64,000 bases of DNA from contig JALTBN010000091.1 of assembly GCA_027075325.1 (NCBI GenBank), forward strand, positions 74,430 to 138,429, written 5' to 3'. Source of the DNA: Thermococcus sp. GTDB taxonomy: Archaea > Methanobacteriota_B > Thermococci > Thermococcales > Thermococcaceae. The first letter of the stretch is position 1. The number at the start of each line of letters is the position of its first letter. The translations under genes were made by a program, and so were the position numbers. Below are positions 1 to 64,000 of the stretch, piece by piece. The notes under the pieces are model-generated. The model worked only from the letters and a program-made list of their open reading frames with translations. It did not search any database and was not told the DNA's origin.

Positions 1-1
1 A

Positions 2-193
2 ATTTACACTCTTCTAAGACCTTTGCAAACCTGTGAGGAGCAACCCACAGTAATTGAAGCGAAAGCCTCAAAATGGTGGAGGCCTCCCTTGAATTTACAC
101 TCTTCTAAGACCTTTGCAAACGTCATCCCAGCATGGGCGAGGAGGATACCCAGCTCCCGGGCCCATTTACACTCTTCTAAGACCTTTGCAAAC
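2..193 (-). CRISPR. CRISPR array 1 (truncated by window edge), 3 repeats
   Basis: 29-nt repeat atttacactcttctaagacctttgcaaac at 2-30, 93-121 and 165-193; spacers of 62 and 43 nt. Strand inferred from identical repeat orientation to array 2. Confidence 0.93.
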
Positions 194-252
194 GAGACGT
201 AACGCCGTTATAGATTATCCAAAGAAAAGCCGTAAATCCAAAAATCAACAAC

Positions 253-993
253 CTAAACAGTCCTCCGGCCCCTCCCGTTCACGGGGTTCAGGAAGCCGAA
301 GCCGAGGGAGTTGAGTATCCCCATTCCCGCGTCCATGAGGAAGGCATAGAAGTCCCTGTTGTCGGGGGTAATCCTTGCTTCCAGCAGCTTCCAGTTCGAG
401 CCGGGAACGTCGAAGTAGCGCCCCCTTATGTTTACCCTCACGTAGACGTCAATCCAGCCCTTCTTCCTGACGTAGGGGACCATCCTCTGGAATATGGGCC
501 CGTTGAGCTGAAACGCCTCCCCTGTAAAGGCCGAATACCTCACCAGGGCGTTCTCCGTTATGGAGCGGATGAAGTGGTCGAGGCTGTTCTCGTGGTGGAA
601 GGTGAAGAAGCCCCTTCCCGTCATCGAGCGCACCACCACGGGGGAGCCGGTTATGAACCCCCCCGTCGGCCTGAGCTTAAACTTCTTCACCCCCTCAATC
701 CTCAGCGGCTTCCCGCCTATGTAGAAGCGCTCCACAGGCAAAAGCTTCTCGTAGAGGGTCTCGATGAAGCCCTCGTTGGGGGAGCTTATTACGAGGCTCT
801 TTCTGTCGCCCTCCTTGACGTCTACCCCTGGAAAGAAGCTGGAGAAGGTGAAGAACTTGAACCTCTTTGAATCGTGGAGCGAATCGTACTCCGTGCCCAT
901 CAGGAGGGAGTATATGAACGCCTGTATCTCGTGCTTCCTGTTGCCCCCCTGGGGGATGTCCCCCTCTGCAACGAAGTCAATCTTTATTCTCAT
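253..993 (-). CDS. cas6: CRISPR repeat endoribonuclease Cas6
   Basis: Protein MRIKIDFVAEGDIPQGG... with C-terminal glycine-rich NSLGFGFLNP motif; sits in cas cluster. Confidence 0.9.
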   Translation of the reverse strand: MRIKIDFVAEGDIPQGGNRKHEIQAFIYSLLMGTEYDSLHDSKRFKFFTFSSFFPGVDVKEGDRKSLVISSPNEGFIETLYEKLLPVERFYIGGKPLRIEGVKKFKLRPTGGFITGSPVVVRSMTGRGFFTFHHENSLDHFIRSITENALVRYSAFTGEAFQLNGPIFQRMVPYVRKKGWIDVYVRVNIRGRYFDVPGSNWKLLEARITPDNRDFYAFLMDAGMGILNSLGFGFLNPVNGRGRRTV

Positions 994-2197
994 CCACACC
1001 ACCCACGCCTTCGATCACAGCTTTGAGGGTTTCGAGAACCTCCCGGGCGGAGCGCACTATCTTCCTGGGCCTTGGCCTGTCTCTCTTCGGCTTCATCCCA
1101 GCATGGGCTATCGCGTTTCTCACCTCGCCGACCTTCAGCCAGGCCTTTACTAACTCCTCAGTCCACTCCCAGTTCTCAAGAGCTTCAACCCACTCGGTTC
1201 TCTCAACTTCGACGCCCTTCATCCTTCCCGCAAAGAAACCGAGGGTTCTCTCGGCCTTCACCCGGTTCTCCCGCTTAAGGTAGTCCTCAACGCCCAGCCG
1301 GGCCAGGACGATGTTTACTATGAGCTCCCTCTCCAGCTCAAGGGCGTTTGCGACGAGGCCCTTCTCGAGCATGTACTCGATGAGCCCGATCGTTTCCCGA
1401 AGGCAGTGCCCCGAGGAACAGGAGAAAGATAGTAGCCTCTCGACTTCGCTCAGGCTGTGCCTCAACGGCGGGAGGAAGCGGACTGCCTCCTCCCTGAAGT
1501 CGCTCAGGTCCTTTTCAACTCTGCTCGAGAGTTCCATGAACTCTGGGATTTGATTGAGGTGGAGGAGCGTCGAGAGGTCTCCAAGCACGGTGGAGTACCT
1601 CGAGAGAACCCTCGGCTTTTCTTCTCGACCCTCGCGGTGGATCCTCGCGTTGGTCCTCCTTATCGCCTCGCTCAGTCCCTCGGCCCTTCCATAGCGTTTG
1701 AGGTCCCTCAGGCCGTAGAGCCACTCTATGGCGTCGAGCAAACCGGTTAACTCAAAGATAGGTGTCACCACGCCATCCTCGTCCTCCCACCTGGCCTCGA
1801 AGGCCCCGTAGTAGATGCCCTCGACTTTAACCCCTTTTATCTCCACCAGGTAAAGGAGCGCGGGGAAGGAGAGGAAGGGTATGTGCCTGAAGGCGTGGGT
1901 TATGTCGAGGGCCACCCTTTCTCCCTCTCCCACACCGGTAACCATCGCCTCGAAGACCTTCCAGACGTCGTCCTGCCTCTTCGGTACCTCTATGAGGACG
2001 AATCTGGCGGGTATTCTTTTTCCAAGCTCCTTCCCATGAGCCTCCATCGCCTCCGCGGTAACGAAGACGATGACTTCTTCGGGTTTCAGAAAGTTGTATA
2101 GCGCTTCGGCCACGTACTCTGTTCGGAAGGTTTTTCCCCCAAGCGAGTACAGAACGGGCTGATATTTCCCGGTTCCGAGGAAGCTTAGGAGCTTCAT
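977..2197 (-). CDS. CARF-HEPN CRISPR accessory protein (Csx1/Csx2-like, putative cOA-activated RNase)
   Basis: N-terminal SFLGTGKYQPVLYSL and ALDITHAFRHIPFLSFPALLY are CARF-like; C-terminal RNAIAH matches HEPN RX4H. Confidence 0.88.
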   Translation of the reverse strand: MKLLSFLGTGKYQPVLYSLGGKTFRTEYVAEALYNFLKPEEVIVFVTAEAMEAHGKELGKRIPARFVLIEVPKRQDDVWKVFEAMVTGVGEGERVALDITHAFRHIPFLSFPALLYLVEIKGVKVEGIYYGAFEARWEDEDGVVTPIFELTGLLDAIEWLYGLRDLKRYGRAEGLSEAIRRTNARIHREGREEKPRVLSRYSTVLGDLSTLLHLNQIPEFMELSSRVEKDLSDFREEAVRFLPPLRHSLSEVERLLSFSCSSGHCLRETIGLIEYMLEKGLVANALELERELIVNIVLARLGVEDYLKRENRVKAERTLGFFAGRMKGVEVERTEWVEALENWEWTEELVKAWLKVGEVRNAIAHAGMKPKRDRPRPRKIVRSAREVLETLKAVIEGVGGVDENKD

Positions 2198-2206
2198 CTT
2201 GACCAC

Positions 2207-2473
2207 CTAAATCACGTTGTCAAACTCATCGGGAGGTCTTCCAAGGTGAAAACACTTCAGAACCTTATCGTTCGGGAGGGAGTAGAAGAGTATGGAATCT
2301 TCTTCCTCGTTTATCACCGAGTTGAGCTTCCTCTTTAGCTCGGCTATTTCATCCTCTCCCAGGTAGCCCTCAAAGACGCTGTTCTGCCTCCACTGGAGGT
2401 AGGTCCTGAGGATTTTATGGATCTTCTCGACCCTCTTCTCGTTGACGTCGTAAACGACGATGTAATACCTCAT
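2207..2473 (-). CDS. cas2: CRISPR adaptation protein Cas2
   Basis: MRYYIVVYDVNEKRVEKIHKILRTYLQWRQNSVFEG, typical Cas2. Confidence 0.95.
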   Translation of the reverse strand: MRYYIVVYDVNEKRVEKIHKILRTYLQWRQNSVFEGYLGEDEIAELKRKLNSVINEEEDSILFYSLPNDKVLKCFHLGRPPDEFDNVI

Positions 2474-3423
2474 TTCCACCACGGCCTGAAGGCTTTGTAC
2501 TCTTTTTCCCTGAGGAGGTGCCTCTTCAGTTTCCTCGCCTCGTAGTCCATCATGAAGCGGTAGCTCATGCTCCTCTTCCAGGGCTTGTAATAGACAGTTC
2601 TCCTCAGTGTATCGGTTAGAGCCGTTAGGAGCTTCCTCTTCCCCTCGCGGGAGAGATAAACGGCCTTTCCCTTTCGCGAGAAGTCACTCTTCGAGAAGAG
2701 GCCTTTATCGAGGGCAGTCTTTATTGTGGAGAAGACGTAGAGGGGCTTGAAGATATCAGCCAAATCAAGCGGTAAAGAATGCCTCCTGTCATTTACAGCG
2801 TGCAGGAAGCCTATTGAAGGGTCGAGGCCGGCCTTTATGGCCGAGGAAAAAGCCAAACCGTAGGTTATCGCGTTGGCGTAGCTTATGAGCGCGTTCACTT
2901 CATCTTCCGGGGGCCTTCTCGTTCTTTTGAAATTTTCTAAGCCTATAACCTCCCCAAAGTAGCGATAGTAATGGTTCCAGAGCTCCGCTTCCTTTCCCAT
3001 TATCTCATCGACGCTCTCACCATCAACCTTCACCGAGTTGAGCTTCACCGGGTTTATCCCCCAGCGCGAGAGCGTGAAGGCCATATTGTTCTGGATGCCC
3101 TTCACTATCTCCCTCGCCAGGTGGAGCCTCTTTTCAGGATCAAGGTGGTGCTCGGCCTGGCTCAGGTGAAGCCTTCCCCTAGGGGAAGCGTCGTTGATGA
3201 AGGAGCCCTTGTAGTCTCCTCGCGTGGTGTAAAAGTGCACAGGGATACCCTTCTCGCTCAGCAAATCTATGGCACCGCTCGTTAAGGAGACCCTCGCGAG
3301 GCAGTGGATTTCCGCTATCTGCGCCAGCGGGAGGGCCCTCTTTGTGAGTTCACCAACGAAGAAGAGCGAGCCTTTATCTCTCTCGAGTTTGCCGTGCTGG
3401 GTGATGAAGAGCGGGTACTTCAC
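2470..3423 (-). CDS. cas1: CRISPR adaptation integrase Cas1
   Basis: Cas1 residues and motifs (IPVHFYTTRGDYKGSF, NALISYANAITYGLAFSSAIKAGLDPSIGFLH); GTG start at 3423 (VKYPLFITQHG) fits better than the longer ORF. Confidence 0.95.
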   Translation of the reverse strand: MKYPLFITQHGKLERDKGSLFFVGELTKRALPLAQIAEIHCLARVSLTSGAIDLLSEKGIPVHFYTTRGDYKGSFINDASPRGRLHLSQAEHHLDPEKRLHLAREIVKGIQNNMAFTLSRWGINPVKLNSVKVDGESVDEIMGKEAELWNHYYRYFGEVIGLENFKRTRRPPEDEVNALISYANAITYGLAFSSAIKAGLDPSIGFLHAVNDRRHSLPLDLADIFKPLYVFSTIKTALDKGLFSKSDFSRKGKAVYLSREGKRKLLTALTDTLRRTVYYKPWKRSMSYRFMMDYEARKLKRHLLREKEYKAFRPWWK

Positions 3424-3807
3424 CACGCGACACCGGAAAAATAGAACGACGGCAGAAATTAAAAAGTTTGCGGGCGATGATGCCGTACCGAATGTATTTA
3501 CCTTTCTCACACCAAACGAGCTCGAAAAAGAAAAATATCACAAGTACCTACCCTTCAATGGGAGTTATATCTACCGTTCCCCAGCAGTTCCCGCAGGTCT
3601 AAGTGTCCGACGGGAACCTGAAAAATCTATGGGACTTGATACCAGCTGACGCTTTCGACACAGAATTGCACTTCAAAATTGGGCGACACCAGATGACTTT
3701 TTATATACGCGTGAGTTTCTCACGTGGATTACCGGAGTGTATGGCAATACGATGGTGCGAAATTTGTCTTCGATGGTACCCCTCCAAGGTTCCAGCGGTA
3801 TGTTAAT

Positions 3808-4824
3808 GTTTGCATTCTTCTAGACCTTTGCAAACACAACAGCGTGAACCCGTTCATAATTGATGCAAACCAGGCAAAACTGCCAACCGACGCAAAACTG
3901 TTTACACTCTTCTAGAACTTTGCAAACTTCACCAAGGTCATGGGACAGGTTACTCGAGAAACTCGCCAGCGGGTTTACACTCTTCTAAGACCTTTGCAAA
4001 CACTGGATAGCTCGAGATCTTCAGAGTTTCGAAGATCTGTTTGCACTCTTCCAGACCTTTGCAAACGCGTGTTAAAGAAGATAACAGATCTCAACGCACG
4101 GTACGGGAGAATTGCATCATGGAGTTTACACTCTTCTAGACCTTTGCAAACCCAACAGTAATACGCTTGAAAGCCCAAGAACTTGAAGAAACATACAGTT
4201 CACACTCTTCTAGACCTTTGCAAACAGTACGTCTCAGAAACCACGGCCGACACCCTCGCAACACAGTGGTTCACACTCTTCTAGACCTTTGCAAACTCGC
4301 CTCCTCATCTTTGAGGTGGCGATCCCCCGCGAGTGGCTCACCAGCGTTCACACTCTTCTAGACCTTTGCAAACGCTGGCAATATCCAGAACGACGAGGTC
4401 AGAAGCATTCTCTACGTTCACACTCTTCTAGACCTTTGCAAACTATTACAAAAGGACGCGAAAAATATTGGATCGCAAGACAAAACAACGTTCACACTCT
4501 TCTAGACCTTTGCAAACGTGGTCTCAAATCATTAGGCTTCTTAACATCCTCATAATCTTTCTTAACGTTCACACTCTTCTAGACCTTTGCAAACTCCCAG
4601 TTTACAGAAAAACCAGAAATAATAAAAGAAATTGAGGAACGTTCACACTCTTCTAGACCTTTGCAAACCATCGTCGAGACCCCCCAGGGGACCCTTCAGA
4701 TATCAAATCTGGAGGGAGTTCACACTCTTCTAGACCTTTGCAAACTTTGTCATCCGGGAGGTCTTCGGGGTCCCGGCCCTCCCAAAGTGGGCGAGGGTTC
4801 ACACTCTTCTAGACCTTTGCAAAC
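3808..4824 (-). CRISPR. CRISPR array 2: 14 repeats of 28-29 nt
   Basis: Repeats at 3808, 3900, 3973, 4039, 4124, 4198, 4269, 4346, 4416, 4490, 4567, 4641, 4718 and 4797. Consensus gttcacactcttctagacctttgcaaac; the five leftmost are degenerate. Spacers 37-64 nt, mostly 42-51. Confidence 0.98.
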
Positions 4825-5550
4825 GGTTCACTTTTTTGCCCCTTTAGGCGGGTAAAGAAGGGAAGAACTCCTATATAAGTCTTTCGGTTCTCTCCGGCCG
4901 GGAAAAACAAACCGTTAGAGCTCTTCTCCCAAACTAATACCAGTTGAAAAAAGGTAAGCTGGGACGTTTCGTGGTTTCTTCGACTAAGAAAAGGTGAAAG
5001 AGACGGTCATTTTTCTAAAACCGGGTTTTAAAAACATAAGTGTTCCGAATTTCAGAAATCTTTAGAGTTTGCTCCACCTATCTCCTCTGAGAAGGTGCAC
5101 TTGGCCCAGAAAACTCCTGAAAACACCCCGTTTTGTCCTCAGTTAAAAACCTTTCTGTCCCGCTTCTCCGGACCAGCGAAGACCTGTCCTTGTTTTTCTA
5201 TCCGATCCGGGCCGGGTTAAACTTCTGCTTACAAAAGCGTACATCAAATCACTCTTATGTAACGTAAAAATACGAAAGCCGTTCTCCTGGCCAATTTCAG
5301 GATTTTAAGCATCCAGCTTGAAAATCGTCTCACCTATCTCGCTGGAGGTTTGCCCAAAACCCTGAAATAGCCCTCCTTCGCCTTCTTTCCCAATGCACAG
5401 GTTTGTAAACAGGACGAGCCTTAACCCCTAACAGCCAGAAAAAAGCCCAGTTCCAGCTTTCTCAGCCCGAAGACGCTGGCCCACCTTCAGAAGAGGAAAA
5501 AGAAGGAAAGCCGTGAAGGAGGGATGTTCACTACTACCCATACTTGGGAA
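4825..5550 (-). promoter_or_regulatory. CRISPR leader with BRE/TATA for pre-crRNA
   Basis: No convincing ORF. On the minus strand cgaaagacttatatagg (4871-4886) is a BRE+TATA about 48 nt from the first intact repeat. Repeat degeneration at the opposite end places the leader here. Confidence 0.75.
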
Positions 5551-7002
5551 TCACTTCAGGACTTTAAAGATCCTCCCGTACTCAAAGCCACTCAGATAAA
5601 CCAGCTCGTTGCTCCAGTCGCTGGAACCTTTCCCCTTCCATACCCCGGTAAGCTTATACCTGCCAGCCCATATTTCGCCAAGGACGACCGCTAAAGTGTA
5701 GAGCGTGTCTCTCAAAGCCTCCCAGCTTCCGGAGTAGGTTTTACCGGGTTCAAGCCTAGCCTCGAGTTTGAAGGGAACCAGACCGCTCCCCATCAGCGCC
5801 TTCATCTGCGAGTAGGCCATGTCGTCCGCCGTCAGAACGACCACGTTCGCATCTTTCTCCTCTGCGAAGGCTTTGTAGTCGAGGGTTATCTTTGTGTCGC
5901 CGTGGAAGGTCTCCCTTGAGTCCGCCCTCTCAGCACCGAGATTCCTCATAGCATCAAGCTCCACCAGTCCCAGGGCCCCCAGTCTCGCCCTCGGCGTTGG
6001 TTGGTTTGAGAAGTCACCGAGTTCCCGGTCATAGGGCAGCTTGCTGTTTGCTATCGCTCCGACTTCCCTGGTGGCCTCATCGGAGTAAACGAAGTCAACG
6101 ATTAGGTTTCCCCTCTCCCTCAGCCTCTCTTCACCGAGAATCCGGGAGAAGGCCCTCAGAAGGAGAGCGTTGGTGTCGAAGCCTACGTAAAGTGGCCTTC
6201 CGCTGGCCCTGAGAGTTTTAATGAGTGAGATTAGGTCGTCCCAGTTCTCGAAGGGGGCTATCCCGCCCGCTATGAGGGCCTGCCTGAAGATGCTGAAGTC
6301 CCCGTGGAGTTCATCGTTGAGGTTTATCCTCGCGGGAATTCTGTACTCAGCCTCCTCATCAAGGCGAACCGTTCCGAGGGGTGCCTCCCTGGTCTTTACA
6401 ATCAGGGACTTCTCGCCGTCTATGTATAGGGAATCGAGGAGCGCCATCAGGTGTTCCCTTCTAACGGGGAACTTTCCGGGGGATTCCTTCCTTCTCCCGC
6501 CCGGCTTTATTTGTCCTCTCTTTCCTGTGAGCTCCTCCGTGGAGAAGAGCCTCTGCTTCACCATCGGCACCTCGAAGAGCAGCCTTCCAACGTACCTCGT
6601 CCAGTCCTGGAGGTGGAGGTACGTAACTTCATCGGCTCCTCCAGCCAGGGCCGCGCCGAGCAGGAGCGCGCTCATGAACTTCCTGCCGGGGGTTATGTCA
6701 ACGACCACCTCGTAGCCAAGCGATTTGAGGGACTTGATGGTGTTGAGGGCCTTCTCCCTGAACTCAACCGGATCTTCCTCCGTGAAGAGTGTCGTCTCAT
6801 CCGCGATAACATTTATCCCGGCTTTATAAGCCTTTGAAAGCCGTTCTATTAGTCCCCTGGCCTTTTCCAGCCGATCCGTAACCTTCTCGTTCCAGAGCAG
6901 ATAAACCTCGTCGGGAACCCATCCATGAACCTCGGCCAGATACCAAAGGGGGTTGAAAACGGCCTCGGGGGATGTTCCAACGGTAGTGACATAGGCCCTC
7001 AT
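5551..7002 (-). CDS. CARF-PIN fusion, putative cyclic-oligonucleotide-responsive nuclease
   Basis: N-terminal VTTVGTSPEAVFNPLWYL and DITPGRKFMSALLLGAAL (CARF); C-terminal acidic motifs VGFDTNALL, SDEATREVGA, VVVLTADDMAYSQM consistent with PIN. Confidence 0.82.
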   Translation of the reverse strand: MRAYVTTVGTSPEAVFNPLWYLAEVHGWVPDEVYLLWNEKVTDRLEKARGLIERLSKAYKAGINVIADETTLFTEEDPVEFREKALNTIKSLKSLGYEVVVDITPGRKFMSALLLGAALAGGADEVTYLHLQDWTRYVGRLLFEVPMVKQRLFSTEELTGKRGQIKPGGRRKESPGKFPVRREHLMALLDSLYIDGEKSLIVKTREAPLGTVRLDEEAEYRIPARINLNDELHGDFSIFRQALIAGGIAPFENWDDLISLIKTLRASGRPLYVGFDTNALLLRAFSRILGEERLRERGNLIVDFVYSDEATREVGAIANSKLPYDRELGDFSNQPTPRARLGALGLVELDAMRNLGAERADSRETFHGDTKITLDYKAFAEEKDANVVVLTADDMAYSQMKALMGSGLVPFKLEARLEPGKTYSGSWEALRDTLYTLAVVLGEIWAGRYKLTGVWKGKGSSDWSNELVYLSGFEYGRIFKVLK

Positions 7003-7041
7003 GTGATCACCCGCCGGATTTAGCTTTCTGAGGTATAAATG

Positions 7042-7057
7042 CCTTTCCTCGGAAAGG
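7042..7057. promoter_or_regulatory. Inverted repeat between divergent TATA boxes
   Basis: CCTTTCC-TC-GGAAAGG flanked by tataaat (7034-7040, minus TATA) and ttataaa (7058-7064, plus TATA). Confidence 0.7.
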
Positions 7058-7093
7058 TTATAAACTCCTGGTACTTAACCAGGTGGGATACCT

Positions 7094-8311
7094 ATGGGTG
7101 TGCTCGGAGACGGAATAAGAAAAGCTATCGCATCCGTCCTCTTGATCGCTATCCCTGCAACGATGTTCGTCCACAGACACCTTTCACTCCCGTATGCAGG
7201 TTACCTCTTCAATCAAGATCAGGACTTTGAGATTTTTACGATAGCCGCTTTAATCTTCCTGATAATCTCCGCGGTCCTGGCCTTCGGCCACGCGAAGTGG
7301 GGAATAAGGGAACCCGGAATAACGATCTGGGACTTCGTGCGGCTCTTCCTGTCAAGGTACTTCGTCGGCGAGCTGACGACTTCCCTCTACGGCCTTCTCC
7401 TCTTCGTAATCTTCGCGGTTATACTCACCGCGTGGCTCCCCGACAGCGTTGAGGACCACAACGCCGGCTGGACCATCGGCTTAGTCTTTTACTTCATTGG
7501 AACGATACTAATAACGGCCTGGGTTTTTCCGCCGAGGGTTGAGAACGGATTAGACGATGGCAAACCAGTGCCGGTTGACTACCTGGTTTACGCACTCAGC
7601 GCCCCCAGAAACTGGAGCAGGGTTAAGGAGATAGAGTGCGAGAGGTTAAAGCTAAACCCCGAACCCCTAAACATACTCCCCCTGTACGTTTCAATGTACT
7701 ACCACCTCAATTCACCCGATTCAAAAGATGGAAAGCTCAAGGGTGTTTACCTTCTCATCACGAAGAAACACACTGAAAACGGCAAAAAAGAGGGAACCCA
7801 CGAAGACCAAACGGAACCCCACCCGCTGGAAAAAAACGTTAGAGAAGAACTCAGAGTTTTCCTGGAAAGGGCCTCTGAATGCCTCGGTGTCAGGTTCAAA
7901 GTCCACTGGCCCTGCGATGAACCGGAGTCAATCGGAAACGGAGAAAGGGAAGTTTTCATCAAGTTCGTCTACGTTGGGGATGGGAACAGAATTAAGGAAG
8001 TCTACCGGAGCATAGCCAACTCGGAGATAGAGCAGAGAATAGACGAGAGCCTTACTGGAAAGGAGGAAGTTTCCTTCCACATCACGGGTGGCACTGCCGC
8101 CATAAGCTCAGCCATGATACTCCATGCCATCAGGGGATCCGTCCACGCCGAATACGCGAAGCAGGGCGTCTTCAACGTGGAACCAATCGAGCTCCTCCAG
8201 AGGATAGACCTAAACATCTTCGACCTCGATCTGCTGGTTAGGGAGCTCAGGGACTACTTTGAGAGGCAGTATCAGAAAGAGCTCATAAAACAGAAGTGTG
8301 ATGGCAGCTGA
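7094..8311 (+). CDS. Membrane protein with 4 N-terminal TM helices and C-terminal CARF-like domain
   Basis: Four hydrophobic helices in the first ~150 aa; C-terminal half has GKLKGVYLLITKKH and VSFHITGGTAAISSAMILHAIRG, resembling CARF motifs. Confidence 0.7.
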   Translation: MGVLGDGIRKAIASVLLIAIPATMFVHRHLSLPYAGYLFNQDQDFEIFTIAALIFLIISAVLAFGHAKWGIREPGITIWDFVRLFLSRYFVGELTTSLYGLLLFVIFAVILTAWLPDSVEDHNAGWTIGLVFYFIGTILITAWVFPPRVENGLDDGKPVPVDYLVYALSAPRNWSRVKEIECERLKLNPEPLNILPLYVSMYYHLNSPDSKDGKLKGVYLLITKKHTENGKKEGTHEDQTEPHPLEKNVREELRVFLERASECLGVRFKVHWPCDEPESIGNGEREVFIKFVYVGDGNRIKEVYRSIANSEIEQRIDESLTGKEEVSFHITGGTAAISSAMILHAIRGSVHAEYAKQGVFNVEPIELLQRIDLNIFDLDLLVRELRDYFERQYQKELIKQKCDGS

Positions 8312-8347
8312 AGCTTTTTAAAAATCAACCCTAAAAATCTGGAGGGA

Positions 8348-9631
8348 ATGACCATGAAAGGAATCCTGGGTAATATCCTGGGCTTCGTACTCCTTGCCTC
8401 GGCCAGCTGGTGGTTTTTAACCGGTACCAACACCGATGAGATGAACTTCGCCGTTGCCATAGGTTACGTTCTCCTCATCTTCGCGTGGACCGATTACAGC
8501 CGTCTAATCATCCTCACCCCCTTCGCCTTTGCGGCCATGCTGGGCTTTTTCCTCGGCAACATCGATGGTATCGTCTACGCCGCTCCCACTGGACTTGTTT
8601 TCCTGCTCTTCGCCGCCCTGATGAGTTCCAACCACGAGAAGGCCGCCACGCTGACCTTTGTTGCATCCCTGCCCGTTGCACTGGTGAATTCCTACTATTA
8701 CCCTGCCGCAAGCCCCGTGGCCTGGGCGCTCGTGGGCCTTATGGTAGCGCTAATAGAACACGCGGCCATCGAGGAGATGGCAGAGGGCGACGTCTTCATT
8801 ATTCCGCTCTACTTCATGGTGCTAGGCCCGATGGCATTCATCCCCCTCGCCTTCCAGAACTTCACGGGGCTGACGCTCTACGAAAGAAAGAGTGAGAACG
8901 CCTACGTTTATCCCGTTGGCCCGGCAATGTTCGTGGTTTCGGTTCCACTCTTCCTGATGGTCGGCGACCTTATAGAGTCAAAAAGTTTACCAGAATGGCT
9001 CTTCTACAGCCACTTCCATGGGATCGAGCACCCCCTTCTCGGCATCATCGGTGCCTTCGCGGGATACTTCTTGATACCAATGGCAGTTCATGGGATGGAA
9101 GCTAGTGAAGGGAACGAACTCAACGATGAAACCGGCCGGTTCACGTCGGCGGGAGCCGTTATGGGACTCACCGCCGGGATCATTGGGGGACTGGTCTCGA
9201 TGGCCATCATGGGGCTCATCGGTATTTACCTAGACGAACTCGGGTACAAGTACCTCGCAGACGTTTTTGTGCTCCTGGCTCTGGGTGCGCTGTTTTTTGG
9301 AGGTTTTGCAGCGTTCGCTCTGTTTTCCAGGCTGCACTACGAGGGCAGAAGCTCAATAGACCCGGTGTTATGGGTCTGGGGACTGAACCTGGTGGCGGCT
9401 CTCCTATCGCTCTTCCTACTGCCAACCGCGTGGGAGACCTTTCCCGATGGAAGAATTCCCGCCCTCGCCACCGGTCTCACGCTGGTATTTCTTTTCTATC
9501 TAACACTGAAGAAAGGAGAAAATCTGACCCTTATCAACAGATTGTGGGTCACAACGCTCCTGATCTCGGCTTTCCTTGCCGGCACCTGGGCGGGCTTCAA
9601 CCTCTGGTGGATGTTCTACAAATCCTCCTGA
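8348..9631 (+). CDS. Polytopic membrane protein of unknown function
   Basis: Many hydrophobic segments; starts 36 bp after the previous stop on the same strand. Confidence 0.75.
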   Translation: MTMKGILGNILGFVLLASASWWFLTGTNTDEMNFAVAIGYVLLIFAWTDYSRLIILTPFAFAAMLGFFLGNIDGIVYAAPTGLVFLLFAALMSSNHEKAATLTFVASLPVALVNSYYYPAASPVAWALVGLMVALIEHAAIEEMAEGDVFIIPLYFMVLGPMAFIPLAFQNFTGLTLYERKSENAYVYPVGPAMFVVSVPLFLMVGDLIESKSLPEWLFYSHFHGIEHPLLGIIGAFAGYFLIPMAVHGMEASEGNELNDETGRFTSAGAVMGLTAGIIGGLVSMAIMGLIGIYLDELGYKYLADVFVLLALGALFFGGFAAFALFSRLHYEGRSSIDPVLWVWGLNLVAALLSLFLLPTAWETFPDGRIPALATGLTLVFLFYLTLKKGENLTLINRLWVTTLLISAFLAGTWAGFNLWWMFYKSS

Positions 9632-9724
9632 ATTATTTTTAACACGCTCAAAACCCATAATCCAGAGGTCTCCGTTGTTCAAATGCAAAGTCAACCGCAG
9701 AATCAGATGAAAAAACAGAGAAAA

Positions 9725-10549
9725 CTAGAGATCCCTCAGCTTCCGAACCTTTCCCCCCTTAATGTCCACGTAGCCTTCCTTCTCAAGGAAGCGGAGGAGT
9801 TCGTCCATTGACTCCTTAGTTGCATGAACGACGAGGCTTCCCTTCTCAGTTGGAATCTCAAGGGGCATGGCGCGGAGGAACGTTTTCTCCAGGCCCTCAA
9901 GGTCCATCTTCCCCGTACCGAGGGCGTTCAGAACTTCGCTGGCAAGGATGGCCCGTCCGATTAAGGCGAAGTAGACCTTCAAAACGTAGTCCTCGGGGAA
10001 ATACTTACCCGCTATCGAGCCCAGAGCGTTAATGCGCCCTATGTCCAGCTCCAGTATCTCGAACTCATACTCAGCAACCAAGTCGGTGAAAACAAACTGC
10101 TTAACGGCCTCAGGCAGCTTTTCAGGATCCGTAACGAGCTCGAAGGGAAACTTAAACTGGAAGCGCACGCCGGCGACATCGGCCCCCTCGCGGAGCTTCA
10201 GCCGCTCGCCCTCGGACTCTACGACCCCACCGCGGAAGAGCTGGTCGATGATATCTGCCACCCACGGGCCCTCGTTCAGGAGCTCCCCGAAGTCTGCACC
10301 TTCCTTCAGATGCTCAAGGATGTGATAAAGGCTCTCCTTGAACGAGTTGTAGCCCTCCATAACCGCGGCGGAATCAACGCCATCGAGTTCCTTCAGGATA
10401 GCACCTATCTCATCCAGCGTTCCCTCGACAAAGTAGCCCACAAAGGCCTCGTATGATGGTCTGCTTTTCACCTCAAACCTGATACCCGCGCTCTTCAGCT
10501 CCCCGGTGAGGGCTTCCTTGACCGCAAGATTCTTCGTTGCCAGCCTCAT
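9725..10549 (-). CDS. Hypothetical protein
   Basis: Intact 274-aa ORF with good coding character; no family recognised. Confidence 0.8.
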   Translation of the reverse strand: MRLATKNLAVKEALTGELKSAGIRFEVKSRPSYEAFVGYFVEGTLDEIGAILKELDGVDSAAVMEGYNSFKESLYHILEHLKEGADFGELLNEGPWVADIIDQLFRGGVVESEGERLKLREGADVAGVRFQFKFPFELVTDPEKLPEAVKQFVFTDLVAEYEFEILELDIGRINALGSIAGKYFPEDYVLKVYFALIGRAILASEVLNALGTGKMDLEGLEKTFLRAMPLEIPTEKGSLVVHATKESMDELLRFLEKEGYVDIKGGKVRKLRDL

Positions 10550-10609
10550 TCATACCACCGGGGGAGAAACGCTAAAAAGCCTTATAGGGTTTTGGTTTTG
10601 GGTGGGAAT

Positions 10610-10825
10610 ATGAGCGAGAAACAGTATCTCCTCGACAAAACCCTTGAGAGATGGAAGGGAAAGAGAATAGCCGTTGGAATAGGCAGTGACGCGAGCTTTT
10701 CCGGGTTTCTCGAAGATTTTGATGAGGAGGTAATCCTCTTAAAGGAGGTTACTGACTACGCCGGAAACAAAGCTAAGGAGCTCGTGGTGAAGATAGACGA
10801 CGTTAACTGGATAACCCTCCTGTGA
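10610..10825 (+). CDS. LSm/Sm-like domain protein
   Basis: RWKGKRIAVGIGSDASFSGFLEDFDEEVILLKEV resembles an Sm fold. Confidence 0.65.
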   Translation: MSEKQYLLDKTLERWKGKRIAVGIGSDASFSGFLEDFDEEVILLKEVTDYAGNKAKELVVKIDDVNWITLL

Positions 10826-10834
10826 GGTGTTCCT

Positions 10835-11569
10835 ATGCGGGGGGTTGCTTTCGTAGGCTACAAGAAGAGCGGAAAAACCACAACCGTGGAAGCTGTCGCG
10901 AAGGTCCTTAAGGAGCGCGGCTACCGCGTCGCTATAGCGAAGAGCATGCACGCCGATTTTGACAGGGAAGGAACGGACACCTGGCGGTTTTCCAGGGTTG
11001 CTGACTCGGTTCTCGTCCGGGCGAATGATACTGATGCCCTCCTCTTCAAGGCTAAGGACATCAACGCCCTTTTCTCAATGGTCTCCGCAGATTTTCTGCT
11101 CATGGAAGGCTTCAAATCAGCCCAGCACGTGCCAAGGGTAGTATGTGCCAGAAACGCGGAGGAGGTAGAGGAGCTCAACAACGGCCTGGCCATAGCGGTG
11201 AGCGGCATCGTGGCCTCCAGCGGGTTAACAGAGGTCGAAGGGCTCCCGGTCATTGACGCGACCAGAGAGCCCGAAAAACTGGCTGACATCGTGGAAAAGC
11301 GGGCGTTCATGCTCCCCAACATAGACTGCGGGCTCTGCGGGTTTAACTGCTCCCAGATGGCGAGGATGATAGTCAGCGGTGAGAAAACCGTTAAAGACTG
11401 CGTTGTTCTAAGCCAGAAACCAAAAGTTACAGTGAAGATAGACGGTCAGGTTCTCCCGATGAAGGACTGGGTTCAGGAGCTCGTTGAGAAAACTGTAAAA
11501 GGAATGCTGTCGGCGATGAAGGGCTATCATGAGGGAAGGCGGATCGAGATAGTAATAAGAGATGACTGA
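10835..11569 (+). CDS. mobB: MobB-like P-loop protein with C-terminal 4Fe-4S-type Cys cluster
   Basis: GYKKSGKTTTVEAVAKVLKERGYRVAIAKSMHADFD (P-loop); CGLCGFNCSQMARMIVSGEKTVKDC. Confidence 0.85.
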   Translation: MRGVAFVGYKKSGKTTTVEAVAKVLKERGYRVAIAKSMHADFDREGTDTWRFSRVADSVLVRANDTDALLFKAKDINALFSMVSADFLLMEGFKSAQHVPRVVCARNAEEVEELNNGLAIAVSGIVASSGLTEVEGLPVIDATREPEKLADIVEKRAFMLPNIDCGLCGFNCSQMARMIVSGEKTVKDCVVLSQKPKVTVKIDGQVLPMKDWVQELVEKTVKGMLSAMKGYHEGRRIEIVIRDD

Positions 11570-11883
11570 TCTCCACCCCCCTTAAATCGCGAGGTTTCAA
11601 AGAAGAATATAAGCCGTGTTTAATACTTGAAGTAGTCAATCAAATGCGCCTCTATACAATCTTCTTTCTAAATGTAAAGATTCATTGGGAGATTAAACGG
11701 TACATATAATGGGAGTATTGGAAAAGGTAATGGGTTTTCCGAAAAAATTTCAGGAAAAAGGGGCAGAATATGCATGTATTTATGGTTTACAGGGCCGTAA
11801 AAGTTTACAACCGTAAAGTATATAACGGAGCACCTAGATATAAATGTTCTGAGATGCACTTTAGAATATTTGAATGAACATAA

Positions 11884-12936
11884 ATGATGAATGAGGTGAA
11901 GAAAATGAAAATGAAGGCCATTGGTATCGTGGCCATTTTGGTGTTTGCCCTCGTGGCCAGCGGTTGCATTGGTGGAGGAGGTACAAGTTCTTCAACGACC
12001 GGAAGCCAGAGCCAGACCAGCTCCTCTAAATACACAGGGGAGATAACTCTCTACACCGGCGGAACCAGCGGTGTGTACTACCCGCTCGGATCAAAATATG
12101 CACAGCTTCTTGAGAAAGCAGGCATAAACGCAAAGGCGGTTACCAGCGGTGCCAGCGTCTCGAATGCCCAGGCAATCGGAAAGGGCGATGCCCAGGCTGC
12201 CATCATGCAGAACGATGTGGCGTATTACGCTTACAACGGGCTCTATATGTTCAATGGAAAAGCCATTAAAAAGCTCCGCGGTGTCGCCGCCCTCTACCCT
12301 GAGACCGTTCAGTTCGTCGTCAGGGCCGACAGCGACATAAAGAGCCTGCAGGACCTTAAGGGGAAGAAAGTCGCCATCGGTGCCCCCGGAAGCGGTACCG
12401 CCGTCGCTGCAGAGCAGATACTCAAGGCAGCGGGCGTATGGGACAGCATCCAGAAGGTCAACCAGAAGTTCAGCCAGGCTGCCCAGGCCCTCAAGCTCGG
12501 TCAGATTGATGCGGCGGTTATAGTCTCCGGAGCCCCGACCCCGGCCATCACTGAGATAGCCGTTAACACCCCGGTCAGGGTTCTCCCCATATCAGATGAC
12601 ATACTCAACAAGCTCAAGAACGAGGGTTACATCTTCTACGTAAGGCAGAACCTCCCGAAGGACACGTACAAGGGCATGACCGAGGACACCCCAACTGTTG
12701 CTGTTAAGGCTATCCTCGTAGTGAGCGCCGACCTCCCCGACAGCGTGGTTTACGACATGACAAAGGTCCTCTTCGACAACGTCGATGCCCTCCGCGCGGT
12801 TCACGCCAAAGCCAAGTACATCAGCCTCCAGACTGCCCTCGACGGTATGAGCATACCCCTCCACCCAGGCGCGGCCAAGTACTACGAGGAGAAGGGAATG
12901 ACCATACCCGACAAGATCAAGCCGCCCAGCGGGTGA
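11884..12936 (+). CDS. TAXI-family TRAP transporter solute-binding lipoprotein
   Basis: Lipobox LVASGC; TLYTGGTSGVYYPLGSKYAQLLEKAG typical of TAXI proteins. Confidence 0.93.
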   Translation: MMNEVKKMKMKAIGIVAILVFALVASGCIGGGGTSSSTTGSQSQTSSSKYTGEITLYTGGTSGVYYPLGSKYAQLLEKAGINAKAVTSGASVSNAQAIGKGDAQAAIMQNDVAYYAYNGLYMFNGKAIKKLRGVAALYPETVQFVVRADSDIKSLQDLKGKKVAIGAPGSGTAVAAEQILKAAGVWDSIQKVNQKFSQAAQALKLGQIDAAVIVSGAPTPAITEIAVNTPVRVLPISDDILNKLKNEGYIFYVRQNLPKDTYKGMTEDTPTVAVKAILVVSADLPDSVVYDMTKVLFDNVDALRAVHAKAKYISLQTALDGMSIPLHPGAAKYYEEKGMTIPDKIKPPSG

Positions 12937-13388
12937 GGCTTTTGAAAAAAGCCTTTCTTTTCTTTTTGATTGCCGTTCTGGCTGTTTTGGTTTTTCCGGT
13001 TAATGTCCTTTCAATTCACGATGACGATACTTCGTACGTCACGAGGCTGGGCACGGTCAGGGTTACCATAGAATACAACCACAGCGTTGAGCACAGCGAG
13101 GTGATAGAGATACTGACTGTCAACTCCAGCGGGATGTACGTTAGAAAGATGCTCTGGAGCGACTTCGGGGCGGGCCTGCCCGAGGACATCCAGGGGATGG
13201 AAGACGGAATGTACTACAAGGACGTTGACCAGTACCTTGGAAAAAGCCTGGACTACTGGTTCATCCCATTCAACAGGGCCAAAGTTATGGTGAACGGACG
13301 GCTCGTGGTCGCCCCAAAGCACGCCGAACTCGTGAAGTTTAGAATCAGAAGATGCCCTCTCATAATGGTTCTCCTAAGGAGGTGTTGA
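12933..13388 (+). CDS. DUF1850-like protein of TAXI-TRAP system
   Basis: Lies between TAXI receptor and fused permease; signal peptide plus VRVTIEYNHSVEHSEVIEIL. Confidence 0.7.
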   Translation: MRLLKKAFLFFLIAVLAVLVFPVNVLSIHDDDTSYVTRLGTVRVTIEYNHSVEHSEVIEILTVNSSGMYVRKMLWSDFGAGLPEDIQGMEDGMYYKDVDQYLGKSLDYWFIPFNRAKVMVNGRLVVAPKHAELVKFRIRRCPLIMVLLRRC

Positions 13389-13391
13389 CAG

Positions 13392-15701
13392 ATGGGAGAA
13401 GAGCTGGATAAGGCTGACATAGAAAAAGTGGAGGAGATAATAGAGAGAACGCGCAAACTACCGCCCGGACTCGAAAAGATAGTCACCGCCGCAGCCATCC
13501 TAATCGGGCTGTACGAAATACTCTTCATATTCAACTTCAACGGCACACTTTATACAATGTTCTCAAAGATGGGAATCAAAATCTCCGCGCTCCTGTACAC
13601 TTTCCAGACCCAGCAGGGTGAAGCGTTCGTTCTCGCCATGATACTCCTGATAGCGTTCCTTCTGTATCCAATAAAGAGAACGAAGGGACACCTCGAAAAG
13701 GTGGAATGGCACGACTGGGTCTTTATAGCCCTCTCACTGATATCCATGTTCTACCTGTTCTTCAGGTATCCAAGCTACGCCGAGTACGCAATGACCTACG
13801 ACCGGGACATATTCTTCGCTCTGCTGGCGATACTCGTCGTCCTTGAGGCGACCAGAAGGGTCATAGGCTGGGTGCTGCCGGCCGTCGTCCTCGTGTTCCT
13901 CGGGTATGCCATATACAACATACACTTCAACTGGCTGGTGTTCACGGAGCACATGTACCTTGCCAGCGAGGGACTGTTCGCCACGCCCCTGTACGTTATG
14001 ACGATATACGTGTTTGCGTTCATATTCTTCGGGGCGTTCCTGCTGAAGATAGGCATCAGCGATTACATAACGGAGTTCATGATAACGGTCTTCGGCACGA
14101 GACCGGGGGGACCAGCAAAGTCCGCAGTTATAGCGAGCGCCCTCATGGGGACTGTGAGCGGCTCCAGCGTCGCCAACGTCCTGACAACGGGAACCTTCAC
14201 AATACCCCTCATGAAGAAGGCGGGTTACCCACCGGAGATAGCCGGTGCCGTTGAACCTGTATCCTCAACGGGCGGTCAGCTCATGCCGCCGATCATGGGT
14301 GCCGCAGCTTTCATAATGGCAGAGTTTCTGGGGATTCCGTATAACAAGATAATAATAGCCGCCGTCATACCAGCCCTCGTTTACTACTCTGGGGTCTACC
14401 TTTTCATCGACAGGGAAACCAAAAAGCTGGGTCTCAAGGGCATGCCCCGCGAGCACTTCAAGGACATCAGATACTTCCTGAGAAAGAGCTACATCCTCCT
14501 GCCGATAGCGGTCATCACCGTTGCTCTGGTATGGGGAATCCCCGCACACATATCGGCAATTTCCTCGCTGGGCGTTGCCATATGGGTGGCGTGGATTTCC
14601 AAGGACGACATCCCGGGAAGTGAGGCGCTGTACGTAGCAGTTGCGTTAATCTCGACGTTCCTCATGTTCCAGGGCAAGGGTACGGCGATAATAAGCGCGG
14701 ATCTTCTTGTGCTGATGTCGATTGTCCTCATAGGCCTCGCGGCGGCAAGAAAGCTGGCGTACTTCAACGAGAAGCTCTACATCAGCCTCCTCTTCATGCT
14801 CTTCGTGGCATTCACTCAGTACATAGGGATGAACAGAGAAAACATACTCCTACTGACTGGAATCCTCGGCATCGTCTTCTCCCTCATAGTGGGCTACATC
14901 TCCAAGACTAGGGACGGAAAGGTGATGTACGCCGCAACGTATGAGTCAATGATAGAAGCGGGTAAAACGAGTACCGCCGTCATGCTGGCCGCTGCAAGTG
15001 CAGGCCTCATCCAGGGTTCCCTGACAATAACGGGGCTGGCGTCATCCTTGGGCTACAAGATGGCATCGTTCACCGAGGGCAACCTCTGGCTCCTGCTCAT
15101 TATCACAATGATATTCAGCCTTATCCTTGGAATGGGAGTGCCGACGACGGCCAACTATATCATAACCTCGCTTGTAATGGCACCTGCAATATACGCAGCG
15201 GTCTCAAACCTGGCACCCTATGACCAGCCAGTTCCGGGCTTCAGCACGGCCATAGCGCTTCTCGCGGCCCACTTCTTCGTGTTCTACTTCGGAATCCTTG
15301 CGGACATAACCCCACCCGTGGCACTGGCGAGTTACGCAGGTTCAGCCCTTGCCGGCGGAGACTTCTGGAAGACAGCAATGAACGCCGTCAGGTACGCAGT
15401 AGCGGGATACATCGGTCCGTACATCTACTTCACCCACCCCGAGATGTTCATCATAACTGTAAAGCACTGGACTCTCATGACGACGGTCCAGGTGATATAC
15501 GACCTCGGAGCAACGTTGCTCGTGATGTACCTGCTGTCAATAGCCCTCACAGGATGGTTCGGAAAGCACCTCAGAAAAGATGTTAGAGGAATTACCGGCC
15601 TGGTGGGGCTCCTCTCCGCCACACTGAACCCGATCATCGTGGGGGCTGGCGTGGTAACCGTTGTTGGGCTTAAACTTTTCGGGGAGAAGCTGGGCAGCTG
15701 A
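13392..15701 (+). CDS. TRAP transporter fused permease
   Basis: 769 aa polytopic; PGGPAKSAVIASALMGTVSGSSVANVLTTGTFTIPLMKKAGY. Confidence 0.93.
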   Translation: MGEELDKADIEKVEEIIERTRKLPPGLEKIVTAAAILIGLYEILFIFNFNGTLYTMFSKMGIKISALLYTFQTQQGEAFVLAMILLIAFLLYPIKRTKGHLEKVEWHDWVFIALSLISMFYLFFRYPSYAEYAMTYDRDIFFALLAILVVLEATRRVIGWVLPAVVLVFLGYAIYNIHFNWLVFTEHMYLASEGLFATPLYVMTIYVFAFIFFGAFLLKIGISDYITEFMITVFGTRPGGPAKSAVIASALMGTVSGSSVANVLTTGTFTIPLMKKAGYPPEIAGAVEPVSSTGGQLMPPIMGAAAFIMAEFLGIPYNKIIIAAVIPALVYYSGVYLFIDRETKKLGLKGMPREHFKDIRYFLRKSYILLPIAVITVALVWGIPAHISAISSLGVAIWVAWISKDDIPGSEALYVAVALISTFLMFQGKGTAIISADLLVLMSIVLIGLAAARKLAYFNEKLYISLLFMLFVAFTQYIGMNRENILLLTGILGIVFSLIVGYISKTRDGKVMYAATYESMIEAGKTSTAVMLAAASAGLIQGSLTITGLASSLGYKMASFTEGNLWLLLIITMIFSLILGMGVPTTANYIITSLVMAPAIYAAVSNLAPYDQPVPGFSTAIALLAAHFFVFYFGILADITPPVALASYAGSALAGGDFWKTAMNAVRYAVAGYIGPYIYFTHPEMFIITVKHWTLMTTVQVIYDLGATLLVMYLLSIALTGWFGKHLRKDVRGITGLVGLLSATLNPIIVGAGVVTVVGLKLFGEKLGS

Positions 15702-15844
15702 ATCTCCCTTTATTTTTATCCTTTTCGTTCCCTAAGCTCGTTATCTGCCTATCAACCAAAGTTCATGTTTATTGACTAAATGACAGATTTCACCCCATTA
15801 AATTTATAAGCGATTGTCATCTTGATGAAAGAGCTGGGGATACC

Positions 15845-15994
15845 ATGAGGTGGGCGGTGAGACTCCACGGTGGGGAGAACCACGGGAAGGAGATAGTGTT
15901 CGAGGCGGAAGACGCCGACCATGCCAGGAGAATTGCCGTGCGGGAACTCAGGGAGAACAACGCGATGGTCTTCGAGCTTGAGAAACTTGACTGA
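15845..15994 (+). CDS. Small 49-aa protein (tandem paralog A)
   Basis: ATG at 15845: MRWAVRLHGGENHGKEIVFEAEDADHARRIAVRELRENNAMVFELEKLD*. Below the ORF-track cutoff. Confidence 0.7.
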   Translation: MRWAVRLHGGENHGKEIVFEAEDADHARRIAVRELRENNAMVFELEKLD

Positions 15995-16162
15995 CCTTTC
16001 TTTCCAATCCCCATGAACACACATATTCTAATGTACGTTTCAGTTCATTTTAGTATCAAGAATCCACAGAATTTTCGTTCATTGATGTACATTAAATATC
16101 AGTAAAGCTTTTAAAAGTTACGCAGGGTATTTCACTCAAAGTGATACATTGGAGGTGGTACC

Positions 16163-16312
16163 ATGATCGCTAGGGTAGTTTACTATCACGAGAGAAGTAT
16201 ACCCGATGAGGTCATACTCGTCACGAACGACCCGAAGAAGGCGGAATCCATTGCCAAGGAGAAGATGAGGGAATTCAACGCTGTCGCATACGAGGTTGAA
16301 TGGGTCGCATGA
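16163..16312 (+). CDS. Small 49-aa protein (tandem paralog B)
   Basis: SD ggaggtgg then ATG at 16163: MIARVVYYHERSIPDEVILVTNDPKKAESIAKEKMREFNAVAYEVEWVA*. Confidence 0.8.
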   Translation: MIARVVYYHERSIPDEVILVTNDPKKAESIAKEKMREFNAVAYEVEWVA

Positions 16313-16347
16313 CGCTCCTCCCCTCCGTGATAAAATCAGGGAGGGGG

Positions 16348-16602
16348 TCAGGACTCCCCCTCTATCCCTATAACCTTGACGTAAATCGGCATGCTTCCGA
16401 GCTCGGAGACCATCCTCTGGGCGGCCCCCCTTGAACGGGCCAGCATGACAAAGGCAACATCACCCTTATACCTGGCCTCTGTAAAGCTTATCACGTCTCC
16501 TCTGGCAATGCCGAGCCCTATGGCCTTTCTAACCTCTTCGCCGTACCTCGGAACGAGTTTCTCAGGAATACTCAAAAGTACGCCGTAGATCACCGAGTTC
16601 AC
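16348..16602 (-). CDS. Hypothetical protein, 84 aa
   Basis: Intact ORF with SD-like gaggtga upstream. Confidence 0.7.
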   Translation of the reverse strand: MNSVIYGVLLSIPEKLVPRYGEEVRKAIGLGIARGDVISFTEARYKGDVAFVMLARSRGAAQRMVSELGSMPIYVKVIGIEGES

Positions 16603-16674
16603 CTCCTTATACCCATAGAAAAGGAGAGAATAACTAAAAGGTTTGGGGTGCTGGCCCCAAATTCATCCAGCTCT

Positions 16675-19062
16675 TCAACCGCGTGATTGCTTGAACTGCT
16701 CCTGCATCTTCCTGTAGTACTCCATGGTTTCCTTGCTCACACTCGGGCCGATCTTCTTGAGGGCCTCCTCAAAGTCTTCCATCGTGACCTTGACCTTCTC
16801 CCTGATGGCACTGGCCTTCATGCCCGGCCTTATGATACCGCCCTGAAGGGCCTTCCTCATGGCGAGCATCGCGGCTTCCCTGACCACCGCAGCTATATCG
16901 GCACCTGTGTAACCCTCGGTCTTCTTCGCCAGCTCCTCAAGACTGACATCCTTAGCCAGTGGAACTCCCTTGGTGTGCACTTTGAATATCTCAAGTCTTG
17001 CTTTCTCATCCGGGGCCGGAACGAGTATCAACCTGTCAAACCTACCAGGTCTGAGCAGGGCCGGGTCTATAATGTCCGGCCTGTTGGTGGCGCCGATGAC
17101 GACAACTCCGCTGTTCTCCTGGATTCCGTCCATCTCGGTGAGGAGCTGGTTTATGAGTCTGTCCGTGACGTGGTTGGTGTCGGTTCCCCTTCTCGGGGCG
17201 ATTGCATCGATCTCGTCGATGAAGATCACGGTCGGAGCCGCCTGGCGAGCCTTCCTGAATATCTCGCGGATGTTCTTCTCGCTCTCGCCGACCCACTTGC
17301 TGAGCACCTCCGGGCCTTTGATGGCTATGAAGTTCGCTTCGCTCTCGTTCGCTACCGCCTTAGCTAAGAGGGTCTTACCGGTTCCAGGTGGTCCGTAGAG
17401 GAGTATCCCCTTCGGCGGATTGATGCCGAGTCCTATAAACGCCTCAGGATACTTAAGCGGCCACTCAACCGCCTCGCGGAGCTCCTCCTTGACATCGTCG
17501 AGGCCTCCAACGTCGTCCCAGCGGACGTTTGGAACCTCTATGAGGACTTCCCTGAGTGCCGACGGCTCAACCATCTTCAGAGCCTCATAAAAGTCCTTTC
17601 TGGTAACCTTAAGCTCCTCAAGGACCTCCTTGGGTATGTGCTCGACCTCAAAGTCGATTTTGCCCTCGTTTATGAGCCTCCTCAGTGCGGCCATTGCGGC
17701 TTCCCTGGCTAGTGCAGCGAGATCTGCACCGACGAAACCGTGGGTGGCCTCAGCGAGCTCCTCAAGCAGACCATCGATGAGCTTGGCCCTGACTTCATCG
17801 TAAAGTCTCTCGTCGATTTCCTTCAGGATACCCGGTATCTCCGCCTCACTTGCCTTCTTGACCTTCGGAAGCGCCCTCTCAACGGCATCCCTGTATGTGT
17901 CGTTCTGCTCAAGCTCCTCCAGGATCTTTATGACCGCATCCTTCCTGAACTCGGGTTCAATGGGCATTCCTCTGGTGTGTATTTGGAGGATTTCTTTTCT
18001 GCCCTGTTTGTCGGGAACGCCGACTTCAATCTCCCTGTCAAACCTCCCCGGCCTCCTCAAAGCAGGATCAAGCGCATCAGGCCTGTTGGTTGCACCGATA
18101 ACTATGACCTTCCCGCGGCTTTTGAGACCGTCCATCAGGGTGAGCAACTGACTGACAACCCTCTTCTCAACTTCACCCTGGGTCTCCTCCCTCTTCGGAG
18201 CGATACTGTCAATCTCGTCGATGAAGATTATTGCCGGCGCGTTCTCCTCGGCCTCCTTGAAAACCTCCCTGAGTCTCTCCTCGCTCTCGCCGTAGTACTT
18301 GCTCATTATCTCCGGCCCGTTGATGGCTATGAAGTGCGCGTTCGCCTCGTTGGCAACCGCCTTGGCGAGCAGGGTTTTACCGGTTCCGGGCGGACCGTAG
18401 AGAAGGACTCCCTTCGGCGGTTCAATGCCGAGCTTCTCAAAGAGCTCCGGGTGCTTGAGCGGGAGCTCTATCATCTCCCTGACCTTCTGGACAACGTCCT
18501 TGAGACCACCGATGTCCTCGTAAGTAACTCCAAGTGCGGCGGCTTTACTGACCTCCTTAACGGGCTTCTCGCTGATCTGGAAGTCAGTGAACTCAGTTAC
18601 CTGAACGATCCCTGCCGGGGTGGTCGCAGTAACGACGAAAGTCAGCTCCTGACCGAGGATGCCTATCTTAATGTAGTCGCCCCTGACGACCGGCCTACCG
18701 ACGAGTCTGCTGTGCAGCCACTCAACGAAATCGCCTCCAAACCTAATCGGCTCAGTTGGAGCGACGATGACCTTTCTGGCCTCCTTGACATCGGCCTTTC
18801 TGAGGGTGACCTCATCCCCGAGGCCGACCCCGGCGTTCTTTCTGATGGTTCCATCCATCCTGATTACTTCAAGTCCCTCATCCTCCGGGTAAGCCGGCCA
18901 AACGACGGCCGCAGTGTTCTTAGTACCGATTATCTCGACTATATCACCTGACTGGACGCCAAGCTCACGCATGGCCCTTCTGTCAATCCTTACTATGCCC
19001 CTACCAACATCCCTCTGGTGAGCGGGAGCAACCTTAAGTTTGACCTCCTTTCTCTCGGTCAT
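16675..19062 (-). CDS. CDC48/VCP-type AAA+ ATPase
   Basis: Two AAA modules, [17 protein letters not shown] twice, plus N-terminal CDC48 domain. Confidence 0.97.
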
Positions 19063-19095
19063 GACGCATCACCTCTTGATTTTTGATTACCGTTT

Positions 19096-19156
19096 GTTAC
19101 TAAAGAGCGAACCCTTTATAAACTTTTCGATTTTTCCAAACGTTGGTTACTAAAAG
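19096..19156 (-). promoter_or_regulatory. CDC48 promoter with Phr-like heat-shock motifs
   Basis: gttactaaagag (19096-19107) and ggttactaaaag (19145-19156) match the motif upstream of hsp20. Confidence 0.55.
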
Positions 19157-19291
19157 GCGACAGCAGGACAGGGGCTCAGAAGACCATAGCACGAACTGCA
19201 CAATCCAACTAAAACCACAAAACCAGAAAAAACCAGCATAAAACGTGTAGAACAACACAAACTATCAAAAACTCAAAAAATTCAAATCATA

Positions 19292-19810
19292 TCACTCTAT
19301 CTTGACCTCAAAGCCCTCCTTCTCAGGTTTGGTGGGCTTCTTCTTTGGAACCTCTATCTCAAGGACACCGTTGTTGTACCTCGCTTTAGCCTTCTCTGGG
19401 ATGACCTCCTCCGGGAGCTGGATTATCCTTCTGTAGCCGCTGTAGTAGCGTTCGATCCTTATGGCACCTTCCTGCTCAAGCTCCTTCTCGCGCCTTACCT
19501 GGGCCTCAATGTAGACCGTGTCCTCCGTGACTCTAAGCTTGATGTCCTCCTTGCGGACTCCGGGGAGCTCAACGGTGATCACAAAGCGGTCGCCCCTGTC
19601 GAATATGTCCGCGAAGGGCTCCCTCCAGGTCCCGCTCATCTCCATAGCCCTCTCGCCCGGCTCATGGTAGCTCCAGAGCCTGGGACCACGCATGAAGTCC
19701 CGGAATATGGAGTCAATTTCCTCTTGGATTTCTCTCATTATGTCGAACGGGTCCCAGTAGCGATCCCTCCTCCAGACCATGGTCCTCACCTCCCAATCTT
19801 TTCTCACCAT
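19292..19810 (-). CDS. hsp20: Hsp20-family small heat shock protein
   Basis: Alpha-crystallin domain: VITVELPGVRKEDIKLRVTEDTVYIEA, ARYNNGVLEIEVPKK. Confidence 0.96.
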   Translation of the reverse strand: MVRKDWEVRTMVWRRDRYWDPFDIMREIQEEIDSIFRDFMRGPRLWSYHEPGERAMEMSGTWREPFADIFDRGDRFVITVELPGVRKEDIKLRVTEDTVYIEAQVRREKELEQEGAIRIERYYSGYRRIIQLPEEVIPEKAKARYNNGVLEIEVPKKKPTKPEKEGFEVKIE

Positions 19811-19825
19811 TAGTAACTAAAAGAG
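19810..19825 (-). promoter_or_regulatory. Phr-like element at hsp20 promoter
   Basis: ttagtaactaaaagag, shared with the CDC48 upstream region. Confidence 0.5.
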
Positions 19826-20174
19826 AAGGGTTTAAAAACTTTGCGCATAGTAACAGACAATGAGAGAAGCTATACCCACACCAAGAACCTCAAAAGGAAG
19901 GAGAACAAGAAGCAATGGAGCAAAGGGTGCCTGACGCACCACCTCCATCCAGTTGTTCAAACCCCTCCTGCAGCCCCTGGACAGCGGGCATCACTGCCGC
20001 GGCCCGCAACACCACTCTAGACACAGGGGTTAAGATGAACCCACACGTCCTCTTCAGTTACACTTAGTGCGTTAATGATATATTAAGTTTTTTGGGATCA
20101 TTGTTGGACATTAAATGTTGAACATAAGTATTCACTAAAATATATACAGAAGATAGCCCAATAGATTACAAGAT

Positions 20175-21044
20175 TTACAGAACACCCAACAACCCAAGGT
20201 CAGTTACTCTCCCTATCGGCAGGGCGTCGTAGCCAAGTCCCCGGAGAATCCTTGCAAACTCCTCCGCGAAACCGTATACAGTAAAAACCTTCTCCGGAGT
20301 AATCATCTCGACTATCCTAACAAGCTCCCAGAAATCGGCGTGGTTGCTCAGTTTGAGCTCTCCAAAGCCAGAAACTGTAAGCTCCCAGGGGGGTAGTGCG
20401 TTCTCAACCATTGGAGAGCGGTATGACCTAATGACTACCTCTCCGTCAGGGGCAATGTTATTGAATCTTATCCCAAATTTCTCATACATCCTCGAAACTT
20501 TTCTAATTTCCCTGCTCGGCTTAACCGTATAGCCGTGGACGTCGAGTATCTTCATGACTTCCTGAGCTTTTCCCATCTGGTTGACATAGAGGACCGGTTT
20601 CTTTCCTCGATCCAATGCCTCCTCCACGAAGGCGACCAGCTTCTTTTCCACCTCTCTCGGTGAGGGAAATGTGAAGCTCGGAACGCCGAAGGTGGCCTCG
20701 ATTATCAGGAAGTCCGCCCTCGGAAAGCGGCTCTTCTCGGCCGTCCTGAGTTTGAACCACTTGGTGTCTCCGGTGTAGAAGAGTGTTCCGCTCTCAAGCC
20801 AGAGCTTTATCCCCGCCGAGCCGAGCATGTGGCCTGCAGGATAGAGTTTCGCCCTGTAATCGCCGAGGTAGAAGGTCTTTCCAAATTCAATCTCGCGGTA
20901 GAAGCCGCCCTTCCTGAGGTGGCTGAGGTACTTTGTTGCCTTTGTCGCAAAGATAACCTCTCCACTGACGAAGTGATCGGTGTGGGCGTGGCTCTGGAAG
21001 GCTATTCTCGAGGAGCTGTCGAGGCCGACTTTTCCAACCAGCAC
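20175..21044 (-). CDS. Metallo-beta-lactamase-fold exonuclease-like protein
   Basis: HAHTDHF, AGHMLGSAG, FYTGDTKWF: beta-CASP-like MBL motifs. Confidence 0.85.
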   Translation of the reverse strand: MLVGKVGLDSSSRIAFQSHAHTDHFVSGEVIFATKATKYLSHLRKGGFYREIEFGKTFYLGDYRAKLYPAGHMLGSAGIKLWLESGTLFYTGDTKWFKLRTAEKSRFPRADFLIIEATFGVPSFTFPSPREVEKKLVAFVEEALDRGKKPVLYVNQMGKAQEVMKILDVHGYTVKPSREIRKVSRMYEKFGIRFNNIAPDGEVVIRSYRSPMVENALPPWELTVSGFGELKLSNHADFWELVRIVEMITPEKVFTVYGFAEEFARILRGLGYDALPIGRVTDLGLLGVL

Positions 21045-21082
21045 ATCCCATCTTCTCTGCGGAGCTTAAAAGGCTAAAGGAA

Positions 21083-21364
21083 TCAGACCCTGCTGAGCAT
21101 GCCCATCAACCTGTAGTAGACGTCGTCGGCTCCCTCGCCATCGCCCACGGGATAGCTGAAGAGGACGAGCTTTTCTGAGATTTTGGCAGAGGGCTGGCCC
21201 GTTTTTCCCTCCAAAAACTTCACCTCGAGGATTTCAATCATATCGCTTCCCCTTAGGGCACCTTTGCCGACGATAACCCCGGCCCCTTTCTTCCCCTGGA
21301 GGGCTTCCTCAAGCTTTGGCCTCAACCCGGTCACCCACCTGGGGCGCTTTTTTAGCGTCTGCAT
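21083..21364 (-). CDS. Hypothetical protein
   Basis: Intact 93-aa ORF. Confidence 0.65.
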   Translation of the reverse strand: MQTLKKRPRWVTGLRPKLEEALQGKKGAGVIVGKGALRGSDMIEILEVKFLEGKTGQPSAKISEKLVLFSYPVGDGEGADDVYYRLMGMLSRV

Positions 21365-21508
21365 TCCAACCCCTCCCGAAGAATCTATTGATTTAAGTAC
21401 TATACATCAGAGTTTATTAGGTTTTTTGTTGATGATTTGGATATTTATCAATTAAAACTGCCGGAAAGACTTATTAGGCCCCGATTCGATAGCCATCTGG
21501 GAGTGTAG

Positions 21509-22447
21509 ATGAACGATTACATAATCGAAACGCGCGAGCTAACGAAGTTCTTCGGCAGGAGGAACGTCATCTACCACCTCGATCTGAAGGTTCCCAAAGG
21601 AGTCGTCTACGGCTTCTTAGGCCCGAACGGGGCCGGAAAAACCACCACCATCAAGATGCTCACGGGGGCGCTGAAGCCCACCTACGGCGAGATAAGAATT
21701 TTCGGTATGGAGATGCCGCGCGAGAGGGTCGAGATAATGAGAAAGGTCGGGTACATGCCTGAGAGACCAATAGCCTATAAAGACATGAAGATCTTTGATT
21801 TCCTCGTTTATATGGGCCGTCTGAAGGGCCTCCCCAAAGAAAAGGCCATCCGTGAGGTGAGGGAGTTGATGGCCTACACGGGCGTTGGGAGGCTTGCATT
21901 CAACAGGATCAAGGAGCTCTCCAGCGGCCAGAGGCAGAGAGTGACCTTTGCAATGGCATTAATGGGAAACCCAAGGCTCCTGATCCTGGATGAACCAACG
22001 AGCAACCTCGATCCACTGGGAAGGATGGAGTTCATAGGCAAGGTTCTCGAATTAGCCCGCGGGGGGAAGACCATATTCATCAGCTCACACATAATCAGCG
22101 AGATCGAGAGGATGTGCAACTATGTTGGACTGATAAAAGAGGGCCAGCTGATAGAGCAGGGCCGTGTTAGAGAGATTGTGAACATTGAAAGCAGGGATTA
22201 CGACGTTATTGTTTCTGACAACGGAAAGCTCATTGAGTTCCTCAAGGATAAGGTCTACGCCGTCGAAGTCTGGGAAGAGGAAGGGGTCGTTAGAGTCAGG
22301 TTGGACAAGCGCTTCATGGAGAGCTTTTTCCTTGATGTCCCCCTCTTCCTCGCCGAGAATAAGCTCGCCCTCAAGCTCTTCAAGCCGCACACCAGCCCAC
22401 TGGAGAGGATTCTTATGAAGCGCTTCAATCTGGGGTGGGAAGAATGA
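21509..22447 (+). CDS. ABC transporter ATP-binding protein
   Basis: Walker A GPNGAGKTTT, signature LSSGQRQRV, Walker B LLILDEPTSNLDP. Confidence 0.96.
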   Translation: MNDYIIETRELTKFFGRRNVIYHLDLKVPKGVVYGFLGPNGAGKTTTIKMLTGALKPTYGEIRIFGMEMPRERVEIMRKVGYMPERPIAYKDMKIFDFLVYMGRLKGLPKEKAIREVRELMAYTGVGRLAFNRIKELSSGQRQRVTFAMALMGNPRLLILDEPTSNLDPLGRMEFIGKVLELARGGKTIFISSHIISEIERMCNYVGLIKEGQLIEQGRVREIVNIESRDYDVIVSDNGKLIEFLKDKVYAVEVWEEEGVVRVRLDKRFMESFFLDVPLFLAENKLALKLFKPHTSPLERILMKRFNLGWEE

Positions 22448-23295
22448 ATGGTACCAACTTTTCCCAAAGACTCCAGAGAATTCTGAATTCATTGGAGGTG
22501 GCAAAAGAAAGCCCACTATGGGTGGTCTTCTCAACGGAGTTCTCCCGGCTAATGAAATCAAGGAGGTTCAAGATTCTCCTCGCCGTGATGATATTCCCTG
22601 CGGTAATCTACCTCTTCAGCCCAAACCCTAACGATGAGGGCATAGACGCCATGAGAAAGGCCTTTCAGGGACTTATGGTTGAGCTGCTGCCAAACTACTG
22701 GGTGGGGATAATAGGGCAGTTGATCATCATAATCCTCATGAGCGACCTCCTGGCGAGCGAGATAGACAAGGGCACTGTGAGGCTTTTGATAGCCAGACCG
22801 GTCAGGATAAGCGAACTGGTTGCGGGGAAGTTCCTCGCCGGCATGGGTGTCATCGCAGTCATGCTGGCGGTTCCATACGTCACCATTTGGCTGTACAACC
22901 CCGTTGTTTACGGTGCCGGGCTGGATGGGCTTCAGAAAAGCCTGGGGGATCTCCTTCTTTCCCTCGGTGTCTCGATTTTAGTTGCCTCTCTACTAGGGGC
23001 ACTCTCTATGCTGGTATCCGTGGCGATCTCACGTCCCCTCTACGCTTCCCTAACGACCTTCGGCCTGATCTTCCTCCTCCAGTTCATCCTGCCCCAAATA
23101 CCCTACGTCCACAACCCCCGCCAGTACACGCTGGGCTATCAAACGGTGGTTCTTCTCAAGGGAAGTTTCGATAAGGTCAGCCTCTCATCATTCTCAGGGG
23201 ATCCCTCAACGACGTCCATATCGCTTGCGGCAGTAACCCTGACCCTGCTCGTTCTGACGTGGGGGGCGATGATGAGAAGAGAATTCCCCGACTGA
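22444..23295 (+). CDS. ABC transporter permease
   Basis: Polytopic; overlaps the ATPase stop codon. Confidence 0.9.
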   Translation: MNGTNFSQRLQRILNSLEVAKESPLWVVFSTEFSRLMKSRRFKILLAVMIFPAVIYLFSPNPNDEGIDAMRKAFQGLMVELLPNYWVGIIGQLIIIILMSDLLASEIDKGTVRLLIARPVRISELVAGKFLAGMGVIAVMLAVPYVTIWLYNPVVYGAGLDGLQKSLGDLLLSLGVSILVASLLGALSMLVSVAISRPLYASLTTFGLIFLLQFILPQIPYVHNPRQYTLGYQTVVLLKGSFDKVSLSSFSGDPSTTSISLAAVTLTLLVLTWGAMMRREFPD

Positions 23296-23382
23296 TGGAC
23301 AATTTATCCAATGCCAACCCTCTCCTTTCACTATGTAAAAGGTTTTTATACTTCGGCGTCCAAGTATGGGCAGGTGATAGTT

Positions 23383-25068
23383 ATGACGTTCGATAAAGAG
23401 AAGCTCGCGAAGATTCGGGAGGAGGAGAAGCGCTGGGAGGAGACGACGGTTAAGAAGTTCATCGAGAAGAGGCCAGAGAGAAAGGAGAAGTTCATGACTG
23501 ACGACGGTTTTGAGATAAAGCGCCTCTATACTCCCGCTGACCTCGAAGACTGGGATTACCTCGAGGAGCTTGGCTTCCCTGGAGAGTATCCGTTCACCCG
23601 TGGCGTTTACGCTACCATGTACCGCGGCCGCTTCTGGACGATGAGGCAGTACGCCGGCTTTGGAACCGCCGAGGAAAGCAACAGGCGCTACAAGTACCTC
23701 CTGGAGCAGGGCCAGACCGGTCTGAGCGTCGCCTTTGATTTACCCACCCAGATAGGCTACGACTCCGACGATCCGATGGCCGAAGGAGAGGTTGGCAAGG
23801 TCGGTGTGGCCATCGACTCCCTCTGGGACATGCGCGTTCTCTTCGACGGAATCCCGCTCGACAAGGTCTCCACCTCGATGACCATCAACTCGACCGCCGC
23901 AAACCTTCTCGCCATGTACATTCTGGTTGCTGAGGAGCAGGGGGTAAAGCCCGACCAGCTCCGCGGAACGGTGCAGAACGACATTTTGAAGGAGTACATC
24001 GCGAGGGGAACATACATCTTCCCGCCCCAGCCGAGCATGCGCCTTACAACCGACATCATCATGTACTGCGCCGAGAACGTCCCCAAGTGGAACCCGATTT
24101 CGATAAGCGGCTACCACATCCGTGAAGCTGGAGCAAACGCAGTTCAGGAGGTTGCCTTCACCCTCGCCGATGGAATAGAGTACGTCAAGGCCGTCATCGA
24201 CCGCGGTATGGACGTTGACAAGTTCGCCCCAAGACTTAGCTTCTTCTTCAACGCCCACAACAACTTCCTGGAAGAGATAGCCAAGTTCAGGGCCGCGAGA
24301 AGGCTCTGGGCCTACATCATGAAGGAGAAGTTCAACGCCAAAAACCCGCGCTCCATGATGCTCCGCTTCCACACCCAGACGGCCGGCTCGACGCTGACAG
24401 CCCAGCAGCCGGAGAACAACATTGTTAGGGTTGCTATCCAGGCCCTTGCTGCCGTCCTCGGCGGAACCCAGAGCCTGCACACCAACAGTTACGACGAGGC
24501 CCTCTCGCTCCCGACGGAGAAGAGCGTTAGAATCGCCCTGAGGACGCAGCAGATAATCGCCTACGAGAGCGGCGTTGTAGATACCATCGACCCGCTCGGA
24601 GGAAGCTACTACATCGAGTGGCTCACCGACCACATCTACGAAGAGGCTTTAAAGTACATCGAGAAGATCCAGAAGATGGGCGGCATGATGAGGGCCATCG
24701 AGAGGGGCTACATCCAGAAGGAGATAGCCGAGTCAGCTTACAAGTACCAGAGGGAAGTCGAGGAGAAGAAGCGCATCATCGTCGGTGTTAATGAGTTCGT
24801 GGTTGACGAGCCGCTCGATGTCGAGATACTCAAGGTCGACCCGAGCATCAGGGAGAAGCAGATCGAGCGCCTTAAGAAGCTCCGCTCAGAGAGGGACAGC
24901 AAGAAGGTGGAGGAAGTTCTTGATAAGCTCAGGAAGGCGGCAGAGACCGAGGACGAGAACCTCATGCCATACATCATCGAGGCCCACAGGCACCTCGCGA
25001 CGCTCGGAGAGGTTACCGACGTCCTGCGCGAGGTCTGGGGCGAGTACAGGGCACCACTGATATTCTGA
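23383..25068 (+). CDS. Methylmalonyl-CoA mutase large-subunit N-terminal domain protein
   Basis: [50 protein letters not shown]. Confidence 0.96.
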
Positions 25069-25206
25069 GCTGTTGCCTCTCTTTGCTCCGTTTTTATTTA
25101 TACCAGCTTTATCTAGTTCTTAACGTACCAACTACCCAAGATGATGACTGCCTATCGGCTTCCGCTTCTTTGATTACCGTTCCTGCTCATTTTGGCCCAC
25201 ATTGTA

Positions 25207-25926
25207 TTACCCTCCATTTACAGAGTTCCCATTGTTATCGGGAGCATGCCTCGATCCGTATCGTATGCTACCAATTTTCTCAAAGAGATAAAGCCCAATT
25301 GTAGAGTATATCGCCTGCTGGAGCAGGATTAACAAAACACCCAGTGAAGGTTTCGGGGTGGATAATGGAAGATCAGAAGCCGAAATCAGGTTAAGTTCTA
25401 AAACTGAAACAATACCAGCAACAGCGGAAAGCGCGTTAAAACCAATGGCTTCATGCATAACTCCCCTGGAAGATAGCAACGCCATTAGGGGAAGACTTAT
25501 GACGGCCAACGCCAGAAACCCTCCGTTTTTCGTGAGTACAGCCGCCAACAGGATGATTAGAAAGTACATAAGAGCCCGGTAGTACCCGGTATCTCCATTT
25601 TTCTGAAAGCTTAATAGAATCGTCCCACTCATCGACCAGTACAGGAGGAACACAATATACAATGTTCTCACTGCCACGCCGCTACCCCTAAGAACTGCAA
25701 GGTAGATCCCCTGGGAGGGTACCAAGGAGTACAGCAACAGGTACTCCATTCCGATAAACTTCCTGAAGGTTATCAAAACCGCCGTAATCAACAAGAGGTC
25801 AACCAAGGCTGAAGACACTTCAATTGCCAGTGCCATATCTCTGGGATAGAACAACATGATAAAAAATGTGAAAAAACACCACGAAAGCATACTCATTGAA
25901 AGGATTTTTGAATTATTCCTTTTCAT
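25207..25926 (-). CDS. Polytopic membrane protein (island gene 8)
   Basis: About 7 hydrophobic segments; AT-rich; no family recognised. Confidence 0.75.
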   Translation of the reverse strand: MKRNNSKILSMSMLSWCFFTFFIMLFYPRDMALAIEVSSALVDLLLITAVLITFRKFIGMEYLLLYSLVPSQGIYLAVLRGSGVAVRTLYIVFLLYWSMSGTILLSFQKNGDTGYYRALMYFLIILLAAVLTKNGGFLALAVISLPLMALLSSRGVMHEAIGFNALSAVAGIVSVLELNLISASDLPLSTPKPSLGVLLILLQQAIYSTIGLYLFEKIGSIRYGSRHAPDNNGNSVNGG

Positions 25927-25931
25927 CTAAA

Positions 25932-26474
25932 TCACCCCCCGACCACAGCGTTATTGTCCCCATCTTCTGGAATACCTTCAATGCCCTTGTATATGGCATA
26001 TACTTTCCATGAAAATGAAACCACTGCCCAAGTAGTTGCTACCCCTACGGCATAACCTGTGGCAGCTCCTTCAATTGCTGCTTGGGGATTTCTCGTGACG
26101 GTACCCGTAATAACACCGCCAAGAATACCCCCTACAACCCCTCCAGCCTTTACAATTACTGGATCATCCTGATTCTCTGAGACATCTTTGATTGTTAGGA
26201 CACTACTTGCTATTGTCCCTGTGTTGAAGTGAACCGTTACTTGGTATGATGTGTGCTCTGCGAATTTATACGCAAAATGGTCGTTTCCCCAGAAGTCTTG
26301 GGCAAGCTTCCGCAGGTCAATCGTCACAGCAATTTCCTTGTCGTCGTTAGGGGGTAAGCTTATTTTTATGGGTTTGACTTCTATCCCCCTCTGATAACTC
26401 TCTGCCCAGGCATTATGAACTGTTCCAAAGCCCACAGAGGTTACAGATACAGAGACACTATCGTTTCCAGTCAT
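25932..26474 (-). CDS. Soluble domain plus glycine-zipper-like hydrophobic C-terminus (island gene 7)
   Basis: ATG at 26474 has SD gaggtga; C-terminal half GGVVGGILGGVITGTVTRNPQAAIEGAATGYAVGVATTWAVV. Confidence 0.75.
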   Translation of the reverse strand: MTGNDSVSVSVTSVGFGTVHNAWAESYQRGIEVKPIKISLPPNDDKEIAVTIDLRKLAQDFWGNDHFAYKFAEHTSYQVTVHFNTGTIASSVLTIKDVSENQDDPVIVKAGGVVGGILGGVITGTVTRNPQAAIEGAATGYAVGVATTWAVVSFSWKVYAIYKGIEGIPEDGDNNAVVGG

Positions 26475-26488
26475 AGTTCTCACCTCAC

Positions 26489-26511
26489 GTGTGCTCCAGT
26501 ATATAGGGCTT
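26489..26511. repeat. 23-bp direct repeat, copy 1
   Basis: gtgtgctccagtatatagggctt, identical to 26994-27016. Confidence 0.95.
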
Positions 26512-26565
26512 CAGGACTTAACCCAAGTTCACCTGCTTCAGTTTTATCCTGCTTATTGGACTCGC

Positions 26566-26976
26566 TTATATTACTCCGTCACATTTTAAACCCTCCCAAT
26601 CCAAAGCAAGGCGTAACCATAGGGTTCCAATCAACGTGATAGGTAGTATAAAAACCCAGAAGTTCGGCTTTAAGACACCCCCAAATACTGCAAACGGCAA
26701 AGTGAAGAAAATCCAAATCCCGAAAAGTTGCCGTGCTATCCCGCGCTTTCCTGAAAGAAACTCGTAAAGAATATCAGCCCCTATCCGCGCATAGGGTTCG
26801 TTATAGACCCTGTGTCCCAATTTATTGAGAGTGAGGTATACAAAAACTACAAAGAGTACGCCAGAACAGGCAAGAACTGTAGACTTAAAGGCTTCACTGT
26901 AACCATACTCGATTCCTTCCAAAATGAATAGGAAAATTAAAAGAATGCAACCCCAATAAACTGAACGTTCCTTCAT
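26566..26976 (-). CDS. Small membrane protein, RQLF family paralog 3 (island gene 6)
   Basis: SGKRGIARQLFGIWIFFTLPFAVFG aligns with paralogs at 27050-27487 and 27532-27951. Confidence 0.75.
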   Translation of the reverse strand: MKERSVYWGCILLIFLFILEGIEYGYSEAFKSTVLACSGVLFVVFVYLTLNKLGHRVYNEPYARIGADILYEFLSGKRGIARQLFGIWIFFTLPFAVFGGVLKPNFWVFILPITLIGTLWLRLALDWEGLKCDGVI

Positions 26977-26993
26977 GTAAACCCCTCCTTCAT

Positions 26994-27016
26994 GTGTGCT
27001 CCAGTATATAGGGCTT
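26994..27016. repeat. 23-bp direct repeat, copy 2
   Basis: gtgtgctccagtatatagggctt, identical to 26489-26511. Confidence 0.95.
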
Positions 27017-27049
27017 TAAGAGTCCATATCCAAACAAACGCCCATGTTA

Positions 27050-27487
27050 TCATCCCCTGCTCCGTTTGATTTTAACAGTTGGTAGGTGTTTTCGACAGTC
27101 CCCTTCTATCAAATCATGAGTCGCCCCCACCAAACCCACAGTCAGGGGGAACAGCGATAAGAAGAACCCCGTGGAATCCTCAACCAGCGGGAGGTTAGCC
27201 AACCCGCTGAAGGCAAAATAACCCACGAAGAGGGCAAACAGCTGCCGGGATTTACCCTTGGCACCTGAGAGCTTGGTATAGCCGATTATATACCTAATTA
27301 TACTGTTCCTGAAACTCTGAGAATTTAACCGCCCACCAGCCCAGCAGATTAATAACATGAGCATAAACGCCACTGCAGAACCCGCCATTGTCCTGATAGC
27401 ACTCCATGACCCAAAGTACTCGGCCTGCAAAAATAAAGACAGGAAAATCATCCCGGCGAAGGCATATTTAGATTTTCTGTCGATCAT
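27050..27487 (-). CDS. Small membrane protein, RQLF family paralog 2 (island gene 5)
   Basis: Start at MIDRKSKYAF has SD ggaggga; IIGYTKLSGAKGKSRQLFALFVGYFAFSG. Confidence 0.75.
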   Translation of the reverse strand: MIDRKSKYAFAGMIFLSLFLQAEYFGSWSAIRTMAGSAVAFMLMLLICWAGGRLNSQSFRNSIIRYIIGYTKLSGAKGKSRQLFALFVGYFAFSGLANLPLVEDSTGFFLSLFPLTVGLVGATHDLIEGDCRKHLPTVKIKRSRG

Positions 27488-27531
27488 GCCCTTCTCCCTC
27501 CTGCATGTTCCTATCTTCCAGCATTGGTAAA

Positions 27532-27951
27532 TTAGGGATGTATAACTACATGGCATTCCCTCCTCACCCACGGAATCGTAATCCCGATTAATCCTGCCAC
27601 AAAGATAGATACCGAGAGAGAAAACTCAACTGACTCAGTAGCTAGGCGATAATTTAGGAGTAGTCCCAAGCCAAAGTACCAGATGAACAGATCGAACAGC
27701 TGTCTAACAAACCCCTTAGCGCCTGAGGTGTAATAATATCCCATTATATGTAAAATGAGCCAGCGAGCATGCTTTTCAGGCTTTAATCTTTTTCCAATGG
27801 AGCATATAATCCACACCACCAGCACTCCCAAGGAGACCCCGATTGAGGTTTTGATGGCAGGGAATACCCCAAAATAAATGCCCTGATACAGTAAAGAGAA
27901 AAGGATCAAGGTGAACCACAAAAACCTCCGGCGAAACTCCATTTTGCTCAC
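27532..27951 (-). CDS. Small membrane protein, RQLF family paralog 1 (island gene 4)
   Basis: IMGYYYTSGAKGFVRQLFDLFIWYFGLG. Confidence 0.75.
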   Translation of the reverse strand: MSKMEFRRRFLWFTLILFSLLYQGIYFGVFPAIKTSIGVSLGVLVVWIICSIGKRLKPEKHARWLILHIMGYYYTSGAKGFVRQLFDLFIWYFGLGLLLNYRLATESVEFSLSVSIFVAGLIGITIPWVRRECHVVIHP

Positions 27952-27956
27952 CTCTC

Positions 27957-28517
27957 TTATGTAAGCTCAAGGATGAACGGTTTAAGAAAGCTGTTCCAGA
28001 CTATGGCCCCCGGGTCGATACTGAGTTTAAGGAATCCAATTTTAACGCTTATCACTGTACTAGGTCTAACCACCGCCGCAAATCCACTGAGCAAATAGTC
28101 CGCCGCAACCGTTTTAGCGTCCATCGTGGTTTTAACGTAGTCCCTGACTGTGTTTTCAAGGGGCAGCGAGAACGTTATGGCCTTTAGCTTCCTGAGAGCC
28201 AATGTCAAATTCTTCTGGAATGATAGTCCACTTTCCAACATCAAGACTGCCAAGAGGAACATTTCCAAAACTATTAATATGACTCCCGCTAGAAAGCTAC
28301 TGTCCAAAGCAATGGATTCTAGAATTCCAACATAAACAAACAACAACAAATATGGGAATATTAAAACATACAGGCCTAACTCTGGAAGTTTTCGCTGAAT
28401 ATCACTAGCCAATGGCCTCATCCCAGAGAACTTCAACAATAAGACCACGTCAATGTAGGTAAAAAGAAAAACGAGTAAGGGGACGCACACATCCAACATC
28501 TCAACCACCATCCCCAT
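27957..28517 (-). CDS. Membrane protein of unknown function (island gene 3)
   Basis: 186 aa, hydrophobic N-terminal half; packed against neighbours. Confidence 0.75.
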   Translation of the reverse strand: MGMVVEMLDVCVPLLVFLFTYIDVVLLLKFSGMRPLASDIQRKLPELGLYVLIFPYLLLFVYVGILESIALDSSFLAGVILIVLEMFLLAVLMLESGLSFQKNLTLALRKLKAITFSLPLENTVRDYVKTTMDAKTVAADYLLSGFAAVVRPSTVISVKIGFLKLSIDPGAIVWNSFLKPFILELT

Positions 28518-28520
28518 AGA

Positions 28521-29186
28521 TTAAGTTGCCATCATCCTCGTTTGATCCTGCTGGCGATTTTTACCAGTTTCATCATGACCCTTCAAACCTCCTATAACAT
28601 CATGCCCGATCCAGAGGACCATTACGGTGTAGTGGAGGATGATAAATGGAATTAACCAAATTTGGAGGCTCAACTGTTCGATTAAAGCGAGCGGAGCGAG
28701 TAGTGGGTATGGAATTTTAAATAGATACTGCAACCTAATGTCAAATCTAAAAATGAGAATCAGTGCTAAATAAATCCCAGTATACGCAACTATTAAAGAG
28801 ATAACATATCCAAGTCCCATTTTGAATAACCCAAAAGCCATGCCACTTGAGAGTGCCATTATACCAATAGAAGCCCCCGGTATCAATAATACGTTTTCTT
28901 CTTTGGTAGTGGAATGAAACACTTGAAGCAGAAAAGGATACACAACAAACAACCACAGATACCCTATCCAAACCAGAGATTCAACTATAACCATGACAAA
29001 TCCACTATAGCTTCTGAGGAATGCTGCCAACCCTGAAACGAATAACTCCCAGAGGATTAGCAGGGCGACTGTATTATGATAGCTTCTGTATTCGTGTCTA
29101 TTTTTATAAATCACTCGCGCTATGACAAACAAGAAAATATATAGAAGAAGAACTAGGGGCATGTTTAAGTTCACCATATTAATCAC
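28521..29186 (-). CDS. Polytopic membrane protein of unknown function (island gene 2)
   Basis: 221 aa hydrophobic protein overlapping the upstream gene by 8 nt. Confidence 0.75.
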   Translation of the reverse strand: MINMVNLNMPLVLLLYIFLFVIARVIYKNRHEYRSYHNTVALLILWELFVSGLAAFLRSYSGFVMVIVESLVWIGYLWLFVVYPFLLQVFHSTTKEENVLLIPGASIGIMALSSGMAFGLFKMGLGYVISLIVAYTGIYLALILIFRFDIRLQYLFKIPYPLLAPLALIEQLSLQIWLIPFIILHYTVMVLWIGHDVIGGLKGHDETGKNRQQDQTRMMAT

Positions 29187-29829
29187 CTCCGAAGATTTGT
29201 TTTAAGTCTCCATAATGTATAATAATCTGCCAAACTCCAGGAATTACAAAGTTTTTAAATAAAACTCTCGCCGCAGACACCCTAGAAGAAATTTTAGTCG
29301 ATGTTTTTATAACGATCTCTTTGTTGTGAATTAGTGCATCCAAAACACCTGCTGTAAACTTGGCTGTAGATACCATACCTTTTGCAAAGGTCACTCCATT
29401 AGCGATATCTAAAAAGACAGCCCCGTACACGGTGTTGCTCGTCTTCACGACCACGTGGCTTCTAATAGTGTAATTGTACCCCTGGTAGTTGTTGTCCATG
29501 AGCCCGACCAAGTGCAACCTCATCGTAACCGGCAAGTCATAATAGCTGTAAACCCAGTATTTCCAGATCAAGGCTGAAATGTTAGCGGCGTTGAGTTCTC
29601 CCTCCCTGGAAGTTTCTACGAGTTCTTGCACAATAGTAGTGTTGACAGTCTCATTGAGTTCAACTACTAAGCTTGCTTCCCTGTTAAGGAGTTCCCAGAA
29701 TTTAGAGTAAGCACTTCCCGAACTCTGGAGTGTTGTTGACCCAGCTGACACTAATCCCGCGTTCATCGCACTACTTGCTGTTAAACCCAGCATTAAACCC
29801 ACAAGCACCAAACTTACAACCCTACTCAT
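29179..29829 (-). CDS. Secreted or surface protein with N-terminal signal sequence (island gene 1)
   Basis: MSRVVSLVLVGLMLGLTASSAMNAGLVSA leader, then an Asn/Thr-rich extracellular-looking domain. Confidence 0.75.
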   Translation of the reverse strand: MSRVVSLVLVGLMLGLTASSAMNAGLVSAGSTTLQSSGSAYSKFWELLNREASLVVELNETVNTTIVQELVETSREGELNAANISALIWKYWVYSYYDLPVTMRLHLVGLMDNNYQGYNYTIRSHVVVKTSNTVYGAVFLDIANGVTFAKGMVSTAKFTAGVLDALIHNKEIVIKTSTKISSRVSAARVLFKNFVIPGVWQIIIHYGDLKQIFGGD

Positions 29830-30018
29830 AGTATCACCACCCTAAATTAGAAACCTGATATAAAAACTTTTTTATTCAAATTTTACTAACTATAATAAAA
29901 AGTAATAAAAAAGTGTCAAGGAAACAAGGAATCCAGAGAACTGTCAAGTTCACAAAAAAGCTTAAAAACGGGTGGCTGAAGGAAGGTTAGGCATTCACGA
30001 TAATTAGGAGGTGTGCTC

Positions 30019-30174
30019 ATGGCGAGAAACAAGCCGCTTGCAAAGAAGCTGAGACTCGCTAAGGCTGCAAAGCAGAACAGGCGTGTTCCAGTATGGGTGA
30101 TAGTCAAGACCAACAGGAAGGTCATGACCCACCCCAAGAGGAGAATGTGGAGAAGAACCAAGCTTAAGGAGTGA
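30019..30174 (+). CDS. rpl39e: 50S ribosomal protein L39e
   Basis: [51 protein letters not shown], 51 aa; absent from ORF track. Confidence 0.97.
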
Positions 30175-30184
30175 GGTGATCTAA

Positions 30185-30457
30185 ATGCCGATAAAAACTG
30201 GAGAGGAAGTTATATTCGTTGTTCCCATCAACAAGATCAAGAAGAGGGTTCCCAGGTGGAAGAGGGCTCCCAGGGCAGCTCGCTTCGTCCGCGAGTGGAT
30301 AGCCAGGCACGCAAAGGCAGACGAGGTAATAATCGGCACCGATGTCAACGAGAAGCTCTGGGAGAGGGGAATCGAGAAGCCGCCGAGCAGGCTCCGCGTT
30401 AAGGTCATCGTTGAGGAAAAGGAAGGCAAGAGGACCGCCAAGGTCTCCCTCGCTTGA
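30185..30457 (+). CDS. rpl31e: 50S ribosomal protein L31e
   Basis: [41 protein letters not shown]. Confidence 0.96.
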
Positions 30458-30486
30458 CCCCTTTACTTTTACTGCGAGGGATTGAT

Positions 30487-31173
30487 ATGCACATAGAGAG
30501 GCTCGATTTTGAGAACTCCCCGTATCTCGGCGTTTACGGTCTCGCCACGGACAGGGTAGTCCTGGTAAGGGAAGGTCTCGGAGAGAAAAAGCTTAAGGTC
30601 CTCCGGGACGTCTTAAAGGTTCCCCTGATTGAAACGAGTATTATGAAGTCACGGATAATCGGGATATTCGCCGCCGGCAACTCCAACGCCATATTGCTCC
30701 CCTGGTACGTCTGGGACTCGGAGCTCGACCACATAAACGCGTCCCTGAAAGAGTACGGGATAGACATGGAAGTCATTCCCTTCCGGAACATACTGACCGC
30801 CCTCGGCAACCTCATACTGGCCAACGACAGGGCCGCCCTCGTGAGCGCCAAGTTCAGGAGGGAAGACGTGAGGGCCATCGAGGACGCTCTTGGCGTTGAA
30901 GTCGAGAGGGGAATGATTGGGGACTACCACGCCGTCGGAAGCGCAGGCGTCGTGACTAACAGGGGCGGACTCGTCCACCCCGAGGCCAGTGACGAGGAGC
31001 TCGAATGGCTCCGCGACCTTTTTAAGGTTGATATCTACGTTGGAACCGCCAACATGGGTGTGCCCTTCGTGGGTTCGTGCATGCTCGCGAACTCAAAGGG
31101 AGTGGTTGTTGGACATCTGACAACAGGTCCCGAAATCGTCAAGATTGAGGAGGCACTTGGATTCCTGGACTGA
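30487..31173 (+). CDS. Translation initiation factor aIF-6
   Basis: MHIERLDFENSPYLGVYGLATDRVVLV, eIF6 repeats; follows L39e-L31e. Confidence 0.96.
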   Translation: MHIERLDFENSPYLGVYGLATDRVVLVREGLGEKKLKVLRDVLKVPLIETSIMKSRIIGIFAAGNSNAILLPWYVWDSELDHINASLKEYGIDMEVIPFRNILTALGNLILANDRAALVSAKFRREDVRAIEDALGVEVERGMIGDYHAVGSAGVVTNRGGLVHPEASDEELEWLRDLFKVDIYVGTANMGVPFVGSCMLANSKGVVVGHLTTGPEIVKIEEALGFLD

Positions 31174-31186
31174 GGAGGTGTGAGGC

Positions 31187-31420
31187 ATGGAGGTTAAGGT
31201 TTTCCGCGTCAAGGGAACTTTCGAGAGGAACGGTAAGGTTGAGAAATTCACCAAGGAGTACCGCGCCCTCAAGGAGGAGCACGTGAAGGAGCTCGTTTAC
31301 TCGGAAGTTGGGAGCAAGCACAGAGTCCCAAGGACCAAGGTCTGGATCGAGAACATCAAGGAGATAAGACCAGAAGATGCCCAGGATCCCGTCGTCAGGA
31401 AGCTCAGCCTTGAGCTCTGA
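31187..31420 (+). CDS. 50S ribosomal protein LX (L18Ae/L20A)
   Basis: [35 protein letters not shown]; syntenic with aIF-6. Confidence 0.93.
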
Positions 31421-31434
31421 GCATTTTCCTTTTC

Positions 31435-31983
31435 ATGTTAGCTGGCGGGACCGTGGAAAAGATGGACGGCGAGGCCATTTACCTTTCTGGAAGGGTTCTG
31501 TGGGTTGTTAAAAGCAGGGAAGAGCTTCACGCCAAGGTTCTGGATGATTACCCCTACTACGTCAGGATTGACCTCAAAAACGGTGAAAACATCTGCACAT
31601 GCCCGTCCGGTGGCAACTGCAAACACTTGGAGGCAGTAAAACTCGCATACGAGCATGGCTTTTACTTTGACTGTCCAGATAGTGGGATGTTCCCTGAGGC
31701 GTGTGCTTTTTCGATGCTCAACGAAGTCCCTGGGCTGGGACTGGAGGTTACCCTGAAGGAACTCAGACACGCACTGGAGACGGACGAAAGCGGGAGCAGC
31801 GCAGCCATGCTCCTCTTAAGGGCCGCTGAACTGGTGGAGCGAACCAAAGCCTGGAAAAAAATCCCAGTTCTGGAGGACGCAGTGAAAGAGTACTCCTCTC
31901 TTTTTCCTGATTACGACCTCACGGAAAGACTTAAATCAAGGATTGAGCTTCTTCTGAGTAAGCGTTCCGGGGAGAAAAGGTGA
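31435..31983 (+). CDS. SWIM zinc-finger domain protein
   Basis: [18 protein letters not shown] matches CxCx(n)CxH. Confidence 0.87.
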
Positions 31984-31988
31984 GCGGG

Positions 31989-34900
31989 ATGAAGGCAATC
32001 TACCTGTACATGTGTCCCAACTGCGGTGGAAGGATATCGGACGAGAGGCTTTACATGAAAAACCCCTGCAATGACTGCCTGAAGGAACCCGTTCTAATGG
32101 ACGGCTATTTTAAACTTGTTTCTGCTGTGAGAGAGGCCCTGAAAAGGGAGGGCACCCTCAAAGAGTGGGAGAGAGTGTACTCAATAGAAAAAGGCTTGAG
32201 GGACGTTGAGGAGCTTTTTGAAAGGGCAACTGGCTTCAGGTTCTGGAGCGCCCAGAGGACGTGGGTCAAGAGGCTCCTCAAGGGCAGGAGCTTTTCCATA
32301 ATAGCCCCCACAGGGATGGGGAAGAGCACGTTTGGAGCTTTCATGGCCGTGTGGCACGCCCTCAACGGAAAGAAGAGCTACTTAGTCGTTCCAACAACTC
32401 AGCTCGTCATTCAGACCGTTAAGAAAATTCAGAAGCTGGCCGAGAGGGCGGGCATCGAGATAAACCTGGCGTACTATCACGGAAACCTTCGGAAGAGGGA
32501 GAAGGAGGAGATGCTCGCCAGAATCGACTCCGGCGACTACTCAATGCTCGTTACCAGCGCCCAGTGGATGGCCAGGAACTTCGAGGAGAAACTTAAGGGG
32601 AAGCACTTTGATTTCATCTTCGTCGACGACGTTGACGCATTCCTCAAGGCGAGCAAGAACATAGACCGTTCCCTTTACCTCCTGGGCTTCAACGACGACG
32701 TGATAGGAAAGGCCTGGGAGATAATCAAGCTCAAGCGTGAGATGTCGCGCTATTTGAACGGCCGTGCTCAGGACAGAGAGGAGAAGCTGAAGGAGCTCAA
32801 CGTCAGGATAGCCAAACTCAAGAGCGAGATAGAGGATTTCAAGCGCGAGAACGACCTTGGGATCATGATCATAGCCTCCGCCACGGGGAGTGCAAGGGGC
32901 GACAGGATAAAGCTCTACCGTGAACTCCTGGGCTTCGAGGTTGGAAGCGGCAGAAACGCTCTGAGAAATGTGGTTGACAGTTATGTGAAGCCAGATGGCG
33001 ACATAAAGGAAAACCTTGAGTCGCTACTCCTCAAACTCGGAAAGGGTGGGATAATCTTCACCCCCATAGATCAGGGGCTGGCGTTTGCTGAGGAGCTCGC
33101 GAAATATCTCCGCGAGCGCGGTTTCAGGATCGAACTAGTGAGCTCAAAGAACAAGAAGTCCTTTGAGAGGTTTGAGAGCGGTGAAGCCGACTACCTAATC
33201 GGTTCCGCCACATACTACGGCTCCCTCGTGAGGGGGTTGGACCTGCCCCACCTGATACGCTATGCCGTCTTCACGGGGGTTCCGAAGTTCAGGTTCTCGA
33301 TAGACCTTGAAAGGCCAACCATCTACCGTGCCCTGGGGTTACTGAGCGAGGTAATGGACTTCCTGAACGATGAGGACAGGAAAAAAGCCGAAAAGCTTCA
33401 CGCCAGGCTGAGGAGGCTCATCCGGAACATACCCCAGTTCGAGCTCATGAAGATAGAGGAAGCCCTCGCCGAGGGCCTTCCGATAGAGAACGAGTTCCAC
33501 AACCACGTTCTTGATGTATTCCGCGAGCTCGTGGAGTTCCTGCGCAGCTCCCTCCAGAAGGGGGAAGTTCTGGAAAAACTCTCAAAAGACCCCTTCGTCA
33601 GCCTTAAGGAAGAGGGGGGGAAGTGGTACATCGAGATACCGGATGTGAGGACTTACATCCAGGCAACGGGGAGGACGAGCAGGCTCTTCGCTGGAGGAAT
33701 AACAAAGGGCCTAAGCGTCCTGATGGTGGACAACGAGAAGGTCTTCAACGGTCTTGTCAGGCAGATGCGCTGGCGCTTCCAGGAGTTCAAAATGGTCTCC
33801 TTTGAGGAACTCGACCTTGAGAAGCTCCTGAGGGAGATAGATGGGGACAGGGAAAAGGTTCGCCTTGTCATGGAGGGCAAGATAAGCGCGAAAGTTAAGG
33901 ACCTGGTTAAATCCGCCCTGATGATAGTGGAGAGCCCGAACAAGGCCAGAACAATAGCCAACTTCTTTGGTCAGCCGAGCAAAACAAGGATAGGGGAGCT
34001 GGTGGCGTACGAGGTGAGCGTTGGCGACAGGATGCTCACGATTCTTGCGAGCGGCGGCCACATGTTCGATCTGGTAACCAGCGAGGGCTACCACGGGGTG
34101 AAAGTTGAGGAGGAGAATGGCTCGATAAGGTTCATCCCCATATACGGCACAATAAAGAGATGCCGGGACTGCGGCCACCAGTTCGTTGACTGGGAGAATA
34201 AAGGCGTTTGCCCGCGCTGTGGAAGCACGAACGTGCGCGACGCCCTCGAGAACGTCAGGGCGATGCGCGAGCTGGCCCAGGAGGTCGACGAGATACTCAT
34301 AGCGACAGACCCCGATACAGAGGGAGAGAAAATAGCATGGGACATAAGGAACGTTCTCTCCCCATACACCCCGAACATCAAGAGGATAGAGTTCCACGAA
34401 GTCACGAGGCCCGCGATAATGAAGGCCATACAGGAGGCGAGGGACATAAACGAGGGAAGAGTGGACGCTCAAATTGTCAGAAGGATAGAGGACCGGTGGA
34501 TAGGCTTTGAGCTCAGCCAGGAACTCCAGCGCGTTTTTGAGGACAGGAACTTCTCAGCCGGCAGGGTTCAAACGCCGGTTCTCGGATGGATAATCCAGCG
34601 CTACCAGGAGTTCGTGAACAGCGAAACGTACTACCTCGGTCTGACACTTGAGAACGACCTCAGGATCCCCCTCGACATAGGAAAGGACGGCAAGAAAGTG
34701 GAGCCTCCAGAACACGTTGTGGTGAAAGAGGTCTCCTTAGAAAGAAGGGAGCTCAAACCAAACCCGCCGTACACAACGGACACCATGCTGAAGGATGCCT
34801 CCACATTCCTGAAGCTTTCCGCTCCGGAGACGATGAGATTGGCGCAGGATCTCTTCGAAATGGGCCTACTCTCTTATCACCGCACAGATAGCACCCATGT

Positions 34901-35660
34901 CAGCAACACGGGAATAGAGGTCGCCAAGGAGTACATAACCCAGGAGGTTGGGGAGGAGTACTTCAAACCCCGCCCCTGGGGAGAAGAGGGCGCTCACGAG
35001 GCCATAAGGCCCACGAGGCCGATAGACACGGGTAGGCTCATGCAGCTGGTCAGGGACGGGGTAATCCAGCTCCCCAAGAACCTGACCAGGAACCACTACC
35101 GTCTGTACGACATGATATTCCGCAGGTTCATGACGAGCCAGATGCCCTCCGCAGAGGTGCTCTACGAAAGGGCGGTGATAGATGCGACCGTCGCATCCAC
35201 CGAGATAGAGGGTTACGTCGAGGTTCTAAGGGACGGATGGACAAGGCTTCGCTCTCCGCCCATGAGGCAGCTCCCGCGCCTTGAAGAAGGAGCAAAACTC
35301 AGGGTTGTCGATGCCAAGAAGTGGAAGGCGCCGAAAGTTTCCCTCTACACCCAGGGCGACATAATCTCTCTAATGAAGGAGAGAAAGATAGGGAGACCCT
35401 CAACATACGCGAAGATAGTCCAGACCCTCCTGCAGCGCTTCTACGTCATGGAGAGCAGGGGCAGAAAGAAGCTGTTCCCGACGGAGAAGGGCATAAAGGT
35501 TTACCACTATCTGATGAGCAAATACCGTGAGATGGTTAGTGAGGAGAAGACAAGAGAGCTCGAAGAAAAAATGGACCTTATAGAGAACGGGAAGCTGGAC
35601 TACATCGAAATTTTAAGGGAACTCTACACAGAACTCAAGAGGGAGTTCAGCGGTTCCTAA
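31989..35660 (+). CDS. rgy: Reverse gyrase
   Basis: N-terminal Zn finger CPNCGGR, helicase [10 protein letters not shown], toprim [13 protein letters not shown], topo [15 protein letters not shown]. Confidence 0.98.
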
Positions 35661-36007
35661 CAGACTTTTCTCCGATTTTATTTCCCCTGAACATAGGACT
35701 TAAACTTATTTTTTCGCCGATAACCTCAACCAGCGTGCTCTCAAAATAGGGGCAAATAACAATCTGCTACCCCAAGAGTTGCATTAGGTGGGTACATAAA
35801 AGACTAAACGAATGGTTTTAACATCCATCGAAAGGTTTAAAATTCGGGTGGTGGTAAGAGTGTTGTATACCCGTGCACTTTCAGTAGGATGTTGGAGAGT
35901 TATTGGATTTATTGTGCATGTGTCTGGATATGAACCCTCCATCATAAGGAAAAAACTTATATGCCCTTATGCAGAGAAGATAGCAAGAAGGACATGGTGG
36001 TGGTAAT

Positions 36008-36802
36008 ATGGTGAAGGATAGGATGGTAGAGCTCCTCCAGGAGCACTTTGAGTTGAACCTCTACGAGGCCAGGGCGTACGTGGCTCTCGTGGGGTTTGGA
36101 GTTCTGACACCGGCAGAGCTGGCCAGCGTTTCAGAGGTTCCGGCGCCGAGGACCTACGACGTCCTCAGGAGCCTTGAGAAGAAGGGATTCGCCATAAGCC
36201 AGCCGGGCAAGGTCAACAAGTACAGGCCAGTCCACCCGGAGAACATCCTAGACAAGTTCATCGAGGAGTGGCAGGAGCGCATCAAGGAAGAGCTCGAACT
36301 CAAGAAGAAGGCCAAGGAAGAGCTCCTTGAGCTCATGAACCCGCTCATTGAGACTGAGATCCCCAAGTACGGCGTCGAGAGGGTATGGGTCGTCCGCGGA
36401 ATAAGGAACGCTACCCTCAAGACCAGGGAGATGTTCGAGGATGTCAAGGAGAAGATACTCCTCGCTGACGACGGCTACATAGCAGCCAACCTGGAGAAGG
36501 ACATAATCGCCGCCGCCGACAGGGGTGTCGCGGTTAAGATAATCGTGGCCGAGAACCTCCTCCCGAGGATCAAGACCTCAAAGCTCATCGACTACGCCAA
36601 GAAGGGCAAGATCGAGCTCAAGGTTATCGACAAGTTCGAGCTTCCGATGCTCATCTGCGACGATGAGGTGTTCTTCGCCCTTGAGGACATGGCCGCTCGC
36701 TACTTCAACTACGAGACCCAGATATGGATAAGGGACTTCAGAGTCAGGAACCTCTTCGAGGGCAAGTTCAACGAGTACTGGGAGAAGGCCAAAGAGCTCT
36801 GA
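36008..36802 (+). CDS. trmBL2: TrmB-family DNA-binding protein, TrmBL2-like
   Basis: 264 aa with N-terminal wHTH; matches the TrmBL2 size and sequence type. Confidence 0.88.
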   Translation: MVKDRMVELLQEHFELNLYEARAYVALVGFGVLTPAELASVSEVPAPRTYDVLRSLEKKGFAISQPGKVNKYRPVHPENILDKFIEEWQERIKEELELKKKAKEELLELMNPLIETEIPKYGVERVWVVRGIRNATLKTREMFEDVKEKILLADDGYIAANLEKDIIAAADRGVAVKIIVAENLLPRIKTSKLIDYAKKGKIELKVIDKFELPMLICDDEVFFALEDMAARYFNYETQIWIRDFRVRNLFEGKFNEYWEKAKEL

Positions 36803-36961
36803 CCTTCTATTCTTTCCCTATTCCGTTTCCATTCTGCAAATTCTTACAAAACGCCTAGAAGTGTTTTTGGACCCCAGTTGGATTAGCATCCGTAACATCA
36901 ATTTAGAACCCATACAAGCTTTAACTATGGGAACAAAAGCAGAGAAAATTCAAACGGAAAG

Positions 36962-37174
36962 TCAGACGTACTTGAACTCATCCTCCTCGGGTTTCTTCTC
37001 CCTTATCCTCCAGTAGATTTTGCCCTCTTTTTCAAAGCTCTCAACCTTCCCCTGCTCAGCAAAACGGAGCAGGTACCTCCTGACTTCCATGGGGTTAATC
37101 CCGGTCTTTTCGGCTATCTCCTCGATGGTCTTTTCTCCATCTTCCAACGCCTCAAGAACCTTGACGTTCTTCAT
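36962..37174 (-). CDS. Small winged-helix DNA-binding protein
   Basis: KTIEEIAEKTGINPMEVRRYLLRFAEQGKVESF. Confidence 0.8.
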   Translation of the reverse strand: MKNVKVLEALEDGEKTIEEIAEKTGINPMEVRRYLLRFAEQGKVESFEKEGKIYWRIREKKPEEDEFKYV

Positions 37175-37512
37175 TCTCCTCCCTCCAGCGTCCGGTACTT
37201 CAATATCAGTTCTATTATCTTCTCCATTACACTTAAGTGTTTCTCAAGGGCATCAATCTCACTCGGAAGGGTTGATGACAGCTCCGCCAGTTTTGCACGG
37301 AGGGCTGCCTCCACGTCAGCATTCTCTCCCGCAGTGAACTCGCGCTTCTTCTTGGCCCTGTACTCACAGACGGGACAGAAGACCCTCCCATCCTTCTCGA
37401 AGAGGGGTGAGCCACAGACCGGGCAGTGCCTGTCGAGCATCTTCGCCCCGGAGAGCATGAGGGGCATTATGACGTTCCTTATCTCCTCGTCGGTGGGCCC
37501 CTTCACCTTCAT
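37171..37512 (-). CDS. SSSCA1-like zinc ribbon protein
   Basis: HCPVCGSPLFEKDGRVFCPVC. Confidence 0.8.
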   Translation of the reverse strand: MKVKGPTDEEIRNVIMPLMLSGAKMLDRHCPVCGSPLFEKDGRVFCPVCEYRAKKKREFTAGENADVEAALRAKLAELSSTLPSEIDALEKHLSVMEKIIELILKYRTLEGGE

Positions 37513-38240
37513 CCCCCCATTAAGAGCCGGAATACCTCAATCAGCGCTTCTTTCCCGGCTCTGGAGCGTTTTATCCTGTCCGAGACCTCCGCCACGTCGA
37601 AGGCCACTACGTTGAACGTCCTCACGATTTCTCCAAGAAGCTCCAGGAGCTCATCGAGGGTTAATTCACCATGCTGGAACCGGGCTATCCTGTACTCCGG
37701 CCTGAGAACGTCCAGGTCAACCGTTAGGTACACATCCTTTCCGAGATACCCCACCGCATCCTCAACAACGCCGCCAACTCCGTGATTGGTGAGGTTACAA
37801 TAAGACTTCCATCCCCTAGAGGTCTTCCTCGTTCTTGGGAGGGCTGGGTAAATGCGCACCCTCCTCGTCCAGAGCTCCGTCCTCCTCGTGGTCGGTATCA
37901 TAAGGACGGGGGCAATGACCACTGCCCTTTCCACCCTGCGCTCCTCAAGTGAGTAGGCGAGCCACGAGCCGTGGTCGAGGTAGTCGTGCATCAGATCGGT
38001 GTGGGCGTCTACACTGATGAGAGACGAAGGCCGGAGCCTCCCGACGATGGAATACGTGGCCAGATGTTCCCCGATTACATAACAACAGTCAGAGGGGACG
38101 AGCCTGTCGAGGGTCTCAGGGTTTCGGGCATCCACTGTGTTAACATCTCCGCTCAATAATCCCTCCTTTTCAAGCAACTTTCTGGCATATAGAACGCCTT
38201 CGCGATTTGGTCTCTCCCCAAACGGGATGAAGGTTACCAT
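37509..38240 (-). CDS. Arginase/agmatinase-superfamily protein
   Basis: LISVDAHTDLMHDY and VYLTVDLDVLRPEY. Confidence 0.85.
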   Translation of the reverse strand: MVTFIPFGERPNREGVLYARKLLEKEGLLSGDVNTVDARNPETLDRLVPSDCCYVIGEHLATYSIVGRLRPSSLISVDAHTDLMHDYLDHGSWLAYSLEERRVERAVVIAPVLMIPTTRRTELWTRRVRIYPALPRTRKTSRGWKSYCNLTNHGVGGVVEDAVGYLGKDVYLTVDLDVLRPEYRIARFQHGELTLDELLELLGEIVRTFNVVAFDVAEVSDRIKRSRAGKEALIEVFRLLMGG

Positions 38241-38435
38241 TCTACCACCTGAAGGTCATCGCTGGAGGATTTTAAAATCCTTATGGAACGGGCATCGATG
38301 GAATTTTCTGGACGTTAAGATTTTTAAACCGGATTTTCAACCTGAAAGAGGGCGATGGCGTCCGCCCAGGGCTTCGAGTCCGAACCGCCCTCAGGGGCTG
38401 ATGACGCCTGTTCTACAGCTGATGGAGGCGGTAGA

Positions 38436-39302
38436 ATGGGCTCGAAGCTTGGAGAGTTCAGGCGCTTTGTGAACATAGAGGGCGTTCTCGATTACGTTGG
38501 AAAACGCCGCCATGAGGACGGTGGCTACTGCTTTGTTAGTGTTTTAGATGACACCAACGTCAACGACACCTACTACGCAATCAAAATCCACAACCTTCTG
38601 GGACTCGAAGTTCCTGAGAAGGAGAAGACGATAGAATTTCTCGAAGGGACAATCCAGCCCCAGACGGCCGTTGTTGCAATAGCAATGGCCCTCGAAGGTC
38701 TTGCAATACTGGGTGCGGATGATGTTGCCAGGGAGTACATAGACATCGTCTACACAAAGTACAACCCCAACGAGGGCAAATTCGCCGTCGGCCTCGGTGG
38801 AAGTGAGGAGTTCGGCACTGCAACACCATTGGAAGCCACATACTGGGTTGTTAAGGCGTTTAAGGCTATAGGCCAACCGATAAGCGAAGAGGAAAGGGAG
38901 AAAATACGGGCCTTCGTCATGAAGTTCAGGATGGGCAACGGCTTCGGCATCAAGCAACCAACGACGACAATGACGTATCAGGCTATTCACACACTCTATG
39001 CGCTCGGTTACCGGCCCCCCAAGAGCCCTCACTTCAGAAACTGCGAACTCTGCGGCGACTGGGGCGGCTTCACGGAGGTCCCATACAGCCTCCCACCGTA
39101 TCTGGAGCCAACGTTCTATGCAACCAGGGGACTTGAAGTCCAGGGAGAAGCTCCAACCTGCCCTAAGAGGCACATCTGGTTTATACGCCAGCTCCAGAAC
39201 TCCAACGGGGGCTTCAGGAGAAGTCTCGAACTGGGCATATCCAACTTCCAGAATACGTACAGGGCGCTCGCAGTGATCGGCTCAATGATAAAGCACATCT
39301 GA
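38436..39302 (+). CDS. Prenyltransferase/squalene-cyclase-like alpha-toroid protein
   Basis: Repeats GGYCFVSVLDDTNVNDTYYAIKIHNLLG, NGGFRRSLELGISNFQNTYRAL. Confidence 0.75.
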   Translation: MGSKLGEFRRFVNIEGVLDYVGKRRHEDGGYCFVSVLDDTNVNDTYYAIKIHNLLGLEVPEKEKTIEFLEGTIQPQTAVVAIAMALEGLAILGADDVAREYIDIVYTKYNPNEGKFAVGLGGSEEFGTATPLEATYWVVKAFKAIGQPISEEEREKIRAFVMKFRMGNGFGIKQPTTTMTYQAIHTLYALGYRPPKSPHFRNCELCGDWGGFTEVPYSLPPYLEPTFYATRGLEVQGEAPTCPKRHIWFIRQLQNSNGGFRRSLELGISNFQNTYRALAVIGSMIKHI

Positions 39303-39311
39303 GTGGTTCCA

Positions 39312-39998
39312 ATGGACCTAATCGGCGTCTATCTCCGCGAGGCAATGGACGAAGGCTGCCCGGTATGCAGAATCCTCCGTTCCTACGAGGAGTCTCAAAT
39401 AGACACGATCCTCTACGAGCACGTGAACGATCCGGAGGTCAGAAAAAAGTTTCAGGAGAGCTCTGGACTCTGCACCTACCACGCATGGAAGACTCTCAAA
39501 AAGGCGTACTCGGAGCCGCTGCTGGGCCCCCTTGGGGTGGCGGTTATCTACGAGAGCATCCTCTCCCGATACATAGCCTCGTTGGAGGAAAGAAAGTCCC
39601 CGAATGAGGGGGAATGCTTCCTCTGCGAACTCGTTCAACAGAAGGAGAAAGACACGATAGAGGCGTTTGCGGAGAGGATTGAAGAGCTGCTCCCGGATTA
39701 CGAAAATTCAAACTCAATCCTCTGCAAGAGGCACTATAAGATGCTTCTACAGGAGCTCAACCAGAGAGATCCTAAAACCGCAGATAGACTCCGGGAAATC
39801 CAGATAAAAAAGCTGAAAGAGCTTCAGAAGAGGATTAACTCATTCATAAACAAGTTCGATTACAGAGCCGAGGAAGAACCAACAAAGGAAGAGACATCCT
39901 CACTTCCCTTAACGATAGAGGTCCTGAAAGGCCTCGAAACCGGGGTGACCATTCGGGAGCATCCGGAGAAGAAGAGGGGGCTGTTGCATTGGAGATAA
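39312..39998 (+). CDS. DUF6062-like Cys-rich protein
   Basis: EGCPVCRILRSYEESQIDTILYEHVNDPEVRKKFQESSGLCTYHAWK. Confidence 0.7.
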   Translation: MDLIGVYLREAMDEGCPVCRILRSYEESQIDTILYEHVNDPEVRKKFQESSGLCTYHAWKTLKKAYSEPLLGPLGVAVIYESILSRYIASLEERKSPNEGECFLCELVQQKEKDTIEAFAERIEELLPDYENSNSILCKRHYKMLLQELNQRDPKTADRLREIQIKKLKELQKRINSFINKFDYRAEEEPTKEETSSLPLTIEVLKGLETGVTIREHPEKKRGLLHWR

Positions 39999-40288
39999 CT
40001 CTATCCAAAGAGGAGCTTGAAGTGGTGCGGAGGAACAAGCGCGAGATTGAGAAGAGGTTCAACGATCTTGAGGGGCTGGAGAGAACGCTGAAGTACCTCA
40101 AACTCAAATACCTCCGGGATCACAGGGACAGGCTAAGGGCAAAGCTGGGGGAGATGAGGAAGCTGTATAAGGAGACGATCGAGTTCGAGGAGAAAGCCAG
40201 AAAGGACAAGGAGCTCATGATGGCCTTTAGAAGGGAGCTAAGCGAGGAGAACAGGAAGTTAAGGAGTGAGCTGGAGGACAGGAGATGA
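39989..40288 (+). CDS. Coiled-coil hypothetical protein
   Basis: Overlaps upstream gene; charged heptad-like sequence. Confidence 0.7.
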   Translation: MEITLSKEELEVVRRNKREIEKRFNDLEGLERTLKYLKLKYLRDHRDRLRAKLGEMRKLYKETIEFEEKARKDKELMMAFRRELSEENRKLRSELEDRR

Positions 40289-40707
40289 AGATAACCGTTA
40301 GGTCGAAGGGAAGCTGGAGGAAGGTAACGTTCAAAATACCGGACGAAACGTTTGAGAGAATCGAAGAGATATCAAAACGCTACGGTTTCAGAGTTGATGA
40401 GGCCCTTCGGATAATTCTTCTCCATGGGTATTTAGAGGAGAGCAGCGAAAGCGAAGAGAGCCTGGAAAAGCTTGAAGAGGAGATATCCAGAACAGAGAAA
40501 GAGCTCTACCATCTTGAGGGCAAATGGTCACCGTTGAAATTCACGACCTACTACCTCGCGATGGATAACCAGAACATTGCAATTCAGCTTTCGGGGATGA
40601 TAGCGGAGAACAAACGTTTGAGGAAAATGCTTGGAAAGCCTGAGCGCGACTTCTCTGAGATAAAGGGTCTCATCCATTACTACCTCTCCTTTGAGGGCAA
40701 GGATTAA
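40285..40707 (+). CDS. Hypothetical protein, possible N-terminal ribbon-helix-helix
   Basis: KVTFKIPDETFERIEEISKRYGFRVDEALRIILLHG; overlaps upstream stop. Confidence 0.65.
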   Translation: MKITVRSKGSWRKVTFKIPDETFERIEEISKRYGFRVDEALRIILLHGYLEESSESEESLEKLEEEISRTEKELYHLEGKWSPLKFTTYYLAMDNQNIAIQLSGMIAENKRLRKMLGKPERDFSEIKGLIHYYLSFEGKD

Positions 40708-40740
40708 AAAGGAACAAACCAGGGCTCCCGTGGTGGTAGC

Positions 40741-41500
<760 letters not shown>

Positions 41501-41570
41501 TTTTGTTGTAAATTATACATCAAACTGGAGATTTTACACTATTCTATTGTATCAACCACAATTTTTCGCG

Positions 41571-41712
41571 AAAAGTTTATATACCATGAGAACATTAGGA
41601 TATAACAAGCGGGCGGCACCCCGGCTGTTTAATAAGAGGTGAAATCAGCGCTGTCAATCACCGACCCTCCGGGATGGAATAACCCCTCAAATTGTCTACG
41701 GTTTTATTTTTA
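41571..41712 (+). ncRNA. Candidate non-coding RNA with own promoter
   Basis: aaaagtttatatacc (41571-41585) promoter; stem ggtga(41638-41642)/tcacc(41658-41662); T-rich end gttttattttt at 41701. Confidence 0.35.
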
Positions 41713-41818
41713 ACTCAAATTCTCATCCAGATTAAAACCGATGCCGAAAACCTAATAAGACTACCATGCATATATGTTTTTAGATAAGTAAATAACCGTG
41801 CAAAATGCGGTGATCTCG

Positions 41819-42304
41819 ATGGTCGAGCTTGACTTTGAGTTACCTTTAAAAGAACTCAACGGCGTGATGGAGAGGTTCATATCCGCGGGATTGTTCACAA
41901 AGTGGGTCTTTTACAATGAGGACAGGGGTACCGTGGCCCTTCGCGTGGTGGTCCCCGACTTCGAGATGGAGCAGGCCATCCTGGATATCGCAGAGGTGGT
42001 CAGAGGACCCCTTGAAATAAGCATTGTAAAAGATGGCCTTGCAGAGATAAAGGTGGATCAGGCCTTCATTAACGTTATAAACGTGGATGGCGTCGTCTAC
42101 CCCTTAGCACTTATAATGGAGTTCGATTTCAATGCCCACATCCCATCCAGAATGGAACTGATAACCGAGAAGGACTGCCCTCAGGAGGTAATCAGTGCCA
42201 TACTGCGCATGAAGCTCGGCCCCTTTGATTTCAGAGACCCCATGAAAACGAAAATCCTCCAGAGCAACAAAATGACGAAGATAATGCTGACCACGGAGGT
42301 CTGA
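41819..42304 (+). CDS. Hypothetical protein
   Basis: MVELDFELPLKELNGVMERFISAG..., ORF with good coding character. Confidence 0.75.
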   Translation: MVELDFELPLKELNGVMERFISAGLFTKWVFYNEDRGTVALRVVVPDFEMEQAILDIAEVVRGPLEISIVKDGLAEIKVDQAFINVINVDGVVYPLALIMEFDFNAHIPSRMELITEKDCPQEVISAILRMKLGPFDFRDPMKTKILQSNKMTKIMLTTEV

Positions 42305-42365
42305 GCAACTTGTTCCCTTTGAATAACCTTAAAATCTTCCCCTCTTATTCTCCTCTGGTGATGGC

Positions 42366-43580
42366 ATGCTTCACCACGTCAAACTTATCTACGCCACCAA
42401 GAGTAGAAAGCTCGTCGGCAAGAAAATTGTTCTGGCCATTCCCGGCAGTATAGCCGCTGTGGAGTGTGTCAAGCTCGCGAGGGAGCTGATAAGGCACGGC
42501 GCAGAGGTCCACGCCGTTATGAGCGAGAACGCTCAGAAAATAATCCACCCCTACGCCATGGAGTTCGCCACCGGAAACCCGGTCGTGACTGAAATCACCG
42601 GCTTCATCGAACACGTTGAGTTGGCGGGAGAGCACGAGAACAAGGCCGACCTCGTCCTCGTCTGCCCCGCAACGGCCAACACCATCGGAAAGATAGCCAA
42701 CGGCATAGACGACACCCCAGTTACGACCGTCGTAACGACGGCCTTTGCCCACACGCCGATAATTATAGCCCCCGCGATGCACTCAACGATGTACGATCAC
42801 CCGATAGTCGTCGAGAACATCGAGAAGCTCAAAAAGCTTGGCGTCGAGTTCATAGAACCGCGCTTCGAGGAGGGCAAGGCGAAGGTTGCCTCGATAGAGG
42901 AGATAGTCTACCGCGTTATCAAAAAGCTCTACAGGAAGGACCTCGCGGGGAAGCGCGTTTTGGTTACGGCGGGTGCAACGAGGGAGTACATAGACCCCAT
43001 ACGCTACATAACCAACGCGAGCAGCGGGAAGATGGGCGTCGCCATCGCTGAGGAAGCCGAGCTGAGGGGTGCTGAGGTTACGCTCATAAGGACGAGGGGG
43101 AGCGTTCCGAGCTTTGTCGAGAACCAGATCGAGGTTGAGACAGTAGAGGAGATGCTGGAGGCGATAGAAAACGAGCTAAAGGCCAAAAGGTACGACGCCG
43201 TTGTTTTAGCTGCAGCCGTAAGCGACTTCAGGGTGAAGGAGAAAGCCGATGCCAAGATAAAGAGCGGAAAACCGCTAACCCTTGAACTCGAGCCGACACC
43301 GAAGATAATAGACCGCGTTAAAGAACTTCAGCCGGAGGTCTTCCTCATCGGCTTCAAGGCGGAAACCGGGCTGAGCGAGGAAGAACTCATAAACGCGGCC
43401 AGAAAGCAGATGGAACGCGCCGGAAGCGATCTGGTTATTGCCAACACTCTTCAAGCATTTGGCAGCGAGGAGAACGAGGCTCTGCTGGTGACGCGGGATT
43501 CCGTTAAGAGGCTGCCGAAGATGAGCAAACGGGAGCTGGCCGAGAAGCTCTGGGACGAGATACTATTGCTGCTGGAATAA
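42366..43580 (+). CDS. coaBC: Bifunctional phosphopantothenoylcysteine decarboxylase/synthase
   Basis: VLAIPGSIAAVECVKLARELIRHGAEVHAVMS; VLVTAGATREYIDPIRYITNASSGKMG. Confidence 0.96.
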   Translation: MLHHVKLIYATKSRKLVGKKIVLAIPGSIAAVECVKLARELIRHGAEVHAVMSENAQKIIHPYAMEFATGNPVVTEITGFIEHVELAGEHENKADLVLVCPATANTIGKIANGIDDTPVTTVVTTAFAHTPIIIAPAMHSTMYDHPIVVENIEKLKKLGVEFIEPRFEEGKAKVASIEEIVYRVIKKLYRKDLAGKRVLVTAGATREYIDPIRYITNASSGKMGVAIAEEAELRGAEVTLIRTRGSVPSFVENQIEVETVEEMLEAIENELKAKRYDAVVLAAAVSDFRVKEKADAKIKSGKPLTLELEPTPKIIDRVKELQPEVFLIGFKAETGLSEEELINAARKQMERAGSDLVIANTLQAFGSEENEALLVTRDSVKRLPKMSKRELAEKLWDEILLLLE

Positions 43581-43641
43581 CCCCTCTGATCGCCATCAAA
43601 AGCTTCATAATTCCCCTCTCCTATTCTCCCCGGTGGTTCTC

Positions 43642-44322
43642 ATGAAGAGGATAGGGATAATCGGCGGAACAACACCGGAATCAACCTGCTACTACTACGG
43701 GAACTACATCAGGATAAGCAGGGAGAAGTTCGGGCCGTTCACGTTCCCGGAGCTGATAGTCTACTCGATAAACTTCGAGGAATTCAAGAACAACCCGCGC
43801 GGCTGGGAAGGGAGAACCGAAATGCTGATAAACGCTGCCAGGGCCCTCGAGAGGGCCGGAGCGGAGATAATAGCCATGTCCGCGAACACACCACACATAG
43901 TCTTCCCTGAGGTTCAGAAGGCCGTCAAAGTGCCGATGGTCAGCATAATAGACGCGCTCATGGAGGAGATGGAAAGGCGGGGTGTCAGGAAGGTTCTCCT
44001 CCTCGGGACCAAGACGACGATGACGGCTGACTTTTACAGAAACGCCCTTCGCGAGGCTGGCTTTGAGGTGGTAACACCGACGGAAGAGGAGATTGACAGG
44101 ATAGACGGCATAATATTCGGCGAGCTCGCCTTCGAGAACCTGAAGAGCAGGCCCTACCTGATAGAACTCGTCGAGAGGTACGCGAGGGAGAAGGGCATCG
44201 AGGGAGTCATCCTCGGCTGCACCGAGCTTCCCCTGGCGATAAAGCCCGGCGATGTGTCGGTCGAGGTCTTTGACACAGCAGCAATCCACATGAGGAAGCT
44301 AATTGAGCTCGCCTCCGAGTGA
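43642..44322 (+). CDS. Aspartate/glutamate racemase family protein
   Basis: MKRIGIIGGTTPESTCYYY; GVILGCTELPLAI. Confidence 0.93.
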   Translation: MKRIGIIGGTTPESTCYYYGNYIRISREKFGPFTFPELIVYSINFEEFKNNPRGWEGRTEMLINAARALERAGAEIIAMSANTPHIVFPEVQKAVKVPMVSIIDALMEEMERRGVRKVLLLGTKTTMTADFYRNALREAGFEVVTPTEEEIDRIDGIIFGELAFENLKSRPYLIELVERYAREKGIEGVILGCTELPLAIKPGDVSVEVFDTAAIHMRKLIELASE

Positions 44323-44429
44323 TTTTTAAGTCCTTTTTCCCCTCTCCTTAGGTTAGGAATGGAGATCAGGGGATTGTCTGCTTCCACATAGAAAAACATG
44401 TGTAAGTGCCCCAAACCAAATCCGGGGGG

Positions 44430-45266
44430 TTAAATCTCCTTCGGGGGAATTAAAATCCCGAACTCCGTTATCACACCCCTCACGTAGCGCCAGGGGGTCA
44501 CATCGAAGAGGTAGTTCCTGACGCGGTAGCCCTGTCTCGCGTAGGGCCTTTCGGCTATCTCAACTTCCCCTGAGGTAAGCTTGGGATGGAGCTTGAAGCT
44601 CTCGGCGGCTGCATAGAACGGAACGCCGTTGTCGTGGCACGCCAGCGCGAGAAGGTAAGTGCCGGCCTTGTTGATCACGGCCCCGTCGCTCGTCACGTTG
44701 TCCGCCCCGACGAGCGCGAGCGTTGCCTTCCCCGCGAAGAAGCCGAGCTGGGCATCGGTTATCATCTCAAAGGGGATCCCGAGCTTCTCCAGCTCGCGGG
44801 CTAGGGCTATCCCTTCATAGTCCGGTGCGCTCTCGGTGAGGATAACCCTGAAGCGCTTGCCTTTCTTTTTTGCAGTCTTGAAAATCTCTAAAACCGCAGA
44901 GGAGAAGGAATGCGTAATCACGACCTCGTTCTCGTCGATAAGCTCGCTTCCTATGTTCCCAATCTCGCGCTTCGCCTCCTCCGCGAGACGGATGAACTCC
45001 TCAGCTTTCGCCCTCACGGCCTCCGGATTTCCGGTCACGGGCATGAAGCGGGCCAAGTTATAGAGCGACGCCATCGTCCTGTTCACCACTGGAACCTCTT
45101 TTTTCATCTCCCTCAACGCGTTCTCCAGCTTATCTCTCTCAAGTATGTTGGCAAGGGCGATGTAAGCCTCAGCGCCCTTCAAGGCCAGCCAGCTCGCGCC
45201 CCTTATCCTCTCGGAGCGCATCTCCTCGAGTATCGAACGAACTTCCGGTGGGAGCATTGCCATCAC
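44430..45266 (-). CDS. eIF-2B alpha/beta/delta-related protein
   Basis: VVITHSFSSAVLEIFKTA, LVGADNVTSDGAVINKAGTYLLAL. Confidence 0.9.
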   Translation of the reverse strand: MMAMLPPEVRSILEEMRSERIRGASWLALKGAEAYIALANILERDKLENALREMKKEVPVVNRTMASLYNLARFMPVTGNPEAVRAKAEEFIRLAEEAKREIGNIGSELIDENEVVITHSFSSAVLEIFKTAKKKGKRFRVILTESAPDYEGIALARELEKLGIPFEMITDAQLGFFAGKATLALVGADNVTSDGAVINKAGTYLLALACHDNGVPFYAAAESFKLHPKLTSGEVEIAERPYARQGYRVRNYLFDVTPWRYVRGVITEFGILIPPKEI

Positions 45267-45350
45267 TCCAAGAACTTTAACTTGAACTTCTCCCCAACAT
45301 TTTCAAAAGAACTAGTGGAATACCAGCGATAAAAGAGGCATCCGCCACTA

Positions 45351-45539
45351 TCATCTCTCCCTCAGCTCCTCAAGCAGTTCAAGGGTGTCCGGAATTTCCT
45401 CAGGGACGTCCTGATTGATCATATGAATGACCCTTTCAAGGTCTTTCAACGCCTTTTCCTGCCTCTCTCGCCTAACCGCCTTGATTATCTCTCTCACGAG
45501 CGGTTCTATATCCTTGGGGACATCTATCTCAACCGGCAT
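45351..45539 (-). CDS. Small charged hypothetical protein, antitoxin-like size
   Basis: 62 aa, MPVEIDVPKDIEPLVREIIKAVRRERQEKALKDLERV. Confidence 0.6.
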   Translation of the reverse strand: MPVEIDVPKDIEPLVREIIKAVRRERQEKALKDLERVIHMINQDVPEEIPDTLELLEELRER

Positions 45540-45584
45540 CTTCCCACCGTTCTAATTGTCTCGCATAGCTTTATCACCCTTTCG

Positions 45585-46352
45585 CTACCAGCCTTCCTCG
45601 AAGCGGATCCCCTTCCCCTCCATGAAGGCCTTCGCGCGTTCTATCTCCTCCTCGCTCTCGCCGAAGAGGATTATCCCGATGTACTTTCCAAAGCCCTTTG
45701 GGGAGGAGTGAATCCTGACGCTGAAGCGCTGAAGAGTTTCATTGAGGACCGGCGCCAGCTTGCTCTCGTCGGTTATCTCCGCTAAAAGCTTCCTCTGGAT
45801 GAACTTCCGCGAGCCGAGTCTTGGAAGGACTTCGTTTTCGAGCATCGCCTTCATTTCCCTGGGCATTCCCGGAAGGACGAAGATTTTAACGCCCTCGTGC
45901 TCGATGTAGGCTCCGGGAGCAGCTCCCCCGGTGTTCTCCAGCGGCTGCGCTCCCTCCGGCAGGTAGGCCATTTTCTTACGCGCTTCGTTGAGTTCGGGGT
46001 CGTCTATGTATCCCTCCCTGTAGAGCTTCTCGTAGAATGCCTTGAGTCTTTCAAGGCACTTTTCACAGAGAACGAGTTTTCTGTTCAGCGACTCTGCAAC
46101 GGCCACCATCGTCACGTCGTCGTGAGTCGGGCCTAACCCGCCTGAGATGACCAGAACCTCCGGCTTTCTGCCCAGAATCTCGCGGATGACGGCCTTTATC
46201 TCCCCAACGTCGTCCCCGACGGTGGTCTTCCTCCTCACCCAGTAGCCCCTCTCCGTGAGCTTTTTAGCTATGAAGGCCGAATTGCTGTCCACGGTGTTTC
46301 CAGTGAGAAGCTCATCCCCAATCGTCAGAACCTCGGCTAACACGGCCACCAC
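45585..46352 (-). CDS. CinA-like molybdopterin-binding domain protein
   Basis: EVLTIGDELLTGNTVDSNSAFIAKKLTERGYWVRRKTTVGDD. Confidence 0.93.
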   Translation of the reverse strand: MVAVLAEVLTIGDELLTGNTVDSNSAFIAKKLTERGYWVRRKTTVGDDVGEIKAVIREILGRKPEVLVISGGLGPTHDDVTMVAVAESLNRKLVLCEKCLERLKAFYEKLYREGYIDDPELNEARKKMAYLPEGAQPLENTGGAAPGAYIEHEGVKIFVLPGMPREMKAMLENEVLPRLGSRKFIQRKLLAEITDESKLAPVLNETLQRFSVRIHSSPKGFGKYIGIILFGESEEEIERAKAFMEGKGIRFEEGW

Positions 46353-46389
46353 CGAAGAACCTTCGGGGAGAACGCTTTAAACCTTCCCA

Positions 46390-46551
46390 TCAGGGGGAGG
46401 GCGAAGAAGGTCTGCGCTTCTTCCGCGAGAGCCTCAGAAGCTCGTCCCACTCGAAGAACTGTCTGTTGAATGGATCGAGCTGCGAAACGGCCTCACCGGG
46501 CAGCACGAGAGGCCTTTCAAAAGGCTTTTTCGCCTTTCTCACGGGGATCAC
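46390..46551 (-). CDS. Small basic hypothetical protein, 53 aa
   Basis: GTG at 46551: MIPVRKAKKPFERPLVLPGEAVSQLDPFNRQFFEWDELLRLSRKKRRPSSPSP*. Absent from ORF track. Confidence 0.5.
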   Translation of the reverse strand: MIPVRKAKKPFERPLVLPGEAVSQLDPFNRQFFEWDELLRLSRKKRRPSSPSP

Positions 46552-46652
46552 CCCATTTCATTATACGGCGAACTCCGTAAAAACGTTCCCACTCACTGCC
46601 GGTGAAAACAAGGCTTAAGTATTTTACCGCTGTAAAATTCCCGGTGATTGTC

Positions 46653-47660
46653 GTGGCCAAGGTCAAGGTTGGAGTTAACGGTTACGGAACGATAGGAAAA
46701 CGCGTCGCCTACGCGGTTTCAAGGCAGGATGATATGACGCTTATCGGTGTCACGAAGACGAAGCCGGACTTCGAGGCCTACCGCGCTAAAGAGCTGGGAA
46801 TCCCGGTTTACGCCGCAAGCGAGGAGTTCCTCCCGCGCTTCGGGAAGGCCGGCTTCGAGGTTGCGGGCACTCTAAACGACCTCCTTGAGAAGGTCGACGT
46901 CATCGTCGATGCAACACCCGGAGGAATGGGGGCTAAAAATAAAGCACTCTACGAGAAGGCCGGCGTTAAGGCTATTTTTGAGGGCGGCGAGAAGGCCTCG
47001 ACCGCGGAAGTTTCCTTCGTTGCCCAGGCCAACTACGAGAAGGCCCTCGGAAAGGACTACGTTAGGGTTGTTTCCTGCAACACGACGGGCCTCACGAGAA
47101 CTCTCTCGGCGATTCAGGAGTACATCGACTACGTCTACGCAGTGATGATAAGAAGAGCTGCGGATCCAAACGACTCCAAGCGCGGTCCGGTGAATGCAAT
47201 AACGCCGAGCGTTACCGTTCCTTCGCACCACGGGCCGGACGTCCAGAAGGTTATCCCGATAAACATCGAGACTTCCGCGTTCGTCGTGCCGACGACGCTC
47301 ATGCACGTTCACAGCATAATGGTCGAGCTCAAGAAGCCGATCGAGGCCAAGGACGTCGTTGATATCTTTGAGAACACTACCCGTGTTCTGCTCTTTGAGA
47401 AGGAGAGGGGCTTCGACAGCACCGCCCAGCTCATAGAGTTCGCCCGCGACCTGCACCGCGAGTGGAACAACCTCTACGAGATAGCGGTCTGGAAGGAGAG
47501 CATCAGCGTCCGCGGAAACAGGCTCTTCTACATCCAGGCGGTACATCAGGAGAGCGACGTGGTTCCTGAGAACGTCGATGCGATAAGGGCGATGTTCGAG
47601 CTGGCCGACAAGTGGGAGAGCATAAAGAAGACGAACAGGAGTTTGGGAATTTTGAAATGA
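46653..47660 (+). CDS. gap: Archaeal glyceraldehyde-3-phosphate dehydrogenase
   Basis: [38 protein letters not shown]. Confidence 0.96.
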
Positions 47661-47699
47661 GGATGTGAAAAGGTTAAAACTCTTTTTTTCCCTTTTCTA

Positions 47700-48071
47700 A
47701 TGAAGCCTATGGACACCGAAGAGCTACTAATGATAGTTGGTATTGCCATCACGCTCGCCACCCTTTTACTGCCGGGCCAGCAGCTCAGCGGAACGTTCTG
47801 CGAGGGGCAGTCCGGAAGGCTCGGCGACTACAGGGTGAGCGTTTCCGACGGCTACCTCATGGTCTCCTCCCAGAGCGGCGACGTTTTCGTCGCGTGGAGG
47901 GGCAGGATCATCCTAAGAAAGGTGGGCCTGGATTACGCCTACTCCGGGGATGAGGACTGCTACACCGTCAGGATCCGCTACAAGGGGGCTGAATATACCT
48001 ACGCCTTTGCCACCGGGCTCTCCTTGGCGGGTGGGGCGTTCTTCTACATGGCGTTCCTGAAGTACAGGTGA
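47700..48071 (+). CDS. Hypothetical membrane-associated protein
   Basis: N- and C-terminal hydrophobic segments. Confidence 0.7.
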   Translation: MKPMDTEELLMIVGIAITLATLLLPGQQLSGTFCEGQSGRLGDYRVSVSDGYLMVSSQSGDVFVAWRGRIILRKVGLDYAYSGDEDCYTVRIRYKGAEYTYAFATGLSLAGGAFFYMAFLKYR

Positions 48072-48118
48072 GGTAGAAGATAACTTGCGAGGCTTACCCT
48101 CTGCCGATTATCAGGGCT

Positions 48119-48406
48119 TTAAAGCCCGAGCTTCTTCCTCACATCTTCCGCGCTCAGACTCTTCACGAGCAAATCCTTCTCCCTGCCCGTCTCCCCCCGG
48201 ACTATCACAACCTCCGCTCCAAAGAGCTTCGAGAAGAACTTCACCACCTCTTTGTTCGCCTTCCCCTCAACGGGTGGGGCGGCGATTCTGACCTTCAAGC
48301 GGCCGCGCCATTCATCAACGCCCTCAATCGAGTTCTTTTTTGCCTTCGGCTGGACGTGAATGAAGAGGAGCGTTCCATCCTTCGTCTCTTTGATAAACTT
48401 CGCCAT
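48119..48406 (-). CDS. DUF167/YggU-like protein
   Basis: VQPKAKKNSIEGVDEWRGRLKVRIAAPPVEGKANKEVVKFFSKLFG; ATG complement at 48404-48406. Confidence 0.92.
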   Translation of the reverse strand: MAKFIKETKDGTLLFIHVQPKAKKNSIEGVDEWRGRLKVRIAAPPVEGKANKEVVKFFSKLFGAEVVIVRGETGREKDLLVKSLSAEDVRKKLGL

Positions 48407-48407
48407 C

Positions 48408-48911
48408 TCAATCCCCCCACTCGTACTCCCACACGATAGCTGGCGGGAACTCACCGCGTTTAAGCTTTTCGAGTATCTCACTGGCAACTGAGTAGGCGAA
48501 GTCGAAGGTCTCCTTGTCTATCAGCCCGTAGTTCAGGGCCATCTCCAGCTCGTTCTCATCGATGAGGAAGGCGTCCCCCTCCGGGAAGACGAAGACGTCG
48601 AGAAAAAGGTCGAGCATCTCCAGGGTATCACCATCGCGTTTAGTGTAGGCCAGAACATCGATGTAAAGCCCCTTGAAGTTCCCTTTCCTATCGTAGACCT
48701 TGAGGATGTCGTAGTTTTCCCCGATGAATGCGAAGTAGAGCATGTTGTAGCCATTGTCTATCACTTTCACGCCGTTCACCCTGAGCGGAGCGAGCATGCC
48801 GGAGAAGCGGGACTTGGCGACGATAACGTCGCCTAAATCGGCAACTACCTCGTCATCTCGCTCAAGGACGCGGTTGGGAATGCGTTTGTAGATGAGGTGG
48901 ATTTTCTTCAT
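48408..48911 (-). CDS. DUF402 family protein
   Basis: MKKIHLIYKRIPNRVLERDDE...; LYIDVLAYTKRDGDTLEMLDLFLDVFVFPEG. Confidence 0.87.
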   Translation of the reverse strand: MKKIHLIYKRIPNRVLERDDEVVADLGDVIVAKSRFSGMLAPLRVNGVKVIDNGYNMLYFAFIGENYDILKVYDRKGNFKGLYIDVLAYTKRDGDTLEMLDLFLDVFVFPEGDAFLIDENELEMALNYGLIDKETFDFAYSVASEILEKLKRGEFPPAIVWEYEWGD

Positions 48912-48919
48912 GGTATCCC

Positions 48920-49657
48920 TCAAACCAGCTCGCTCAGAAGCTTTAAGGCAGTTGCGGAGCCGATGAGCAGGTAGACCCACCTGAGCTTTTCGCTCCCTAT
49001 CCTCATGGCGGCCCTCGCCCCAAGCCAGGCCCCGATGCACACCGGAACGATAACCGGAACCAGCAGGCCGTAATCTATCTGCCCCCCGAACCCGTACACA
49101 ATGACCGCGGTGAGGTTGTTGAAGAATATGAGGGTCTTCGCCGTGCCGTTGGCCCGGAGCATGTCCATCCCGAAGAATGCCCTTAGGGCGGCTATAACTA
49201 TGAGCGTGGAAGCTATGCCGAGGATCCCGATGTAGGCCCCGACGATGAAGCCGACGGCCGAGACCAGGGCGCGGCTGGCTCCCCCCCTTTCAACCGCCAC
49301 TGTGCCCGAGTGGGGTCTGACTGAGAAGTACAGACCTATTAGGAGCAGCCCCAGGGACACCGCGCCAGCAGGCCCCGCCGGGAGGGACGAGAAGAGATAG
49401 CTGCCGCCCAGCGCCCCGATGACGGAGAAGGAAACGAGGTACGGAACGGCCCTTATCTCGACCGCACCTCCCCGGTAGTACGTGGCCGCCGAGACTAACG
49501 TCAGCGCCGCTATGGCGACCTTCAGCGTGCCCACGGCACTCCGGACTGGAAGGTCCAGGAAGGTCCGGACCGAGAATATCACGATGCTCCCGCCGCTCAT
49601 GAGGGAGCCGATAAACCCCGCCATCAGGGATACCGTGGACAGTAGTGCGGTCTGCAT
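48920..49657 (-). CDS. TauE/SafE family membrane transporter
   Basis: GFIGSLMSGGSIVIFSVRTFLDLPVRSAVGTLKVAIAA; polytopic. Confidence 0.88.
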   Translation of the reverse strand: MQTALLSTVSLMAGFIGSLMSGGSIVIFSVRTFLDLPVRSAVGTLKVAIAALTLVSAATYYRGGAVEIRAVPYLVSFSVIGALGGSYLFSSLPAGPAGAVSLGLLLIGLYFSVRPHSGTVAVERGGASRALVSAVGFIVGAYIGILGIASTLIVIAALRAFFGMDMLRANGTAKTLIFFNNLTAVIVYGFGGQIDYGLLVPVIVPVCIGAWLGARAAMRIGSEKLRWVYLLIGSATALKLLSELV

Positions 49658-49737
49658 GTAATTATTTTGTTTGAACTCCTTAAATCAGTGCCTAAACACC
49701 AAATAATTTTTATCCTTGGAAGTCATATGGATTCATG

Positions 49738-50034
49738 ATGAAGAGTCTAGAAGAAATCGAGAGGGTTCTGCGGGAGCACAAGAGGGAACTCTGTGAGCGT
49801 TTTGGTGTTAGTGCTATTGCCGTTTTTGGCTCCTACGCCCGAAGTGAGGAGACCGAGCTGAGCGACGTGGATATCCTGGTTGAGTTTGAAAGGCCTATTG
49901 GCTGGGAGATAGTTGACCTCAAGGACTATCTTGAGGAGCTCCTCGGCGTGCCTGTGGATGTGATTACAAAAAACGCCGCCATGAGTCGGAAAGGGCTGTG
50001 GGAACACATTAGGGAGGATTTGGTTTATGTCTAA
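49738..50034 (+). CDS. MNT-domain nucleotidyltransferase (MntA-like antitoxin)
   Basis: IAVFGSYARSEETELSDVDILVEFERPIGWEIVDLKDYLEELLGVPVDVIT (GSx10DxD). Confidence 0.93.
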   Translation: MKSLEEIERVLREHKRELCERFGVSAIAVFGSYARSEETELSDVDILVEFERPIGWEIVDLKDYLEELLGVPVDVITKNAAMSRKGLWEHIREDLVYV

Positions 50035-50065
50035 AATCGAAAAAATCATTGAGGAGGAGTGTTAG
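50027..50065 (+). pseudogene. Possible remnant start of HEPN (HepT) partner
   Basis: Overlapping ATG then MSKIEKIIEEEC-stop, only 12 codons, where a HEPN partner is normally found. Confidence 0.35.
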
Positions 50066-51771
50066 CTCCCGAAGATCAGCTCCCTCATCTTCCCGGGCAG
50101 CTCCTCGATCTTCACCCTGACCTGCTCCCTCGTGTCGCGGTCGCGGATTGTAACCGTGTTATCTTCTGGCGTCTGGTTGTCGATGGTGACGCAGTAAGGC
50201 GTTCCTATCTCGTCATAGCGCATGTAGCGCCTTCCAACGGTGTCCTTCTCGTCGTAGACGGCTATGAAGCCTGCCTTCTGGAGGGTTCTGGAGACCTCGT
50301 AGGCGATGCCCTTGAGCGGCTCCTTGGCGACGAGCGGCAGAACCGCGACCTCTATCGGTGCCATGTCCTTCTTGAGCTTGAGATAAGTCCTGTCCCCCTC
50401 AATGACGAGGCTGTTCTCAAGGAGCAGGTAGAATGGCCTGTCAATACCGAAACTCGGCTCAAGGACGTGCGGGACTATCTTCTCGCCGGTAACCTTCTCC
50501 TCGACTTCCTTTATTATGAAGTCGTCCCTCTCGAGCTCGTAGCCCTCGATTTCGACCTTTCCGTCCCCCTCGAGGAGCTCCACGAGCCCACGCTTCTTCT
50601 CCTCGTCCCATTCCTGAATGAGGTCGTTTATCCTCTTGGCGTCCTTCTTGAGCTTCGGCCCGACGCGCTTCATGTTGAGGCCCACTTTGAGGCGCTTGAC
50701 TATCTTCGGCTCGTCGTAGTGGATGAGAACGGTTAAATCTGCCCCGCTCTCGCGCATGTGCCTGCTGAGGTCGTAGTCACCGCGGTTGGCTATCCCAACG
50801 CACTCCACCCAGCCGAAGCGCTCGCTGTGGATTTCGGCGTCCCAGGTGTCGCGCGAGTAGTGCGCCCTCTCCTCCGGCAGCTGCTGGCGGAAGCGTATCT
50901 TGTCCTCGGGGATGCCAATGTCGAGGAGGGTTCTCTTGACCATGACCATATAGTAGGCGAAGAAGGTGTTCATGACGTAGCCCTTCTTCACGGCCTCCTC
51001 CGCCGTCATCTCCACCATTCCGAGGTTTTTGAGCTGGTGCTCTATTGGATAGAGCCTGAGAACCTCATCTTTAACCTCGTCGAAGTGCGGATGAGCCGTC
51101 TCCTGCGGGTTGAAGAATATCTCGGCCTCGGCCTGTGTGAACTCCCTGAGGCGAAGCATCCCCTGTCTCGGAGAAATCTCGTTGCGATAGGCTTTTCCGA
51201 TCTGGAACACCCCGAAGGGGAGCTTGTTCCTCGCGAAGGCGTTTAGGCGCCTGAAGTTGACGAATATTCCCTGAGCCGTCTCGGGCCTCAGGTAGCCCTT
51301 CTGGTCTCCGTAGGGCCCTATCTTCGTCTCGAACATGAGGTTGAAGTACCAGACCTCGCCGAGCTCGCCGCCGCACTCGGGGCAGCGTATGTTATGCTTC
51401 CTTATCAGCTCGGTGAGGTGTTCGGCGCTCATGCCCTCAGTGTCTATCCCAAGAGCTTCTTCGACGAGGTGGTCGGCCCTAAAGCGGGCGCCGCACTTCT
51501 TACACTCCACCAGCGGGTCAACGAACTTCTCGACGTGGCCGCTGGCTATGAAGACCTTCTCGGGGGTTATGTCCGGTGTCTCGAGCTCAAAGAATCCCTC
51601 CCTTTGGAAGGCCTCCCTTATCTTCCGCTCGATTTTACGCTTTATCGCCGCCCCGAGCGGGCCGTAGTCATAGAATCCGCGTGAACCACCGTATATCTCA
51701 AAGCTGCCCCAGGCAAAGCCTCTCCTCCTCATCAAATCCTGCAGAATCTCGTACTTATCAGCTTCTCCCAT
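50062..51771 (-). CDS. glyS: Glycyl-tRNA synthetase
   Basis: RRRGFAWGSFEIYGGSRGFYDYGPLGAAIKRKIE; RPETAQGIFVNFRRL. Confidence 0.97.
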   Translation of the reverse strand: MGEADKYEILQDLMRRRGFAWGSFEIYGGSRGFYDYGPLGAAIKRKIERKIREAFQREGFFELETPDITPEKVFIASGHVEKFVDPLVECKKCGARFRADHLVEEALGIDTEGMSAEHLTELIRKHNIRCPECGGELGEVWYFNLMFETKIGPYGDQKGYLRPETAQGIFVNFRRLNAFARNKLPFGVFQIGKAYRNEISPRQGMLRLREFTQAEAEIFFNPQETAHPHFDEVKDEVLRLYPIEHQLKNLGMVEMTAEEAVKKGYVMNTFFAYYMVMVKRTLLDIGIPEDKIRFRQQLPEERAHYSRDTWDAEIHSERFGWVECVGIANRGDYDLSRHMRESGADLTVLIHYDEPKIVKRLKVGLNMKRVGPKLKKDAKRINDLIQEWDEEKKRGLVELLEGDGKVEIEGYELERDDFIIKEVEEKVTGEKIVPHVLEPSFGIDRPFYLLLENSLVIEGDRTYLKLKKDMAPIEVAVLPLVAKEPLKGIAYEVSRTLQKAGFIAVYDEKDTVGRRYMRYDEIGTPYCVTIDNQTPEDNTVTIRDRDTREQVRVKIEELPGKMRELIFGS

Positions 51772-51979
51772 CGCTCACCACCTGAAACTGGAGCGAGGGA
51801 CTTTATAAAAAGGTTTTGGACCTGCACAATGCTTTTAAAGGTTACATCAAGGAATGTTCGGAGCACACTATTGACGAGAAGAATTCGTGAATCTGTTCCC
51901 TCAGGGGAGGCCTCGCGATGGTTAGAAACGCTCTCAACCATAAACGGCTCTCCATTGAGGCTTCTTCTGGCTAACTTCG

Positions 51980-52774
51980 ATGGTTGTTCTTGCGTCGCTC
52001 TTTGGATTCTTCGTCCTTTTAGCGGTGGGGCGTTCCGGTAACCACCGTTTCCTTGTACTCTCCACTGCTCTTCTCCTCTGTCCGATTTTCCTCACCGTTC
52101 TTGAGGCCGTTTTTCTCGATCATGTATATCCCTTCGATCTGTGGAACCGCTTTTTCTTCCCATTCTTCTTTGCGTTTGTTTCGCTGAATTCTCCAGAGGG
52201 GACAAACAATGTGGTGGAAGTGGGTGTAACACTTTTCTTGGCGCTCCTCTTCTTGGTGAGGCATACGCTAATTTTCATGATAAAACTCCTTCTACGCCCA
52301 ATACAGGCTGGCGAGTACAAGCTAAGCCTAGTGCATGGGAGAAGCATGGAACCGACGATACTGAATGGTGATATAATAGTTATCTCTCCGGAGGTGCATG
52401 GCTTAAATCCGGGAAATGTTGTTGATGTGAGAGTGCCCGCGAGATACGCCAGCAAAGCCCGCAATATAGTGCACCGCCTTGTCTGGACGAACGGCAGGAT
52501 GATCCAAACGAAGGGCGATAACAACTGTCATCTCGATCCGAAGATACCAGTAGAGAACGTGGAAGGGGTTGTAGTGGCTGTCCTGAGGGCATACGAAGAC
52601 AATATCCACGTTGAAACATTTTCGGATGATTTTTATCCGACGAAAGACATCCTGGTGAAGGCTAAAAGGCTATCCTCCAGATACGGAAGAATTAATTCCA
52701 TTTCGAGACTTCTTGGCATTTACCTTCCTACCTTGGTCTCCCTGCTTTTGACTTTTATCCTACTGCGGATTTGA
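51980..52774 (+). CDS. S26 signal peptidase-like protein with extended N-terminal membrane region
   Basis: GRSMEPTILNGDIIVI and IVHRLVWTNGRMIQTKGDNN, plus additional N-terminal TM segments. Confidence 0.82.
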   Translation: MVVLASLFGFFVLLAVGRSGNHRFLVLSTALLLCPIFLTVLEAVFLDHVYPFDLWNRFFFPFFFAFVSLNSPEGTNNVVEVGVTLFLALLFLVRHTLIFMIKLLLRPIQAGEYKLSLVHGRSMEPTILNGDIIVISPEVHGLNPGNVVDVRVPARYASKARNIVHRLVWTNGRMIQTKGDNNCHLDPKIPVENVEGVVVAVLRAYEDNIHVETFSDDFYPTKDILVKAKRLSSRYGRINSISRLLGIYLPTLVSLLLTFILLRI

Positions 52775-52891
52775 AAAGGGATATGAAATACTTTGGTTGC
52801 TCTCGTTGGTTCCGTTTTGCCGTGGGGAAAGAGTTATAAACCGTTTCCCCCGTGTAGGCTATGAGCTTTGATTGTTTGGAGGTGCGTGAAA

Positions 52892-53122
52892 ATGGCGGAA
52901 AGACCACTCGATGTTATCCACAAGTCCCTTGAGAAGGATGTCCTCGTGCTCCTCAAGAGGGGAGGCGAGATAAGGGGCAAGCTCATCGGTTATGATATCC
53001 ATCTGAACGTTGTCCTTGCCAATGCAGACCTCATCCAGGACAGCGAGGTCGTGAAGAGCTACGGCAAAATCGTTGTCCGCGGGGACAACGTCCTCGCCAT
53101 CTCGCCGGTTGAAATTGAGTGA
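52892..53122 (+). CDS. Sm-like archaeal protein
   Basis: RPLDVIHKSLEKDVLVLLKRGGEIRGKLIGYDIHLNVVLANAD. Confidence 0.96.
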   Translation: MAERPLDVIHKSLEKDVLVLLKRGGEIRGKLIGYDIHLNVVLANADLIQDSEVVKSYGKIVVRGDNVLAISPVEIE

Positions 53123-53139
53123 AGCAGTGAGGTGATAGC

Positions 53140-53331
53140 ATGGGAGCCGGAACAGAGCCAAAGGGCCGGAGGAATCACACTCCGACTCACATCAGGTGCA
53201 GGCGCTGCGGAAGGCGCGCCTTTAACGTTCAGAAAGGGTACTGTGCCGCCTGCGGATTCGGCAGGAGCAAGCGCATGAGGAAGTACAGCTGGTCGCACAA
53301 GTGGAAGAAGAAGAGGAACCTCAAGTACTGA
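53140..53331 (+). CDS. rpl37e: 50S ribosomal protein L37e
   Basis: [41 protein letters not shown]. Confidence 0.97.
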
Positions 53332-53464
53332 TCTTTTCTTTTATACCCTCTACGACCCACGTGTTCTTCTCAGGATGCGTTATCTTCCGTAGGCGGGAAA
53401 ATAAATGAGAACGGTCCGGTGGATATTCCTGCCACCTGCCAATTGCATTAATTCCCTTCTGCGA

Positions 53465-54751
53465 TCACTCCAGCGGCTCCCTCCCGTAGCGCAGGAAGCT
53501 GAGGAACTTCTCGTTCTCGCCCACCAGCGCGCTCAGCACCGCGTTGACGTAGGCATCGAACTCTCCCTTCTTTATGACTACTGAGTGGTGGGCGTACTCG
53601 AGTGGAATCACGTACTCGTCCTCGGCAACGGAGAGTATCTCGGCCAGGGTCTTCTCGAAGTCCTGCTTCTCCGGAACTTCAAGAAGGTATATCAGCCCGC
53701 CGTCGGCGAAGCGGACGTAGGCTGGCTTTATTCTTGCCCCCGTGATCTTGCCGCCCTCCAGTATCAGGGCCTCTTTAAGGTTCTGGAGCTTTCCGTGCAT
53801 CATGACGTCAACAATCAACCTCGGAAGACCGCCCTTCGGCTCCTTGAGGTAGCTGAACTCCAAGTAGCCCCTCTCGTCTGAGAGTGATGCAACAACCGGA
53901 GTGTCGACTATCATTGGCGTGCCCTTGAGTTTGTCCCCTTCCCTCATCTTCACTGTCTTCACGACGTCAGCCTTGTAGAACGTCTTTGCAATGGCCGCTA
54001 TCCTCCCACCGAGGAGCCTGTCGAGGGCGTGGAGGTACTCGAGGTACTCAAAGAGGACTATGAGGTCTTCCTTGTCGTTTATCCACCAGAAGCTCTCCCT
54101 TATGCTCCTCGCGCCCTTCCTCATGAGTATCGAAAAGATTTCCTCACCGTTCCATCCCCTTGAGGGCAGGGAAAAGCCGTTCAGGACGCCCTCATTTTCC
54201 AGCCCTTCCCTCCACCGCGTCCACTGCTCGTCGAGGAAGTCGAGGAACTCCAGGGCGGCGTTGAGCAGTTGCTCCCCATGTCTGCCGTAGAGTTCCCTCG
54301 TCGTCGATGTGACGTACGTTGGTGGCGTGATTATGGCGCTGCTTATCGTGCCGTCCATCAGCACCAGATCGGCCCCGAGTTCGAGCATCATCGCGCCCAT
54401 CCTCTTCTCGAGGATGTCCATGTGAACCCTAACCCTCTCCTCAACGCTCTTGTACGGGAAGACCATGCCGATGTCGTTCCAGTAGTAGAGCCTCTCCCCT
54501 ATCGCCGAGGCAGAGACGGCGTAGATTATCGCCCCGCTGAGGCGCTTCATCATCCTGCTGCCATCTATAGCGTAGACGCTTGCTTCCTTAGGCTCTGGCA
54601 GGGGCTTCCACGGGAAATGCTTCTCCACTGCCTTTCTCAGCCTCTCGACGTCCTCCAGGCTCTTCAGGAGAAACTCCCTGATCTCTCTGACGTGAACATC
54701 GCTAATACGCTCCAAGGCTCTCGACCTCCACCCTGCTCTTTCCGCCGACAT
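53465..54751 (-). CDS. nurA: DNA double-strand break repair nuclease NurA
   Basis: VYAIDGSRMMKRLSGAIIYAVSA; LVLMDGTI; synteny with rad50. Confidence 0.93.
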   Translation of the reverse strand: MSAERAGWRSRALERISDVHVREIREFLLKSLEDVERLRKAVEKHFPWKPLPEPKEASVYAIDGSRMMKRLSGAIIYAVSASAIGERLYYWNDIGMVFPYKSVEERVRVHMDILEKRMGAMMLELGADLVLMDGTISSAIITPPTYVTSTTRELYGRHGEQLLNAALEFLDFLDEQWTRWREGLENEGVLNGFSLPSRGWNGEEIFSILMRKGARSIRESFWWINDKEDLIVLFEYLEYLHALDRLLGGRIAAIAKTFYKADVVKTVKMREGDKLKGTPMIVDTPVVASLSDERGYLEFSYLKEPKGGLPRLIVDVMMHGKLQNLKEALILEGGKITGARIKPAYVRFADGGLIYLLEVPEKQDFEKTLAEILSVAEDEYVIPLEYAHHSVVIKKGEFDAYVNAVLSALVGENEKFLSFLRYGREPLE

Positions 54752-57365
54752 TCTCTACCCGTATCACGTAATCCGCCGCGTCCTTCAGCTCCTCGTCGTG
54801 CGAGACTATGATGACCTGCGGTATCTTCCTGAGCTGGCTTGAGATTATCTCAACGAGCTTCTTCCTGCGCTCTTCGTCGAGGAAGGGCGTCGGCTCGTCC
54901 AAAATCAGCAGCTCAAGGTTCCCAACCTTGTAGAGCGAGAGCGCCAGGCGGAACGCTAAACCGAGCGCTATCCTCTCGCCGCCGCTGAGGAACTCCAAGC
55001 CAACCTCGTTGCCCGCGTAGAGCACCTTCAGCTCTATCCTCTCCCTTCCGTACTTCTTCTCCCGCTTGAGCTTTATCCCCTGGTACTTGCCCTCGGTCAT
55101 CTCCGAGAAGGTCTCCCCCGCGAGCTTCTGAACCTCCTCGAGGCCCCTAAGTTCCTCTTCCGCCTTGAGCCTCGCAACCTTCTCCTTGAAGGTGGTCATA
55201 TCCGCTATGGCCTTCTCGACGGTCTCTATCTCCTTCCCCGCATCCTCGATCTCCTTCTTCTTGGCCTTCAGTTCGTCGAGGAGCTTCATGACCTCGTCCC
55301 TCAGCTCTTCGGCACCTTTAAGCTCCGCTTTGGCTTTCTCAAGCTCCCTCGCGCTCTCCATGTGCCTTTTCTCTGCCTCTCCGTAGGCTTCCTCCGAGAA
55401 CTCCTTCGAAAGCTTCTCTATTTCCTTCTTCAGCGCTTTGAACTCCCCTTCCAGTTCCCCAAGGGTCTTGATGCTCTCATCGCGCTTCTTCTCGAGGAGA
55501 GTGAGCTTCTTCCTGGCCCTGTCGAGCTGCGCTGGAACGCTCTTCAAAGACAGGTACTCGCGGTAGGCCGGTTCGAGTTCCTTTAAACGGTCCTCGACCC
55601 CGTCAAAGGAGCTGAACCCTTCCCTCTTCAGGCTCCCCATTATGTCCTTCTTCTTTTCCTCTATCCCCTCGAGCTTCTTCTTTATGTCCTCTAGCTCTCC
55701 CCTGGCCTTCTCCAGCTCTTCGAGCTCCTCTCTGAGCTGCCTGAGCTCCTTCTTTATCTCGATGAGCCTCGCCTTCGCGTTCTCAAACTCCTCCGCGGCC
55801 TTCTCAAGCTCCTCCACATCGTACTTGGAAAGCTTCTCCTCGACTTCCCTCAACAGGTCGGCGGTCTTCTTCAACCTTATGAGCTTCGGCTCCCCTTTGA
55901 TGGCCTCTTTGAGTTTCGGCTCCCTCTCCCTGAGCTTCTCCAGCTTCTTCTCCAGCCCCTTTAGCTTCTTCTCGATGGAAGTTATTTCAGCGTCGTACTC
56001 AGCCTTTATCTCCTCCTCATCGTGCTCCTCGATGGGCCTCTTGCACAGCGGGCAGACCTTTGCCCCCTCAAGCTTCGAAAGGTTCTCGATGAGGCTCTCC
56101 CTCAGCCCGCTGAGGCTCGCGATGTCCTCTCTTATCTTTGCCACTTCCTCGCGGAGGTTCTCGAGCTCTTCCTTCGCTTTCTCAACAGACTTCAGTTCCT
56201 TTTCGAGCTTCTCCGGGGTGGTTCCGGCTTTCTCAAGCTCACTTCTGTACCTCTCCGCCTCGGCCTTCAGCTGAAGGGCGCGCTGGTAGAGGCCGTTCTT
56301 CCGCTTGAGCTCCTCGTAGGTTCCCCTGAGGGCAGTCTCCTCTTTCTCCAGCTCGGCTATCTTCGCGGAGACCTCGCTTATCCTGGAGGTTTTCTCTTCG
56401 AGCGTCTTTTTCTTCTCCGTTAAACGCGCCGCCGAGAGGTCGAGCCCCGCAAGCTCGTCCTTGAGCGAGAGGAGGGACTTCAGCTTGAGGTACTCCTTCT
56501 CAAGCGGCTCGAGCTCCTTTAGGCGGGAGAGCTTCTCCTCAAGCTCCTCTATCTCCTTCTCCACCTCGGAGATCTGGCCCTCGTAGTCCGCTATCCTCTC
56601 CTTCTCGGCCTTTATCCTCTGCTCAATGACGGCCCTCCTCTTCTCCAGCCCCTCGAGCTCTTCTTTCAGGGTCTTAAGCCTGGAGTACTCCTTCTCCGCT
56701 TCCTCGAACTCCTTCTCAAGCTTCCTCGCCCTCTCCCTGAGCTCGCTTATCCTCCTCAGCGTCTCGGAGAAGCGCTTCTCGGCATCGCGGAGGCTCTCCT
56801 CAACTTCGGCCTTCCTCTCGATGAGCTTCCTGAGGTATTCCCTCTTCCGCCTGAGCTCCCTTATCACCTCAGCGGCGTTCTTCTCGGCGTTCTCGTAGTC
56901 CTCTATCCCCAAGACCTTCCTTAGAACCTTCTCCATTATCTCACGGTTCGTGATTATGCCCTCTATCTCGCCCTGCCGTATGTAGAGGGCGTTGGTGAAA
57001 ACCTGGATGGGGTAGACGTTCCGCTCCACCCAACGGGCTATGTCCGAGCTCTTCTCCGCTATCAGGGCGCCGTCCTCAAGCAGCTCGCTCTTCTTGGTGT
57101 CTCTGGCTATCCTGTATGTCTTCCCGTCGTGCTCGAACTCTAAAGCAAGCGCTATACCACCCTTCGCGTTAACGCGTGTGTTGGCCTGGAGGTAGCCCCT
57201 TGGGAAGCTCGGGTGCCCCATGTAGAGGGCCGCGAAAACCGCCTCAAGGATCGAGCTCTTCCCGGCACCGTTCTGGCCTATCAGCAGGTTTATGCCGTCG
57301 CTGAACTCGACCTCACTCTTCTCGTGCGCCCTGAAGTTTTTGATTTTAATCCTTCTTATCCTCAC
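54702..57365 (-). CDS. rad50: DNA repair ATPase Rad50
   Basis: MRIRRIKIKNFRAHEKSEVEF, GQNGAGKSSILEA, zinc hook CPLC, signature LSGGERIALGLAFRLAL. Confidence 0.98.
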   Translation of the reverse strand: MRIRRIKIKNFRAHEKSEVEFSDGINLLIGQNGAGKSSILEAVFAALYMGHPSFPRGYLQANTRVNAKGGIALALEFEHDGKTYRIARDTKKSELLEDGALIAEKSSDIARWVERNVYPIQVFTNALYIRQGEIEGIITNREIMEKVLRKVLGIEDYENAEKNAAEVIRELRRKREYLRKLIERKAEVEESLRDAEKRFSETLRRISELRERARKLEKEFEEAEKEYSRLKTLKEELEGLEKRRAVIEQRIKAEKERIADYEGQISEVEKEIEELEEKLSRLKELEPLEKEYLKLKSLLSLKDELAGLDLSAARLTEKKKTLEEKTSRISEVSAKIAELEKEETALRGTYEELKRKNGLYQRALQLKAEAERYRSELEKAGTTPEKLEKELKSVEKAKEELENLREEVAKIREDIASLSGLRESLIENLSKLEGAKVCPLCKRPIEEHDEEEIKAEYDAEITSIEKKLKGLEKKLEKLREREPKLKEAIKGEPKLIRLKKTADLLREVEEKLSKYDVEELEKAAEEFENAKARLIEIKKELRQLREELEELEKARGELEDIKKKLEGIEEKKKDIMGSLKREGFSSFDGVEDRLKELEPAYREYLSLKSVPAQLDRARKKLTLLEKKRDESIKTLGELEGEFKALKKEIEKLSKEFSEEAYGEAEKRHMESARELEKAKAELKGAEELRDEVMKLLDELKAKKKEIEDAGKEIETVEKAIADMTTFKEKVARLKAEEELRGLEEVQKLAGETFSEMTEGKYQGIKLKREKKYGRERIELKVLYAGNEVGLEFLSGGERIALGLAFRLALSLYKVGNLELLILDEPTPFLDEERRKKLVEIISSQLRKIPQVIIVSHDEELKDAADYVIRVENVGGKSRVEVESLGAY

Positions 57366-58792
57366 GGCTTACCCCTCCCCAGCCAGGCGTCGAGGCTTGC
57401 TGGATTTTTGGGTTTGGGGACGGGCTTCTTTTCAGGTTTTTTCTCTTCTTTCCCGGGCTTCTCCGTTTTCTTTGGCTCCTTTCCCCTCGGCGCTTTTTCA
57501 GGGGCTTTGGCCTTCTTGGGTGCCTTTTCCATGGCTCCCTCTTTCTTCTCAGGGGCCTTCCTCGGAACCATGGCCTTTGCTGGTATTCCCTTCTCGTACC
57601 TCTCCATCAGCCAGGAAACGAACTCGGGCAAACCCTCCGAGAACTCCTTCGGTTCAACGCGGAGATGCATCAAAAGCTCCCTCTCCCACTCAGTGAACAG
57701 CTCCTCCTCGCTCAGCCTCTCCTTCGAGAGGATCGCCTCCCCGACGACCCTGCTCTTGAAGGTGTAGTACCTGATTCCAGAGTCCTTGAGCAGGTCGTTG
57801 AACTCGGCCAGGGCGATTCCTCCCTTAACCGTGCCTTCGAGCGTTATCACAGCTATCGCGTCCTTCGGGATGAGCGATGAAACCTCCTCAACCTTCCTCC
57901 TCAGCTCAGCCTTGCTGTTTCCTTCAACCCTGACCGAATAAAAGGGCCTCGTCTCAACCTCCACAAACTCCGGAGCAAAGTCCTCGACGATGTAGAACCC
58001 CTTTGGCCCCTCGCGGTTCCCCATAACCTTCGGCTTTTTGTCTCTGGTGGAGTAGCGGATTAGGTGGCTCGCCTCCCTGACTTCTGTCCTCTCCAGGGAG
58101 CCGGGGTAAGCTAAGGGGCCGCTTAAACCCGTCTGCGAAGGCTCTGCTATTCTCCTGACGTGGATGTGCCCGAGGGCGTAGTAGGAGAACCCATCCGGCA
58201 GCTCGCTCAGCCTCAAATCGAAGGCGTCCTGGTAGGGCGTGTCCTTGGCCAGGTAGTCAATTGCCTGGTGGAGCATGAGAATTCCTTTCTTCCCCTTGAA
58301 GAGCGCCCTGAGGACGTTGATTGCCCCGTCGTTCCTTATGAGCTGCCAGCGGGTGTGGTGCCTCAGCCCGTGTATCTCAAGGTCTCCTACCTTCCCCCAC
58401 ACCAGATAGCGGTTCTCTGAGAGCCTCTTGCTCTCCTGGAACTCGCCCTTCCTCGGCTCCCTCTTGAGTCCAACGGTGTATATCAGTCCGAGGTGCTCGA
58501 GGAGGTCGAAGACGGAGGTTTCCCTTATCGTCTTGTCGTGGTTGCCCTCTATCGCGAAAACCGGAATTCCCTTCCTCCTCGGCAGTTCGAGGACCTCAAC
58601 GGCGTCGCGTATCGTCCTCGGCGACGGCCTGCTCACATGGAAGAGGTCTCCAGCGATGAGTATGAAGTCAACGTTGGCCCTCACCGACTTCTCGATGGCC
58701 TCGCGGAAGGCCTTCAGGTAATCCTCGTAGCGGAAGGGCTGGTTGAACTGCTCCCTGCCGAGGTGGACGTCAGCGATGTGCGCGAACTTCAT
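57362..58792 (-). CDS. mre11: DNA repair nuclease Mre11
   Basis: MKFAHIADVHLGREQFNQPFRYEDY; IAGDLFH; EGNHD. Confidence 0.98.
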   Translation of the reverse strand: MKFAHIADVHLGREQFNQPFRYEDYLKAFREAIEKSVRANVDFILIAGDLFHVSRPSPRTIRDAVEVLELPRRKGIPVFAIEGNHDKTIRETSVFDLLEHLGLIYTVGLKREPRKGEFQESKRLSENRYLVWGKVGDLEIHGLRHHTRWQLIRNDGAINVLRALFKGKKGILMLHQAIDYLAKDTPYQDAFDLRLSELPDGFSYYALGHIHVRRIAEPSQTGLSGPLAYPGSLERTEVREASHLIRYSTRDKKPKVMGNREGPKGFYIVEDFAPEFVEVETRPFYSVRVEGNSKAELRRKVEEVSSLIPKDAIAVITLEGTVKGGIALAEFNDLLKDSGIRYYTFKSRVVGEAILSKERLSEEELFTEWERELLMHLRVEPKEFSEGLPEFVSWLMERYEKGIPAKAMVPRKAPEKKEGAMEKAPKKAKAPEKAPRGKEPKKTEKPGKEEKKPEKKPVPKPKNPASLDAWLGRGKP

Positions 58793-58801
58793 AGCGACAC
58801 C

Positions 58802-60472
58802 TCACAGCGGGAGGGCCTCTATGGCCTCCTCCTCCGTCATCTCCTCTGTTTCATCCTTCCCTTCGAGCCATTCGGCAACGATGTCTATGTCCCCGCCGCC
58901 GTAGTGGCCCTTGAAGTCCCTCTCGAAGCTGTATATCTTCACCATCGCGGGAATCGTTATCGCGTAGCCGACTATCACCGCTTCACCCACTCCGAGGGAA
59001 GCTATATCCCCGAGCAGGTCCTCGCTTATCTGCTCGCTCGCCTGCTGCACGTAGCGCTGGTCGTTTGGCTCGACGAGCTTGAGGATGATCTTCGTGTTCG
59101 TCTGGCTCAAGATATCGTCGTCCAGCTTCTTGGGCCTCTGAGAGACTATGCCCAACCCAACGCCGAACTTTCTTCCCTCACGGGCAATCTTTCCAAGCCA
59201 GAGCGTCGCCGGGTTCTTCTCGCCCCGAGGGGCGAATATGTGCGCCTCCTCTACGATGACCAGCAGGGGCTTTTTCACGGCAGGATAATTCTCTATTATC
59301 TCCCTGGCGGTGGGCCTGTCGTTCGTTCTAAGGGCCTTTATGTACTCGATGCGGTTCTTGAGGATTCCGCGCAGGACGAAGCTCGCCAGCGTAATCATCT
59401 GCTCCTCTTCCATGCCGCTCAGGTCTATGACGTTCACCATGCCGGGTCTTATCTCGCTGAGAACGTTAACCGGGCTTATGAACTCGCCGAAGTTGGCGCG
59501 AAGCTCGCTCAAGTAGTCCTTCAGCCTTATCAGGGAGTCGAGGTCCTTTGCCTGTATCTTTCTTGGCGTCTCTATGCCCTTCTCGTCGTAGTAGTAGATA
59601 ATCTTGTCGTCGGTGTTCTCGTAAACGCGTATCCACTCCTCTATCTTGTCCTCCATCGCGTGGATGAAGTCCATTCCGCCGACGACGCGCCCGTTCCTGC
59701 GCATTTCCTCTCTAACCGTCCTGTAGACCAGCCCGAGGAAGCGCCTCTGAAGGCTGGCGTTCTCCGCTATGCCGAGCAGCGTGGCGAACTCGCTGAGCCT
59801 TATCCTCCCGGGGTCTATCGTGGCCTTTATCGGGTTGACGCGCGCTCCGGGCCAGCTCAGGTGCCTGTACTCGCCGTGCGGGTCGAGGATGACGACGGTG
59901 GCGTTGACGTTGCTAACCAGCTCCTTCGTGAGAACCGCTATCGTGTTGGACTTTCCGGCACCGGTGACCGCTAAAACCGCGAAGTGCCTCGAAACAAGCC
60001 TGTTGGCGTCGAGATTGACCTCTACTTTCTCCCTCGCTATGAGCCTTCCCAGCCTTATGTGGCCCTGGGAGAAAATCATCTCCAAATCTTCGTCCCTCGC
60101 GAGGTAGACCTTCTCGCCGGGCTTTATCGGGACGCGGTTGGGAGCGGGCTTCGCCAAGAACTCTCCATCGGCAGTTCTCAGCACGCCGAGAACCTTGGCT
60201 GTCGCGAGTATCTCCTCGCTCTTGTCAAGGACGCCCTTTGAGAAAACGTTCACCGTCTTTTCCACGTAGTCGTAGCTCCCCCTCCCGGCGTCCATGAGCC
60301 AGTTGACGTTCCTTATCGACTTCAAAAGTGCTAAAACCTCGTCGCCGTCCCTGTTCCTCGCTATCAGAAACTCCCCAAAGCGCGGAAGCTCGTTTCTCGG
60401 GTTCACTATGAACGTGAAGTGGTCGGTGGTCGATTCACCGAACACGATTCCAACGGGGTTATCACGCTCCAT
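58802..60472 (-). CDS. herA: DNA double-strand break repair helicase HerA
   Basis: VTGAGKSNTIAVLTKEL, VILDPHGEY, VIVEEAHIFAPRG; start MERDNPVGIVFGES at 60472. Confidence 0.96.
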   Translation of the reverse strand: MERDNPVGIVFGESTTDHFTFIVNPRNELPRFGEFLIARNRDGDEVLALLKSIRNVNWLMDAGRGSYDYVEKTVNVFSKGVLDKSEEILATAKVLGVLRTADGEFLAKPAPNRVPIKPGEKVYLARDEDLEMIFSQGHIRLGRLIAREKVEVNLDANRLVSRHFAVLAVTGAGKSNTIAVLTKELVSNVNATVVILDPHGEYRHLSWPGARVNPIKATIDPGRIRLSEFATLLGIAENASLQRRFLGLVYRTVREEMRRNGRVVGGMDFIHAMEDKIEEWIRVYENTDDKIIYYYDEKGIETPRKIQAKDLDSLIRLKDYLSELRANFGEFISPVNVLSEIRPGMVNVIDLSGMEEEQMITLASFVLRGILKNRIEYIKALRTNDRPTAREIIENYPAVKKPLLVIVEEAHIFAPRGEKNPATLWLGKIAREGRKFGVGLGIVSQRPKKLDDDILSQTNTKIILKLVEPNDQRYVQQASEQISEDLLGDIASLGVGEAVIVGYAITIPAMVKIYSFERDFKGHYGGGDIDIVAEWLEGKDETEEMTEEEAIEALPL

Positions 60473-60562
60473 ATTACCACCTTTAGTTGACTTCTCCCGG
60501 TGGAACAAAAACCTTTCGCCCAAAACCACAACCCCTAAAAGCCATCCCGCCAACTCCCTTTC

Positions 60563-62119
60563 ATGGAGAACGCCGGAAGAATCCTCCTCGTCACCGGCAG
60601 GCTCGCCGAGCCCCTGGTGAGAAAGTACGGAAAGGGCTGTGACGTCTTCGTAACCCCTGTTAGCGTCGCGGCCTTCCTCACGCCGGAGCTCATAGTGCGC
60701 TACCTGAAAAAGGCAGGAATCAGGAGCGAGGACTACGACTTAATCTTAATCCCCGGCCTCGTCCGCGGTTCCGCTCAGATCATTGAAGATGAGCTCGGAA
60801 TTCCCACCTTCAAGGGACCGAGGAGCGCTATGGATTTGCCCCAGACCCTCAAGGCCCTCCGTGAGGGCTTCAAACTGAGCAAAGAAAAGCCGGCGGATGA
60901 ACTCTTCTCGATCGATGCGCTCAAGAGGGTGGAGGACATAAGAAACAGGACGCGGAACAGGCGCTACATCGAAAAGGCCCTCAAAAAGCCCTGGAACGTC
61001 CTCATCGGGAACCTTCCAGCGGGGAGGGACTTTCCGGCGAGGATTCTGGGCGAGGTGGTGGATGCCCCAAAGCTCGGCATCGAAAAGACGGTCGAGAAGG
61101 CCTTCTACTACCTCCGCGAGGGAGCGGACATAGTGGACATAGGCATGGTTGCCGGGGAGAGGAACCTTGGGTTCATCGAGGAAATTCCGGAAATCCGCGA
61201 GATGCTGGGGGAGAATGGTTTTGAAGCCCCGATAAGCTTCGACTCGCTCAATACTGCCGAAATCGAGAAGGCCCTCGATTACGCTGACCTTTTCCTCAGC
61301 GTTGATGCCGGAAACATTGAGGAACTCGTGACGAAGAAACCGGCCGTTCTTATCCCGACGAACCAGAAAGAGGGCTTCTTCCCCACGAAGCCTGCCGAGC
61401 GCATTGGGTTCCTTGAGAGACTGAAGGAGATGGCTCTCGATCTGGGCTACAGAACGGTCATCCCCGACCTCATCCTCGAACACGTGCCCCACCTGGCGCG
61501 CTCCATCACGGCCTTCCAGCTCTACCGCGAGAAGAACCCAGATGACGTCCTTCTGGCAGGCGTTGGAAACGTTGTTGAGCTCTACGACGCGGACAGCGTT
61601 GGGATGAATGCCTTGCTCGCTGGAATCGCGAAGGAGCTCTCCATAAACCTGCTCCTAACCACCGAAGTGAGCGCCAAGTCAAGAGGCTCGGTGAGGGAGC
61701 TGAGGAGGGCGGTGGATATGAACCTCTTCGACATGCCAAAAGACCTCGGCTTCGACCTGCTGGTGCTCAAGGAGAAGAGGGCAAGCGAGTGGCGGTTCGA
61801 GCCGGCTGAGAAAATCATCAAGGCCGAGGAAAGGCCCATCCAGATTGAACCCCTCTACTTCAGGGTCTGGGTCGAAAACGGAAAAATCTGGGTGAACGCC
61901 CACCGCGGCACTGAGCTTCTCCTCACGATAACCGGAGAGGAGCCCAACGCGATAATCGACACCATTCTGGAGCACTTTGGGATAAGCCCGAGGCACGCCT
62001 TCTATCTCGGTCGGGAGCTGGAGAGGGCGAAGACCGCTTTAAAGCTGAGGCGGAGCTACGTCCAGGAGGTCGAGCTGTTTGGGGGATTCTACGGAAACAC
62101 CAAGATCGAGAAAGTATGA
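60563..62119 (+). CDS. Archaeal dihydropteroate synthase-related protein
   Basis: YLREGADIVDIGMVAGERNLGFIEEIPEI; PISFDSLNTAEIEKALDYADLFLSVDAGN. Confidence 0.85.
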   Translation: MENAGRILLVTGRLAEPLVRKYGKGCDVFVTPVSVAAFLTPELIVRYLKKAGIRSEDYDLILIPGLVRGSAQIIEDELGIPTFKGPRSAMDLPQTLKALREGFKLSKEKPADELFSIDALKRVEDIRNRTRNRRYIEKALKKPWNVLIGNLPAGRDFPARILGEVVDAPKLGIEKTVEKAFYYLREGADIVDIGMVAGERNLGFIEEIPEIREMLGENGFEAPISFDSLNTAEIEKALDYADLFLSVDAGNIEELVTKKPAVLIPTNQKEGFFPTKPAERIGFLERLKEMALDLGYRTVIPDLILEHVPHLARSITAFQLYREKNPDDVLLAGVGNVVELYDADSVGMNALLAGIAKELSINLLLTTEVSAKSRGSVRELRRAVDMNLFDMPKDLGFDLLVLKEKRASEWRFEPAEKIIKAEERPIQIEPLYFRVWVENGKIWVNAHRGTELLLTITGEEPNAIIDTILEHFGISPRHAFYLGRELERAKTALKLRRSYVQEVELFGGFYGNTKIEKV

Positions 62120-62194
62120 CAAATCCCACCCTTGCATCAGACGGAAATTTGTCACATCTACGAAAAATCATCCGAAAAAACTTTAAGGGGTGGG

Positions 62195-62345
62195 CTTGAT
62201 TGCGCAGTGATGCCCGATGACAGTCAGGAGTGAGTGTTTTTGGCCCCTGTGATGGTTCCGTGAATAACGTGGTCAGTCCGTCAATTCTAGGGCGGGATCG
62301 CTTTTGGCGCTGAGCTAAACAGGGGGGACCGTTTTTGGTCGGGCC
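62195..62345 (+). ncRNA. Candidate structured RNA or 5' leader upstream of trpB2
   Basis: cccctgt (62244-62250) pairs with acagggg (62319-62325); gacc(62327-62330)/ggtc(62337-62340) hairpin; possible promoter aaaaaactttaag near 62175. Confidence 0.35.
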
Positions 62346-62452
62346 GTTCTTCTGTCTGAAAGCCCTGGCTTAGACCTCACGCTCATTATTCCCTCGCTTT
62401 TGGGATTTGTTGAGACGGTTAGTGTGAACCTTCTTGAAAAGGAGGTGGTAGA

Positions 62453-63778
62453 ATGAAAGCCGTTCTTCCCGATTCGAAGATACCAAAGAAGTGGTACAAC
62501 ATCCTGCCGGACCTTCCGGAGCCTTTGGCGCCGCCCCTTGACCCCGAGACGGACGAGCCGATGGAGCCAGAGAAGCTCCTCAGGATTTTCGCGGCCGAGC
62601 TTGTGAAGCAGGAGATGAGCAACGAGCGCTACATCGAGATCCCCAAAGAGGTTCGCGAGCTTTACGCCAAGATAGGAAGGCCGACACCGTTGTTTAGGGC
62701 GACGAGCCTTGAGAAGGCCCTCGGAACGCCGGCGAGGATATACTTCAAGTTCGAGGGGGCAACCGTAACGGGAAGCCACAAGATAAACACGGCCTTAGCC
62801 CAGGCATACTACGCCAAAAAACAGGGCGTTGAGAGGCTCGTTACCGAGACCGGTGCAGGCCAGTGGGGAACCGCTCTAAGCCTGGCGGGAGCGCTCCTCG
62901 GGCTGAAGGTCAGGGTTTACATGGCGCGCGCCAGCTACCAGCAGAAGCCCTACAGGAAGACGATAATGCGCCTCTACGGGGCGGAAATCTACCCAAGCCC
63001 GAGCGACAGGACCGAAATAGGACGGAAGTTCCTGGCCGAGGACCCGAACCACCCCGGTGGATTGGGTATAGCGATAAGCGAGGCCATTGAAGACGTCCTC
63101 CGCGATGAGAAAGCGCGCTATGCCCTCGGAAGCGTTTTAAATCACGTCCTCATGCACCAGACGGTTATAGGGCTGGAAGCCAAAGAGCAGATAAAGGAAT
63201 TTGAAGAGCCGGACGTCATAATCGGCTGCGTCGGCGGTGGGAGCAACTTCGCTGGATTAGCTTACCCCTTCGTGAAAGACGTTCTTGACGGCAAAGAGGA
63301 CTACGAGTTTATAGCGGTTGAGCCAAGAGCAGCGCCATCGATGACGCGCGGCGTTTACAAGTACGACTTCGGCGATTCGGGCGGCTATACTCCAAAGATG
63401 AGGATGCACACCCTCGGGCACACTTACTACGTCCCGCCGATACATGCCGGTGGTTTACGCTACCACGGCCTCGCCCCAACGCTCAGCGTTTTGATAAACC
63501 ACGGCATTGTCAAACCAGTCGCCTACCACCAGAACGAGGTCTTCAAGGCGGCTGAGCTGTTTGCGAAGACCGAGGGAATAATTCCCGCTCCAGAAAGCGC
63601 ACACGCAATAAAAGGGGCAATAGACAGGGCTCTGAAGGCGAAGGAGGAAGGGAAGGAGGAGGTTATACTCTTCAACCTCAGCGGGCACGGATTCCTCGAT
63701 CTCGGCGGCTACGAGGACTACTTAGACGGAAAGCTGGAAGACTACGAGCCGGACTACTTCCCGGCGCTTGAGGGGTGA
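62453..63778 (+). CDS. trpB2: TrpB2-type tryptophan synthase beta-like protein
   Basis: [51 protein letters not shown]. Confidence 0.96.
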
Positions 63779-63903
63779 TATCCAAGTCTTTATCCTTTTC
63801 TTTTTGGAAACCTTACAGTTCACGGCGGGGGGAGGCCAGTTTGATTTTCAGCCTGGAGAAAGGCAGTTCCAGATTAATCCTTCGAAAGAAGGGAAAAACA
63901 AAA

Positions 63904-64000
63904 TCAGCGCCGCCTGTAGAGGTAGACGACGAGGAGCACCAGCAGGGCCCCAATGAGGGCGTAGTAGGGCCAGTCTGCCCCTCCCGCGGTTCCCGGACCT
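63904..64000 (-). CDS. C-terminus of membrane-anchored protein (truncated by window end)
   Basis: Minus-strand ...PGTAGGADWPYYALIGALLVLLVVYLYRRR*, C-terminal TM anchor plus basic tail. Confidence 0.65.
   Translation of the reverse strand, partial: GPGTAGGADWPYYALIGALLVLLVVYLYRRR

Follow-up and report, generated by a model that had tools for sequence, protein, structure and literature searches.

A Type III-B CRISPR-Cas Locus of Thermococcus with an HD-Less Cas10, Three CARF Effectors and an Unclassified but Conserved Membrane Protein

Introduction

The locus described here, from Thermococcus sp. (assembly GCA_027075325.1), is a type III-B (Cmr) CRISPR-Cas locus that is cut in two by the edge of the window, that is, of the 64,000-nucleotide stretch of contig JALTBN010000091.1 (positions 74,430 to 138,429) that was analysed. 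Beside an HD-less Cas10 and three CARF effectors, it encodes a putative membrane partner, a conserved and so far unlabelled 427-residue protein hereafter called MEM427. Very probably, these parts form one complete system, in which Cas10 acts as the signalling enzyme and MEM427 is a fourth component beside the three CARF proteins. The window would then hold the effector and adaptation half of this system. Cas6 is predicted to cut the array transcripts into crRNAs, the Cmr complex, whose genes lie directly to the left of the window, would recognise invader RNA, and Cas10 would respond by producing a cyclic oligoadenylate (cOA), most likely cA4. This messenger would switch on the HEPN RNase, the PIN RNase and the membrane CARF protein simultaneously, while MEM427 would most likely act as a membrane-embedded partner downstream of the CARF sensors.

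Organization of the Locus and the Source of the Signal

A search of the whole genome for the Cas10 palm domain, as had been proposed in a preliminary description of the window, gave a single match (PF22335, 2.5e-30), an 880-residue frame located on the same contig, directly left of the window. This cas10/cmr2 gene starts 564 bp left of window base 1 and belongs to a complete operon, cmr1-cmr6-cmr5-cmr4-cmr3-cas10, on the same contig and strand, the cmr names having been assigned by order, size and similarity to the operons of relatives. The GGDD cyclase motif (as AGGDD) is intact in the protein: GEVILAGGDDVLALLP. The operon and the window are joined by a CRISPR array that continues across window base 1, with four 29-nt repeats at -367 to -127 and three more at 1, 92 and 164, the latter being the right end of the array (1-193). 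Since the cmr operon and cas10 come next on the contig, the apparent lack of a signal source is an artefact of the window edge. Thus, the preliminary description rightly placed the source of the cyclic oligoadenylate outside the window; its remark that no cas10 or other interference gene is visible there is literally true for cas10, but merely because the window ends where it does. Its further reading, an adaptation-only cas cluster with CARF effectors that draw their ligand from another system, is extremely improbable: although interference genes are indeed missing from its initial 16 kb of sequence, a complete cmr operon with an intact cyclase motif stands immediately upstream, which refutes this reading unless the contig is misassembled. 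Every part of the locus discussed here lies on a single 168-kb contig of an assembly of 2.30 Mb in 135 contigs, with an estimated contamination of 5.7%.

Within the window, the array end is followed by four genes on the minus strand: cas6 (253-1002; TIGR01877 2e-26, PADLOC Cas6b 2e-56), encoding the pre-crRNA endoribonuclease, a gene for a Csx1-type CARF2-HEPN ribonuclease (977-2206), cas2 (2207-2482; PF09827 3e-23) and cas1 (2470-3510; PF01867 1e-64, PADLOC Cas1 4e-87). The NCBIfam models for cas6 and cas2 and the general model for cas1 all exceed their cut-offs. A second array (3808-4825) comprises 14 repeats, mostly of 28 nt (GTTCACACTCTTCTAGACCTTTGCAAAC), the leftmost copies of which are degenerate; matching of the array against phages gave zero matches. 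The genes for a CARF-PIN effector (5551-7002, minus strand), a CARF-TM effector (7094-8311, plus strand) and MEM427 (8348-9631, plus strand) complete the region. The cas6, cas1 and cas2 genes and the arrays had been named correctly, as borne out by open frames, profile matches and two array segments.

Just past the CRISPR region, at 11884-15701, frames resembling by eye a TAXI/TRAP-type transporter (solute receptor and large membrane component) are found. Elsewhere in the assembly, a short contig (G000:C115:1-4033, L006) carries a fragment of a separate type I-like cluster with cas3, cas4, cas1 and cas2, which may be either part of the genome or contamination.

Loss of the Cas10 Nuclease Site

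The HD nuclease domain is an optional part of Cas10 in type III-B, and it is not recognised here. When 12 Cmr2 sequences from Thermococcaceae are aligned, GGDD is conserved at the cyclase site throughout, and not one of them displays the N-terminal His-Asp pair, the row of genome G022 starting too late to cover this region. In addition, the alignable part of 4w8y, a full-length Cmr2 of solved structure, starts no earlier than its residue 199. Such loss is common, the HD nuclease being kept in 39% of type III loci (PMC11229360). As Cas10 is devoid of the His-Asp nuclease pair, the defence provided by this system probably rests on signalling, and the loss fits a system that depends on its effectors.

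Three CARF Effectors with Different Predicted Outputs

Three CARF proteins with HEPN, PIN and membrane outputs had been predicted in this region, and PADLOC profiles match all three. The first (CARF2-CARF_HEPN, 1.3e-89) is encoded at 977-2206 if read from a GTG, or at 977-2197 from the next ATG. It also matches NCBIfam TIGR02221 (1e-28), contains a CRISPR_DxTHG motif, and has retained the HEPN catalytic motif R-x4-H as RNAIAH at residue 363. The second, a predicted RNase, matches CARF_m1-CARF_PIN over its full length (5.1e-200), and D276, E313, D369 and D393 of its PIN domain are invariant in 14 homologues. Its CARF domain weakly resembles Crn1-type/SSO2081-type ring nucleases of known structure, and this likeness to the SSO2081 type would favour cA4 as the messenger. 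According to a published survey, effectors within one locus typically share one activator, and no cA3- or cA6-activated effectors were found in archaeal loci (PMC11229360). The third protein matches CARF8-CARF_TM (2.9e-128), and hydropathy together with the profile indicates about four N-terminal transmembrane helices followed by a C-terminal CARF domain.

Three effectors in one locus are rare in that survey, which gives three examples, loci with Csx1, Can1-2 and Cam1 (PMC11229360); within Thermococcaceae, however, such a trio is recurrent. Csx1, CARF-PIN and CARF-TM occur together in G072, G022 and G023, with Csx1 lying between cmr3 and cmr4, and G037 has a CARF3 Csx1-like protein along with CARF-PIN and CARF-TM. 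The present genome lacks the cmr-internal Csx1. Another protein, of the CARF2-HEPN type, is encoded between cas6 and cas2 and looks like a replacement of the internal Csx1 acquired through horizontal transfer. As a full-length gene, it is found in only one other Thermococcaceae genome (G012). Being nearly unique to the present genome, it may be a recent arrival that is not tuned to the same messenger as the other effectors.

CARF-PIN matches are spread over 81 of the 94 Thermococcaceae genomes, most of them being CARF-only or PIN-only proteins, as in a chromosomal cluster of DUF2284, a stand-alone CARF protein (CARF_m1) and a PIN protein. This cluster, present in G000:C95 (L181:4594-6501) and also in L182, L183, L184 and L185, has no cas genes near it in the stretches examined, and some of the genomes that carry it (G019, G024) gave no Cmr2 match. 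Among non-CRISPR genes, it is the nearest relative of the CARF-PIN effector. CARF-TM, in turn, which is reduced to a remnant in G014, adjoins or lies near a conserved ABCE1/RLI-type gene (592-595 residues) in several relatives (L103, L111, L115, L102, L105 and L179), the family of this neighbour having been checked in L103 only. This position suggests a preferred insertion site of the effector island.

Distribution and Genomic Context of MEM427

The preliminary description overlooked this fourth gene, the least explained part of its own interval. MEM427 is a polytopic membrane protein with about 12-13 transmembrane segments, and it has no match in Pfam, NCBIfam, PADLOC or the PDB; its family members gave chance-level matches only against PHROGs and Pfam. 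Homologues outside Thermococcaceae were not confirmed in collections of genomes and of viral and plasmid contigs, in which near relatives may be absent. Our literature search brought up no paper that links a polytopic protein, or one resembling prepilin peptidases, to type III loci as a partner; an earlier mention may exist.

By profile search, MEM427 is present in 16 of 94 Thermococcaceae genomes, a count that excludes three weak single-sequence matches unconfirmed by the profile. CARF-PIN accompanies it in all 16 (in two as fragments; Fisher 4e-14) and CARF-TM in 15 (Fisher 6e-13), both values being uncorrected for kinship. A Cmr2-type cas10 is found in 14 of these genomes, and the remaining two, G017 and G006, possess a different Cas10, that of G017 being of the Csm1 type. 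In 12 of the 16, no more than 20 kb separate MEM427 from cmr or csm genes, and it adjoins CARF-PIN, CARF-TM or cas6. At least seven distinct combinations of gene order and direction are seen around it, such as (signs denoting strands) PIN-/TM+/MEM+ in the present genome (G000) and G072, MEM+/PIN+/TM- in G037, G045, G040 and G017, MEM-/PIN+/TM+ in G042, PIN+/MEM-/TM- in G023 and cas6+/MEM+ in G018. Such variety argues that the linkage is not one inherited block. Four pairs of MEM427 genes have dN/dS ratios below 1, and co-occurrence, adjacency and dN/dS together support a functional link between MEM427 and the type III module. CARF-PIN and CARF-TM occur without MEM427 in G016, and CARF-PIN alone in G080; thus, MEM427 is not obligatory. 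In G032 (L105:13077-15653), two divergent MEM427 paralogues are encoded side by side, next to a shortened CARF-PIN, possibly as a duplication or a recombination remnant.

Possible Roles of MEM427

Across the 16 aligned members, which diverge down to 24% identity, 21 columns are invariant and include W47, D49, G147, D148, P189 and V190. D49 follows a transmembrane helix, G147-D148 lies within an E/G-GD motif, and a PVxPA motif is located downstream of it. Two invariant membrane aspartates, the second in a GD, are thus common to all 16 members, while the canonical G-x-G-D is seen in some of them only. Homology of MEM427 to the A24 prepilin peptidases finds no support in profile tests: no member matches Pfam A24 (PF01478/PF06847), an hhalign comparison with 31 thermococcal A24 peptidases yielded a probability of 2% in a spurious register, and hmmsearch scores against A24 were non-significant and near those of reversed decoys. 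The archaeal SPP family (PF06550) likewise gave no match to the 16 members in the Pfam scan.

What MEM427 does can be read in several ways. It may be a channel, pore or transporter subunit that is opened by CARF-TM, leading to membrane depolarisation. Its many transmembrane segments and its co-directional position with CARF-TM in G000, G072 and G023 are in line with this, and depolarisation is how Cam1 and Cap1, the known CARF effectors of the membrane, act (PMC10808066, PMC12642688). However, Cam1 and Cap1 act alone, as tetramers, MEM427 is without similarity to known channels, and in five genomes (G037, G045, G040, G017, G022) it abuts CARF-PIN, in the same direction, and not CARF-TM, so that we regard a channel role as possible but doubtful. 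We consider it rather unlikely that MEM427 is a mere passenger of the island, or serves there in defence or immunity independently of the type III system. Genes do gather in CRISPR islands, and in G006 MEM427 is solitary, far from cas genes and without CARF-TM. Moreover, a core-only (N-terminal) relative in G042 (contig 2, L174:5220-7011) stands beside a resolvase and is therefore probably carried by a mobile element. Nevertheless, every genome with MEM427 also possesses CARF-PIN and a Cas10, and effectors or cas6 adjoin it in at least 7 different gene orders.

If MEM427 were a membrane aspartyl protease of the GxGD type, akin to prepilin peptidases or presenilins and activated through the CARF proteins, it would convert the alarm signal into cleavage of membrane proteins. 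D49, G147-D148 and PVxPA are consistent with such an enzyme, as is the G-S-G-D of the mobile-element relative at the position of the second aspartate, and the thermococcal A24 peptidases are of similar length, with TD..., ASGDV... and PFAPA. On the other hand, the two aspartates of MEM427 are 99 residues apart, with more transmembrane segments between them than in A24 enzymes. A single-sequence AlphaFold model of MEM427 reached a pLDDT of 49, too low to bear on the fold. Given the failed profile tests against prepilin peptidases, a GxGD protease identity is a guess, and an unlikely one. It is in a speculative spirit, and with low expectation, that we also put forward a wider proposal, namely that MEM427 is a new type III effector component, a di-aspartate protease or other multi-pass membrane enzyme driven by cOA via CARF-TM or CARF-PIN, which would endow the HD-less Cas10 system with RNA decay and membrane attack at once.

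Significance and Comparison with Known Systems

An effector trio behind a Cas10 without a DNA-cutting site provides a natural test of how a single messenger is shared among several cOA effectors. The membrane gene MEM427 is linked to type III systems and unmatched in the family libraries searched, with clear co-occurrence and defined invariant residues; if it were a signal-driven membrane protease or channel, it would represent a new output for type III immunity.

Like the type III-B Cmr systems, e.g., that of Pyrococcus furiosus, the present locus has cmr1-6 with a GGDD Cas10, cas6, arrays and a Csx1-type CARF-HEPN effector, but it differs in the missing HD pair of Cas10 and in having two further CARF effectors and MEM427. 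With the A24 prepilin peptidases and presenilin-type GxGD proteases, MEM427 has in common two invariant aspartates at the membrane edge, the second in a GD, and the PVxPA motif; it differs from A24 enzymes in its longer Asp-Asp spacing and in showing no significant profile similarity. With the multi-effector loci of the published survey (Csx1, Can1-2, Cam1; PMC11229360), the locus shares three effectors of different output, but it has CARF-PIN in lieu of Can1-2, and its combination is found repeatedly within one archaeal family. The CARF-PIN protein, with its full-length match and all four PIN acids, is a member of the CARF_m1 CARF-PIN family (PADLOC PDLC01973) without evident difference. The CARF-TM protein shares N-terminal transmembrane helices and a CARF domain with the CARF8 CARF-TM family (PADLOC PDLC01944), functionally Cam1/Cap1, but it has about four such helices, as compared with one in Cam1 and two in Cap1, and, unlike these, it is usually neighboured by MEM427.
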